From: Amblyomma americanum
Lineage: Eukaryota > Arthropoda > Arachnida > Ixodida > Ixodidae
DNA: 64,000 bases
Assembly (NCBI RefSeq): GCF_052857255.1
Contig: NC_135500.1
Span: forward strand, 50,866,272-50,930,271
Reading direction: 5' to 3'
The notes under the pieces are model-generated. The model worked only from the letters and a program-made list of their open reading frames with translations. It was not told the DNA's origin and did no database searches. Each line of letters begins with the position of its first letter. Position 1 is the first letter of the stretch. Position numbers and translations under genes: made by a program. Positions 1-64,000 of the stretch are shown here, in pieces.

Positions 1-400
1 AGGCCCTTTCCAAGTTGGAGCAATACGCGATGCAAACTCTAGGCCTCATAAGAAGAATCGCGGTTAAAGGTAGGTGTTTGAAAGAGAGGAACTTGCTGGG
101 GCTAATAGAGGCGTACGTAATTAGTAGAATTAGTTACGCGACGCCATACTTAGATATAAAAGCTAGAGAGAGGGAGAAAATAGATGCCCTCATTCGGAAA
201 TGTGTTAAAAAAAACAAAAGCCGCCGCCTTCTGGAAGACGTTGAAGTAACGAGCGTTAGCAAAATTTATTCGTCATGCGTAAAACGAAAGTCCGCATCCA
301 CGTAGCGGAGCGGTCGACGCCTAGCGCTATCAGAGAAATTACGATGCACGTCTACCCGTTGTCGACTTTACACCCTCTCAACATACGTCCCAAATCGAAT
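1..400 (+). pseudogene. I-like LINE reverse transcriptase, C-terminal fragment
   Basis: An open frame at 15-305 encodes the region after the RT palm (LIRRIAVKGRCLKE, then YVISRISYATPYL and IDALIRKCVKK). This connector lies between RT and RNase H in I-superfamily LINEs and resembles the element at 9.15-12.4 kb. The frame breaks near 305. Weak similarity may run to about 400, and the 5' part lies outside the window. Nothing recognisable follows up to about 580. It is a dead fragment; clade placement is inferred from motifs only. Confidence 0.6.
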
Positions 401-579
401 TTGCTTCGTATGGGGGGGTCAAGGTGGGCCTAGAATTCGGCTTGGAGTGCGATATGGTAATGCTTCAGTTAGTGATTGCGTGTAAACAATGTTTGCCTAT
501 TATTTAATTGTGGCTTTATTTCTATACCACAGCCCGTAGGGTTTTATTTGCTTACCAAATTCGGTACACAACTGTGCCC

Positions 580-668
580 CTTGTTGTCGGAGTATATATG
601 GCGGAACGAATGTGTGCGGGCTGCATATGATTTAACATCTGCTACAAATCCATTTGGATCCAAGATAT
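580..668 (+). ncRNA. U2 snRNA-like head, 5' part, of an interrupted U2 retroposon
   Basis: The block TTTAACATCTGCTA followed by CCATTTGGATCCAAGATAT corresponds to the branch-site-proximal and stem IIa/IIb region of U2 snRNA. The sequence upstream (from about 580) aligns only loosely with the U2 5' end. U2 sequence resumes at 1803 with ATTAAACTTTGGAAA, directly after the LTR element, so the two halves are one copy split by an insertion. Many substitutions in the 5' domain make it a pseudogene and not a working U2 gene. The 5' limit is approximate. Confidence 0.65.
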
Positions 669-823
669 TGTTACAAGTGGACGAATCATGAACGAAGAAG
701 TGGCGGTGCGCTGAACGACGACGACGTTGACAGTTGGTAGCTGGGCGCTCGGTTCTGAGCTGAGTGCTGGCCATCTCAGAGCAGCCGCCAATATAGACTT
801 ACCGCCGTAACATCCCCGTAACA
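669..823 (+). repeat. 5' LTR of the deleted gypsy element
   Basis: This 155-bp terminal repeat has TG...CA ends. It differs from the 3' copy at four sites (GTGG/GAGG, GAAG/AAAG, TTGACAG/TTGAGAG, CCAAT/CCATT), about 97% identity, so the insertion is fairly young. Confidence 0.85.
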
Positions 824-840
824 TCTTTTGGTGGAGGTAC

Positions 841-1610
841 GTGATCACTCGCGCCATTCCAACCAGCTGCGCCAATGACGTCGCTGACTTCCTTCTGCAC
901 GACGTCATATTACACCATGGCGCTCCCCGTCTACTCCTTACCGACCGTGGCCGCTGCTTCCTTTCCCGAGTTGTTGACGAAATCCTTCGTTCGTGCTCCG
1001 TTCGTCACAAGTTCACCACTGCTTATCATCCTCAGACGAACGGCCTTACGGAGCGTCTCAACCGCACGCTGACAGACATGCTCGTCATGTACGTATTCGA
1101 CGACCACCGGGACTGGGACATAAGCTTGCCTTTTGTCACCTTCGCCTACAACTCTTCGCGCCATGATACCGCTGGTTACTCGCCCTTCTATCTTCTCTTT
1201 GGACGAGACCCCTTACTGCCCTTCGACACTCTGCTGCCCACAGCTGGCCCTGTCACTATACATATGCGCGTGACGCTATCGCCCGAGCAGACGCCGCCCG
1301 CCGGGTTGCTCGACACAAGCTCTCCGCCTCCCAAGAGGCTCAAAAACACCGCTACGATGGCCTGCACCGTGATGTGCGATACCCTGCCGGATCTCTCGTC
1401 TTGCTGTGGCTCCCATCCCGTCGTGTGGGGTTATGTGAAAAACTTCTGCCGCGCTACACAGGTCCTTATCGTGTATTACGGGCAGTGACCGACGTAACGT
1501 ATGAAATCACGCCGCTGCACCCAAAGTCGACGTCCGCTCCACTGAAGTCCGAAGTCGTTCATGTAGCTCGCCTCAAGCCCTATCACCCACCATCGACATC
1601 GCACGCCTAA
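841..1610 (+). pseudogene. Ty3/gypsy integrase, C-terminal half, frameshifted
   Basis: Frame 841-1488 starts within the integrase core. It contains LLTDRGRCF (second catalytic Asp) and HPQTNGLTERLNRTL (catalytic Glu), then FAYNSSRHDTAGYSPFYLLFG, typical of gypsy integrases. The first Asp and the HHCC zinc finger are absent. A frameshift near 1370 moves the rest to the frame at 1374-1610, which carries the GPY/F module (LLPRYTGPYRVL and HVARLKPYH). No complete protein can be made. Confidence 0.85.
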
Positions 1611-1647
1611 CACGCACCGGGACGTTGCCTTCAGCCGATGGGGATAG

Positions 1648-1802
1648 TGTTACAAGAGGACGAATCATGAACGAAAAAGTGGCGGTGCGCTGAACGACGA
1701 CGACGTTGAGAGTTGGTAGCTGGGCGCTCGGTTCTGAGCTGAGTGCTGGCCATCTCAGAGCAGCCGCCATTATAGACTTACCGCCGTAACATCCCCGTAA
1801 CA
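1648..1802 (+). repeat. 3' LTR of the deleted gypsy element
   Basis: Second copy of the 155-bp repeat, followed immediately by the duplicated target ATAT and the remaining U2-like sequence. Confidence 0.85.
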
Positions 1803-2040
1803 ATATTAAACTTTGGAAATGGGGCGGTGTGCATTAAGCTTGTTTCACCACCTCCTCAGGTTGGCCCGGTATTGCACTGCCTCCGGGATCGGCCTGGGGG
1901 ATTGTAGTGCGCGTCTTTTCTTTCACTCTTTGCTCTCTTCTCTCTCAACTCTCCTACTTTCCGCACGTAGCAGCGATTGTGGCTCGGCTTGAGGCAGTGC
2001 ACTGAGCACTTTCCTTTTTATTCTTTCTGTCCGCAACAGT
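1803..2040 (+). ncRNA. U2 snRNA-like 3' half plus conserved non-U2 body (U2 retroposon)
   Basis: 1803-1898 reproduces the 3' half of U2 snRNA. It has the Sm-site-proximal segment, GGCGGTGTGC (stem III) and the terminal stem-loop IV region GGTTGGCCCGGTATTGCA with CCGGGATCGGCC. Downstream, 1900-2040 is not U2. It still aligns with the sequence following the second U2-like copy at 41578-41859 (shared blocks TCTTTTCTTTCA, CTCCTACTTTC, GCACGT.GCAGCG, TGTGGCTC.GCTTGAG, CCTTTTTATTCTT). The shared body marks a repeat family and not two random pseudogenes. Confidence 0.7.
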
Positions 2041-3109
2041 CTAGCGCGATTTGAAAGTTATCGCGCGAGCGTTGAGCAGCCTAGCGTTCCAGGCACCTAG
2101 TGGCCAGTTTTGGAACAATGAAAGTCACAATTTCGCATTCCTCGTTCTTTGTTCCGTGTAAAACCATCAACCCCGCGGCGAAATTACCCTTTCTTTTTAT
2201 TCTAAGCTTTAGATTCTTTACGATCAAGTGTGGACTTGGTTACCTATCTTCTCGGACGATAAAAAAAAATTGATGGGACAGATCTGGTAAAGCTTATCCT
2301 TGACACTGTAATCATTTGAACAACTTTCTGAGTTGGAAAAAATATACCATCGCAACATTGCCTCGTCATACTGTTTGTCCACCACTGAAATTTCGTAAAG
2401 GATTTTTGCAGAAGGGGGTAACTGCAGTTACGCACGCCAGATGCAGGTTCGTACGGCTTAATTCTAGGTAATAGCGAAGAATAGGTCGCGCGCAATACCA
2501 TCACTTCCTGTTCGATGAAGCAAGAAATTAAAAAGCTATTTGCCTAGAAGTGACTTGCGGCTGCTTAAGGAAGAGCAAAGAGAGTGGGGGAAGCTGGCCT
2601 GATACCTCCTTCGCCACGTCAGAGAATTCTGGGCCATGGCGCTGTTCTTGTTCACGGTCGATGCTCGCGCGATAACCTTCAAATCACACTAGACTGTACA
2701 TATGTAGCGGTCCTGGGACGGGACAGGCTACAGGCCTTCGTAGAAGCAACGCACCAGCCTGGAGCGTAGTGGGCCCCTGGGCCCCGCCCGCAGCAGGAGG
2801 CGGCGCCCCTGCACCGGGCTTCTGACCGGCTGCCCGGGAATTCTTGCGACCCCGGAGCCTGGTGGAGGTGCTACCCGCGGACCCCCACCCCCTCCCAGCG
2901 TCCCCACCTGCTGATCCCGGTCCCCGGCCCGGCACCAGCATGGCATCCAACGGCCCACCCGGAGGACAGACGTACCGCGCGCCTCCCCCGATGGCGCACT
3001 GTTTTAACTTCTCTTTGAGAAGTGAGAAGGCGCGCACTGTATTTATGGTATCGACGGCCGCACACTTGCAGTCGATTTTTATTTCGGTGGCAGGCGCGTC
3101 AGGGCGGTA
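2041..3109. other. Unassigned stretch upstream of the Tx1-like endonuclease
   Basis: From 2600 the DNA becomes GC-rich with several overlapping proline/glycine-rich frames (for example 2844-3110). Its place just upstream of the endonuclease suggests the ORF1/5' part of the Tx1-like LINE, but no RRM or zinc-finger motif can be seen. Nothing is recognised in 2041-2600. Confidence 0.3.
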
Positions 3110-3867
3110 GTAGCGTACGCGGGAGCCAGCCGTTCCAATTTGTCTAGTTTCTTTGATCTGTTAAATTCTTTTCTGTTAGACTGTTACGCTTGTTTTCTTG
3201 TCGGCGATTCTAATCGTGTTTTAGATCCCGTACGTGATGTCCGTGGTCCAGGCCAGGGACGGCCCTACGTCGGGGCACGATCACTGGGGGATATTTGTAT
3301 TCAGTTTTCTTTGACTGACGCGTGGGTAAAACTACACGGTAACAGTTTTGGTGGTACCTGCGAACGGGGCAGGTCCGCCTGCTATCTCGATAAGTTCCTG
3401 ATCCCGCGTGAGCTGGAGTGCTGTTTGTTGTCGTGTGATGTGCTCGCGTTTCCCCCGGGTACCCACACATTAGCGATTATCGACCTGTGTCAGCAGTACT
3501 GGACATTGGCGGGGACGCCCCACGTCTAGATCCATGGCGCATGGATTCATGTCTGCTGACAGATTGGTCGAGCGTAGTAGCTATTGAACACGCGCTGGGA
3601 AGCCCGAGTGGAGGTGACGACAGTCCCAACTCCTGGGATGACAAAAAAGCAATGTGGCGATCGTATTTAGGGCACGAAGGGAGTCAGCGCAGAAAGCGCA
3701 TCACGGGCGAGGTAAACAGCACCCTCGCCCGTATACACGCCGTGCAGCGAAGTGCGCCGCTCACCTTCGTGATGCACGATTATCTTGATTTACTGAAAGC
3801 GCGCTACCACACTCAGACCGTGCTCGTCAGACCGTGCTCGCGTGCGTACTACGAGAGGTGCGTGTAG
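3110..3867 (+). pseudogene. Tx1-like LINE endonuclease and linker
   Basis: The frame includes VGDSNRVLDPVRDVRGPGQGR, a decayed form of the GDFNxVL motif of apurinic-type LINE endonucleases. It is followed by DAWVKLHG, the arginine-serine segment (CERGRSACYLDKFL) and CLLSCDVLAFPPGTHT. The expected SDH catalytic motif is damaged and a frameshift sits near 3480. The next frame (3487-3867) is the linker (RLDPWRMDSCLL, VMHDYLDLLKARY). It is non-functional as it stands. Confidence 0.7.
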
Positions 3868-4134
3868 GCAGCCCCGATGAGACGCGTCAGGTCCGCGTAG
3901 AGGAGATGGTTTTGCCGGACGGTGCAGGAGCAGCAGCGCGGCTGTCATCTCTAACGCTTTTACGCGTCACTTTTTGCAGCTGTTTGTTTCTGGGGCTGAA
4001 TGGTGGAGCTGCGACTCTTTCAAGGTCGCCGTTCGTAGTTTTTGCGGCCAGTTGCCGCAAGTGCCGATCGAACTAGGCACACAACTTAGCGCCCCAGTAA
4101 GCTCTGACAAACTGTTAGCCACCGTGGAAATTGC

Positions 4135-4520
4135 ATGAACGCCGCCTCAGCTCCAAGCCCGGACGACATTCCCACGAGCTTCTATGCCAGGTCCTACACC
4201 GTCCTGGAGGAACACCACCTGGGGAACCCCTTTGTCAGGGATGGCAAGAGGCCGGTGTCCTTTAGAGAGAGCTGTGTTGAGCTCATCCTGAAGCCTGGCG
4301 GGTGCCCATCTGACCAGCAGGCGTGGCGCCCGGTCACTCTACTTAACACAGCTTGCAAGATTGTGGCGTCATTGCTGGCTAAAAGGTTGGGCAAGGTTTT
4401 AGCGGTGTTCGGAAGCTCGCGCAGACCTGCAGCATGCCCGGACGCTCGGCATTTTTGTCTCTCGCACTAACGCGTGACTTGGTCACGTTCACCTCGAGAA
4501 CGGGAATACTGGGTTGTTTT
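4135..4520 (+). pseudogene. Tx1-like RT, fingers region
   Basis: SPDDIPTSFYARSY, then ELILKPGGCPSDQQAWRPVTLLNTACKIVASLLAKRL, matches the conserved RT motif with LLPKPGK...WRPI.LLN..YKI. Upstream and downstream frames are broken. The segment stops at the inverted-repeat element that begins near 4525 and continues at about 5075 with LDQAKAFDRVEH. Confidence 0.75.
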
Positions 4521-4524
4521 GTCT

Positions 4525-5070
4525 TAAGGGCGGTTCACATGCAAGCGATTGAGCGAACTGAGCGACCAGCGGCTCGGCGCAGCGGTGCTTTCGGAAGGTT
4601 TCGTTTCACATGCGTCGCTCCAGAGCGTTTACTGCCGCTGCGAATCCCAGTGTTGCTGGCAAAGAATACGAGCTCGCGGTTGGTTTGCAACCATCAACAT
4701 GGAGAATGTTCATGCATCCTTTTTTCAAGATTGCTCAAATTTTGTTAAGAAATAAAGAACTCTTGTTTGTTAAATATCAACTACTTCTTGTTTTGATGCC
4801 AATAATGTCATTTTTGTTTAAGTTCGTATGTGGGTGTCGGAAGCGCGTGTTGCAAACAGTCTTTCCCGCACGAAACCTCTTCTTGTCACGTGGCTTTTCC
4901 GCCGCGCAGTCATTGGTCAGAGGGCGGAGCTATCGCGCTGTCGCTGCGAAAATTTCCAACTTGTTGAAACCCCTTCACTCTGGCCGGCCGAGCCGCCGCG
5001 ACGGGTCCAAACAGGGTTTTACGTCGCCGCGACAGGATTCGCTGGCATTTTCGCTTGCATGTGAAACACG
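4525..5070. mobile_element. Non-autonomous inverted-repeat DNA element inside the Tx1-like LINE
   Basis: The ends carry inverted copies of TCACATGCAAGCGA (4535-4548 and, reversed, 5051-5064), extending to about 20 bp with mismatches. The interruption falls exactly between two adjacent RT motifs of the host LINE. The left flank is CTTAA and the right flank CTTTA, which could be a worn TTAA-type duplication. No transposase frame is evident. Superfamily unknown. Confidence 0.6.
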
Positions 5071-5204
5071 CTTTACTCGATCAGGCGAAAGCCTTCGACC
5101 GAGTTGAGCACCGCTACCTTTTTGGCGTTCTCGGGCTTTCGGCTTTCCGCCAGATCTTGTGGAGTGTTTAGAGCGGCTGTACTCCGGCCTAACAGCTCAG
5201 CTGC

Positions 5205-5975
5205 TTTGCAGCGAAAAGCTTCACTACGCTAGTCAACACCGCGCTTCGCGCGAGCCGGCGTATGTCGAAGCACGAGTGACGTCACGCACGGCGCAGGTGG
5301 CCGCCACCGACTCCGTCGCCAGACCTTTTGCCGCTGCCGCTCGTTACGTCACGCGCGGCGCCGGTGGCTACTGCCGCGCGCTATGCGTCATCGTTTGACG
5401 TTCGCCGCAAGCGTTTACGCTGTGTTTTACGCGTACACAAACGCTTTACAGCCACCACCTCTCATTTGCACCGGTGGCGTTTGCAATCAGGTTAATGGCA
5501 GCGGCGTTTTGAAGCGAAAAGCTTCCGTACGCGGGTCAGAGCCGAGCTTCGCGTGAGCCGAACTCGTGGGTTATGCGCATGCGCGAAAACGATTGACGTC
5601 ACACGCCGCGCAGGTGGTCGCTCCTCGCCGCTGCCGCCGCCAACTCCGTCGCCTGAACGTTCGGCGCAGCCGCGCGCTACTGCACGTGTGCATGCGCAAG
5701 GAGGCTATATAATGCGCTTGACAGAGAATAGGCGTGCGCACTCGACATGGAAGGGAAGGAGAGTGCGGCTGCTGCTAGACTACGCAGAAAAGGTGAGAAA
5801 CTAGATTCGTCCGAACCAGAAGTACTCGCTTGGGAGTTGGCTGCACAATAGCAAAAAAAAAATGATAAAGCCAAAGCTAAGCTATGAAGCATAACTATGA
5901 CATCAAACAAAGCATAACTGAAGCTTTTGCTTGTATATGCAGGTTTAACCAGAGCTGAGCCACTGCCTATCTTTT
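5205..5975. mobile_element. Second insertion in the Tx1-like LINE, unknown class
   Basis: Host RT sequence stops after LYSGLTAQLL (about 5203) and resumes at NGA...SHPFDVERGIRQGCPQSP (about 5978). The 770 bp between is GC-rich. It contains an internal duplicated module (5206-5330 and 5509-5670) with GCGAAAAGCTTC, then CGCTTCGCG..GAGCC and GACGTCAC. GAAAAGCTTCA near the left end and TGAAGCTTTTG near the right form a short inverted pair. A start with EGKESAAAARLRRKGEKL occurs at 5747 but soon hits a stop. Confidence 0.5.
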
Positions 5976-5977
5976 TT

Positions 5978-6462
5978 TAACGGAGCGTAGAGCCACCCGT
6001 TCGATGTTGAGCGCGGCATTAGACAGGGCTGTCCACAGTCGCCTATGTTATTTGTGTTGTGCTCGAAGCAGCTCCTTCGCCGCATAGCGGAGTGTCCATC
6101 GGTGCGCGGATTCCCTTTGCCGCGCCGTGGTCAGGCGAAGGTGTCCGCGTACGCTGACGACGTGTTCGTGTTCCTTCGGGACGAGGAGAGCCGTAGCATT
6201 TTTACGGTCGTTTGCGAGTTCTAGCGAGCTGTCCGGCGCCCTGCTTAACAGGGGCAAGAGCAAAGCGCTGCGCTTCGGCGCTTTTGCGGCAGACCTGCTA
6301 GGCGCTGTGGATTGGGTCTCGGCGATTAAGGTGCTAGGCGTGGTGTTCCTCTCCTCAGCCCGCAAGTCGTGGGCGCAGTTGAGAGCAACAGCAGAGCAAC
6401 TTCTGGCAGTGGCAGTGCGTTTTTGCCTCTCGCTTTCGGAGTGCGCATTCATCATTAGATAA
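5978..6462 (+). pseudogene. Tx1-like RT, palm region with YADD box
   Basis: After the insertion the frame reads ERGIRQGCPQSPMLFVLC and, further on, VSAYADDVFVFLRDE. This is the catalytic YADD of the palm, still intact here. Stops and a frameshift follow (frame 6127-6462 encodes the continuation). The last codons lead in frame, through one stop, into the part beyond the I-like LINE inserted at 6471. Confidence 0.75.
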
Positions 6463-6470
6463 TCTGTGTG

Positions 6471-7582
6471 GATGGATGGATAGAAACAATTTTATTGGCG
6501 ACAAATTTAAAATGTGCGTGACCCTTACGGGTCGCTGGGACCTCTGGCCCTGGCGTATTGTTCTGTATGGTCGATGGCTCTTTGTACCTGCTCTTCTTTT
6601 GCTTCTATGGAGCCTGTGGCTGTCCATATTGTTATGCCATCTGCACACATTGCGTAGCTAATGTTTTCTATTTCGTCGAGTGCTTTCGTGAGTCCTATCA
6701 TAGCTACGTTGAATAGTGGCGGAGGTATTACTGAGCCTTGCTGGGTGCACTTGTTTGGCACCGTGAAGCTCTCAGCTCTTGTGTTTCCGATGCCTGTCAT
6801 AGCCGTTCGTTCCGTCAAGAAGGCTTTGACATATCGGAAGGCTCTGTTTCCGCAGTTTATGTTATTGAGACCTTCAATGATGGCCGCATGTCCCACGTTA
6901 TCGAAGGCTCCCTTTTATGTCGAGGGCTAATACTATGCATGTGTTCTCCACTTCTTGGTATTTCAGTGAAGACTTTCTCCTTTAATTGTAGAAGTACGTC
7001 TTGCGTGTACAGCCCCCTTCTGAAGCCAAACATGGCATCAGGGTACTATCCCGTGTCCTCCATGTATTTTGTCATCCTTTCATTGACCACTCTCTCGTAT
7101 ATCTTCTCTAGGCAGGAGGTTAGGGAGATTAATCTGAGGTTTTCGATTTGGAGTCTTTTGCCCGGCTTGGGTATCATAATTACCTGTGCATGTTTCCATT
7201 CCGTTCCTTTTTCCCAGAATCCGTTTAGGTATTTGGTAAGTTCGGCGATAGCCGTGTCTGCCATGTTTTTAATGGTGGCGTTATTTATTTTGTGCTTTCC
7301 GGCTGCCGTAATCTTTTTGGCTTCCCCTAAGGCTGCCCTTACTTCCACCTCGGTGATTGGCCTATCCATCCCGGGGTTGTATTCTCCTGTGTATTCTTAG
7401 TCTTGCTTTGGGTGCGTGGTTGTGCCGTAGCATTTCTCCCTCAGTGCCTCTGTTAGTTGGTCTTCCGTTCTGGGGAAGGTGTGGATTAGTCGTTTCATGG
7501 ACTTGCCGCTTTCCGTTTTGGTTTTTGTTGGGTCTATCAAGGCTACTAGTATATTCCAAGTTCGGGCCATTCCTAATCCTGC
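6471..7582 (-). mobile_element. 5'-truncated I-like LINE inserted in the Tx1-like LINE, with 8-bp TSD
   Basis: The flanks are TCTGTGTG at 6463-6470 and 7583-7590, an exact duplication. The element reads on the minus strand and ends with a GGATGGATGGA run (tail of CATC units), as does the 9.15-12.4 kb copy. It keeps RT pieces at 7046-7369 (MIPKPGK, LRLISLTSCLEKIYE) and 6525-6896. The catalytic box reads YAMCADGITIW, so the second aspartate is lost. Upstream coding sequence is missing from MARTWNILVAL onward, a 5' truncation typical of LINE integration. Confidence 0.85.
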
Positions 7583-8510
7583 TCTGTGTGCGCGTTGCTG
7601 TACTACGTCTCTCGTGTCGCCTGTCCGCCATGCACTTTTACGCGTCGCCTGGCCGCAATGTGTGGCGCTTTTTTCTGGGCGGGAAAGACGGAGACCGTCG
7701 CTCGCTCGCTCCTCCACCTTCCCACCAGCATGGGTGGGTTTTGCCTGCCCAACCTGCGCATAATGTGCAGCGTCCTCGCTGTCCGAGTCGTCCGCGGCCT
7801 TGTCAACTCCACCGACTACCCAGGCAGAGGGCTTCTCGCCTACGTTCTCGGGACGTAGCGGCGCCTTTTTTTTTCGTCCTTTAGTGGGTCCTTCAGCTGA
7901 ACAGCAGCTGGGGTTCTTCCGCTATGCTTGCCGGACGGCCCAGACTCTCACCGCCACCCTGCCCGAGGTCAGCGTTTGCCAGACGCAGGCCTCCCGCGTT
8001 TGCGAGCTCCTTGCAAAACAGGAGGCTACCCCAGAGCAGCTAGAGCGGAGCAGGCAGGTAAGATGGCGAGATTTGACGTCTCACTCTCTTGCGCCAGACA
8101 TCCGCGACCTCGACTGGCTGCGAAGCTGGAGTGCCTTGCCAACGGGAGTCCGTCTCGCAGCGTGGGGCATCGCTCCTTCTTCGCGGTGTCCGCAGTGCGG
8201 CGGAACTGAAACCTTTGAGCACGCGCTATTTGAGTGCGTTGTGACGCGCACTGTTTGGCGACTTCTGTTCCCTATGTTTAGTTTGTCGCTCGACTGGCAC
8301 ACCAGGCCGCGCGATGCATTTGTGCGGCTGTTGTTGTGTGCTGGCGCTTTTGTTTTGTGGCGCCAGAAAGGCGTCGCTTCCTTACAGGGCCGACCCCAAC
8401 GGGTCATGTTTTCGATGCTGCAGCCTGTCCGAGCGTGCCTGTTTGGGCAGGCGTGCTTAGGCAGGGTGACGCTGCAGGAAGGGCTTCTGCGATGGTAGAG
8501 CACCCGCTTC
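7583..8510 (+). pseudogene. Tx1-like LINE C-terminal region with zf-RVT domain
   Basis: 7586-7858 encodes CGAFFWAGKTETVARSLLHLP, then SMGGFCLPN and YPGRGLLAYVLG, the post-RT connector of L1/Tx1-type LINEs. A shift leads to 7800-8498 with WGIAPSSRCPQCGGTETFEHALFECVVTRTVWRLLF. This is the C-x2-C...H...C zinc-binding zf-RVT domain. The frame ends at the 3' UTR. Confidence 0.8.
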
Positions 8511-8574
8511 ATCGTCTCAAGCGGGGGCCGTGTGACGGTGCGACTACTACCTTACTGAGTGGTGCGCGCAAGTG

Positions 8575-8775
8575 ATATGCGCGATTTGTGCGCGGTTCCC
8601 TCCCTTGTACTTCCCCCGCGCTTATGGACTTCCTTTAAATTAGTTTTTTGGACACTTTTTCGGTGCGTGTGTGTGTGTGTCGGCGATATTAGTCGCCGTA
8701 GTGTATCTTTTGTACAATTGAGGGACTAGTGTCCCTTTTCAGATGAGCGTCCAAATAAACGTCTCTTTAACCCGT
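8575..8775 (+). promoter_or_regulatory. 3' UTR of the Tx1-like LINE with two hairpins and a poly(A) signal
   Basis: Two perfect stem-loops, CGGCGA-TATTAG-TCGCCG (8681-8698) and GGGAC-TAGT-GTCCC (8722-8735), lie just before AATAAA near 8755. They may be the structure recognised by the element's own RT. This role is inferred from other LINEs. Confidence 0.5.
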
Positions 8776-9149
8776 TATAGAATATTTTGGGGGGAGATAG
8801 GGGTGAGGGGAAAAGGGATGGGAGGGCACAACCAACTTTAATGGCCGCCATCATCAAATCAAATCTTTATTTCTCATCAAGTGCTACAGATAGAGGGACT
8901 ACGGAAAAAAGGTGCCACTTGGCGGCTTGACGAGTCCGCATCCCCATATATAACCGAGCGTCTAGGATTAGAAACCGAAACTAAGCCGCCATTTCGTCCC
9001 CTGACGTCATACTCACAATGTTCCTCCTCAATCTAGAACCGTGTGGGGCACGTCCGTATCCGTAATGTTGGTTTAGTAGATTTACGTAATTTATTTATGT
9101 ACTAAGGTGATGGCCTTGCCGGTACCGTCTCCGTCACACATCTTGTATC
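8776..9149 (-). repeat. Probable LINE 3' end fragment (reverse) and spacer
   Basis: On the minus strand the text GAGAAATAAAGATTTGATTTGATG (8855-8880) looks like a LINE 3' end with AATAAA and a short repeat tail. No coding motif is visible in the rest. Confidence 0.35.
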
Positions 9150-12100
9150 CAATTGTACCCGAAAAACCAGCGGATGACAGCCCTTTCATCAAAACGTCTA
9201 CAGCCCCCCAAAACAAAACCCCAGAATAAACGAGCTCTTCAAAAAAGTCAGCGATATGGCAGGGCAGAACTCAATGTTGATCCTAGGAGACTTTAATGCG
9301 GCAAACCCCAGTTGGAATACCAAAATATCGATGCCAAAGGTAAAAGCATAGCAGAAAGCGCGAGAAATACTGCATGGACCTGCTAACGACCCCATTACTA
9401 CGAAGAGGATAGGAAACAGCGTCTGCAAAGACACCACGCCTGACCTAGCCTTCTCAAGAAACAACGAGAACATCCAATGGGAAAGTAGAATGGAAGCCTT
9501 AGGGAGCGCCCACTTCACCCTCAGCTTGGAAATAGCCGCAGCAGAAATGAAGAGATGCCAAGTGGCTGCCAAAATCATACTGGAAAACCTTGCGAAACCA
9601 CAAAACCGATAACCAACATAGAAGAGTGGTGCATGGAGCTTACAAAGGCCACACAGAAATGCACGAAAATAATAACTCGCACGGAACAAAACCCAGACGC
9701 AGACAGACACCTTCTTCACCTATGGGAAGTTCGAAGAAGCCTTATCAGGAGATGGAGGCAGCAAAAATACAACAGGAAACTCAAACTGAAGATCGCCGAA
9801 CTAATCAAGAAGGCATCAGAGCACTCAGACAACATCGCCACGCAAAACTGGCAACAGTTTACGGAAACGCTTAGATGGAGACTAGGCATGGCCCGAACTT
9901 GGAATATACTAGTAGCCTTGATAGACCCAACAAAAACCAAAACGGAAAGCGGCAAGTACATGAAACGACTAATCCACACCTTCCCCGGAACGGAAGACCA
10001 TCTAACACAGGCACTGAGGGAGAAATGCGACGGCACAGCCACGCACCCAAAGCAACACCAAGAATACACAGGAGAAGTCAACCCCGGATGGATAGGCCAA
10101 TCACCGAGGAGAAGTAAGGACAGCCATAGGGGAAGCCAAAAAGAATACGGCAGCCGGAAAGCACAGAATAAATAACGCTACCATTAGAAATATGGCAGAC
10201 ACGGCTATCACCGAACTTACCAAATACCTAAACGAAACCTGGGAAAAAGGAACGTAATGGAAACACGCAGAGGTAAGTATGATACCCAAGCCGGGCAAAA
10301 TACTCCAAATCGAAAACCTCGGACCAATCTCCCTAACCTCCTGCCTAGAGAAGATATACGAGAGATTGGTCAATCAAAGGATCACAAATTACATGGAGGA
10401 CAGGGGATATCACCCTGATGCCATGTTTGGCTTCAGAAGGGGCTGTCCACGCAAGACGTACTCCTACAATTAAAGGAGAAGGTCCTCACTGATATACCAG
10501 CAAGTGGAGAACACATAGTACTAGGGCTCGACATAAAGGAAGCCTCAGATAACGTGGAACATGCGGCCCTCATTGGAGGTCTCAATAACATAAACTGCGG
10601 AAGCAGAGCCTTCCGATATGTCAAAGCCTTCTTGACGGAACGAACGGCTACGACAGGCATCGGAAACACAAGATCTGAGAGCTTCACGGTGCCAAACAAG
10701 GGCACCCCGCAAGGCTTAGTTCTATCGCCGCTACTATTCACCGTAGCGATGATGGGACTCTCGAAAGTACTTGATGAAATAGAAAACATCAGCTACGCAA
10801 TATATGCATATACCATAACAATATTGACAGCCACAAGCTCCATAGAAGCAAAAGAAGAGCAGCTACAAATTGAGATCGACCCTACTGAACAATACGCCAG
10901 GACCGGTGGGCTATTGTGCTTAGCAGAGAAATCAGAATACGTAGGAATAAAAAAAGGTACGCGGAAGTACGTCTCCCAAATCACCTCGAAACTTGCAAAC
11001 GAGACAATACCCGAGAAAACGGAAGTCACTGTGCTTGGAACGTGGCTGCGAAACAGAAGACGATGTAGCAAAACCATCACCTCTCTTAAGAATACAACAA
11101 GTCGCCAAAATCGTGCTAAGATCGAGTCAGCAGTAAAAACAAAGAGATGAGAGAACAGGACGCCCTAAGACTCATGGACAGTCTCATCACGAGCAGGGTT
11201 ACGTACAGTCTCGCCTATCACGAACTAAACGAGCAAGAAACTACAAATCAACTCCATACTACGCAAAGCGTACAAAATGGCGCTCAAACTTCCAATGTCA
11301 ACACCAACCGAATAGCTAATGGCACTGGGGGGGCGAACTACGAGAAGCGCAACTACAGACTCGCTCAAACCAGAACGGGGAGACACCTAATGAAGAAATT
11401 AGGGCTACACCTGGGCATCCAAAAAGTCAAAAAACATATTAATAATGAAGACAGGAACAACATCCGGGTCAGACCCATACCCAGACACATAGACCCCAAT
11501 ATACACCATGAAAGACGACAAACCAGATTCCGAGCACTCGGCATGGAATTCAGTGACAATCCCAGCGTAGTCTACACAGACGCAGCAAAGTACCGATACC
11601 AACGCAAAACGATCGCCGTTGTAACAGACGAAGGAGGGAAAGAAATAACCAGCGCAATGATAAACAACCCAAGCATAGAGGCAGCTGAAGAGGCCGCCAT
11701 TGCTCTAGCAATATCGCACGGCAACGCAACAGGACAAAACCTCACTATTGTGACGGACTCCAAACAAGGATGCAGAAACTACACAAGAGGCAGGATCGAC
11801 AGCATCGCCAATCATAATCTACACACGACGAGAAGACAAACACTAAACATAATATAGTATGGGCTCCTGGACACGAGGATGAGGGCTGACGTGGTAGCAG
11901 ACGAGTTAGCTCGAGGGTACGTCAACCAAACAGACTGAACACTTTTCACCACGGGCACCTTAGACCCTGTTACCCCCACGTACTCAGACATACTCGAGCA
12001 TTACAGGGGTCAACGGAAACGCTACCCAGCCCCACAAAAAGGCTATCCGAAGAGGAGGCGGTAGACTGGCGCAGACTACAAACCGGTACCTACCCGCACC

Positions 12101-12418
12101 TGCACAAACTACACAAGATTTTCCCTACACAGTATGTAGACGAATATCCCTGGTGCCAGGGTAAACCTACGCTATAGCATGCCACATGGACCTGCCCTAA
12201 GGCAGACTTAGAGCCTAAAATATACAACCCGAGTGTGATGCAATGGAAGTGCTTGCTTCCCAGCCAGGGCGAAGCAGCGCAGCGATTTCTCGTATGCTGA
12301 GCCACGCTGGCAGCTGTCATGTGCGGCATCCTGGACCGAGGATCGACCACGGCGCCCAGTAACCCGTAGGGGGTCAAGAACACTTTAAATTTGTCGCCAA
12401 TAAAGTTTTTTCCATCCA
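9150..12418 (+). mobile_element. I-like LINE with RNase H domain, nearly full ORF2, multiply frameshifted
   Basis: Domains in order: endonuclease (SMLILGDFNAANPSW near 9270), linker (LAFSRNNENIQWESRMEALGSAHFTLSLE), RT (MIPKPGK, then LGPISLTSCLEKIYERLV near 10280-10380; GTPQGLVLSPLLF near 10700), connector, RNase H (11560-11860) and a 3' end reading CTTTAAATTTGTCGCCAATAAAG followed by CCATCCATCC. The catalytic YADD reads YAIYAYTITI, so both aspartates are gone. It is the same family as the insertion at 6471-7582. The 5' end is truncated within the endonuclease. Confidence 0.8.
11147..11857 (+). pseudogene. I-like LINE, post-RT and RNase H segment
   Basis: The frame runs from the connector (LMDSLITSRVTYSLAYHEL) into an RNase H fold with VVYTDAAKY (first Asp), EAAEEAAIALAIS (Glu) and TIVTDSKQGC (Asp). 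The final His/Asp part follows out of frame near 11860-11900 (WAPGHEDEG...VVADELARG). RNase H is a hallmark of I-superfamily LINEs. This is a fragment and not a host RNase H gene. Confidence 0.8.
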
Positions 12419-12780
12419 TCCTTCAACCTCTATCCACCATATTGGACCGTTACGTCATCATTGGCACGCGGCAGGTGATTGCGTCTAGAATGCTATTGCA
12501 GATAGCGCTACACGTCTCAATGCGATAGGGTGCCTCGATGATCGCTCGCCTCGCCTCCGCTTTCAGGGTGAGGACACCCTTTGTAGCACCCCGCGCCGCC
12601 GTTTCCCCTTTGCAGCGGGATGTTGGGTCACACGCGCCGGTCGCGTATACTGCGCGCTATGCATGTGGCGCCGTTTTTGTACGGTTGCGTGGCGACTGCA
12701 ATGATGCGAATAAACTGGAAATTGCCGCTACATGGTTGTTTCGCTCGTGGTAGCAATGTTCTGCCAGTTTTGAATGTTTT
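12419..12780. other. Unassigned spacer between LINE and gypsy fragment
   Basis: No coding motif or repeat partner is recognised in this moderately GC-rich stretch. It is not the missing 3' LTR of the neighbouring gypsy fragment, because it does not resemble 15130-15400. Confidence 0.3.
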
Positions 12781-12781
12781 T

Positions 12782-13650
12782 TTACATGATACGGTTGATG
12801 TCGAAAGTGGGCGAGTTCTCTTGGTCAGGCGAATCTTCTGCGGAGGGGTCGGAGAGGGCGACGGAGTCTCGTACGTCAGATATTTCGTCGAAAAAAGCAA
12901 TCGTCGTTCCTCTGTTAATGTGCCGGTATTCTTCGCTGAACTTAGTCAGCAGTACTTCGGCCTGGCCATTGCGGAAATGTGCGATGCCTCTTGCGATGCT
13001 GATTCCTCGGTCTAGAAGCAACTGCATGTTCCCCTCGATGATGGCTTCAGCGTTAATGGCTTTCTTAGCGCCTACGGTCACGATAACGCTTGATCAGGGT
13101 GGGACGCTCACTTCTTCCTCCAAGACACTCAGGGCAACGTGATTTTCCCCAGTTTTCATCGAAGCGATGGCTTTGTTCGTCGAAAGCGTGATCTGCTTGG
13201 ATCGGAGGTCGATGATCGCCTGATGCTCATTAGGAAATCGATACCCAAGATCACTTCCCGGGAACATTGCGGTAGCACAACAAAGGTCGCAGGATAGGTA
13301 TGTCCTTTGACAGTCACTCGCGCTCTGCATCGTCCTGATGCCGTAATGAGCTGGCACCCTGCGGTGCGAATTTGTGGGCCGTCCCAAGTCGTTGTGACTT
13401 TTCTCAGCTGCGCAGCGAATGTTCCATTCATCACCGAGTAATCGGCTCCTGTGCCGACTAGAGCGGTAACTTTCCGGCCGTCGATAGTCACTTCTAAGTC
13501 GGGGGTCCTGGCTCTTGCATTGCATGTCGCTCTCGGCGTCGGGTCACGGCTTCGTCGCGTATGCAAGTCGCGGGTGGGGCGTGTGGTCGAAGCCCTTCTG
13601 GGTGGCGGCGTCGTTTTCAAGGCAGCCTGTGTCGTGGTCGGGGTTCTCAT
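12782..13650 (-). pseudogene. Ty3/gypsy aspartic protease and start of pol
   Basis: 13156-13650 encodes a retropepsin-like domain. The active-site box reads VGTGADYSVM where DTGADYSVM is expected, so the catalytic Asp is replaced by Gly. The flap side ends with EVILGIDFL. The continuation (12782-13081; GISIARGIAHFRNG, EEYRHINRGTTIAFFDEI) is the segment leading to RT. A frameshift near 13100 separates them. Confidence 0.75.
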
Positions 13651-13789
13651 TGTGTGCGGCGTCGGTGCAGCGTCTTCATGGGTTGTGGGTGGAGGATCTT
13701 CGGAGTTTCGCTCTTGAGCAACCTCACCTCCAGAGGTTGCTGCCTTTAGTTTCCCCTACGGGGCTGGGAGACCTTCCTCGTCCCGCGGC

Positions 13790-14930
13790 TGCGTAGCTGC
13801 GCCGTGGCGACGCAAAGCGCGAGGTTGACGGCGATGGTGAGCGCAAAAAGCGGTTTGGCGTGTACTCTTCTCGACGCAGGTACTCGTCGATTTCCTGCGG
13901 ACGTTGTCCGAAGCGTGGTCGTGGGGCGTTAACGGCAAATCCTCGAATGCCGATACGTCGGTACGAGCAGTAACGAGGAATATGGCCGGCCTCACCGCAA
14001 TGTAAGCACTACGGTCGGTTGTCGGAAGTCCTCCAGGCGTCGCATTTCCTGGGGCTTGAGGGTCGGTCATAGGCTGGGCGGGCGGGGGCTGGGAGGCGGC
14101 GTTGTGGACCAAGTGGCTCATCTCGGGAAGGACGTGGGGGTTGTCGTTGGGGCTGAGCAGTCCTTACTGCAGCGGCGTAGGTCATGGCCTGGGGTTCTGT
14201 GGTCGTCGGGGTGCCAAGTGCCTGTTGCACTTCTTCCCGTACCACGTCCATTAGAGTCGTTGCTTGTGGCTGTGGGGAGGATGGCAGTAATCGGCTTAGC
14301 TCCTCTCGGACGATTTCGCGGATAACGTCCCGCAAGCTGTCGCTGGTGGTGGCCGGCGTGTCCGAACGGATTGCATAGGCAGAGGAAGGGCGGTTGTACT
14401 GCCGAGCTCGGACGTCGAGGGTCTTCTCAATCGTGCAGGCTTCCTGCATGAATTCCTCGACCGTTTTTGGCGGCTGACGGACGAGGCTGCCAAAGAGTTG
14501 TTCTTTTACGCCGCGCATTAAGAACTGAACTTTCTTTTCCTCGATCATCCCGGGGTCGGCGCGGCGAAATAGGCGCTTCATCTCCTCGGCGTAACCGCGG
14601 ACGGGCTCATTTTGAAGTTGGATCCTGCCAGCTGGACTCGAGGAGTCGTTCGGCTCTTTCTTTCCTCACGACACTGGTGAATACCTTCAATAGTTCCCTC
14701 TTCAATAGCTCCCTTGACGTAAGGGACGACTCGTAGTTTTCGTACCACGTGCGTGCGGAGCCATCCAATGAGAAGAGCACGTGTCCAATTTTTGCCGCAT
14801 CATCCCACTTGTTGAATGACGCCACGCGCTCAAATTGATCCAACCATTCTTCAGGGTCTTCGCCTAGGGATCATTTGAATGTTGGCGGCACCCGCGGCTG
14901 CTGTAGTGTGATCGGTGTCGACATCTTCGG
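13790..14930 (-). pseudogene. Ty3/gypsy Gag
   Basis: Two frames (14607-14843 and 14009-14581) cover the capsid. Visible are LDQFERVASFNKWDDAAKIGHV, SLDGSARTWYENYE, the RTWY signature of gypsy Gag, then MIEEKKVQFLMRGVKEQLF and EFMQEACTIEKTL. Near 14000 a CCHC-like HCGEAGHIPRYC follows, then an arginine/serine-rich tail to about 13790. One frameshift near 14595 breaks the protein. Confidence 0.75.
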
Positions 14931-15130
14931 CGAGGTTGCGGTGCTCGTAGCAGCGTCTTTTCGCTGTCTGGTGCGGTCCGGCAGTTTCCCGAACTCAGGC
15001 TCCTCTCCCTGGAGACGTCAACTGGCTCGCTGAGCTGCTGGCTCGTCCTCGGTTGCGAAGCGCTGAGGGCTGGCTTCACGACTTGAAGGGGGCGTCCGGA
15101 ACATGGAAGGCTACCCAGCACCTCCGCCAG

Positions 15131-15400
15131 ATGTCACGTAGTGGTGACGGCAGTCGAAGCAGCGATGAAGACGGACGAAAGGGCCTCCTAAAAGAACTGT
15201 TTATGGGGCTGACTTGCACCCAAAATGGACTCATTCACTCGGCGGCGGCGAAGCGACAAGCGTGCTCGGCGGTCGTCGAACAGAATGCCCGCCGCTGTCG
15301 GCCGCGCTCAATTTAAAGCTGACAGCGAGCTTTCGAGATAAAGCGTGCAAAGTTACTAGAACATTCCGGAACAACGTAGAATCAGCTCTGCCTGGATGCG
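15131..15400 (-). promoter_or_regulatory. Gypsy 5' LTR with a heat-shock-element-like motif
   Basis: The LTR end is inferred from the CA just before the primer-binding region. Inside, 15359-15371 reads GAACATTCCGGAA, an exact GAAnnTTCnnGAA arrangement as bound by heat-shock factor. It lies about 45 bp upstream (in element direction) of a TTTAAA TATA-like box at about 15312. The outer LTR boundary is not certain. Confidence 0.45.
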
Positions 15401-15499
15401 ATCAATCGAGATAAATCTAGTCGCGTCTTGCGTCGCAAAGAAAGCGATAAGGTGGTGTGGCGGCAGATTTGAAAAACGAACAAACACTGCAAATATTCG

Positions 15500-16735
15500 C
15501 GGCAATATAAAGCCTTCATTGATTACGAGAAAGCATTTGACTCAGTGGAAACCTCAGCAGTTATACAGGCATTGCGGAATCAGTGTGTAGATTAGCCTTA
15601 TGTGAAAATACTGGAAGATATATACAGGAACTGCACAGCGGCCATAGCCATACATAAAATCAGCAATAAAACTCCAATAAGGAAGGGCGTCGAGTAAGGA
15701 GACATGATCTCGCCAATGGTATTCACCGCCTGTTTACAGGAGGTATTCCGAGGCCGGAATTGGGAACAGTTGGGGATAAGAGTTAATGGAGAATACCTAA
15801 ATAATCTGCGATTCGCTGATGACATTGCTTTGCATGTCACTCAGGAGATGAACAAATCATGATCAATGACTTAGACAGAGAGAGCAGGTAGGTGGGAATT
15901 AAAATTAACATGCAGAAAACCAAAGTAATGTTCAACAATCTACCAAGAGAGCAGCAGTTCACAATTGGCAATGAGGTGCTGGAAGTGGCAAAGGAATGCG
16001 TTTACGTAGGGCAAGTAGTGACAGCTGATCCGGATCAAGAGAAGGAAATAACTAGAAGTATAAGAATAGGGTGGAGCGCTTAATGGCAGGTTCTCTCAGA
16101 TCATGAATAGGAGGTTATCAACATCCCTCAAGAGAAAACTGCACAACAGCTGTATCTTACCAGTACTCACCTACGGGGCAGAAACGTAGAGGCTAACGAA
16201 AAGGAGCAGGAGGAAAGGAAGCCGGAGGTTAACCAGGAGAATAACCGGTTCGCTACCCTGCACGGGGCGAAAGTGGTGAGGGGAGAGAAAGACGAAGGCG
16301 GAAAGAGAGTTCCAGTAAACTGAAGTCACTATGCAAAGTCACTGCTTTCAGTAAAGTCAGGTACAGGTTAAGTTAGGGACAACACAGCCAGCCATGGAAA
16401 GCAAAATGATAGCTGTAACGTTAAGAGACCAAAAGCGGGCAGAGTGGGTGAGGGAACAAACGTGTGTTAATGACAGCCTAGTCGAAACCAAGAGGAAGAA
16501 ATGGGCTTGGGCAGCGCATGTACTGCGAAGGCAAGATAACCGCTGGTCCTTAAGGGTAACGGAGCGGATCCCAAGAGAAGGAAAGCGTAGCAGGGGGCGG
16601 CTGAAGATTAGGCGGGCGGATGATATTAGAAAGTTTGCAGGCATAGGGTGGGCGCAGCTGGCAAAGGACAGGGTTAATTGGAGAGACATTGGAGAGGCCT
16701 TTGCCCTGCAGTGGGTTCAGTCAGGCTGCTGCTGC
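15500..16735 (+). pseudogene. RTE-clade LINE, 5'-truncated, frameshifted
   Basis: The copy begins at the RT motif AFIDYEKAFDSVETSAVIQAL, continues with LRFADDIA (intact FADD, near 15805), INMQKTKVMFNNL and EVLEVAKECVYVGQVV (15892-16083). It ends with the post-RT block TLRDQKRAEWVREQTCVNDSL, KKWAWAAHVLRRQDNRW and FAGIGWAQLAKDRVNW. Several stops and shifts occur. About 160 bp of foreign sequence (about 16205-16365) lies within TKR|VQ compared with the second copy at 29870. Confidence 0.8.
16205..16365. repeat. Short insertion in the RTE copy
   Basis: The RTE copy at 29870 reads directly from AAAAGGGTTCAG into CTTAAGTTAAGG, whereas here about 160 bp intervene (AGGAAGCCGGAGGTTAACC...). The block has a CGGTTCGCTACCC segment resembling a tRNA-type B box, so a SINE fragment is possible. 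Confidence 0.45.
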
Positions 16736-16736
16736 T

Positions 16737-17758
16737 TATTTTTATTTTATTTATTTATTTACACAGTACTGCTAGCCTCTAGGTGAGGCTGTATAGCAGG
16801 AGCGGGAGAAGAAAAAAAAGAAAAAAACATAAGTGACATGCGCAAAACGAATCAAGGCACAACACGCTGCCTTCAACAAATGAGATGCACTCACAAGCAA
16901 AAATAGATGAAGGAAAGTTGCGTGCAGAAACCCCCCCCCCCCCCAAAAAAAAATCTCAAGAACACTCCGTAATCATCAATTACTATCTGACCGCATTCTG
17001 ACAGCATTCATAAATGTTTCAGTAGTAGGGCATTCTACAATGCTGGCCGGAAGCCGGTTCCACTCACGGACAGTTTTCGGAAAAAAAGAGTTAGCGAAGG
17101 TTTGAGTGTGGCAGGAATAATCTTTAAGTTTTTTGCTATGATGCGATCGGGTGGTTCGTCGGTGTACAGGCTCTATGTAATCGTGTTTTCTCATACCTAG
17201 TTTATCATGAAACAGCAAGTGCATGTATTTTAATCGATCATACTGACGCCGTTTTTGTAAATTGTCTAAACCTGCCTTTTTTACTAGAGTACTCGCGGAA
17301 GTACGCCAGTTATATGATCGGTATATAAACCTAGCTGCTTTCTTTTGTACAGATTCGAGCTTGTCTATGTTGCCACGAGTGTGCGGGTCCCAAACAATTG
17401 ATCCATATTCTAGAACTGGTCGAACTAAGGTTTTATATGCTATTAGTTTAACTTCGTTTGTACATTGTCGCAGAGTTCTTCTTAAATAACCTAATTTCCG
17501 CATGGCCCTGTTCACAATATCCGATATATGTTCATTCCACCTTAGATCCGATGTTATGATTATGCCTAGGTATTTATAGTTGTTTACCACTGCGAGAGTG
17601 CTGCTGCCTATGGAATATGAGAAATTTAATGGCTGCCTTTTGCGTGTTACGGTCATCGCAACAGATTTTTTTGTGTTTATTGACATCTGCCAGTCTGAGC
17701 ACCAGGTTGCAATCCTTGCTAAGGCACTATTAAGTAGAGCCTGATCGCTGGAGTTGTG
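16737..17758 (-). pseudogene. CR1-like LINE, 3' part of RT and 3' UTR
   Basis: The minus frame encodes DQALLNSALARIATWCSDWQMSINTKK, YKYLGIIITSDLRWNEHI, MRKLGYLRRTLRQ, LVRPVLEYGSIVWDPHTRGNIDKLE and FPKTVREWNRLPASIV, the C-terminal RT-thumb region of CR1/Jockey-type LINEs. The 3' end is an AAATA-repeat tail at 16740-16765, joined directly to the RTE copy. The 5' truncation at about 17758 abuts an I-like LINE end. The similar thumb region at 35473-35950 suggests the same family. Confidence 0.8.
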
Positions 17759-17759
17759 A

Positions 17760-18065
17760 GATGATGATCGATGCACACACTGTGGTGCCAGAGGGACCCT
17801 CGACCACAGAATTTGGGAGTGTCCAAATTCTCCCAGGGCGGGCAAAAATTTTGATAGTAGAGAAGCCTGGGAGACCCTGCTATGAAGCCCGGACCCTGAG
17901 CTCCAGCGCACCACCATCCACCTGGCGGAAGAGGCCGCTACCAGTCAAGGACTGCCAGCCAAGCCTCTAACCGCGGGCGCGCAACTTCCCGTCTCCTAGG
18001 CTTGCGTGCCGGGAGCGGGGAGAAACATCTTTTGTGATGGAAACAAAAGTCTTTCATTCAATCAA
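17760..18065 (+). pseudogene. I-like LINE 3' end with zinc-finger tail
   Basis: The translated end reads CTHCGARGTLDHRIWECPNSP, a C-x2-C...H...C finger found at the C-terminus of I-like LINEs, then SPDPELQRTTIHLAEEAA. The sequence ends with GTCTTTCATTCAATCA. Only the last 300 bp are present. Confidence 0.6.
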
Positions 18066-18886
18066 GGAGACAATCTGTGTCTTCGATGCGCCCAATAATT
18101 CGAAATATGTGGTTTCGATATATCCAGGCTCGACTGTAACATGGAAATGGGAGGGATTGTGGTAGCGGTAGAGGTAGTAAGAGAAAAAAAAAATGTTCTG
18201 CGGTTATGCATTCCCGTTAGTGTGCTTGACCAGCGCAGCTGTTGCATTGGTTGCATCTTCCTGGCGTCCGTTGTGCCCCGGGAACCCATTCGGCTGTTCT
18301 GGCCTCTTTCATCAACGCATTCAACTTGGCGCGCCTTGCTTTGCAATTCGTAGTCACGTGATTTTCGAGTAGTGTGCGTGCATGGACGGCTTCATACTCG
18401 CGGTGACTTCACGGCGCAGGGTCACATGACTAGCGCAGGTCACGTGCTCCAACAACGCCGATTACGACGGCTGTGTGCCAGAAACGATTCACTAGCAGCT
18501 GTATAAACACAAGAAAATTCTCTTGTGTCACTAGATATGAGATATATGACATGTTGACGCCTTTAGTGTACCTTGCGTGCATTTATCGGGCCATTACTTC
18601 ATTCAACGTTAGCCCTATTATTTCATGTTTAATCACGTCGGCTGTGCGCTGTTTTGCAATGAAGATTAACCAATTCTTCTATCTAGCGTCTTCACGTGTA
18701 CTTCTGAGCACACTGTCAAGCAAATTATCCTTTTCATTTTACTTTACCTAGAAAGTATCAAGAGGGACGGTCATGTAAAGTTTGAACAGAGAACACAAGT
18801 CCGCATCACAGCGCAATGTCAGCACTGCAGTGACAATGCGTCAGCATCTCCAATGACTCTCATTCGAAAGCTATCGTTGTTACTAT
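18066..18886. other. Unassigned DNA with CACGTG-type boxes
   Basis: 18066-18140 (TTCGATATATCCAGGCTCGACTGTA) resembles the terminus of a pogo-type DNA element. TCACGTGA (18353), GTCACATGAC (18421) and GTCACGTG (18438) lie within about 95 bp. No open frame carries recognisable motifs. Confidence 0.3.
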
Positions 18887-19300
18887 GTGCCATCTTTGGA
18901 TTGCCAGACAAGGTGGACGCCGATATATGCCACGTTTAGACGGCTGGTAAGAACTGAGGAATTCAGAGACAGTTTTTCAGAGTGGCAGGGCTTAGAAAAG
19001 CAGCGTCCTCAATGTCCCCAGGTGCAACAGTCAGTGTTTAACTCTAGAAAAAGCTCACGGGAGGTTATTTTCGCAGTACAGCATCTTATTTAAATGAACG
19101 TCTCGGTCGCGACTAACTGTAAATCGATGCCTTCTCTGTGCAGTTTATCTAGACCCTCAATATTACGCCAAGTTGTAATTCTTGACAAGTTGCAACTCTT
19201 CCTCTGGGTTATTGCTTGGGTAAGGGCATCCAAGACATGCTTTAACTCTAATTTTCTATTTTTTCTATCCAACTGCCTGAATACAACTTGTAAACGCGAT
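18887..19300 (+). pseudogene. hAT-type transposase relic
   Basis: The frame reads SLDCQTRWTPIYATFRRLV, which matches the D..TRWNST..ML..L motif of hAT transposases. About 250 bp later CAVYLDPQYYAKL matches the A.YLDPR(F/Y)K motif at the usual distance. Stops occur between and after. Only these two landmarks support the call; no inverted repeats were found. Confidence 0.5.
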
Positions 19301-19984
19301 TAACCTGCTTGGAACTTTTCTCAATTCGTATTTTATATTTTTCCTGCATAGCACTGTGTAGTTCCTGTGTAATTCCTGGAGAGATTTATAGCGCCTTTAA
19401 GGATTCCTATTCCACACCTTTATTACGCAATGTCTGCATGACTGCATACTTTTTAAAGGGGCTTTGAAAAAAAATTCAGTAAAGGTCCGGTGTGCATGGG
19501 ATGCTGAAGGGCGCTGTTTCACGAATATCTTTCACCAAAGTTTTTTTAAAGAACTTCTTAGAAGCTGAGTTATCCCTAGTCAAAAATTGTATCTCAGCGT
19601 CTTCGCGCCTTTCCCTCTCGTCCATAGTGTGCGCTGAAAGGTCGTCTCTCCTTAGCCGGCCCCACCCACTCGCATGCGGAAATCCCCCCTGGGGGGGGGG
19701 GGGGGGGGAGCTTCCTGACTGTGGAGGAGAAGGAATAAACATTTTATTGAAATAGCAGACTGACGTTCTTGCGCATGAAGCCGCTATTTCAGGGCCCCCA
19801 CTGGCTCTAAGGAGCGGCGCGTCTGATTGACCGCGGCCATGGTAGCTGCTTGGCGTCTGAATCTAACCAGTAGCCATTTCTGGAAAAAACATATACACAG
19901 TCGAGCGGCATGGTGGAGAGCGAGTTTCAAAAAACCATAAGAAAAAGCTCGTCTACTTTCGCGTTTTATGGCGAGTTCTCCATC
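19301..19984. repeat. Repeat-like DNA with an 18-G run
   Basis: 19691-19708 is 18 consecutive G. Reverse complement of 19733-19750 (CAATAAAATGTTTATTC) looks like a retroelement 3' end pointing to the left. No motif-bearing frame is seen. Confidence 0.35.
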
Positions 19985-20027
19985 GTCTACTGATCCGGAC
20001 TACCCGGGTTCGAACTCGACCGCGGAA
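19985..20027 (+). repeat. tRNA-type SINE head fragment
   Basis: CTACTGATCCGGACTACCC followed by GGGTTCGAACTCG (B-box-like) is the forward version of the head seen inverted at 20270-20333. It abuts a reverse copy. Confidence 0.5.
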
Positions 20028-20333
20028 AATTGGTTATTTGGGAATAGGAAATGGCCCAGTATCTCTCTCGCGTATCGGCGGGCACCTGAAGCGCGCCGTA
20101 AGGGAAGGGATAAAGAAGGGAGTGAAAGAAGAAAGGAAGAAAGAGGTGCCGTAGTGGAGGGCTCCGGAATAATTTCGTCCGCCTGAGGATATTCAACGTG
20201 CACTGATATCGCACAGCACACGGGCACCTTAGCGTTTCGCCTCCATCGAGACGCAGCCGCCGCATGCAGGTTCGAACCCGGAAACTCCGGATCTGTAGAC
20301 CAGCGCCCTAACCACTGAGCCACCAGGGAGGGT
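20028..20333 (-). repeat. Complete tRNA-derived SINE
   Basis: On the minus strand it starts with TGGCTCAGTGGTTAGGGCGC (A box) and has GGGTTCGAACC (B box) about 45 bp on. The body contains GCACCCGTGTGCTGTGCGAT, ATTATTCCGGAGCCCTCCAC and a CTTTC-rich part, and ends CCCAAATAACCAATTTTC. The same family recurs at 20334, 21357, 21540, 21640 and 41395. It is an RNA polymerase III type promoter and would need a LINE RT in trans. Confidence 0.8.
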
Positions 20334-20457
20334 GAAAATTGGTTTTTGGGGAATGGAAATGGCGCAGTATCTGCCTCACATATCGGCGGGCACATTAACC
20401 GCGCCGTAAGGGAAGAGATAAAGGAGGAAGTGAAAGGAGAAAGGAAGAAAGAGTTCT
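20334..20457 (-). repeat. SINE, 3' half only
   Basis: Starts GAAAATTGGTTTTTGGGGAA and repeats the last 125 bp of the neighbouring copy. It is 5'-truncated, as expected for a LINE-mobilised repeat. Confidence 0.75.
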
Positions 20458-20880
20458 CCGCCTTCACGGAGAACTGCTCGACGCTTCACCCACCTCGCCT
20501 TGCCCTGACCCCTCCGAGTGCGTGGTGCAACTGCGCTCCGCTCTGCGCTACAACACCGCTACAGACGACAACACTTGTGTTTGTCAGTCGCGATGCAGTG
20601 CGAAAGCCCTTGCAGCGCCCTTACGATGGCCCGTTTGGCATCATCAAGCGCAGTGACAAGTTATACACTCTTGATTTGCACGGTCGCCACGATTACGTTT
20701 CTATTGACCGCCTAAAAGCGGCCATCATTGAAGACCGGCTCCCCAGTGAAATTCGCGACCACGTAACGCCTCCCGTCCGCGTCGCCGCCACCCCACCGCA
20801 TTCTCCGACCTGCAATAAGAGATCCTCCGTATCGTTCAGGCTAACGCCTTTCAACGGGCTCGTTCACTAGCAGGGGGCCT
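20458..20880 (+). pseudogene. Ty3/gypsy integrase C-terminus and 3' coding end
   Basis: The frame reads VFVSRDAVRKPLQRPYDGPFGIIKRSDKLYTLDL then DYVSIDRLKAAIIED, the GPY/F-type C-terminal module of gypsy integrases, to a stop at 20868. Upstream (20470-20560, SPCPDPSECVVQLRSAL) is out of frame. AGCAGGGGG after the stop could be the polypurine tract, and TATATAGG follows at 20880. Confidence 0.75.
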
Positions 20881-21356
20881 ATATAGGAGCACATACGTGA
20901 CTGAGCGACGGAGCTACAGCCGGCGCCTTCCGTGATCTCCTATTCGCGCCAAGCACACTCGCCGCCGGCGCCATGCCGGCGCCGTCCACGCTTCTTGCGG
21001 CGTGGCTGGGCAAAGTATGAACTCGGCGGAATGACGCAGTTTTCCTCACCTCGCAGCCATCGTGGAGTCAGTCGGCCGCAGTCCTCCACTCGCTGCGGAG
21101 TGCTCTCAAAGTTGATGCTCAATACTGTTCATTTTGTAGATTTTGCGTGTACAGGTGTTTCCTTGTGTTTGCGTAATTATTTCACGTGAACACGAAGCCC
21201 ATTACGTCTACAAGCCTTTGGCTTTTGTGCCTTTCAGCTGCACGCGCAGCCTGTGCATCTTATCTGCGCTGCTTACCGATGGTTATAGCTTGTGCTGCTT
21301 CCCGGCTTTATTTAGTTTCCATCTCAACCGGATAAATTTTTTTGTTCAAATATAAA
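20881..21356. other. Possible LTR remnant and unassigned DNA
   Basis: It follows the gypsy coding end, begins with a TATATA box and contains CGCCGGCGCCATGCCGGCGCCG (20958-20980, self-complementary). No second LTR is in the window, so the assignment cannot be confirmed. Confidence 0.3.
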
Positions 21357-21770
21357 ATTGGTTTTGAGGAAATGAAATGGAGCAGTAACTGTCTAGATAT
21401 CTCGTTGGACACCTGAACTGCACCATAAGGGAAGGGAGGAAGGTGGGAGTGGAAGAAGCAAAGGAAAAAGGGTGCCATAGTGGAGGCCTCCGGAATAATT
21501 TCGACCACCTGGTGATCTTTAACGTGTACTGACATCGCTTTAAAGATCCCCAGGTAATATAAATTATTCCGGAGGCCTCCACTACAGCACCCCTTTCTCC
21601 CTTTCTGGTTAGTGGGTGTTTAGAATTCCAAAGCGATTCGGGGTACGAGGGACGCCGTAGTGAAGGGCTCCGGGAATTTCGACCACTTGGGGTTCTTTAA
21701 CGTGCACTGACATCGCACAGTACACGGCCCTCTTTCTTTCACTCCCTTTGTCCAGGAGATAAAATTTCGC
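21357..21770. repeat. SINE fragments in opposite orientations
   Basis: 21357-21539 is a reverse SINE body. At 21540 the sequence turns into the forward body (TTAAAGATCCCCAGGTAAT...CCGGAGGCCTCCACTACAGC, to 21606), and 21640-21745 is again reverse. The first two form an interrupted palindrome around 21540. Confidence 0.7.
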
Positions 21771-22530
21771 AGTACTTTTTGCTTGCGTGGTACGGTATTG
21801 CATATGAACAATATCTGTGAAAAAAAAATGCCGCAGGTAATCCACAAAGTGTTCATCAGGCTCGTAAGAAGGAAGAAAACTCAGATAATTCTTTTTTAAA
21901 GGCATTAGAAATGTCGACATCACTGGTACGGAAAAAAAAAACTTTTTTCCGAGGCTTTGTGGTGTAATTAAATTGCAGGGACACCATTTTATGGCCAGAA
22001 ATGCCATGAAGAACTTGAACATTTGTATTGCGGCACACGACAGCATTGTTAACAAGAAAAATGGTCCAGAAATGAGCTTTTGTTGCGTTAAATTGGAGTT
22101 CGTTCTTTCACCAGTTTCTTAAGTTGTGCAATAAAACGAGATGGACAAGTGACTCTGAAGTCCTTCAAAGCGGATCCGGGATGTTAGAAGTTCAGTTTAC
22201 TGCTGGCGCATTGAAATCTCCTAACAAACTGCAAGTGTGTTTCTATCGGAGTGGCTGTTCGGGCGAGTTTGTTTGCCATGACGGAACTTATAGTGGCACA
22301 GGAACTTGTTTAGTTGGCCAACGAACGTGTTATCAGCTTCGGGGAGAGGAGGGGGTGGCAAAATTCTCTATTAAGTTCATTCCACCAAAAGGAATACCTT
22401 TACAAGGAATACCTCTTACCTCTCTGTGTGTGAGTGGTTCAAGACCTTTGTTATTTGGTTTTGCTGTGTTTGCTGCAAACTTATTTTTTTCTGTTTTTGG
22501 TGAGTGCTTTAATAGCGTTGTTAACTACTT
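21771..22530. other. Unassigned AT-rich DNA
   Basis: The longest frame (22124-22552, 142 codons) shows no domain, signal peptide or repeat. Its 3' part merges with LINE-like UTR. I see no gene here. Confidence 0.3.
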
Positions 22531-22838
22531 TTGCTGTGTGTACTGCAAATAGGCTTATTTCTTGTTCTTCTGTCCTTTTTTATTCACATCTTTTATTTAT
22601 ATTGTATTGTGTACTGTTCTCTTAACAGTCAAGTTGTTTTTGTTCTCTCATTATTGTTAGTTTTACTGAAGCTTGTACTTTGTTTTATATGTTCTGTACT
22701 GTTCGTGTTTGTTTTCTGTTATGTTGAACTGTACAGCGCCGGACCAGGTGGTTGCTACGAATTGGTAAAAAGGAGTAGCCGGAGCCGCTGTGCAGCACCA
22801 ACCTCTTCTTTACTGTTCATGTAAATAAATAAATAATA
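22531..22838 (+). repeat. CR1-like LINE 3' UTR
   Basis: A T-rich stretch with GCGCCGGACCAGGTGG..., ending ATGTAAATAAATAAATAAT (AAATA-type tail), resembles the 3' ends of CR1-like copies at 16740 and 35158. No coding part is visible upstream. Confidence 0.5.
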
Positions 22839-23124
22839 CCTCTACAGTCACGCATTCTACTCCCGGAATGTCAGGTAGCCTTGATGAACGTAATTATTCC
22901 AACGATAAAATAACCACTCCGCCGCCTCAAGAATACCTGTCCTGTCAGTGCACCCTGTACCGAGGTAGTGCAATATTATCCTCAGTAATGCCATTTTGTG
23001 ACCAGGTATCAGTTATAATTACTACGTGTGTTTTTTTCCAGGTCGTCTGTTGAGTATGCAGCGCGCGTTCAGGTTGAAACGCCTAAATGTTTTCGTCTGT
23101 CCGCAGTGTCATTCAGAATTTTTA

Positions 23125-23434
23125 AAGCGTTAGCTCTTGCTCATCACGTTTCTCGATTTATTCTGGTCTGCTACCACCTCCCTTCGGCGTGAAATTTTCC
23201 AAGTCTGATGAATTCAAGATGGCGGCCCCCACAGTAAATCGATATAGCAACCCAATTGGTGATTGATTGGTGACGTCATTAGTATATCGAATTGGTGATT
23301 GATTGGTGACGTCACTGATATATCCAATTGACGACTGATTGGTCACGTCAGTTATAAATCCAAAATGTTGGCGAATAATGGTAATTGATGGCATCACTAA
23401 TTAATACAAGATGCCAGGAGCTAACGCTCCTTCA
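23125..23434. mobile_element. Small inverted-repeat element with internal 36-bp tandem repeats
   Basis: AGCGTTAGCTC at 23126-23136 is matched by GAGCTAACGCT at 23419-23429, giving about 15 bp of terminal inverted repeat with adjacent bases. The interior (23253-23370) holds three 36-bp units, each with GATTGGTGACGTCA or a close variant. Length 310 bp, non-coding, MITE-like. No clear target duplication. Confidence 0.55.
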
Positions 23435-24309
23435 ACGTCCTCAAGACGGTGGCGGCATGTTTTTTGGTTTGATAGGCACGTTGACCAGCACACACCCTTA
23501 ATCTTCTTAGTAGCGTCCCATTCGTGCATATCGCCGTCATGTATCGTCTTGTCATGAAGCTCGACTTTGCTTCCTATGCTCTTTCATCGGCGTTACTATC
23601 CCGCAGTTACTTTCTAATTTTTCTTGTGGTAGTAGGAAAGTCATCTCAGATAGAAATTGTGTCTTTATTTTTAGCTTCATGAAACTTCTGTGCATACTTA
23701 ATTTGTCACGGGGATCTTGGACCATCATGATAACTGGCCGAGGTTTGTTTATGATTACTAGCACGCTCACTCGCACTCATAACCACTCACTCACTCTCAT
23801 GACCACTCACGTTCACTCACTGTTTCCGTGTTTGCTGACAACGGAGGGGATGAGAGGTTTAGTGCCGCGGCCGACGGTGCTAGTGGCCCCTCTTGCACCG
23901 AGTGGGCCTCAAAGGTGTGGTGGTGAGCCACCCGGGTCTCTGTCAGGCTTTTTGGCCAATTTTAACTCTTTCGATGCTCGAAGGAAGTGCTCATTTGTCA
24001 CGTATTTATTACTACCTCGAAGGCCCCGTTGAAGGGGTATTACATAAGAGGGCATAACTCTGTTTTGATTTGATGACTTGAATAGTGATGGATCAGTATG
24101 AAGCAGGACTTGGTCGGGTAAATCATGCTAGTCTTTCGCGGTGCATACAAAAAATGAGGACAGATGGGCAGATGTGCGGGCAGGCGGAGGATAGGTGGTC
24201 TTTTCATGGTTCGTGCGGCTCGGGGTTCGGTAGGCTGGGATGACAACAGACTCGTGCGGAACATGATAATAGAACTTGTGATGTGACGTCGGCTAGTGAA
24301 AATTGAGAG
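23435..24309. other. Unassigned DNA
   Basis: Contains a short CACTCACTCTCATGACC-type imperfect repeat (23760-23820). Frames of up to 117 codons carry no motif. Confidence 0.25.
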
Positions 24310-26650
24310 ATGAGCATTGCGTTTTAGTTTGGTGACACTTTAATGATAAGAATAAGTAGAGAAGATGACCTTAGAGGGTGTGGTTTTGAATTGCTTCTAG
24401 CGTATTAGAAAGATTATTTTGATTAGGGCCCCGATAGCGCAAGCATACTCAAGTTTAGACGGTACAAATGTTAAATAGGCTAGTGATTTCAACGATGGTG
24501 GTGCTAGACGTAACGTTCGCCGAAAATAGCCGAGGACGCGATCGGCTTCTTTTGAGATTTGTGTTACATGGTATGAACACCTAAGATCATGCGTTAAATC
24601 AAGGCCTAAGTATTGGTAAGTTGTTACAGGGGTGATTTCAGAGTTAGCAATGAAGTGCTTTGAAGATGAGTCAGAGTGGCGCGTGTCGAAGGAGATAAGT
24701 TTTTTTTTTGCGTTAAGCGACATTAGCCATTTATCACATCAAGATCTATGTCGGATTGAAGGCGCTGGTGATCATTGTTATTGAGTATATGACGGTGAAG
24801 AACACAATGATAAACGAAGAAGCGTATGTTCGAGTGTATGTCAGTTTGCAGGTAATTATATAGATAGGAAAATGAAGGGGCCCGAGGACTGTGCCTTGCG
24901 GTACCTCAGAAATAACAGAGGAGCGGGAAGATGAACATTTTTTAGCAAAAACAAACTGCTGCCGGTTAGTTAGAAAGTTACGAATCCAGGCAAGAACAAG
25001 TAAATTGATATCAAGATGTGGGAGTTAAAAAAAAAAAGCCGTTTCTGTGGAACATTGTTAAAGGCTTTTTCGAAGTCTAAAAAGAGGATGTCCACTAGAA
25101 TGTTGAGATCAAGTTTAGCGCATAGGTCATTAACAAATAGACCTAATTGAGTATCACAAGAAATGCCCTTTATGTATCCGTGCTGGTTAGCGTGAAATAA
25201 ATTAAGAGAAAGTAGAAATTTCATGATGTGAAAGAAGATTACGTGTTCCATTAGCTTTGATGGAACGCCAGTAATGGATAGCGGACGGTAATTGTGACGA
25301 GAAGGTAAAGACCCTTTCTTTTGGTACTGGAATGACTTTACCCTCTTTCCAGTCGTGCGGTACAGTGCCCGATGAAAGAGATTGCTGAAAGATATTGGAG
25401 AGCAGGAAACTTGTGGGCATGTTTGTGTTTTTTACTACCCTTACATTAATGTCATTTATACCTGCTGATGAGGTTAGTTTCAAAGAATCAATTATTTTGA
25501 CAATACCACAGGATTCGAATGATATATCGGGCATAACAGGGAAACCTGAGGACGGAAAATCAGGTAGATCCGCGTATGGTTCGCGAGTAAATACAGAACT
25601 AAACGTTTGGCTACACACTTCGGCAACATTCTGCTCGGCAACTGCAGTGTTATCATCGTCGCGGAGTGCTATTGTGCTGCTAGGGTTAGGATTAATGCAC
25701 TTAAAAATTGACGAAGGTTTAGGCGCAACATTCCGAGGAGTTTGATGTTAAAAAAATGTTTGCTTAGATTTAAAAACTTGAGCGTTATAAAACTTTTCGG
25801 CTTCGTAATATTTCTTACACGTGCGAAGATTATCATTTCTTCTGGCAGCCCGAAAAAGCCTTTTCTGCTTGTTATTGGCGCGTTTTAATGTATTATTGAA
25901 CCAAGGGGTAGAAACGCGCTCACTCACAGTAATTGTAGGAATGTACCGCTCGATGAGGTTATTCATTTTATTCTTAAACAGAAGCCAGTCTCGGTAGATC
26001 TTTGCTTAAAATCAATAAGGAACCAAGCACAGAAATTATCAAGTTCATCGTTAATGCTACTGTAATCGCCTTTATCATATAGATTGAGTGTTCTGGTTGC
26101 TTTGTTTTTGGTTTTGGTACGTGGCTCAGAAACTTGGCGAGGAATATCGAATGATCACTAAGTCCTGGAAGATATGAAAGGGATAACAGTTTCTCTGCAT
26201 GGGGCGTTAGTATCAGATCAAGTATGCTGGATAATTGTGCAGCTTGTCTTTTGGGGGAAGAGACTAGTTGGGTTAAAGCAATGGTTTGACATGTGTTCAT
26301 AAAAAAACATTCTGTGGAATTTGATGCGATCTCGGAAGGGCAAGACCAGTTTTTCGCAGGGAAGTTAAAATCGCCTAATATAAGGACAGTAGCATGCGGA
26401 ATGTTCTAGGTTGCACTGTTAATAGGGTCATGAAATAGTGTAACGAACGAAGCGTCGCTGCCTGGAGCAGGGTAAACACTGTAGATTAAAATGGGCGAAT
26501 AAGATGCGGTGGAGCAGATGAACAATATTTCAAGGGGTGAGTCAATTTTTAAATCGAACCATTGAATGTTACGTTTAATTTTGAAAATGTTATGGGTAAC
26601 TGATTGATCGATGTTGGTTATCGACAAATCGATGGTGTTGACCTTGAAGT
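24310..26650 (-). pseudogene. CR1-like LINE, near full ORF2, inactive
   Basis: Minus-strand order: endonuclease N-part (26406-26640; YSVYPAPGSDASFV), GDFNFPAKNW near 26365, SDHSIF near 26150, linker (TPWFNNTLKRANNKQKRLF), RT start (ISFESCGIVKIIDSLKLTSSAGIND, VPHDWKEGKVIPVPK), FLDFEKAFNNVP (first catalytic Asp kept, following Asp changed), GTVLGPLIF, and the thumb (YQYLGLDLTHDLRC). The catalytic ADD is replaced by VYHC, so it is dead. The 3' end is near 24310. Confidence 0.75.
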
Positions 26651-27234
26651 CTTCTATAGTTCGCTGATCCGGCGACACGTTGCGTAACAGACTGGACAAC
26701 TTCTTCGGAACACTATATACTTTATTGCACGGGCGCTCACCAGCGACCTGCCCTCCGATCTCCTCTGTCACAATGCTCAGCGCTTCGTTGTCATCTCCTC
26801 TGCCTTGAGGGGGTGATGGGCTTTGAGCTCGCTCTAGCAGTACCACCGCCTTCTGCTCACTTCGCTCTTTCTGGAGAGATTATTTCATCTGCCTGTACCT
26901 TTGGCTATCGCGAGTTCGCGCTCTCAAGATCCCAGACTGACATCGCCCAGCTCATTTTCGAGGTAAATACCTCGCCTGGACCGTAATGCGTTCCTGGTGT
27001 AATGCCCACTCGAACACCTGAAAGCGGCCATCACACCTGTTGCTCATAACCCTGCGGCTCGAGCGCTACGGAGGCAAGCAGATGGGAAGGGGGAGTCACT
27101 CTACTGTCGCGTCGCTGCCCATGGCTCTTGCGACCTCTCCGCACCTCTCTGGACGATGTTCGTCGGAAAGGTGCGGTGTAGTGACAACACACTGATAAGG
27201 TCTCAAATTAGTATAGATTTGAAAAGGTAACGGA
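26651..27234. other. Unassigned DNA between CR1-like and RTE copies
   Basis: 26690-27180 is more GC-rich than its surroundings and has no motif-bearing frame. An LTR or a non-autonomous element is possible, but no partner copy was found here. Confidence 0.25.
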
Positions 27235-28457
27235 AGACACTAGTGAAGCGGAAACCCATTAACGAGATAGCTCTAATAGGGAAAATATAGGAATTCCGTA
27301 TTCGGCTGCAGAACAGATATTCTGCTTTAACTGAGGGACACGACATTAATGTTCAAAAAATGAGTGATAATCTCACTGCTATCATTACGGAGTGCGGCGT
27401 AGAAGTAGCTGGTAGGATGGTTCGACAGGATACCGACAAGCTATCTCAGAAGAGGAAATATCTGATTAACAAACGTCAAAGCATGAGGGCGTCTAGCCCT
27501 TGAGACAGAATCGAACTAGCAGAACTGTAGAAGTTAATAAACAAGCGCAAGGAAGCCGACATAATGAAGTTTAATATGGGAAGAATCGAGCATGCTCTAA
27601 AGAACGAAGGTAGGTTAAAAGCGGCGAAGAGGAAACTAGGCAAAACTAAAAACCAGATGGATGTGTTAAGAGACAAGAAGGGCAATGTCATTAGCCATAT
27701 GGATAAGATAATTAAAATACCCGAAAAGTTCTACACAAATTTATAGAGTAGCCAATATAATCACAACGTTCATGATAGCGACAGTAGCGCACAGCAATGC
27801 GTCATCCCGCCAGTAACGAAAGAGGAAGTAAAGAAAGCCTTAGGAGCAACGCAAAGGGGAAAAGCAGTTGGTGAGGATCAGGTAACAGCAGACCTGTTGA
27901 ACGATGGAGGGGAGATTGTGCTAGAAAAACTAGCCACCCTGTTTCCGCAATGCCTTATGACCTTGATCGTACCACAAGCTTAGAAGATCGCTAACGTTAT
28001 CTTAATTCATAACAAAGGAGACGCCAAGTATTTGAAAAATTACAGACCGATAAGCTTATTATCGGTTGCCTACAAGGCATTTACTAAGGTAAGTCTAAGG
28101 CAACCTTAGACTTCAATCAACCAAATGATCAGTCAGTCTTTCGTAAAGGATAGTCCACAATAAACCATATTCACACTATTAATCAGGTGTTAGACCAATA
28201 AGCAGAATATGACCAACCCCTATATATTGTCTTTATTGATTACGAGAAAGCATTTGACTCATTGGAAACCTCAGCAGTCATGCAGGCATTGCGGAATCAG
28301 GGTGTAGATGAGCCTTATATCAAAATACTGGAAGGTATAAGAACTGCACAGCTACCATAGTCCTCCATGAAGTCAGCAATAAAATTCCAATAAGGAAGGG
28401 CGTCAGGCAGGGAGTCACGATCTTGCCAGTGCTGTTCACCGCATGTTTACAGAAGGT
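27235..28457 (+). pseudogene. RTE-clade LINE, 5' segment of a copy split by a Penelope-like element
   Basis: Coding fragments start in the linker (27544-27746; KFNMGRIEHALKNEGRLKAAKRKLG) and pass a segment with AVGEDQVTADLLNDGG. They reach NYRPISLL (28040) and FIDYEKAFDSLETSAVMQAL (28235). The copy is broken at TACAGAAGGT (28448-28457) and resumes after the insertion. Stops are frequent. Confidence 0.75.
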
Positions 28458-28504
28458 GATACTAGATACTAGTGAGTCGCACCGACCAAAAATTAAGATG
28501 GAAT

Positions 28505-28560
28505 GACGTTTCGGCTCCCACACGGGAGCCTTGTTCACAATGAGGCAAAACGTTGCGGTG
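28505..28560 (-). ncRNA. Degenerate hammerhead-like motif of the Penelope-like element
   Basis: On the minus strand, TTGTGAACAA (28531-28540) replaces the CUGAUGA box. It is followed by a 7-bp stem with a 4-nt loop (28513-28530) and GAAAC (28508-28512). The stem II and GAAAC parts are intact; the catalytic CUGAUGA is not, so self-cleavage is doubtful. Confidence 0.5.
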
Positions 28561-28662
28561 GTGCCTTTTTTATGCGGCGTATATGCGATCCCAGGCATCT
28601 CGCGTAGATAGGTGGAAAATTCCCGTCATTACGATGGATAGTATGCGCTGTTGTTTGGATGA

Positions 28663-29364
28663 TCAGCGACTCAAGATAGAGCCGTGATTCTCTTTGGCGA
28701 CCACACGTGCCTCTGCCCAGTTGATATTGTGGCTGGCAGATACTGAATGCTCGGCAAGCGCATTTTGTTCTGCGCGCCGGTTCTTCACGTCATTCTTATG
28801 TTCACGTAATCTGCGTGCAAAATCTCCTGTTTCGCCTATGTATACTGATGGGCAGTCGGCACATGGAAACTGATAAACAACGCCAAGGAATCTTTCTTTC
28901 TTGAGCCCGTTCTTGACATTGACAAGTTGGCTTCTCAGTTTTTGAGATGGAACATGAGCAGTGTGCACACCATATGAACGTAAGATACGCGCAAATGCAT
29001 CACTGATGCCTGGGACGCATGGGAGAGCCGTTCGCTTTTCTGTGCTTTCGGCTGGCTGCATCCTAGGGCGGTCAAGTTTTCGCTGCATGGAGTCGATGAT
29101 GTGCACCGGGTAACCGCAGGTCGTCAAATCACTTCGTATGTGTTTCGATTCAGCCGCTTGGTCTTCCCGCCTGGGACATACTTTCATGCGTCGGAGGAGC
29201 GTTGAAACAACCGAACGTTTTTGGCAATCTGGGTGAATTGACCTGTAACTGAGGTAACGGCCGGTATGTGTAGGTTTCCGGTAAACGCTGAAATGTAATC
29301 TAGAGGAATCTCTTGTGACAAGCAGATCCAAAAATGGGAGACGGCCATCGATTTCTTCTTCCAC
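28663..29364 (-). CDS. Penelope-like RT C-terminus plus GIY-YIG endonuclease (partial)
   Basis: The open frame of 233 codons has LPFLDLLVTRDSSRLHFSVYRKPTHTGRY (conserved end of Penelope RT), HPDCQKRSVVSTLLRRM, and FPCADCPSVYIGETGDFARRLREHKNDV (GIY-YIG-type nuclease with a C-x2-C just before it), then AEHSVSASHNINWAEARVV. It has no stop within, but the catalytic RT part is missing, so it is a partial gene. Penelope-like elements are known to combine these two domains. Confidence 0.8.
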   Translation of the reverse strand: MEEEIDGRLPFLDLLVTRDSSRLHFSVYRKPTHTGRYLSYRSIHPDCQKRSVVSTLLRRMKVCPRREDQAAESKHIRSDLTTCGYPVHIIDSMQRKLDRPRMQPAESTEKRTALPCVPGISDAFARILRSYGVHTAHVPSQKLRSQLVNVKNGLKKERFLGVVYQFPCADCPSVYIGETGDFARRLREHKNDVKNRRAEQNALAEHSVSASHNINWAEARVVAKENHGSILSR

Positions 29365-29400
29365 GGTGAACTGTATGGCTGGCTCTATGCTGTTCAGTTG

Positions 29401-30185
29401 TACAGAAGGTATTCCGAGGCCTGAATTGGGAAGAGCTGGGGATAACAGTTAATGGAGAATACCTAAATAATCTGCGATTCGCTGAAGACATTGCCCTGCT
29501 GAGTCACTCAGGAGGTGAGCTCCAAATCATGATCAATAAGTTAGAGAGAGCAGGAAGGTGGGAATTAAAATTAACATGCAAAAAAAACCAAAGTAATGTT
29601 CTGCAGTCTAGCAATGGAACAGCAGTTCACAATTAATAGCGAGGTGCTGGAAGTGGTAAATCAATATGTCTACTTAGGGCAGGTAGTGGCCTCTGATCCG
29701 GATCATGAGAGGGAAATGACTAAAAGAGTAAGAATGGGGTGAAGCGCGTACGGCAGGTTCTCTCAGATCATGGATGGCAGTTTGCCAATATCCCTGAAGA
29801 GAAAAGTGTACAACAGCTGTACCTTACCGGTGCTCACCTACGGGGCTGAAACGTGGAGGCTAACGAAAAGGGTTCAGCTTAAGTTAAGGACAACACAGCG
29901 AAGTAGGGAAAGAAAAATAGCGGTTACGTTAAGAGACCGGCAGGGAGCAGAGTGGGTGAGGGAACAAACGCGTGTTAATGACATCCTAGTCGAAATCAAG
30001 AGGAAGAAATGGGCTTGGGCAGGGCATGTAATGCGAAAGCAAGATAACCGCTGGTCCTTAAGTTACGGTAACGGAGTAGATTCCAAGAGAAGGCAAGCGT
30101 AGCAGGGGGCGGCAGAAGATTATGTGGGCGGATGAGATTAAGAAGTTTGCATGCATCCCGTGGGCGCAGCTACCAAAGGACATGG
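29401..30185 (+). pseudogene. RTE-clade LINE, 3' segment of the split copy
   Basis: Resumes with VFRGLNWEELGITVNGEYLNNLRFAEDIALL, where FADD has become FAED (catalytic Asp to Glu). The frame 29770-30102 has SLPISLKRKVYNSCTLPVLTYGAETWRLTKR, RQGAEWVREQTRVNDILVE and KKWAWAGHVMRKQDNRW. The end merges into an I-like LINE tail at about 30185. Confidence 0.8.
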
Positions 30186-30560
30186 TCTGTTGAAGAGAGG
30201 AAAAACGTTTAATGGATAGAATGTTTGGGTGGGCCCCATTCCTGGAGCCCATTGGCTTTTGCCGCCGCTCTTGGCCGGTTCACCAGCGAAAGCTGCATGA
30301 CCCTCCGAAAGTCAGCTGGACAGGGCCGCCTCCCAGTGCTCAGTTGTTGGTTCATTGAATCTTGGTATAGCTGGGTTTTTCTGGCATGCCCATACTATAT
30401 GGTATAATTCAGCCACTTCACTGCAGAAGGCGCAGTGCGGATCATACGAATTTGGAAACATATAGCTGAATATGGCAGGATTCATATAACTATTCGATTG
30501 CAATTTCCTTTAACCGAGCCCTTGCTCCCTGTTTAGATTTTTCTGTGGTTCGGCGCATAC
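30186..30560 (-). pseudogene. I-like LINE 3' end with zinc-finger tail
   Basis: The minus frame gives DPHCAFCSEVAELYHIVWACQKNPA, the C-x2-C...H...C finger at the C-terminus of I-like LINEs, then TTEHWEAALSS. It ends with ATTAAACGTTTTTCC. Only the last 370 bp are present. Confidence 0.65.
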
Positions 30561-31404
30561 TTTCCTCGTTAAGTGCAAAGCCAATAACGTCAGACAAGTA
30601 TAGGCATACTGTCGCTCATTATCGCCTCCCCCGAGTGCTGGCTTCTTTCTCGTTTGTCAATTCAGGCGCCATGGCTCCGAGCAGAGGTCTGTCAATTAAG
30701 GTCATAGAATTGTGGCCAGCGGACACCACGCGTTCTTGTGGGTCTTACAGTTCACACTGGAATTCCCGAAGCTTTAGCGCCTACGCATAAGAGGAAGCGC
30801 CGACGCGAGAAACTAGGGTAGCAGTCGTAGTACGAGACGATGAGGCCGATCGCGCAGCGAGACTTCGGGATTATAGCACCAGAAATTCCGCACAACTATA
30901 CCAATCTAGCGCCACTCTGCGTAGTAGCAGCCAGGAGTTCGCAGCAACGTTCACTAGCACTGATTTTTCTGTTCAGGCAAATTTAGCGCAATTTTTCTTG
31001 CAAACAGGCTGTTTTTTATGCGAACTAAACGCAGCAAATAATATTCCTAAAAAAAACGTCAGCTTGTTAGTACGTCCATAGCCGTTTTGTTGCAGGCAGA
31101 TTTTGCCGCAAGGACTGATATCAATTTATTTTCTCAATTTCACGCCTTAACTCTGTTTTCGAAACAAAAATAATTTCATGGTGCTTTGCGTTTTATTCTA
31201 TGAATTCTTAGTCGTAATATTCAAATTTCCAAATATTTTGATAGTTAATGCTAAATTTTGTACTTCAGCCTAAAAGAATACCTGTAGGTGTTTTCTCTTG
31301 TTAAACTGAGAATTGGCTTTCTTGAGGCCTGGAGATATTATATAGATACACGAATATTGCTTTTCAGTCAGAATTATAAATGGCTCCTAAAAGATAACAG
31401 TCCC
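30561..31404. other. Unassigned AT-rich DNA
   Basis: No motif-bearing frame or repeat is recognised. Confidence 0.25.
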
Positions 31405-31455
31405 CGCGGTGTCTCAGTGGTTATGTGTTCGGCTCCTTGAGCTTCGCAGGAAAAA
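31405..31455 (+). repeat. Truncated tRNA-type SINE head
   Basis: CCCCGCGGTGTCTCAGTGG followed by TTATGTGTTCGGCTCC matches the start of the SINE family at 20028-20333 (TGGCTCAGTGGTTA); the B box and body are absent. Confidence 0.45.
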
Positions 31456-31469
31456 CCCTTGCTAAATTC

Positions 31470-33165
31470 ATGCTGTTACGAATGGAAGAAGTTATTGAAA
31501 TCTAGAAATTGCATGATTTGGCTGTAAGTGGCATGCTCCATAAGTTTGCAGGGTACACTTGTTAGAGAAACTGGGCGATGGTTAAGAGGAGAATCAGTGG
31601 CGCCTATTTTGTGGACGGGAACGACCTTCCCTACTTTCCAGTCGTCTGGTATGGTTCCTTGAGAGAGGGACTGTGAAATCAGCGAACAAAAAACACTAAA
31701 ACAAACGAGTTTAGTGTTCTTCAAAAATTTTGAGTTGATGTCATCTACGCTAGTGGCAGATGAATTTTTTATTTTGTCAATTATGCAAGAAATTTCACTA
31801 GGGCTGAACGTTGTAGTTTCCATTGCTGTAGTAATGACAAGTGGTAATGAGGAACAGGGCACTTCGGATTCATCAGTAAAAACGAATGACAAACCAGTGT
31901 TAAAAACGTTTGCACATTCTATGTCGGTCACTGCAACACCAGCATTGTTAGTGAGGGTGGCAACGCGCGATTCCTTTTGGCTTATCAATTTCCAAAACTT
32001 CTTACGATTACCGACTATCATTTCTGGTAAGTATCCTTCTTAGAAGGAGTACTTAGCGTTTACAATCGCGGAGAAGTATGCATGCTCTGCGTCATGGTAT
32101 TTTTGCCACGCATTGGGGCTTCCTTGTCGCTTGACCGCACGAAATGAGTTTTTCTTATTTTCAAGCCTTCTTATTGCTTTTCTGAACCAAGGCTTCTGAT
32201 TACTTTTCCTTAAACTGCATGCTAGGATATATTTACTGGTTACTTCGGCTATTTTATTTTTGAAAAGTGTCCAGTTTTCATTTACACTTCCGATATGAAA
32301 GGACCTTTCAAATGCTGACAAGAAGTTTGTTGTTTCAGTGCTGATTGCTTCGTAGTTTCTTGTCGTAGAGCCCAATAGTTTTCCGAGAAATTTCTTTTAA
32401 TACAGGTGTAAAGTCGAAAGAGGCATGAATTTTTTTACGGTCGCTGATTTCTCGGAGATATGTAAGGGATTGTTAGCTGTCTGGATGGGTGGTCGGTATG
32501 AAGTCCAGAGTGTTATCTGCTTCTCCTGTGACACGCGTTGGTTCAGATACCACTTTGGTCAAACTAAAATTCATACAAACTTCAGCGAATCCCCTCGGCT
32601 CCTCCTGGCGGACTGTGGGCTGCGGCTAATAACGCCACTTGATATTGGGGTAGTTGAAATCCCCTAAAAGCAGGATGTGTGCCTTAGGGCGTTTTATAAC
32701 CAGTTGATTTAGAATGTTGTAAAGCTTGATAGGTGGCCTATAACATACACCAAATAAGAGTGTCAGTGGTGAAGCTCGGGACATGAACCATAACGTTTCT
32801 AAGTCCGATGCGACATTGATGACGGAACACGATAATTGGTCGTTGGCGGTAATTACAACTCCCCCTCCGCGAGCTTCTTTGCGATCGGCACGGGAAAGAC
32901 GAAAATTTGTGAATTCAGAATCTCCAAGTCATTTATGTCATTGCTCGACCATGCTTCAGCTAGTACAAGTATATTGCTGTCTGCTGATGATACAAGCTTA
33001 GACATATCACGTTTCGGCAGGAAGCTGCGAATGTTCGTGATTGCCGATAGGGAAAAGTTGGCGCGAGGAGTACGTGACAGATAATGCAATGGCCGGCGGG
33101 AATGAGTTGATTGTTAAGATATTTCTTTAACAGTTCCAGATGTTTCATCAAAAATATCGGCCCAA
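31470..33165 (-). pseudogene. CR1-like LINE, endonuclease to RT fragment
   Basis: Minus-strand order: endonuclease end with LLGDFNYPNISS near 32650, linker (32040-32375; SNQKPWFRKAIRRLENKKNSFRAVKRQG), and RT N-part (31476-32021; EISCIIDKIKNSSATSVDDINSKFLKN, GTIPDDWKVGKVVPVHK, LNHRPVSLTSVPCKLMEH). It is cut at about 31470 before the catalytic palm. 33170-33490 upstream has an open minus frame without recognisable motif that may be 5' sequence of the same element. Confidence 0.7.
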
Positions 33166-33544
33166 AACGCTAGCGGTTTAGCATTGCGAAGTACGAAATA
33201 TTGTGGGAAAGCACAGGTGGACACCACTGCCACGTACTTGAAAGCGCGAATGAGGTGTCCACTGACTCAGAGTCAGTTAGGGAGCCAGTTATGCCAGTAT
33301 TCAACATTTTCATTGTCAGTGCCAATTTACCCAATGTATGCCGGTGGCCTATGTTCCAGCACTGCGTTTCTGCAGCAATGTTGTCAACGCCAGCGCGTAT
33401 TGCGGTAGTGGTGTGTTTCTGCAACAACTTTGTCCCCGCCAATGCATGCAGCGCACATCTCTCTGTCAATGCCGCCACATTGCTCAAAGCGTGAGTATTA
33501 GTTTACGAATACGGTTTATATTCATGTCTGTTCAAAACATGGGG
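33166..33544. other. Unassigned, possible LINE 5' region
   Basis: Frames are open on both strands (33170-33487 on minus, 33201-33494 on plus) but show no domain. The position upstream of a minus-strand LINE endonuclease suggests its 5' UTR or ORF1. Confidence 0.25.
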
Positions 33545-35157
33545 AGATGAAAAAAAAAAAGCTGCTGAACAGCAGCTTTACAAGCTCCCACCCTCCTTGT
33601 TTACATAGGCAATAGCAGCTCATACAATATACATATACAGATCAGCACACACACACACAAAAACTGTTTTGAGGCATATTTTATTTATCAGTAAAAAATG
33701 GCGAAAGACAATTTTGGCGAGATGTACAAGTAAGAAACGCAGTGTAAGTATCCATGATTGAAAGTACTTCAAAGGTTTGAAAGAACAGCAGTTATAAAAC
33801 CAAACAGAAGAATGAACAGATACACAGAGCATACAATCAAACCCGAGAAAAAAGTTTTCATAAACGGCAGTGCAGAGGTAGTACATTTGTAGCATTTGAG
33901 AAAAAAAAGAAGGAAGAAAAGAAACAATTACTTTTTCTCATCGCTATTTTTAAACAACTAAAGGAATAAATCTCTCAATTCTGTTTTCGAAATGCTCATC
34001 AGACCAATTTCTTTGCGAAAAAAATAATTTAATACACTTGGTACTGTGTATCGTAACATTTGTTCCAGGTAATTAGTGCTGTTGCGACGAGCTGTCCAGT
34101 CCTGAGGATGTCTGGTTGTATAATAATGGGTATTGGTTTGCAAGTTTGCCAGATTAGTTATGAGACTGATGCCTTGTTTCTTTTCATCCCTTAATTTTTT
34201 ACAAAGGTGATAGTTATACAAGTTCTCTATGTTAATTAGTCTAAACTTTCCAAGCAAGCTGTCTTCTGAGTGGTCTAGTGAAGAATTTGCAATAATCCGG
34301 ATTACTTTGTTTTGCATTACGGTCAGTTTCCTGAAGTTTGTTGAGGTTGTCTTGCCCCACACTAAAAATCAGTAATTTACGCGCAATAAAACCAGTGAAT
34401 GGCAAATTAGCAGTCTTGTGCTTACAGGAAATAGGTCTCGATGCCTGTAGATTAATCCTATAGTGTGAGCTAGGGTCGTGACAACATGATCAGTGTGCGA
34501 GTCCCACAGCATGTGCTCTGCAAAAATTACGCCTAGAGTTTTAAATTCTGTCACAGTTTCTATCGGCTGACACTATTTGAAGAAGATTATTTGGAACAAT
34601 GTCTCTGCCCTTCGCTCGGAAAACGACTGCTTTAGTTTCTTTGGTATTAATAAACAAGCTGTTGCAGGAACACCAATCATGAAGTTTACTTAAAGTGCTG
34701 ATTGCGCGATTAACAAGTCTTTCGTAATCGTCACCCTCGAAAAACAGGCTGGTGTCATCTGCGTAGATCAGGAATTCCGTATCATCAATTTTAACAGTCT
34801 TTTATGTAAATATTAAATAAATACGGTCCCAGAATGCTGCCCTGAGGAACACCAAACAAAGTAATTTAAATGTGGAGGTGCTGTTGTTTACTGAAACAGA
34901 CTGCATGCGAGTACTGAGGTATGATTCCATTAACTTCAAGGCAACACCACAAATTCCGTCGAATTCTAATTTTCTCAGCAAAATAGCCCGGTTAAGGGAA
35001 TCAAACGCCTTTGTAAATTCAATAAAAAGTCCCAGTACGTATCGTTTTTCTTCAAGCTTTTTTAGAATGAACTCTTTTTGATGAAGCAGGAGAAGTTCGG
35101 TGCAACAGTATTTCCTAAAACCGTGTTGACAGTCAGTCAGGATGTTATGTTTTTTAT
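33545..35157 (-). pseudogene. L2/CR1-like LINE A, 3' part (RT palm to 3' UTR)
   Basis: The minus strand reads HNILTDCQHGFRKYCCTELLLLHQKEFI, FIEFTKAFDSL, VPQGSILGPYLF and FLIYADDTSLFFEGDDYERL (intact YADD) between 35150 and 34560. The thumb follows (34369-34554, 33958-34362; QNKVIRIIANSS). The 3' UTR ends near 33551 with the hairpin AGCTGCTGTTCAGCAGCT and a T run. The frame is continuous with the part at 36736-37400 once the nested LINE is removed. Confidence 0.75.
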
Positions 35158-36735
35158 TTATTTATTTAAGCATACTGTAAGCCTAGTTAGGCTCTTACAG
35201 GAGTGGGCAAAATAATGGGACAATTATACAAACAATAGCATATCCAGTATAACATACACGAGATACAAAACATGCGCCTGCAGTAGAAAAGACCATAGCA
35301 AGTAGGCTGAGACCATCAACGGTCAAAGGACATGCGCATTGCTATACACGTTCATTTTGATGCATTTAAGACACTGGAAAGGAGAACGACGAAACCACGA
35401 AGCGATACAATCAGGTCAACACGATGCTCTTTTGCTCTTTTTATTGTAAATTCTGTTTTTCAAAAAACGACTCTACGTGTTTAAAAAAAAGATATCAAGA
35501 GAGACGTCGTCCATGAATTCGTGAGGCAGATTATTCCGTTCTTCAATGGCTAACGGAAAAAATGAGAATTTATATGTGTTACATCGCGTTGGGATGGGTA
35601 TGATGCACTTTTCATGGTTTAATCGTTTCGAACGATGATAAGGTGCCTTGATGTACTGATTTTTATCAAGTCTTATGCGATAATTGTAAAGAATAAAAAG
35701 AAACTTCATCGAAGCAACGCGTAGCCGACAAGCAAGGGTAGGGATACGCGCTTTAGCTCGCAGGGAAGATACGCTGTCATGACGTGAGTAGCAGGAATAA
35801 ATAAACCGGAGGACCTTATCTTGAATTTTTTCGAGTTGTTCGCTGAGGTAAGACTGATGGGGGCTCCAAATGATGGTGCCGTATTCACGGATGGGCCTTA
35901 TGAGGGTATTATAGGCTGTTAGCTTTACATGAGGAGGAGCTGCTGACAGTTTTCTACGGAGGAACCCGAGCTGTTTCAATGCTTTTGCACACGTGTTGGA
36001 CATATGCGTGTTCCAGCTTAGCTTATGGGTAAATGTAACGCCTAAATATTTCACCGTATCTACCCTCATTATGTTAGATCCTGATAAATTGTAAGAATAT
36101 ACAAGAGGCACTTTTTTACGGGTAAATGAGATGCAAGACGTTTTGTTGATATTAATTTCCATTCCCCATGTTTCGCACCACCTGGCAATGTTATTTACAG
36201 AAGAATTTAATTTTAACTGGTCGTCCGGTCTTCGTACCGTAGTGTACAGAACGCAGTCGTCAGCGAAAAGCCTTATTGTTATTCCAGGTTCAGCGCAGGC
36301 ATGGATATCGTTGATATATATTAGGAAAAGGATCGGTCCCAAGACGGATCTCTGTGGGACCCCGGAGAAAACGTTCACTCGTTCGGATTGTGCATTATTC
36401 ATTTCAACATATTGCGTGCGACCTGTGAGATAAGATTTTATCCAGGTTATTACTTTTGAGTTAATGCCAATAGTACGCAGCTTGTCGATTAATTTAGAAT
36501 GTAGAACACGATGAAATGCCTTCCTAAAGTCGATCAGAATGGCATCTGCTTGAAGCTGGGAATCGATCACTTGTGCAAAATCATTTGTTATTTCTTATAG
36601 CTGAGTGATTGTTGACAGTCCTTTTCTGAAGCCGTGTTGTCTGCTGTAAATTAAGTTATTTTCTTCCAAAAACGTTGTTATGGATTTGTTGATTATATGC
36701 TCTAATAGCTTGCAGCTGCAGCTAGTTAATGAAAT
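35158..36735 (-). mobile_element. CR1-like LINE B nested in LINE A
   Basis: LINE A codons on either side (HVWFYLQ at 36740 and KHNILTDCQHG at 35150) join without loss, so B is an insertion. ATGTTT at both edges (about 35150 and about 36734) may be a short target duplication. B is 5'-truncated, starts in RT (ISLTSCSCKLLEHIINKS), and ends in an AAATA tail (35158-35175). A single stop near 36597 interrupts an otherwise intact RT C-terminal frame, so it is one of the younger copies. Confidence 0.8.
35473..36570 (-). CDS. CR1-like LINE B RT, C-terminal 365 codons
   Basis: The open frame holds ILIDFRKAFHRV (catalytic Asp), SGVPQRSVLGPILFLIYIND, IRLFADDCVLY (intact FADD) and KYLGVTFTHKLSWNTHM. The thumb then reads LKQLGFLRRKLSAAP, LIRPIREYGTIIWSPHQ and EERNNLPHEF. 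Upstream (36595-36720) LEENNLIYSRQHGFRKGLSTITQL belongs to the same protein beyond one stop codon. The endonuclease is absent. It would convert RNA to DNA if complete; as it stands it is 5'-truncated. Confidence 0.8.
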   Translation of the reverse strand: MIDSQLQADAILIDFRKAFHRVLHSKLIDKLRTIGINSKVITWIKSYLTGRTQYVEMNNAQSERVNVFSGVPQRSVLGPILFLIYINDIHACAEPGITIRLFADDCVLYTTVRRPDDQLKLNSSVNNIARWCETWGMEININKTSCISFTRKKVPLVYSYNLSGSNIMRVDTVKYLGVTFTHKLSWNTHMSNTCAKALKQLGFLRRKLSAAPPHVKLTAYNTLIRPIREYGTIIWSPHQSYLSEQLEKIQDKVLRFIYSCYSRHDSVSSLRAKARIPTLACRLRVASMKFLFILYNYRIRLDKNQYIKAPYHRSKRLNHEKCIIPIPTRCNTYKFSFFPLAIEERNNLPHEFMDDVSLDIFFLNT

Positions 36736-37400
36736 GTTTATCTGCAAATAAAACCAGACGTGAATGGATGGCGTTTTCAAGTACTTTAGAAAAAATTGGT
36801 AATATAGAAATTGGTAATTTGCAAAATTTTTTTTGTCACCTTTTTTATGTAGAACACAAACCTTTGCGTACTGCAGCTGTGCGGGAAATACTCCACTTGA
36901 CCGAAAAAGATTGAAAATATGGGCAAGTGGGACAGCAGTAATGACAGCAATGAATTTATTCGGGCGGACTTGAATGTCAAAGATATCACTGGAGCTAGTA
37001 TTTCTTAATTTCATGATAATAGAGAAAACTTCCGTTTCCGAAACTGGACTCAAATAAATTGTCTCAAGACAACTGCCAGTCAACTATTTGGTGCAGTCTC
37101 CTGATGGTGCAGGAAACTTCATGTTTACTAGATAGCGGATGAAAACATTAGCTAGATCAGTTCCTGAAATTGTTGTGCCGTTCACAACCATTTCACTAAT
37201 TTCTTTTGACGCCTGCACGTTTTGAAATGTTGAGTTTAGTTTTTTTCATGTCAGAGCCCCATTTTTGGTTGATCCTAAAAAAAGAATATTGAAATAGCTA
37301 TCTCTGGCATGCTTAAGCTGCTTGTTTAATTTATTACGATACTTCTTAAATGATTTAAACAGTTCGGGATCCCGTTGCTTAAGAAATGCCTGGTACATTT
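36736..37400 (-). pseudogene. L2/CR1-like LINE A, 5' part (linker and RT start)
   Basis: The minus strand reads SFKKYRNKLNKQLKHARDSYFNILF (linker), then LSPVSETEVFSIIMKLRNTSSSDIFDIQ, FRSSGVFPAQLQYAKVCVLHKKGDKKNFANYQF and KTPSIHVWFYLQ. It then breaks where LINE B entered. The upstream endonuclease is missing; the copy starts at about 37400. Confidence 0.75.
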
Positions 37401-37470
37401 TATACCTTTACAGCGTCTTGGCCACTCCCCCGTAGTGGGTGTGTGCCATCTTTGGGGCCAACCAACCAAT
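37401..37470. repeat. Short repeat shared with 38250-38298
   Basis: CTTGGCC...CCCC.TAGTGGGT.TGTGCCATCTTT.GG is present here and, slightly changed, at 38253-38293, where it ends in (TAA)n. The trailing microsatellite suggests a retroposon 3' end. Confidence 0.5.
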
Positions 37471-37504
37471 CAGTTTAACACGAGGCGTAACCGACTGCGG
37501 TGAT

Positions 37505-37585
37505 ATAATATAGTGCTCTCGTGCAGTGGCCAGCGAAGCTGATCTGTTCGCGCCGCCGTGGGTTCGAATTTCAGTCACGGATATT
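37505..37585 (+). repeat. tRNA-like SINE head
   Basis: CAGTGGCCAGCGAAG (A-box-like) and GTGGGTTCGAATTTC (B-box-like) are about 40 bp apart, with a T-rich continuation. Mismatched stems make a true tRNA gene unlikely. Confidence 0.4.
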
Positions 37586-37948
37586 GATTTGGTTTATTTT
37601 TATTTCTTTATTTCACTTGGCACAAACCCACAAATACCGCAAGCATATAAACACCGCATGATTTTTGCTCGGATTTACACATCGGAATACTGCTTCGCAT
37701 TTATAATGTTTTTGAAATTCCTTGGAACACCGTTTAGCGTCCCTGAAAAGGCAACCGAGTGAAGTTCAGCGTTTTCCATCAGGAAATGTTATGACGAGGT
37801 CTTCATTTACTGCAAAGACAACCATTATCGCTGTAATAGGATAGCATCTAGTCTCTTAAATTCGTAACAGAAAGTCAGTTACTTGTTATAGTTACGAAGC
37901 TTATTATCGCTGAATGACTTGTTCGAAGCAACGGCCTGGTCATTACCA

Positions 37949-38827
<879 letters not shown>

Positions 38828-39031
38828 TATTCCCTGGGCACATTGGAAAGAGTAGAAGAAGAAACGTGGCACGCGTCACACGGCGGTTCCTCCTTCTGCC
38901 GATTCCCTGCCGATCTCCGACCTTGTGCGCTTGATACTGGACGCCTGGCTAACGGCAGCAGCAGCGTACCCGTCGAATATACGTACGGAGACGGAAAGCA
39001 ACAGCAGCAACGCCAGCGTGCCGTCTCCGTG

Positions 39032-39272
39032 ATGCAGCCACGCAAGGCATCGCGGTCGTCGCTAGGCCTCGCATCCGCCGGGCGCCGGGCATCGCGCTCG
39101 TCCACGGAGAGCCGCTCCTCATTGTCCCGCGCTTCGCGGCGCCGCTCCAGCGTCTTCAAGGCCGCTGTCCCCGAGAAGGCCGGTGCTGCCGCGGACAGCA
39201 ACAGCGGGGCGCCCTATGTGTTGAAGCCACTATTCCCTTCGGAAGCCGCCGCGGCACAAGGCGCTGCTAAAG
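39032..39272 (+). CDS. M13 metallopeptidase gene, exon 1 (N-terminal cytoplasmic tail)
   Basis: From the ATG at 39032 the frame encodes 80 residues plus one base: a Ser/Arg-rich tail (MQPRKASRSS, RRASRSSTESRSSLSRASRR), then PYVLKPLFPSEAAAAQGAAK. The donor is AAAG|GTATTA. The one leftover base (phase 1) fits the next exon, which begins in the complementary phase. An upstream in-frame ATG at 38813 also exists, but the preceding codons are low-complexity UTR-like and overlap the end of a transposon. Basic Ser-rich tails before a signal anchor are usual in type II membrane neprilysin homologues. The start choice is an inference. Confidence 0.6.
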
Positions 39273-39765
39273 GTATTAAAAGGCGTATTAAAAGCGATGG
39301 GCTTGGGGCCTGCTTGACGTACAGTCGAAATACGTTCCAGCGTAGACACGGCCATTGTAGACGAGAGAGCGTTGCAGCCATGTCTTATCTGTCTGCACGG
39401 TTTTCATTAAAGCTTGAAACGATTGGGACAGTAGGTATCTTCTTCTGAGGGAAACGGAAGACCTGTCAGAACTCCTTGCCCAGCTGCAACGGCACAGCGC
39501 AGCTCTAACGCGATTAAAAAGTTCATTTCAATGATTTTCCTTGTCATCCTAACGAATAATTATGGCGGCTTTGGGAAAAAAACATATGAATGTTTTCGTC
39601 AGCGCCTGCAGTTTGTATGTTGAAATTAAAATCTAGATAAATCTAGTGCAAAGAGCCTGCACTTGAGATTCTTTGCTCAGGTTTTTTTGAGAGCGTTTAG
39701 ATACCCTGGACTAGCCTTCTCTGTCTGGCGAAGCGCTCTGTGCTGAATAATAAAATTCCTTCCAG
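39273..39765 (+). other. M13 gene intron 1
   Basis: A 493-bp intron between AAAG|GTATTA and TTCCTTCCAG|GT. It is A/T-rich compared with the exons and has no repeat match. Confidence 0.5.
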
Positions 39766-39965
39766 GTTCGGGATCGGGTTCCTTTCCTCTACCGACAACA
39801 TCGGCAGCATCAGGACAAGGTGCAATAGGGCCAACGGCGCGGCGCCTTAGCATTGCTCAGCAACCGCCGTCGCAAGGGAAGACTCCCGGTGAACAGCCGA
39901 CGGTCACTCACGAGGACGCGAGGCCCATTCTCGAACGCCTGCTTGCGCTGGACCTTGCCGACCCG
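39766..39965 (+). CDS. M13 metallopeptidase gene, exon 2
   Basis: 200 bp with acceptor TTCCTTCCAG at 39756-39765 and donor CCCG|GTGAGC after 39965. In the phase set by exon 1 it encodes SGSGSFPLPTTSAASG, ARRLSIAQQPPSQGKTPG and HEDARPILERLLALDLADP. The other two phases contain stops. It extends the cytoplasmic Pro/Ser-rich tail and ends in phase 0. No domain is known for this part; support comes from the splice signals, phase and context. Confidence 0.6.
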
Positions 39966-40689
39966 GTGAGCGACGTTCGCAGAAACGTTGTCGCCACTCC
40001 CAGTTAACATTCACGGTGCGAGATTGCAGCTTTTAAACTATAGCACTGTGTTTATTTAATATGGCGTCCTGATGAAAACCTTTGCCGCGTGAATAAAAAG
40101 AACGGCCTAGAGCTATATTATAAACCTCTTTAGACGCAACTGCTTATGAAGGCATTGGTATTGGTTATTGAATAAAGGCTCAATTGACGATACCTAATTT
40201 TCCGAAATTATGGTCTTTACGACATCAGAGACCCTGAGAACGGTAGAAATAAATTCAGCGTAGGGGTGTACAGTATATCTGCCGCAGCTCGCGTCCCTGG
40301 CTGGTGGTAGTGGTGGAAACTTTATCAAGTCCAGCTTTCTCGGGCAAAATTTTTGAAGATTGAAAAATTGTAAGATACTTTTATGGAAAAACTGAAGGTA
40401 ATGGTCGATTGTTCTGATATGTACCAAAATATTTCTTTTAAAGTGTTTCCAGCGATCGCATCGAACGGATAAGACAGCCATTGAAAAACCAATGGGGAAT
40501 GCTTTTGACGATAGCAAAAACGTGAATAGAAAAAAAAATACATGACTGCCGTCGGGAGATCTGCGGATATATTGACTGTTATAGTGAAATCTTACATTAT
40601 AGGAAAAAATTGCGTTCATAAACTGTTTCCTGCTTAAAAATGCTTTTGTCCAGAATTCCTGGGTATGTATAGAGAGAAGAGAGCGTATG

Positions 40690-41274
40690 TTGCCCCGAGG
40701 CGGCGCTTATGACTGTTGACATCCTCAACGCGGGGCGTCATAGGACGATACCGCTACTTTCGCGCGCGCAATGAGTGCCTGTTGGGCCCCGAGATCGGAG
40801 CAGCTGAGCAGGGTCGCCTCCCAGTCCTCTCAGGTAGGGAAGGGGGAAGTGCTTCTGTGTTCTTCTGGCAGGCCCACACCATGCGATAGACATCATGCTG
40901 CCTCCCCGCGGTGCATGCACCTGCCAGTGGCCGTGGGGTCAAATTATTGTAATATAGCCGGGCAGAGCAGCGTGTTTGTTTGGAGTCGGCGTAGAATTTG
41001 CTCCCCCGCCTTATCCAGGCTCTTGACGTCGGGTGGAGATCGGCAGTGCCAGGAGAGATAGTATCCCACAATTTCATTGTACCGCAGCAGCGGCGGTTGC
41101 AGGGTCCAGTCCGTATGGCTCCAAAGAGGTACCCAGAGAATAGCTAAGTCCCTGATTGTTCATACCAAGCGTTTTGGGGTGGGGTCGGCGACCCCCGTTC
41201 TGGCATGCAGAATTTCATAGGCGAGGGGTGAGATCTTCTCTGCCATGTAGCGGGCGCAGGCTTCGCTGGAGTGA
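40690..41274 (-). pseudogene. I-like LINE C-terminal fragment
   Basis: The minus strand reads [28 protein letters not shown] near 41200, VPLWSHTDWTLQPP, then CRSPPDVKSLDKAGEQILRR, and DVYRMVWACQKNTEALPPS near 40870. This is the finger region of I-like LINEs, as at 30186-30560. It is followed by SCSDLGAQQALIARAK. The coding parts shift frame several times. Confidence 0.65.
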
Positions 41275-41388
<114 letters not shown>

Positions 41389-41394
41389 GACTGA

Positions 41395-41577
41395 AAATTG
41401 AAAATTGGTTTTTGGGGAAAGGAAATGGCGCACTGTGTCATATATCATTGGACACCTGAACCGCGCTGTAAGGGAAGAGATAAAGGAGGGAGTGAAAAAA
41501 GAAATCAAGGGGTGCCGTAGTGGAGGGCTCCGGAATAATTTCCCCAACCTGTGGATCTTGAACGTGCACTGACGTCG
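41395..41577 (-). repeat. tRNA-derived SINE, 3' part, interrupted
   Basis: Same family as 20028-20333: GAAAATTGGTTTTTGGGG, AAGGGAAGAGATAAAGGAGG, TAGTGGAGGGCTCCGGAATA. It is split by the U2 retroposon; the head follows at 41869. Confidence 0.8.
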
Positions 41578-41859
41578 TTGTGGCTGTCGTCAGTAAGAAT
41601 GAAAAGGAAGTGCACGGGCCTGCCCACTGGCTCAAGCTGAGCCACAGCCGCTGCCACGTGCTGAAAGTAGGGGAGTTGAAAAATAGGAGGGCAAAAATTG
41701 AAAGAAAAGAAGTGCGCTATTATGCCCCGGCCCATCCCGGGGGCAGTGCAATACCGGGCCAACCCGTGCCGGAGTGCTTCAAGCACTCCGCCATATTTCA
41801 AAAAAAAAGTTTACTATCTTGGATCCAAATGGGACCCATATCAGATATTAATACGGGTC
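41578..41859 (-). ncRNA. U2 snRNA-headed retroposon with TSD
   Basis: On the minus strand, 41856-41726 is U2-like: TTAATATCTGATATGGGTCC, CCATTTGGATCCAAGATAGT, GGCGGAGTGCTTGAAGCACT, GGGTTGGCCCGGTATTGCAC and CCCCGGGATGGGCC, i.e. from stem II to stem-loop IV. It has lost the first 45 or so bases. 41725-41578 is a non-U2 body matching 1900-2040. CTGACGTCG (41569-41577) and CTGACTTCG (41860-41868) flank it, a 9-bp duplication with one mismatch, inside a SINE whose normal sequence has the site once. This indicates LINE-type retroposition of a U2-plus-body transcript. Confidence 0.8.
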
Positions 41860-41868
41860 CTGACTTCG

Positions 41869-41990
41869 CATGCACAGCACACGGGCGCCTTTGCCTTTCG
41901 CCTTCATCGCAACGCGGCCGCCGCAGTCAGGTTCGAACTCGGGAACTCCGGATCAGTAGCCGAGCGCTCTAACCACTGAGCCACCGCGTC
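41869..41990 (-). repeat. tRNA-derived SINE, head part of the interrupted copy
   Basis: On the minus strand: TGGCTCAGTGGTTAGAGCGC (A box), CCCGAGTTCGAACC (B box), then GGCGCCCGTGTGCTGTGC, where the U2 retroposon cuts it. Confidence 0.8.
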
Positions 41991-42295
41991 TTTTACTTTC
42001 GAATTTTGGTGCGAGAGAGCTAACGCGATAGAGAGCTGCTCCACCTGCATTGAGCTGGGGGCCTTAAAGGAGAGGCCATCTACCAGCGTTTCCCTGTGGA
42101 GTACCGGTGCCGCGTAGTACCTTCTCGTTTCCGATCAGGCAACATCCACGCAGTGTACCCCTGAGTTACTACCGTACCGTGTTTCTAGCGCCCGAAGGCG
42201 CGCTTCCCCTCTTCCCTGGTGTAGCTCCGAGTGCATGTATGGGCAGAGCCTGTATGCAAAGGTTACGTTTCCACAGCTTTGGTGCCCTGAGCGCG

Positions 42296-42311
42296 CCCCC
42301 CCCCCCCCCCC
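42296..42311. repeat. 16-C homopolymer
   Basis: One of seven G or C runs of 14-18 in the window. Confidence 0.9.
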
Positions 42312-42565
42312 TTTCGTGGTCGTGTTGCATATAAAAGTGAGCGAAAGGGCGCGGACCTGAAGGCGCCTGCGCAAGTCGAGTGAACTAATTTACTAGGTGG
42401 GCCACCGTGAGCTCCTGAATCGAGTTGATCAGCTAGCTATTCAGTCAACTGCCTCAGGATCTTGGCAGCCGTTCGGTACCGGGACCGATGGCTGCGTTTT
42501 TACGGAGTCAAAATACCAGAACACTTGCTTTTTAGCTAACCAGGAAGGCAAGCTTATGGTAGGGC

Positions 42566-42872
42566 CAGAGCGAATTGATCAGTAACTCGAAGTGGGTAGT
42601 GTATTGGTCAAATGTTTTTTTAGGGGAACCTCAATCAAGGAGGAGTACGTTTGTAACAAGAGCGTAATTACTCATTGGAACTCACCAAAGCGCAGCCATA
42701 CGGCTGCAAAGAAAAGCTAAGCAGCTTTCTCAGAAACCTTATAGTTAAAAATTCGCCCTGGTCCGTGGTTCGAAGCCAGGACCACAGGCAGACCCCCCCC
42801 CCCCCCCCCCAAAAAAAAAAAAGCATTTAGCCAACATTGTTCCCACTTCGAGTTATTGATCGATTCGCTCTA
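42566..42872. mobile_element. Inverted-repeat element with tRNA-like core
   Basis: AGAGCGAATTGATCAGTAAC... at 42566-42595 is the inverse of ...GTTATTGATCGATTCGCTCT at 42843-42872 (28 of 30 matching). Between them are the palindrome GCAGCC-ATAC-GGCTGC (42693-42708), a B-box-like GGTTCGAAGCC (42769) and an 18-C run followed by 12 A. The palindrome plus B box also occur together at 53824-53876. Confidence 0.5.
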
Positions 42873-43209
42873 GACTTACTATAAACTTGATTTTTAAATA
42901 CGTTTGAGGTAATGAAGGTAACGCGGTCAAGATCGATGGAGAATCTCCATTGCACAGGCTGCAAAACAAATCATCTTCTGTGGCCAGGACAATTGCATTC
43001 TGTACTTTTTGCTGCATGCTTTTGTGGTGTAAGTCCGCTCATATTTTTCTTTTTCTTTTAATGAATGACCTGAACATTGTACGTGTCAATGATTTTTATG
43101 AATAAAACAAAATTTTTGCCGCACTCCACTGTTTTCACCGTTTTAGTCCCTAATGCGTTGAGTGCGCCATAACGCTCCATGAACCAGTCAGTATCACTAC
43201 ACAGGTACC
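42873..43209. other. Presumed 5' region of the Penelope-like element
   Basis: No motif-bearing frame. Its position before 43211 suggests the pLTR or 5' UTR of the element, but no hammerhead core is found here. Confidence 0.3.
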
Positions 43210-43585
43210 GATGGCACAGCTCTGTTTGCACGGGCTTTTGACTAGTGCGCGAATGAGGTCGACGAGCTGGAAAGCAGGTGATGAAGTACAGGTACAACAC
43301 TGCGCGTTGGCGCCTAATCAAATGCCCTTCGCATTTGGCAACCACACAGGCAAATCTGCCAAAATGTTTAGTTTTCAATCTATCCGTGCAGACTTCGGAC
43401 TAGAAGCTATGCAGCTTGCGAAGAAGTACATCAACATCATGCAAGACATCTCGGTGTTCAAGACACACCTGGGATTAACCAAGAAATTCAAGGAAACCAA
43501 GGTTGTACCCCAGAGCCTACGACTACGACGCCCGGTCACCGCACCGGAAGGACGAAGCATCATAAACAAGGCAGAATAGTACCTA

Positions 43586-44846
43586 GTGACGGCACAGATA
43601 CATGAGTGCCGTAGCGCGATTAGGAAGAAAGCAATCGACGCCTTCTTGGAGCGCCGACAATTCGAGCATAAGATGCCCAAGCTAGTGACTTCAATCGAGG
43701 CCTTTGCCAAAGAAACCGCATCATCAGAAGCCGACAAACACCGCACCAAGCAGACAGAGAAGTTGTCGAAATTTCAACCCCGGCCCGAAAAATCCCCACC
43801 GGACCACTCTGACCTGGTCGCCAACTTCTTTTCCAGAAAGCTGACAACCGCCGAAACGTCAATCCTAGCCAAGGGACACAAATTCAACCTCCAGGTGAAT
43901 AGACCTCCACTTCCAGTAATCGTATCTGCGCTTGAAGTCGGCATCCGGCAATTGGAACCTGGTGTACGAGAAGAGGTCAGGCTCAAAACAATAGGTGTGC
44001 TTAATTCAGTGGAAGAACATCGAAAAGAATCAAACCTACCACCGGATGAAAGGCAATCCTTGCAAGAACTGAAGACAGACACCAACATAGTGGTCCTCCC
44101 AGCGGACAAGGGCAACACAAGAGTCGTTCTGGACAGAAGGAATTACGAGGAGAAAATATCCACCTTACTCAGCAGTCAAGATTACGAGAAATTGAAGGAC
44201 CCCACAACAACTACCCAAGCAAGGCTAAACAAAACATTGAAAGAAGTCTTCCAAAAGCACCCCAACTTCCGAAACCTCTCCCCCCAGTTACTGAGCACCG
44301 ACGGATCGGCTCCACCTTTCTACGGCCTGCCCAAAGTCCACAAACCGGGGATCCCTTTGCGCCCGATTGTGGACTTTTTCGGAATACCTTCACAAGCTCA
44401 TATCCCCAGTCGCAGCAAAAACAGTGACCCATATCCGTCATTCCAGTCACTTCATCGAGCTGGCGTCCCAAGCCACCCTTGATGCCGACGAATGTCTTGT
44501 CTGCTTCGACGTGGTGTCCGTTTTCACAAAAATCCTCGTGAAACTTGCGCTGACCGCTACCCGAGACGCCCTTCAACGCGACGACACACTCAGCGCACGC
44601 ACCCCGTTGAGTGTAAATGATGTGTTCCGCCTCCTGGAGCTGTCTCTATCAAACATATACTTCTCGTCAAACGGGGAATTTTACCAACAAGTGAAAGGAA
44701 CGCCAATGGGAGCCTCCATCTCTGTCGTCATGGCCAATTTGACTATGGAACACATCGAACAACGAGGCCTCAACTCATTCCACCCCATGAAACCAGATTT
44801 TCCTCAGGTATGTCGACGACTGCTTCGTCGTCATCAAAAGGTCTAA
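43586..44846 (+). pseudogene. Penelope-like reverse transcriptase
   Basis: The first frame has NIVVLPADKGNTRVVLDRRNYEEK, PPFYGLPKVHKPGIPLRPIVD (the Penelope RT signature before the palm) and a shift near 44385. The second has ECLVCFDVVSVFTKI (first catalytic Asp), YQQVKGTPMGASISVVMANLTME. After another shift near 44800 comes RYVDDCFVVIK (catalytic YVDD). All catalytic residues are present but in three different frames, so the copy is inactive. Confidence 0.8.
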
Positions 44847-45099
44847 GATTCAAAATTTTCTTTCTCATTTAAACTCTGTATAACCTAATATTCAGTTCAC
44901 GCTAGAGGTGGAACAAGAAAACTCCCTGCCGTTTTTGGTCGTCCTCGTATCCTGAAACCACAGTACCCTTCAATTCTTCGTATACCGCAAACCAACTCAC
45001 TCAGGCCGGTATCTCCACTTCTCGAATCACCCGACAGTCCATAAACCATCAGTGGTGAAGACGTAGTTCAGAAGAGTTGAGACACACTGCAGCACACAC

Positions 45100-45724
45100 T
45101 TGACAGAAAAAAAAGAACAATGCACCATATTCAAAGAACTCATCATGAACGGTTACCCAAAAGACTTTATTCAAAAAACCATTCGACATCAAAAACACGA
45201 CAACATGCGCCATGAAATCAACGCACAAAGAGCAACGCCGCCACCAAAATACGTCACTTTACCTTATGTCGGAGGTGTCAGTGAAACCATCGCCCTAATC
45301 CTGAAAAAGGGTCCTCCAGGTTGCGCAAAAGCCCACAAACACTGTTGCGCTTTGCCTACCTGCTCCCAAAAACTGACCGCGGACAGAAAGAGCCCAATGC
45401 ATTGTCTACAAAATTTCTTGCGCCGACTGCGACGCAAGCTACATTGGCGAAAGCAAAAATCTCAAAGAAAGAATTCGGCAATATGAAAACAACGTCCACA
45501 ACTTCGCAAGAAAGCGCAATCCTGTAGCCGAACATTCCGAGGACTCAGACCATAGAATCAACTTAAAAGAAACCCGCATCCTCGGAACCGAAACAAATTA
45601 CTAAAAAAGGCTCTTTCTGGAATCCTGGCACATCCAAACCACCCCGAAAAACGTCAACCGCACAAAAGAAAACCTGCCCCCAGGATATGCCCAGCTACTT
45701 CGCTCTTCAACTCAACAAAATAAA
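45100..45724 (+). pseudogene. Penelope-like connector and GIY-YIG endonuclease
   Basis: 45100-45400 encodes KELIMNGYPKDFIQKTIRHQ and YVTLPYVGGVSETIALILKK, the connector typical of Penelope-like elements. After a shift near 45400, IVYKISCADCDASYIGESKNLKERIRQYENNV is the GIY-YIG nuclease with its preceding C-x2-C, then AEHSEDSDHRINLKETRIL. It ends with YAQLLRSTQQNK just before the gypsy LTR. Confidence 0.8.
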
Positions 45725-45745
45725 ATGTCGCCATTGACCGCCTCC

Positions 45746-46325
45746 TGTTGCAAATGGGTTGCAAGCCCCAAGGGTAGCGTTGGCCTGGCGGCCTGGGGCA
45801 AAGCTGGAAACATCCGAAGGTCCCGGCAAACAAAGGATGAGTCGACTGGCAACAGAACGACTTGTTTATTCTGGCATCGCAAAAGAGCAGCCGGTCAGGG
45901 CGACCACGTTACTCGAAGGAAGAAATCGAAGTCCCTCTCTGGCGTCCGGGGCAGCGGCTTTTATACCTTCGGAGTCGAGGGCAAGAAGGAACGGCTTGGG
46001 ATGAGTCGCCCGATACGGCGACGCTCAGACATGTTCAGACGTGACGTGCGCATCCGCCGGGCCGGCGCCGGTCAGAACTCCTCGCCTCCCAGTTGGGGAG
46101 CTCCTCTCCCCGGCTGCCGCGCTTTGACAAGCGTGGGCACCAACATGCACACACACACACACACGCACACACGACGACACGTGGCATTGAAACCTGCCTG
46201 GACGCGCTTGGCGGGAGGCGTTACGGCAGCACTGAACGGGTCCAAATGACCGCCGCTTTGAACGAAGCCGCGGCGTCCGTTGCATCCGCGCCGGCTATAC
46301 CGCGCGTCGAAGGCGAAACGTAACA
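45746..46325 (-). repeat. 3' LTR of the Gmr1-like element (580 bp)
   Basis: Begins TGTTGCAAATGGG and ends GCGAAACGTAACA in window orientation. The same sequence as 51587-52525 except for a few substitutions, a 4-bp indel (CAAACAAAGG/CAAAGG) and a short (AC)n where the other LTR has a very long one. Confidence 0.9.
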
Positions 46326-46805
46326 GACCGCCCCGCCGGGAGAAGGAGATCCCGATGGTCAGGGGACTGCATCCGCTATCCGGAGGGATGTCGCTCGATG
46401 ACGCTCGTAATCAAAACCGGTCGTCCCTCGATGTTGCTTGAGCGCAGCGCACAGAGAAGGCCTCGTTCTCAGGTTCAGGATCACACAGGACACTGCAAAG
46501 TGACTTCGGGAGAGTTGCCATTTTTGTGCTCGTTCCCAGCAAGCGTTAGAACTACGCCGAAACGCAACCGCTCAGTCAGCAAGCACGAGACAACCCTCAC
46601 TAAGCTCTGCCAGGCTCTTTCCCCTTTTTTACTACTGCCTAGTTCCTTACAGTAGTCAAGCAGCACTCAGAACGCGTCCACAAATTGGAAAATTGCACTA
46701 GAAAGCACATAATCACTTTGAAACACTAAACAAAAGCAATATGTTAAAAATCCCGCCTCAGGAAGAAAACATCAGTAACAAACAACTTTGAAGCGGATTC
46801 CTACG
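46326..46805 (-). other. 3' untranslated part of the Gmr1-like element
   Basis: Runs from the end of the RT-RNase H frame to the 3' LTR. The last bases before the LTR in element direction are GGCGGGGCGGTC, a candidate polypurine tract. No further frame (no env) is seen. Confidence 0.5.
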
Positions 46806-48465
46806 TTAGGGGCTTCGACTTAAGCCATCGGCGTTACCGTTGAGACTCCCCTTTTTGTAACGCACCTCAAAGGAATATTGTTGCAAAGCGAGGCTCCAGC
46901 GCAGGAGGCGGCCATTTTTGGGAGAGATGGTCTGCAGCCATTGGAGAGGGCAGTGATCCGTCTCAATGATAAACCTCGAGCCGGCTAGGTAGCATGACAA
47001 TTTCTGAACGGCCCACACGAGACACGCACACTCTTTCTCGGTGGCGCTGTACGCTTGCTCACGACAGGTCAGCTTACGACTAGCATACAGGACGGGGTGT
47101 TCCACTTCTCCATTGTCCCTTTGGCACAGTACAACGCCCATGCCTCGCTCACTAGCATCGCACTGAACAACGAACCCTTTTGTGTAGTCTGGCGATCGTA
47201 GCACAGGCTGGCTTGTTAGGGCGCTCTTTAAGGCGCTAAAAGCTCTTTCCTTTGTCTCGCTCCAGGCGACTGTTTGGGGCTCTGTTTTTCTTAGAGCATC
47301 CGTCAGGGGAGCCGCGATATCGGAGTACCTGGGGATGTACCTCTGATAGTAGCCGGCGACACCTAAGAACGACCGAATATCGGTCTTCGTGCGCGGTTGC
47401 GGGAAGTCTCCCACAGCGGCCACCTTTATTTCAGAGGGGCGGCGACGACCCTGTCCAATCACGTGACCGAGGTAGACAACCTCGGCCTGTGCTAATTGGC
47501 ACTTGGGAGCCTTAATTGTCAAGCACGCTTCGCGCAGGCGGGTTAGCACTGCCCGCAAGTGTGCCATATGCTCAGACCAGGATGCGGAGAATATCGCTAC
47601 GTCGTCTAAATACGGTAAAGCGAATTCTTCCTGTCCCCGCAACACTTTGTCCATGAGGCTTGAAAAGCAGTATGGCGCGTTCTTCAAACCAAAACTCAAA
47701 ACTTTAGGACGGAATGTTCCCATTGGTGAAATGAACGCCGCATACCTACTAGCCTCTTCTTTAAGTGGAACCTGCCAATAACCCCTGACAAGATCTAGGG
47801 TGGAAATAAACTGAGCGCTACTAACTTTCTCAAGGCGCTCCTCGATGTTAGGGATCGGATAAATTTGATCCTTAGTGATGGAATTAAGCCTGCGGTAGTC
47901 GACGCAAGGACGAGGTTCCTTGCCCGGTACCTCAACTAAAATCAAAGGGGAGGTATAATCACTCTCACCCGCCTCAATAACTCCGAGCTGTAGCATTTTC
48001 TTTACCTCAGCCTCCATAATATCGCGCTGGCGGGGTGACACCCGGTACGCCTTGGATCGTACTGGCTCTGGGGAGGTAAGTTCTATATCATGAGTAAGGA
48101 CAGAAGTCCTACCAGGCCTCTCAGAGAACTGATCTTGAAACTCTTGTAAGAGTTGGTGTAGTTCGGTTTTCTGCTCAGCCGACAGCGGTGCTTTAATGAT
48201 TAAGTCACTAATGACCTGATCAGTGTCTTCCCTGTTCGTCACTGAGCCTAGTCCCGGAAGCTCGACCGGAAGCTCTTCGGGAACGTTTACCATCATACAC
48301 ACCACTGCTTCCCGTTGTCTATAGGGTTTGAGCAGATTACAGTGGTAAACTTGCTGTGCTTTCCGTTTTCCTGGCAGACTCACCACGTAGTTAACATCCG
48401 ACAGTTTTTGAACAATCCGTGCTGGGCCCTCCCACTGCACGTCGAGTTTGATTTTAGCGATGTGC
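46806..48465 (-). CDS. Gmr1-like pol: integrase tail, reverse transcriptase and RNase H
   Basis: The open frame has 544 codons. Residues 1-45 are the GPY/F-type integrase end (WEGPARIVQKLSDVNYVV), so the true reading frame joins the integrase frame upstream across one frameshift. RT: DYRRLNSITKDQIYPIPNIE, STLDLVRGYWQVPL (catalytic Asp216) and PYLDDVAIF (Asp279/280). RNase H: VVQCDASERGMG (Asp428), ATEKE (Glu near 468), IETDHCPLQW (Asp495) and NADGLSR (Asp538). All catalytic residues are intact. Function is to copy element RNA into DNA in virus-like particles. Confidence 0.9.
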
Positions 48466-49945
48466 GCAATATCATTACCTCATCGCCCACCTCAAAACGA
48501 CGGGCCCTGGCTGTCCGATCATAATAAACCTTGGCCCTCTGCTGGGCCTTTGCCATTGCTTCACCTGACAACTCCTGTGCCCTTCTTAAGCGTTCGAGGA
48601 GACTAAGCACGTACTCGACCACGACTGGGTCGTCGCCCCTGCCTTCCCACGAGTCTCGAAGCATGCGAAGCGGAGACCGCAGCGAGCGACCGTACACCAG
48701 CTCAGCTGGCGAAAACCCCGTAGCCGCATGCGGCGCGGTCCTTAATGCAAACATCACCCCAGGCAGACACAGCTCCCAATCACTTTGTTGCTCAAAACAC
48801 AATGCTCTCAACACGCGCTTCATGACGGAGTGGAGCTTCTCAACGGAATTCGACTGTGGGTGGTACACTGAGCTGTGTAACAGCTTTACCCCACACCTTT
48901 CGAGAAAGGCTGTCGTCAAAGCGCTAGTAAACACTGTGCCCTGATCTGACTGGATTTCCGCAGGAAAACCAACTCGCGCAAACATGGACAGTAGTGCATT
49001 GACTATCTCAACTGAGCTGAGTTCTTTAAGCGGCACTGCTTCAGGGAACTTTGTCGCTGGGCAGATCACAGTCAAAATGTGTCTGTACCCCGTGGCTGTT
49101 ACCGGCAGAGGTCCCACTGTATCAATAACGAGCCGTCTAAAAGGCTCCGTAATGATAGGTACAAACTTCAAAGGCGCCCTCGATTTGTCCCCTGGTTTGC
49201 CAACCCGCTGACAGGTGTCACATGTCCTCAAAAAGTGTTCTACGTCACGAAAACACCCTGGCCAATAGTACTCTTGCAAGAGACGGTCCTTAGTCTTCTT
49301 AACTCCTAGGTGTCCGGACCACGAACCGCCATGCGACAAGCGCAACAGATCCTGACGGTAGCACTGAGGCACGATCAGCTGATCGAACTCGACTCCTCTG
49401 CGGTCTAGATACTTCCGGTACAGGACACCACCTCTTTCCACAAAACGAGCATTTTTCTTGGCGATACCTTCCTTGACATTGCAGCGCATGTTTTCTAGGC
49501 TGCCATCCTTTTTTTGCTCGGCTATCAAAGCCGACCGGCTGACTTTTAGCAACCTATTAAGTCCATCGGACGTAGGCGCGATGAGCAAATCTGCAGATAG
49601 CTCTTCTAACTTTCCCGTGTCGGGCGTTTCCTCTCCAGTACCTGGTGCCTTCAGCGCTACAGGCTCAATTTTATTCAGTTCGGACGTGCTCTGAATATCA
49701 GCTAGCTGCGCCTCCGACCCTTTCTCATTGTTCGACAACGTCGGCCCCGCAACTACCGCCTTTGCAGCGAGCTCCCGAACTCTCGATCTGGTTAAGGCCT
49801 GAACGCTAGCCTCACCAAACAAAAGCCCCTTCTCGCGCAGGAGGTGATCGGACCTGTTCGAAAACAGGTACGGGTACTGGGGGGGGGGGGGGCAGCATAG
49901 ATGACACTGCGGCCTCCGTCTCAATTGCTCCGAAAGGTCCTTCAA
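48380..49945 (-). CDS. Gmr1-like pol: integrase (precedes RT)
   Basis: 521-codon frame; the first 20 or so codons are out-of-frame Gag. It carries the zinc-binding HHCC (His205, His212, Cys242, Cys245). The catalytic triad is VIDTVGPL (Asp275), IQSDQGTVF (Asp334) and HPQSNSVEKLH (Glu369); the last two are 35 residues apart, as required for D,D-35-E. RTAPHAATGFSPAELVYGR follows. The last dozen codons are out of frame: after RTSLK at about 48465 the true continuation is in the RT frame. It inserts element cDNA into the genome. Confidence 0.9.
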   Translation of the reverse strand: MKDLSEQLRRRPQCHLCCPPPPQYPYLFSNRSDHLLREKGLLFGEASVQALTRSRVRELAAKAVVAGPTLSNNEKGSEAQLADIQSTSELNKIEPVALKAPGTGEETPDTGKLEELSADLLIAPTSDGLNRLLKVSRSALIAEQKKDGSLENMRCNVKEGIAKKNARFVERGGVLYRKYLDRRGVEFDQLIVPQCYRQDLLRLSHGGSWSGHLGVKKTKDRLLQEYYWPGCFRDVEHFLRTCDTCQRVGKPGDKSRAPLKFVPIITEPFRRLVIDTVGPLPVTATGYRHILTVICPATKFPEAVPLKELSSVEIVNALLSMFARVGFPAEIQSDQGTVFTSALTTAFLERCGVKLLHSSVYHPQSNSVEKLHSVMKRVLRALCFEQQSDWELCLPGVMFALRTAPHAATGFSPAELVYGRSLRSPLRMLRDSWEGRGDDPVVVEYVLSLLERLRRAQELSGEAMAKAQQRAKVYYDRTARARRFEVGDEVMILRTSLKSNSTCSGRAQHGLFKNCRMLTTW

Positions 49946-51272
49946 TAACCACTTTTGCTACGGGCAGACACACGCTGTGAGCTTCCACGGCTTGCTTGAT
50001 CCATGCGCACTCGCCCGTGAACATATCGGGTTCTACGTAAGAGGGGTGAACTACATCCATTGTAGCTGCGGAATCACGAAGCACTCGGCACTCTTTCCCG
50101 TTCACGAGGAAGTCTCGCATGTAAGGCTCGAGAAGCTTCATGTTCTCGTCAGTGCTGCATAATGACAAAAACACAACTTTTGTTTTTGTTTCTGGACACT
50201 GCGCCGAAAAGTGGCCCGGCTTCTGGCACGTATAACACACGCGCGCTTGCCTCGTCTCGAACCGCTTTCTGCGTTCGGCTTCGGCTGCCGCCGTCTCCTT
50301 ACGTTCGGTCGGACTGCTTTCACTCGCATCCGCACTACGTGTGTCCCCCCTTGCTCTCATGGGTGTGAACTTCGGCCTCTCAGACTTGGAGCCAAATTCA
50401 CCCTTTTGACCGTCCTTAGCTCCGCGAGCCCGACGCGTCACAAACTCCTCGGCTAGCTCGGCGGCTTTAGCCACTGTACTAACGTCTGGCCTATCCAAGA
50501 CCCAGTACCGCACGTTCTCAGGTAACCGACTATAAAACTGTTCCAGCCCGAAACACTGCAGAATTTTCTCGTGGTCACCAAACGCTTTCTCTTCTTTGAG
50601 CCACTCCTGCATGTTTGACATAAGGCTGTAGGCAAACTCTGTATATGACTCACTTCTGCCTTTTTCATTTTCCCGAAACTTCCGACGGAACGCCTCCGCT
50701 GACAGCCTGTACTTTTTTAGCAGACTCGATTTCACTTGGTCGAATTCCTCTGCCTCCTCTCTCTTCAAGCGAGCGACTACGTCGGCCGCCTCGCCGGGTA
50801 ACAAAGTGAGCAAGCGCTGTGGCCACGTTTCCCGAGAGAACCCCTGCTTCTCGCACGTTCGCTCAAAGTTAACCAGGAACAAACCAATGTCCTCTCCAAG
50901 CTTAAACGGCCGCATCAGGTCAGTCATTTTGAACGATACTCGTTCTCCTGCACCGTGTGCCTGACTTCCATTACGAGCGCGTTCCATCTCTACCTCGAGA
51001 TGCTTCATTTCCAAAGCGCGCTCTTCTTTCTCTTTATCTTTTTGTTCTTTACGTTCGCGCCCGTCTTTCTCTTTTTGCTCTTTACGTTCGCGCTCCTCTT
51101 TTTGCGCCCTCTCCTCAATGGTCTCAAGGCATTCCGACAGCTCGTCATCCTCAGCCTCCAACTCAAGAATAGCCCTTAGCAGTTCTGGTTTTCTGAGTTT
51201 GTCTGAGACATCCAGACCCAACTCTCTTGCAAGCTCCAGCAATTTCGGTTTGCGCAACGACTTCAAATCCAT
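49812..51272 (-). CDS. Gmr1-like Gag with SCAN-like domain, zinc knuckle and protease start
   Basis: 486 codons. Residues 5-36 resemble a SAP motif (LRKPKLLELARELGLDVSDK), 42-100 is a charged coiled-coil stretch, and 115-190 is the capsid N-part. About 195-283 resembles the SCAN dimerisation fold (FRRKFRENEKGRSESYTEFA, ILQCFGLEQFYSRLPENV). Cys346-Cys349-His354-Cys359 is a CCHC knuckle. VLRDSAATMDVV at 398-408 is the protease active site with Gly changed to Ala. The frame is lost in a 14-C run (49879-49892); the protein should continue into the integrase frame. Confidence 0.85.
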   Translation of the reverse strand: MDLKSLRKPKLLELARELGLDVSDKLRKPELLRAILELEAEDDELSECLETIEERAQKEERERKEQKEKDGRERKEQKDKEKEERALEMKHLEVEMERARNGSQAHGAGERVSFKMTDLMRPFKLGEDIGLFLVNFERTCEKQGFSRETWPQRLLTLLPGEAADVVARLKREEAEEFDQVKSSLLKKYRLSAEAFRRKFRENEKGRSESYTEFAYSLMSNMQEWLKEEKAFGDHEKILQCFGLEQFYSRLPENVRYWVLDRPDVSTVAKAAELAEEFVTRRARGAKDGQKGEFGSKSERPKFTPMRARGDTRSADASESSPTERKETAAAEAERRKRFETRQARVCYTCQKPGHFSAQCPETKTKVVFLSLCSTDENMKLLEPYMRDFLVNGKECRVLRDSAATMDVVHPSYVEPDMFTGECAWIKQAVEAHSVCLPVAKVVIEGPFGAIETEAAVSSMLPPPPPVPVPVFEQVRSPPAREGAFVW

Positions 51273-51586
51273 GGCTGCTCCGAATGCTGCTTTCTCTACT
51301 GCCTACTATTGTCTTGCCGCAAACTAACCCGGCAGCAACGACAACACAATTACCAGCTCTGTTTCTGACGCTAACAAAAGCCTGGCAAAACTCAGAAGAA
51401 GAAAGTCCCGCACTCACCAAACCTCGCAGCCAAGAATTCAGCGCAGTCGTTCCGCTGCAGGCAACCAGTCATCACACAGGGCTCGTTGCACTGCTCCCGG
51501 ATGGTCGTTGTGCTGCTCAGCATACAGTTGACCGCATATCTTCGCTGCTGGCCTCCGTTGTCGGGATCTCACCGCTGGCAACCAGT
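51273..51586 (-). other. Leader of the Gmr1-like element with primer-binding site
   Basis: Adjoins the 5' LTR. The first bases in element direction, ACTGGTTGCCAGCGGTGAGA, begin with the TGG expected to pair with a tRNA 3' CCA. The exact tRNA cannot be named here. Confidence 0.6.
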
Positions 51587-52525
<939 letters not shown>

Positions 52526-52830
52526 CTCCCCATAGTGCGACAACGTGACTAACAACATTAACCCCCGCCTTCCTGCCCCTCCCCCATGCTTTTCGCATCA
52601 CAGCTTTCGTTCCTTAGACCCCCTCCTCCCCTTCATACTTAAGGACGCTAGCTACTGCCCTCAGTCACCCCTGATGAAGGATCCGAGTCGGGTTCGAAAC
52701 GTTGGGTTAAAATTAATGTTTTTGGTTTGAGATGTACAGTTTATTACAAGTCTTCAAACCCAACCAGACAGGCAAATCGGCCGAAAAGTTAAGTTTTCAA
52801 GTTGACATTAGGACGTTGCCTAAAGTCTGG
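52526..52830 (+). mobile_element. Penelope-like element, remainder with hammerhead and restart of 5' region
   Basis: Follows the gypsy element, so it is the continuation of the element at 43210-45745. After the hammerhead core (52671-52700), 52750-52795 encodes FKPNQTGKSAEKLSFQVDI, which resembles NHTGKSAKMFSFQ at 43340, the start of the element's coding region. A tandem or pLTR arrangement, known for Penelope-like elements, explains this. Confidence 0.65.
52655..52712 (+). ncRNA. Hammerhead ribozyme core
   Basis: CTGATGA (52671-52677), stem II GGATCC/GGGTTC with GAGTC loop (52679-52695, six pairs including two G-U), then GAAAC (52696-52700). Both catalytic boxes are exact. Stems I and III cannot be drawn with certainty; Penelope-type hammerheads have very short stem III. 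Probable role: processing of element transcripts. Confidence 0.65.
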
Positions 52831-54894
52831 GTCCATCGAAGGGGGGGGGGGGGGGGTGTCTCTAGTTATTCGAGCATAGCTGGAGAGGAAAATAAAGATG
52901 TAGAGAAAGAAAGCGGCTGCAGCGAGTTTTGCACTATTTTAGGCGAAGTGAAGGTATGAGTTTTATGACACAGACCGGGAACAAACGATCCCCACTTTCT
53001 GCCATTGAGCTGGTTGTTTAACCATGGAGTTGAGTGACCAGCTCTATAGACTGACTCGTGGTGTGAGGGGACGTGTTTCCCGTTTTCTTGCAGCCTTTGT
53101 GTAGTGTTTTTGACTTCTTATTTTTTTTCCGTCTCGGGTTTTAGAAAAGATGTCAATGATTTTTCCTAAAAATCACGGTGAAATTTTCGAAACGATAGAG
53201 ACGAAACTTTCGGGCTACCACTAAAACGAAAAAAAATGTGGCCTGCTTCGGATTCATGCAGCCTCTACATTTTCTCTCGTCAGTTCTTATGGGGCTGTTA
53301 GACCCCCGAAATTCCCCTGACTTAGGTAGGCTGGAAAAGGAAAAAAGACAATAATAGAAAATTTTTGTCGTTGCCTAGCCAGAGAGCTGGCAGTGGTAAT
53401 TCCGTTCGAGCGCTCCCGCTTTAGCCCCGCTACATTGCGTGACGATAGATACCATATTTTCCAGCACGTCCACTCCCCGGACCTCATCACTTTCAAGGTG
53501 CACGCCCAACTGAATATTTAGCATAAACAGGAAGTAAACACAGCAGCGTCTGACTGCGGTATTCGATGGAGACAGGGGCACCCTCAAACTCAGCGAAGGG
53601 CTCAGACGTCTCTGCAGCACTGTAGGCCAGAATATATGATTACACATCTTTATGCAAGGCACTGCTTGCGCTGAATGCCCCAGATCTCCTTGAAGACTTA
53701 ACTGAGATGCTAGGAAAACATTTGAGTAGCATTTCACGTAACTGAGTTAGTCCGATCTTAAGGAGAATGCCCAAAGGTGTATGTTTATAATACGGGAGCA
53801 ATTATCATTAGCACCCACACAAGTGCAGCCATACGGCTGCAAACACAAGCTATACGGATCGAACCCGGGACCATGATCAATTTTTCTTCAACTTTAGAAG
53901 CCTCCCTGATTTCTTTTATAGCCCTATGGCTGTGCTTGCGTGGATGGTACAGAATAGTTACTTCATTGTTGTAGGCGTAACTGAATGCTGCTCTGCTCCC
54001 TGTGCGATATGATGTTCATTATGGATTTTTATGGCGCTATGTCATCTGTGGCCTAACAGCGCCATGGCACAAGGTATTTTGGACTACACAAGGGGGGGGG
54101 GGGGGGTCACAGACCCATTTCCCAAGCATTTCACTCTAAAGAAGCCGAGCACCAGGCATGGAAAAGCTTGCACCCATTGTATCACCAGTGGGTACCCGGC
54201 GGTACTGGGGATCAAATCTCGCACTTCCCGCATGCGAGGCCTGTGCAATATCTATGACTTGCATTATTTTGCTGTCATTGAAAGGAAACATGAAGCGACT
54301 GCCTTAAGTTCAAGGCGACCTGCTTAACACATCTCACCGTTACTGCGTGAAATCTACTAACTGACCGGGCCTGTGTACTTCTCGAAGAGGCCGTAACTTT
54401 GGCATGGCGGCGAACTGCCGAAATTTGGTATGAAATGAAGGGCATTTTTTAGGTCAAGACGTCCCTCGCCGTTGTCTGTTAGCGTCACTGTGCTCAGATT
54501 TCACGCGCTAACTTTCAGTGTGAGGAGGAGGGCGGAGTTGAGTTACAACACCTTGATGCCCATTCAAGGACATCGTCGCAACTATATCCTGTACGAACCC
54601 AACGGAAGTAATTGAATTTGAGTGAAAGGTGCTGTGCAGCGGTTAGAGAACTTAACAGCGTTTTCTGGCAGCAGTGAGGACTGCAAAAATGGAACGCTGT
54701 ACCCCGACCCAAAAATGTCAGACCCGGAGAAGGGGGTTAGAAATTTGCTCAGCTAGGATGGCCACGGCGGTCGGAGGTCAGGTGTACTTGGTGATCGCTG
54801 AACAAATATTTGGTGGTCTAGCGGGCGTAAGCGCGGCCGATCATCTCGATGGTGATGATGATGGCAATGGCGCCGCTCTCAAAACAACTTCAAG
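52831..54894. other. Unassigned end of intron 2
   Basis: Holds two G runs (52841-52856, 54092-54106), a SINE-like piece at 53824-53885 (palindrome GCAGCCATACGGCTGC plus inverted B box) and another inverted tRNA-like piece at 54185-54245 (GGGGATCAAATCTCGC). Frames of up to 137 codons show no domain. Confidence 0.3.
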
Positions 54895-55194
54895 CACACT
54901 ATTGTGCCCACATACGCGCAGGAAGTCCTCAAGATTGTCGCCGTCGTGGGGCTGGTCGCTTTCGCTGTCACGGCTCTGTTCCTGCTGGCCGTGGTGGGAA
55001 TACACCAAAGCAGCACTCGTACCACTAGGACGTTCCCTTTCCTGCTCTGCGATACAGCTGATTGCGAGAAACATGCAGCAGCATTGACCAAGGGCGAACC
55101 CAAAACAATGGATCCCTGCGAAGACTTCGGACTGTTCGTGTGCTCGTCGTGGACTCAGAAGCACGCTGTTGTCTCCAGGTCGATGACACAACAG
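54895..55194 (+). CDS. M13 metallopeptidase gene, exon 3 (transmembrane anchor and start of ectodomain)
   Basis: Encodes exactly 100 codons: HTIVPTYAQEVLK, a transmembrane helix (IVAVVGLVAFAVTALFLLAV), then FPFLLCDTADCEKHAA, DPCEDFGLFVCSSW and VSRSMTQQ. The pattern C..x2..C, DPC.DF...C..W is the N-terminal disulfide region of the M13 family (neprilysin, ECE). The acceptor is TTCAAG|CACACT, the only AG between the upstream in-frame stop (54859) and the conserved coding part; the donor is CAACAG|GTGTTC. Both ends are phase 0. It makes the protein a type II membrane protein. No stop or frameshift is seen. Confidence 0.8.
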
Positions 55195-57404
55195 GTGTTC
55201 TCCTTTCTTATGCATACGTGAAGGGAGCTGCATCCAGTTCAGTGACTCGAATTGTTTTCGCTACATTGCGTTGTTTTAATTGGCTGCGATAGCGGGTGCA
55301 TGGCAGTGCATAAACAATATGATGCTGGAAAGGTACGGACTTGGCGCATTGACCAGACAGCGTCTGCAGTAATGTATTTTTATTCACGTGAAGGAGGCAG
55401 TCTGTCGGTTAAGCTTGGCGCAGAGTCGAAGAATGACAAGTAACCGTAGCCTTCTTCTAGCTTTGCTGGTTCTAAATGAAACTTCAAATCGCGGAGAAAG
55501 CAAATGTATCGTTTAAAAGATTTGCTGCGGTTTAAAATTCGTTTAACCTTGGTGAGAAGCGATAGCTTCCTTTGCATGCATGGCTACGTTCACAAACGCC
55601 ACACACACTACCGACCGGATTGTCGGTAAAGCGTCGCTGAAATACCCGATGGTGCAGCTGCCACTTGCCACGGTTGGCAGCTGATGTCAGTAGGCCACAT
55701 GACCTGCCTCGTGACATAACGTGAGACCTGCCAAGTGACTGCACTGACGCTGCCCTCTTTAAAACCTAGCGTAGTGAAGCTTTCGCTTCAAGCAGTTGAT
55801 GAATTTCTTGTTATCTAGTTTTATAAAGGATATGAATAGAATAATTTAGTGGTAAGAAAATAAATTATTTGTGGTGGCCCAACAATCAACTTTGAAAGTA
55901 AAACGGACAGCTTTTTTTTACGCAAGCAGAGTTGACAGATATTTTTGTATGTTTTAGTACCCCACATCAAAAATTGTTGTTTAGGCGAGAGAGACAAAGA
56001 ACATTTTATCTTTTCATCTTCATGGCGGCAGGAAAAAATAGCGGGATTTTGGAAGAATACCAGAAAGAAAGTACGGGTTTTACTCAAGCTGTATATAAGT
56101 TGTCGGTTTCATCTGATAAAGTTTGCGTTCATCAGACGACCGCAATATTATCGTGTGTCTCAAGGAAAGCTCTAACATCGTGCTAAGCGGTACTTCGCAC
56201 ATTGCTGAGCACTGCGAACAATTCCTGGGCCTGCTCATTTTTTTATAATTACAGCTTACAGCGCAGGGACTAGCCGATGCCAGAACGTATAGAGGAAAAC
56301 ATATCAAGCAAAGCAGCAGCGGTGAAATCCATACATTTTGAGACGTAAAATTGATTCTCGCTTGAAAGCTGCTGAATTGAAAACCCGGAAAAGTCTGAAG
56401 GCTGCTTTCTTTGTGTGCTTTTCGCAGCGAAACCTATTAAGTCCAGTTTCTGTTTCTGGTTTAAATGTGGCAGTAGTGACCACTGAGTGCACGGACGTAC
56501 GTGTGTGACCGGAAGGACAGGTGGCTCCACGCACGAAGTTGCCACCAATAACGGTCTCCAAGGGATGCCCCACGGCATCTGGATCACGTGACCACCCTGT
56601 GCCTCACGCCTCGCATTAACCCTCCCAGACATAGCAACTAATTATGCATGGAAAATGCGGCAATTCCAGAAGCACGAGGAGAAGCTAGCGTTCGCCATCC
56701 ACATTAGCACGGGTGTCATCGGGAATATGTTTTAACGGGACAGCATAAGGGTCCCGTGCCACACAAAACCCGGCGTAAGCGTCGTTGGGCGTCAGGGAAA
56801 AACCCCGATGGAACAAAGAATAAAAAATGCAGTAACAAGTAAAAATGTTCTCCTTGAGGACAAACTTCTAAGCCAGGTTCCTGAAGTCAAAGGAGTGTAA
56901 TTGAGCTGTAAAGAAATTTTGGTGGAAGTGGGAATCGAGACCAGGGCCCCCGGATTATGACACGAGCAAGCTATCCATAGACCACGATGGCTCCCTGGTT
57001 CATGCTGAATAAATGTAAACTAAGTGAACGCGTTGTATTTTACATAGAGCAGTGTGTTAGAGACATATACTGATATACATAAGGAATTATAAGGATCCTA
57101 ATTAGCAATTAGGTAACTACACGAAATTAAAGGCTGTAGCGTTCTACTCATATAGGCAACGCTTCAGCGTTTCCCATGTTTTATTTTAAGTGCCGTGCGC
57201 AGATTACTGGACTCTATAATCATTGTGCATGGCACTAGTACAGACAGCCGAAGCTGGAGAGAGCTTTTTGTTTGGCCGACAAACAATATGCTGAAAAGCG
57301 AGGAGGCCGGCAGTCTTGAGGCGGAAAACGAGAAACCAGGTGCTCATTTCAACGCTTCCTCAAAGCGCGTAAGCGACGAAGTAACAAATTGGTCTTTCAG
57401 ATAC
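55195..57404 (+). other. M13 gene intron 3, first part
   Basis: Mostly anonymous AT-rich DNA. A reverse tRNA-like SINE head lies at 56920-57000 (A-box-like TGGTCTATGGATAGC and B-box-like GGTCTCGATTCCC on the minus strand). No exon-like M13 sequence was found here. Confidence 0.35.
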
Positions 57405-57678
57405 GGAAAGATGTAGGAACTTTCTCAGTTCATGGTGGCCACCTCAGCTACCTCAACCGCTCCGTAAACAAAGTGATGAAGGATGAAGTGAAAGAAGGAA
57501 GGGAGAAAAAAAGTTGCGCAGCGGAATGCTGCGAAAGAATCTCCACTACCCGAGAATTTTTAATGTGCGCTGACTTCGGCCAGCGCAGCAGGGGCGGCCA
57601 CCACAGCTGGGATTGAACTTGCATCCTGGAGCTCACCAGCCGAGCGTCCTAGTCGCTAGGCCATCGCGGCGGGCTTAG
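57405..57678 (-). repeat. tRNA-derived SINE, second family
   Basis: The minus strand begins GCGATGGCCTAGCGACTAGG (A box), has AGTTCAATCCCAGC (B box), and ends in a CTTTC-rich part and GAGGTGGCCACC. It differs in body from the 20028 family. It lies in an M13 gene intron. Confidence 0.6.
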
Positions 57679-57769
57679 CAAGGAACACTACACAGCTTTG
57701 TGCCTCTCGTTGCTAACAAGGGCTTATTAGCATGACCCGCACATACGGACAGCTGTCCTCTTTTTCTTT

Positions 57770-58565
57770 AACTAAATGAAATGTCATCGCGACCAAACCA
57801 CGTAGGAAAATTGGAAGATATTCAAAGAAAGGCAGTAAGATTTATGTTTAACAAATACAGGCCTACTTTCTCTCCCACCGAGGTACTGAAGGAAGCCAGC
57901 ATTCTCACTCTGGAAAATAGAGCTAAACTTGCACGACTAAAACTACTCTACCAGCTACTTCACAATCCACCTAACCTTTATAAAGCTAGGTATACCTGAT
58001 GGCCCCAGAGACGAGACCGACACGTCACAGACATTCAGAAACGCTAAAAGAGCTTGTATTTCGTACTGACTGCCTGCAATACTCCTTTTATCTACTTACA
58101 ATAAGAGAACGGAACACCCTTGATCATTCCATTGCCAGCAGCACATCACAAGATTACATTACTCAGTAGGTAGAAAATTATCTTCACTCGTAATCAGACT
58201 ATAAGTGTGAGCCTTTGTTGGCAACTTCCTTTTTATTGCCTTGCCATTATTACACCAGTGTTTGTGTGATTCTAATCTACAGATATATCCCACGTATTGA
58301 ATAAGTGATCTTGTTTGAAACTAATTGTACAATCCGACGATCGTATTACTGTATCCCATGACTGTATTTCTATGTACTGAACCTTAATTAAGAGTGGCAC
58401 TGTTGTCGCTTTATATTGCCCTTCTGTACTTTTTCTTGATCACGTTTTGCTTCAATATTTCATTACCGTTGTTGTGGTTTTTAATATGATATGCTTTCTT
58501 CCGAACGCCCTTCCTGTTAAAGTCTCCAGTGGATTGACAGTATCTCTAAAGAAATAAATAACCAG
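57770..58565 (+). pseudogene. CR1-like LINE 3' end
   Basis: 57781-57999 encodes SSRPNHVGKLEDIQRKAVRFMFNKYRPTFSPTEVL and LENRAKLARLKLLYQLLHN, the last part of the CR1/Jockey-type RT thumb. Then a shift, a T-rich UTR and a tail AAAGAAATAAATAACC at 58547-58562. It is 5'-truncated and lies in the M13 gene intron in sense orientation. Confidence 0.7.
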
Positions 58566-58752
58566 TAACTGTGTTTGACTAGCTTTGAGTCGTGCTGGAG
58601 AATAATACCCCATGTCATCTTGCCTTATGCAGAGTGTCTTATGTAGGGCTACTGCCTGCTGATCCTTTGTTTAGAGTTGAAGCCTCCCGTTTGGTGGATA
58701 TTTTCAAACCTGACTCTGGTAACCACTGCCTGCCGCGCGCTCTGCACCGCAG

Positions 58753-58998
58753 ATGGTCTTCGACTCCTTGTTCGGGCTGGCTGAACTGAGTGACAGAGCT
58801 GCCGGCGGAAACGCGTCTGTGGAAATCAGGCCCTCAGTTATGATGGGACTGTGCCTGACCGCGCGTCCCAGGTTTGATTCCGGCAGCGTCAATTCATTCA
58901 GGGAGTTCCTCGCCAACAATGTCAGCTTCTGGAGGACCTCGCAAGACTCCGCCACGTATTCCCAGCTCCTAGAAGACCTCGTCGTCCTCAGCACCAAG
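58753..58998 (+). CDS. M13 metallopeptidase gene, exon 4
   Basis: 246 bp, 82 codons, phase 0 at both ends. The acceptor is CTCTGCACCGCAG|ATG and the donor ACCAAG|GTTGTA. It encodes MVFDSLFGLAEL, VMMGLCLTARPRFDSGSVNSF, REFLANNVSFW and YSQLLEDLVVLSTK. The LCL...L..FL...W...P/S..LL.DL pattern matches the helical segment that follows the first M13 cysteines in arthropod homologues. Together exons 1-4 give about 328 residues of a protein that is normally 650-800 long. The zinc-binding HExxH part must lie beyond the window or further downstream. The ATG here is internal and not the start. Confidence 0.7.
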
Positions 58999-61429
58999 GT
59001 TGTACCTTGTATCGCGCTCACATAGTCGCTTTCTATACCAGCACTAAAAGGTGTTAAGAGAGAAGAGTATAGGCTGAAACCTGCAACGTGAACCCGGTGC
59101 CATTACACAGTTTTTGTCTTGACACAGTTCTATGGGCACAAGCATTTAGCCGAAGGCTTTCACCTTGTTCTAGAACGCCGAGCGAAGGCATCTGTTTAAT
59201 AAAGCCTAGAATGTAGAAAAATTATTTCTTTGTAATGTGCCGACTGCCTATCTTGATCGGTTTTCAGGAGCTATATGCTCGGGGCATTACCACGTAGCAT
59301 GAAACTAGGTTCAAAAATACAGGTTTCCGGTTGTCATGTGCGTACACCTGACCTCTCTGGCAGGGAAAAGATTCGATAGCAGATAGTGTCAAGTTGTGGC
59401 ATGTCCGGAGGCTTATTAACCGCGCTGGCACCACTCATAGAAAGGAGGCTGCCTCCTTCTGAAATTCCTCGGCGACTGTGGTCTGGACCCCAGACGGTGA
59501 CAGCAGCAGTTGATGACTGTTGTGGGGATTGTGCGCATGCCGACGTAGATCTGCCAGGTCACAGATGTGTGCCGCAAATTGCTGATTCTAGTTAACATGT
59601 AGGTGTCGCTATGGGGCAGGCACTGGCGGATGAATATTTTCTAACAACAGCCTCAACCTCAACTTCTTATTGACCAAGGAAAGGTACAACTCATGCGTTT
59701 TTTAACCTATGTTAGTTACTGATGTCCCAACACGCAGAAGTCAGAATAAAAACGACTGCCTAAAAGCTGCGGGATACAAATTATCCAAGGCGCATTGATA
59801 AATAACACTCGTGTTCTATGGTCACCGTCACCGTAGGTAAACTTTTGAGCTATGAAAAACAATGCGACCCATAAATTTTATATATCTGCTTCCTTGTGCT
59901 GCCGCTTCGTTAAGGAAACGAATAAATTTGACAAGGGCAGCACTATACGGAGATGACAAAAAACGTTCGCGCTTGAAGCACAAGGGACGAAGAGAAGTGG
60001 GCAACAGATGTGTGAACTTCCAACTTAATTGCTTTAATCATAGCGCGTTCATGCTTCTTATATCATGCGTTATCTCAGTCTGTATTTGTTGCTGTTTTCG
60101 GAGCTATACAGTTTTGGTAGTGAGCAACCAATTAGCCAAAACAGCTACCTGGTCGACATTAAACTTTTTACAGATGTATCTTTATGGCTTTCACATAGGA
60201 GGAAGCGCATCGGGCGTCTTAGCTCGAAACTAAACCTGCTCTTAGTGGTGGAATCTCAAACCGCCAAAAGAAACAATTCAAACGCGCTTTTGGGTGCGTC
60301 ACTGATCTGCACTAGCGGGCTGGAGGGCGCATTCATGCTTTTTGACGCGAGCGCGCGTGAAGCCACCATAAGTTCTAAGGCTTTTCCCGGAAGTTAGTCG
60401 TCTGTTGTGGTTTTCGCTTGAATAAGCTGCGTCTTTCTTCTTCGATTGTAGTTTTTGGTGCGTTCTCTTCTAATATCTGTTGTTATATAAAAGCAATAAG
60501 CAAGATGAAACGAGATATATGAGCATAGTTTGGAGCCGAAAGAAAACAGCGAAAGGAACATGGGCTGACACGAAGACAGACGCACTGGGGCGCTAACAAC
60601 CGAAACTTTATTTGGAAGCAAGGCGTCCTAATAGGCAACTTGAAGGGGTGGAAGAACAAGGATTGCTACGCGATCGCTCAGAATCTGAGTATAGTCACGT
60701 GAAAATGTAAGGTGAAATGATTATAAAAAAGGGCGAAGAAATCAAGCTAGAAGAAATAAAAATCGCAAAGAACTCCGATGAAACGAAGACAGGTAAAACG
60801 AATAACACGTAAGCAAAAGGGGCAGGTAAAAGCGTTAAAACAATACAGGACAAAGGGGCAGACAAGTCAAGGCCAGGAAAAGGGAAGTTGAAAGGTATTA
60901 AAATGAAAAGGCTATTGAATCAATGAACCATGAATGGACGTGTGGAAAAGACTAAGCATTTCCCATGCCACCAAGGAATTTCAGCTCCTTCCCAGACAGA
61001 GGGGCGCTGTGATTATGCATTGATAATTTGCATGATGGAGCTCGAGTGCTTCAGTGATTTGCAAGGACAGCCTATCTTGTCCTCTGCCTCTAATGACGCA
61101 AGAATTAAAGTCGAGAGTGCAGTTCCTATCTGTAGTGTCATTCTTAAATTTGTAGATCTTGGCGAGATGCCCGGAGATTGCTACATTGCTAGCATTGTTT
61201 TCATGTTCATCAGACTAATGTAGATACACTTGCATGTTTGACCGATGTTGTGTCTGAAACATAGGCGGTATCACGTATGTTACGCAGAACATCTAATACT
61301 TAGCAAAGCTCCATGCAAACCAGGATTATTGGTTCATATAAACGGGGACTGGAGGGATCGTGTTGGAAAATTGAGATGCCAATCAAGCCTATAACACCTT
61401 TCTCGTTAACATTAAAAAAATGTAGTTTA
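58999..61429. other. Unassigned, probably M13 gene intron 4
   Basis: No M13-like exon was recognised. 60590-60620 (GCTAACAACCGAAACTTTAT) and 60930-61220 look repeat-like but could not be assigned. Open frames at 59386-59595 and 60930-61223 have no domain. Confidence 0.3.
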
Positions 61430-63710
61430 TACGTTTCCCAGTGAAAGAATGTAAATCAACTCGTAAGATACGAATATCATGGATAACACCAGAACTCTAC
61501 TCGGAAATCAAAACAAGAGATAAAATGTAAAAATACTTTCTTAATACTAGGATACTGGAAGACCTTCTTATCTTCAAAAATTATCGTAACAAACTCACTA
61601 AACTGCAATCTGCGAGAACTGAGTATCACCATGATCTTTTTGATGTGAAGTCTGGTCGGTCTGATTTATTATGGACTCGCCTAAACTCGCAATTACTCGG
61701 AACGAATTCTTATGAGCTTTCAGACAAAGACCTTGCAGATGCACTCAAAACTTTATTCACAATACGGCTATGATCAGTTCGTTATCATATGCTTTAGACT
61801 AAATTTCAACTAAAAATAACAAATCAATTTTTCTGGTGCCAATAAATGAGCAGGAGGTACTATCCACCGTCAGCAATAGTGCTAGTCGTGACATCAATGA
61901 TTTCCAGATACTGCCGATAAGATATGTCTGTGGCGTTATCGCGCCTGTTCTTTCAGAAATACTGAAAACCTGTTTAGAGATTGCTGTTTTCTCAATAGAG
62001 ATGAAAGTAGCTAGAGTAACCGTCGTATATAAAAAAGCAGATAGAAATGAACTAGGAAACAGTAGACCTATTTCCATGCCGCCTGTCTTTTCTTAGATTT
62101 TTGGAAAAATTCTTCATTGCAGAATATCCAAGTTTACTGTCAAACATAATTTGTTGACTGAATATCAGTTCGGTTTATAAAAAAAAATATCGATCGACAG
62201 TTTGCTTTGCTGCATAAAATGGAATACTGGCACAGTCTGAACCCTTCCACTGGCGACGTACCGCGGCCGAACTGTTTTACCTGGCACTAGGCACGGCTTG
62301 GTCATTCTAGAGGCTAGAGTTTTTGTCGTCTTCTTCGCTGGAGCCCTCTCCTGTAGTGCACGTCCCAGCACGTCTAATTAAACCTGTTCTTCGTATGTGA
62401 ACCGTCTGTCGGTGACAATATGTCTTACAACAGTTCCAAAATAAATTTATTGTGCTTTGCTTGTTCTTGGACTTTTCCAAGGCCTTCGACTGAATGAACC
62501 ATAATATATTGTTAAAGAAACCGGAGCTTTATGGCATTCATGGGAAAGCATCTATGTTAATAAAGCATTATCACACAGGCAACAAACTGTGCTGGGAAAT
62601 GATAAAAAATCTGACATGAAAGATTTGCCCTATGGTGTATCTCAGGTAAATATATTAGGAGCCTTGTTTTTTGCAGTGCACGTCAATGACATTGCCAATG
62701 TTAAACCTGAAGCAAAATTTATAATACATGCAGATTACACAAAATACTTTTTGCAGAAGCCGTTATCTCGCATGCCGTTTCAACCTGTAATAGCACTATG
62801 AAAATGCTGGAAAGATGGTCGTCATCAAATGCCATGCGTATAATTGAAATAAAATTTAGATAGTGATATTCAGGCAGGAAAACAAACTAATCACAGTATG
62901 CGACAATATTAGAATGAATTCGCGTTAGATAGGAATAGTTGACATAAATGCCTTGGTGTGATATTCTCGTCCAATATGACCTGGGAACAACATATCCTCT
63001 ATGTAACAAAGGAACGCAGAAATAACATATTATAGGTACGATGATATGTCTATCTCGTGTCGATACATATAAAAATTATGTTATATAACGCATTTCTAAT
63101 CTCGAACCTTAGTTATTGTAATTTAGTTTGGGAAACAGCCTGTTCCTCAAACTTACAGAGCTTCCGCTTCCTGCAGAATAAGTATGTCCAGCACATATCT
63201 AAAATAGGCATATGCATCTACTGCCAGGAATCTTTTCTGTAAGTTTCTTATAATAAATATATTTCAACTATATAAATGCAGTGAAATAGAAATGTGAACT
63301 ACAGAAAAATCTGTCTTTTCTTCAACGCAGTACACCACCGAAAAGAACGAATTATTCAACACAATCTGCAGAAGAATGGGTTATGTCTACGATTCGTGTC
63401 AGTTCCGGCAAACCACCGCTCTGCTGTATGCTACCTTCAGTCTTAAATAATTACCTTATGAATAACATAAATATATATGCTCTCTCTTATCGCGAAATCC
63501 AAGGTTTGTATTGTTCAATGTGTGATATGCAGCTTCCTAGTGTCGCTTTTGTTGACCTATTGTAACATTTTCTTTTCCTTCTTCTTTGTTATTGCAGTAG
63601 TTTGTGTGTCATTGCTGCAATCTGTGCTACATCGTGTAATCATCTTTCATATTGTATTCTCGGTGCTATTAAAACGACTGGGTTAGCGGGCAAGTCAAGC
63701 TGCCAAAGGG
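61430..63710 (+). pseudogene. L2/CR1-like LINE, decayed, with a short insertion
   Basis: Linker (WITPELYSEIKTRDK..., FKNYRNKLTKLQSARTEYHH), RT start (61836-62096; VYKKADRNELGNSRPIS), TEYQFG at 62160, then about 250 bp of foreign DNA. RT continues at 62455 with CLFLDFSKAFD, YGVSQVNILGALFFAVHVND, FIIHADYTKYF (YADD lost) and CLGVIFSSNMTWEQH. The 3' UTR ends near 63710 with the hairpin AAGCTGCC-AAAG-GGCAGCTT. Many stops. Confidence 0.7.
62175..62430. repeat. Insertion in the LINE RT region
   Basis: It interrupts RT between TEYQFG and FLDFSKAFD. It is GC-richer than the surrounding LINE; the minus frame 62165-62371 is open but without motif. The class is unknown. Confidence 0.45.
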
Positions 63711-64000
63711 CAGCTTTTTCTCCGCAGCACTTCCATGTACCTGCGCATACATGAAAAATAACGATATGATTTGATATTCTTGGAAGGGTCGTTCGTACCG
63801 CTACGGGATGGCTAGAGCAGTACAGAGGAGGCTCCGTACGTGTTGTCTAGCGACGTCCTGTCGTCTGCTAGTGTCGTACATTTGGGCTTCGAGGATCCTG
63901 TCTGAAAAGTCCTTCCCGAATAATTTTCTGTTCTTCTCGTGCAGTTCATCGCGCGCGAGGTTGGTACTATTGTAGAAAAAAGACGGAACACGTACAAAGC
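63711..64000. other. Unassigned window end
   Basis: Sequence after the LINE 3' hairpin; nothing recognised. Confidence 0.25.

Follow-up and report, generated by a model that had tools for sequence, protein, structure and literature searches.

The genome of the tick Amblyomma americanum contains a family of short interspersed elements (SINEs), real, large and old, whose copies start within U2 snRNA and continue into a body of their own. We put the probability that these are one U2-headed SINE family spread by LINE-driven retroposition at roughly 0.92. The original prediction of such a family is supported by the copy numbers, by the joint presence of head and body, by enriched target-site duplications and by a 3' flank of the U2 genes that differs from the body. 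The elements are about 260 to 290 bp long in the alignment, have no long open frames and occur as many dispersed copies. Coordinates given for the window refer to the 64-kb stretch of DNA that was analysed, and L numbers refer to loci fetched from the same assembly (G000; 2.56 Gb, 429 contigs).

One copy in the window, copy B, lies on the minus strand at 41577 to 41858 inside an older tRNA-headed SINE, which we take to be of the Ruka type of ticks and whose tRNA-like head lies at 41919 to 41990 on the same strand (Rfam RF00005, 30.3 bits). Its junctions were placed from tRNA-SINE paralogues without the insertion. When the flanks of copy B were joined, 28 BLAST rows crossed the site in tRNA-SINEs lacking the insert, and these represent paralogous empty sites, not all of them independent, as some loci gave two rows and some are mutual duplicates. 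The same comparison delimited a target-site duplication, GAAGTCAGG on the head side (41859 to 41867) and GACGTCAGT on the tail side (41568 to 41576), both read on the minus strand and alike in 8 of 9 bases. The empty sites thus bore out the claim that a 5'-truncated copy, flanked by a 9-bp duplication with one mismatch, had inserted into an older tRNA-SINE. The U2-derived head, from the stem IIa region to the end of stem-loop IV, occupies 41729 to 41851 (minus strand), as defined by its match to the U2 of L064, and was 84% identical to the 3' part of that U2 over 131 columns. The non-U2 body with its decayed tail, common to copy A (described below) and the other aligned copies, occupies 41577 to 41728 (minus strand). 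As had been proposed, the insert therefore begins within U2, in its 3' part, and runs on into about 145 bp of other sequence. Copy B was 86.7% identical to the family consensus over consensus positions 9 to 279, and Rfam U2 was not listed for it at E ≤ 0.1 in the search of the window. The host element resembles the U2 SINE in being a short dispersed retroposon of the same genome but differs in its tRNA-derived head, and no sequence relation between the two was seen. Elsewhere in the window (21456 to 21609), Rfam matches to MIR1858 and MIR2118 look less like a microRNA, as judged from the sequence, than like two tRNA-SINE pieces inverted relative to each other.

In the 2.56-Gb genome, a 27-nt word from U2 stem-loop IV (GGCCCGGTATTGCACTGCCTCCGGGAT) occurred at 5,785 places (2,871 + 2,914), a number that includes the true U2 genes (at least 46 U2 places were scored by Rfam among the best candidates). 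A 27-nt body word (GCGCGTCTTTTCTTTCACTCTTTGCTC) occurred, with up to 3 mismatches, at 1,041 places (486 + 555), and the reversed patterns that served as controls gave 0 and 1 places, respectively. Exact body-word places were distributed over contigs C1 to C11 and C360; 91 of them were reduced to 82 (7 had been fetched before and 2 were neighbours of others), from which 20 were drawn. All 20 reached the U2 head, starting at consensus positions 0 to 100 with the junction at 139, and three (L087, L088 and L100) were rearranged or partial. For the head word, at least 100 exact places, those listed all being on contig C1, yielded 97 kept and 20 drawn; the body lay downstream in every one, and none was a U2 gene. 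Since duplicated loci were among the sampled places (L099/L102 in the body sample; L107/L118, L109/L110 and L114/L117 in the head sample), each sample comprises fewer than 20 independent events. The check suggested beforehand, a search for dispersed copies that share U2, body and 3' end, some of them with duplications, was thus answered by 5,785 and 1,041 places and by two samples of 20 out of 20. Exact 25- and 27-nt head words had no match in the viral and prokaryote contig collections.

The aligned copies pass from head to body at a common position, close to U2 nt 184 and eight nt before the mature end. Many copies of the first set start at U2 stem IIa, and subfamily E retains GTAG-AGTATCTGTT, corresponding to U2 nt 34 to 44, preceded by sequence that is not U2-like. 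The differences between subfamilies extend jointly over head and body, and 17 of the 20 head-sampled copies were 93 to 99% identical to the subfamily E consensus, the other three not. The tails are (CAG)n or (AGCA)n in the first subfamilies, (CAGT)n in subfamily C and (CAGA)n or TTCTCTCT in subfamily E. Stem-loop III is altered in subfamily C and in copy B, with the hairpin fold retained. In the 42-copy alignment, at most one pair of the named helices was changed on both sides (columns 231/283), and as an unpaired A-A is also common there, we make no claim of covariation.

The single junction place and the subfamily differences that span head and body are those of one amplified unit, and they speak against the idea that the body is a LINE 3' end and that each copy arose by its own template jump onto U2 RNA. 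We regard such separate origins as very improbable, although LINE-1 is known to form chimeras with U2 and other snRNAs (PMC13174262) and a second body in L011, not preceded by U2, begins near the head-body junction. The 1.3 kb upstream of that body showed no long open frame. In a body-only search, in which the best 40 of 3,040 candidates were scored, 23 coincided with places of the first search; 14 of the 17 further loci fetched start in the U2 head, and three (L070, L077 and L078) start within the body. The headless body of L011 and these three body-internal starts can be read either as truncation or as a separate body source. The snRNA/LINE chimeras offer a plausible route by which a U2 head was joined to a body, but in these reports (PMC13174262; fungal case, PMC2104539) they are described as chimeric insertions, whereas the U2 SINE is one multiplying family.

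Four U2 loci (L033 to L036) are identical over 192 nt (190.9 bits each) and represent canonical U2. SINE consensus positions 9 to 139 match them at 96.9% over 131 columns, and 14 of the 17 U2-SINE loci listed when 30 loci had been fetched exceeded the Rfam U2 gathering score. The 3' part of U2, all but its last eight nt, is thus retained in the head, and retrocopies of small RNAs are documented (PMC7245038), both of which would suit ordinary U2 retropseudogenes or read-through copies whose body is simply the 3' flank of the U2 genes. We consider this very improbable. The canonical U2 genes continue 3' as cctacgggggtgagaccttttcaaaatcc..., not as the SINE body, and the SINE consensus matches the U2 genes of 30 loci only within its first 139 positions. 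When the body was sought around the 30 fetched U2 loci, none was found save one separate, nearly complete SINE copy in L046, more than 1 kb from its U2 locus. The refutation envisaged at the outset, that the body would prove to be the normal 3' flank of the U2 genes and the copies few, therefore failed on both counts, the copies numbering in the thousands. A retropseudogene made of U2 only, with gene flank or a poly-A tail, was ruled out at the U2 loci examined, since the SINE has its own body and a simple-repeat tail. A box like TTTTCAAAATCCAAAATCAGA lies behind L033 to L036 and most of the 30 U2-like loci and is absent behind L056 and L058. Many diverged U2 variants were also recorded (L037 to L052, 180 to 132 bits), most with the 3' box and some with common upstream sequence. 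In addition, a second, 26- to 33-nt piece of U2 stem-loop IV was observed about 300 bp behind the gene in the canonical loci (L034:1996-2027, likewise L033, L035 and L036) and partly in L055, L057 and L059.

The second copy in the window, copy A, is on the plus strand and had been described as a U2-like copy spanning 580 to 2040. It is U2-like from about 628; the earlier part belongs to a larger repeat common to copy A, L013, L020 and L025, and an LTR element interrupts the copy. The 5' piece of the U2 head lies at 628 to 669, as defined by matches to other copies and the consensus. The LTR element, which is outside the SINE proper, occupies 670 to 1802 (plus strand), with exact ends and a 5-bp duplication, ATATT, read from the sequence and with direct repeats at 664-823 and 1643-1802 (96.9% identity). 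The remaining U2 head (to about 1893), the body and a short tail follow at 1803 to 2039, as placed by Rfam U2 and by family matches (query positions 14 to 250). The Rfam U2 match at 1803 to 1895 scored 40.7 bits (E = 9.8e-5), under the gathering score of 46. Copy A is followed by an insert that has inverted ends (2036-2070 and 2663-2697). Copies A and B aligned over 176 columns at 81% (E = 5e-41), confirming the claim that they share the same U2 3' half and the same body.

About 1 kb around the SINE is common to L013, L020 and L025, and copy A shares with this larger repeat some 0.4 kb upstream of the SINE and pieces downstream. Among these four, identities were 84 to 90% for the SINE, 83 to 88% for the upstream flank and 66 to 83% for the downstream flank. 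The resemblance of the SINE identities to those of the upstream flank would favour one old insertion into the larger repeat over separate insertions at one site of it, but the less alike downstream flank and the differing tails of L013 and L020 point the other way. The larger repeat has a TATA-like box shortly before its SINE (L013, L020, L025 and window 208 to 627). It is highly improbable that the U2 piece travels throughout as part of some larger transposon or segmental duplication, for beyond this shared sequence and a few duplicated loci (L003/L005 and L010/L014 besides the four sampled pairs) the flanks of other copies are mostly unrelated among the matches listed.

Retroposition was assessed by comparing the own flanks of 58 copies with shuffled flank pairs. 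A duplication score of at least 8 was reached by 10 of the 58 copies versus 0.96% of shuffled pairs, and a score of at least 7 by 14 copies versus 4.6%, leaving 44 of the 58 without a duplication at that score; the mean was 5.5 for own flanks and 4.5 for shuffled ones. Single duplications included L002 (12/12, ACTAAAGAGCAG), L016 (15/17), L119 (18/19) and L103 (TCGCGTTRCCTG). Together with the common 3' end, the variable 5' truncation and the dispersal, these duplications support the view that copies would have spread by LINE-driven target-primed reverse transcription. All 37 tail-like repeats in the 321,714 bases of fetched DNA follow a SINE body, and no LINE with the same 3' end as the U2 SINE was found among those loci.

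The SINE RNA would thus consist of a U2 part (about nt 34 to 184 of the 192 nt) and a body of about 145 nt with a short simple-repeat tail. The fusion most probably arose when a LINE reverse transcriptase, while copying body RNA, switched to U2 RNA at its 3' end and then halted in the branch-site region, where U2 is modified. Such a stop is suited by the dense modification that mature U2 carries in the 5' part missing from the SINE. As this 5' part is missing, any upstream promoter is gone as well. A simple scan of the SINE consensus found one loose A-box-like place, no B box and, 63 nt in, a T5 run within the head; transcription by Pol III from an internal promoter, the usual arrangement in SINEs, is therefore unlikely, as far as the consensus can tell. 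Since the head has no U2 promoter and its T5 run, at the Sm site, should stop Pol III, it was probably Pol II, starting at nearby sites, that transcribed the master copies, and several subfamilies with different tail repeats would then have been amplified. Since Pol II transcribes snRNA genes from upstream promoters, how a SINE lives on an snRNA head becomes a question, one that can be tested by comparison in an arthropod family of thousands of copies.

SINEs with snRNA-derived heads (SINEU) have been described from reptiles, reportedly from crocodilians, and are also tied to Tx1-type LINEs. The U2 SINE shares with them an snRNA-derived head but is set apart, by description, in occurring in a tick, in drawing on U2 alone, in a head that begins at about U2 nt 34, in having its own body and in its tails of tri- and tetranucleotide repeats. 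SINEU is a class listed in Repbase, and snRNA-headed SINEs are mentioned for avian and crocodilian genomes in PMC8010984. In the open-licence literature searched, we met no tick report of a U2-headed SINE or of a LINE within such a SINE. The family in this tick adds to the SINEs with snRNA heads and is unexpectedly linked to LINEs that target U2.

Five U2 loci (L053 to L055, L061 and L062) lack roughly the first 34 to 40 nt of U2 on the near side, and their U2 begins after a common LINE end that reads AATAAACTTCTCTT or nearly so. Long open frames encoding APE-type endonuclease, reverse transcriptase and zinc-binding domains (PF03372, PF00078 and PF13966) are present in the LINEs of L063 and L064, and in L064 U2 resumes behind the LINE at ATCTGTTC, placing entry at about U2 nt 39. 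A LINE protein of this genome had a distant match named Transposon TX1, and its named best relatives were in Haemaphysalis longicornis, Ixodes and Rhipicephalus (120 of 138 matches listed). By these domains and the entry site the LINE appears to be of Keno type. Keno is given the same LINE make-up and U2 target site, and Utopia, another U2-targeting LINE, is recorded for Ixodes scapularis, in PMC4640811; the entry at about nt 39 agrees with the site published there. These are coding LINEs in U2 genes, whereas the U2 SINE is non-coding and dispersed and carries their target.

A full-length Tx1-type LINE was found inside a U2-headed SINE at the U2 target site (L124:1-5552; G000:C1:54539050-54547050). 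In L114 and L117, which are mutual duplicates, the LINE end is joined directly to SINE sequence reading ATCTGTTACGGG; the corresponding sequence in L064 is ATCTGTTCTTATC. L124 adjoins L114, and in it a 37-nt 5' part of the SINE precedes the LINE, which is 90.3% identical to the L064 LINE over 5.4 kb and has a reverse transcriptase domain. Behind the LINE the SINE resumes, with ATCTGTTACGGG on both sides as a 12- to 13-bp duplication. Entry was at GTAGAGT^ATCTGTT in the SINE, versus GTAGT^ATCTGTT for the same family in a U2 gene. The matching site and the duplication indicate that a LINE of the family that enters U2 genes took the SINE for U2, in one event so far (L124/L114/L117), and a SINE can thus carry the address of a site-specific LINE. 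A tentative and somewhat doubtful extension is that the SINE has distributed landing sites for a U2-targeting LINE across the genome. If true, a target numbering tens, as U2 genes, would have been joined by thousands of similar sites, and these could take pressure off the U2 genes or help the LINE to persist; U2-targeting LINEs may in turn have helped to make the SINE.

Two further LINEs were noted. A second LINE occupies the same site of a U2 gene in L065 (3153 to 6761), with a 1202-aa frame in which a reverse transcriptase but no APE domain was found; it is perhaps Utopia-like. In the window, 2724 to 8767, at a non-U2 place behind copy A, is a decayed relative of the U2-targeting LINE that is broken by other inserts.
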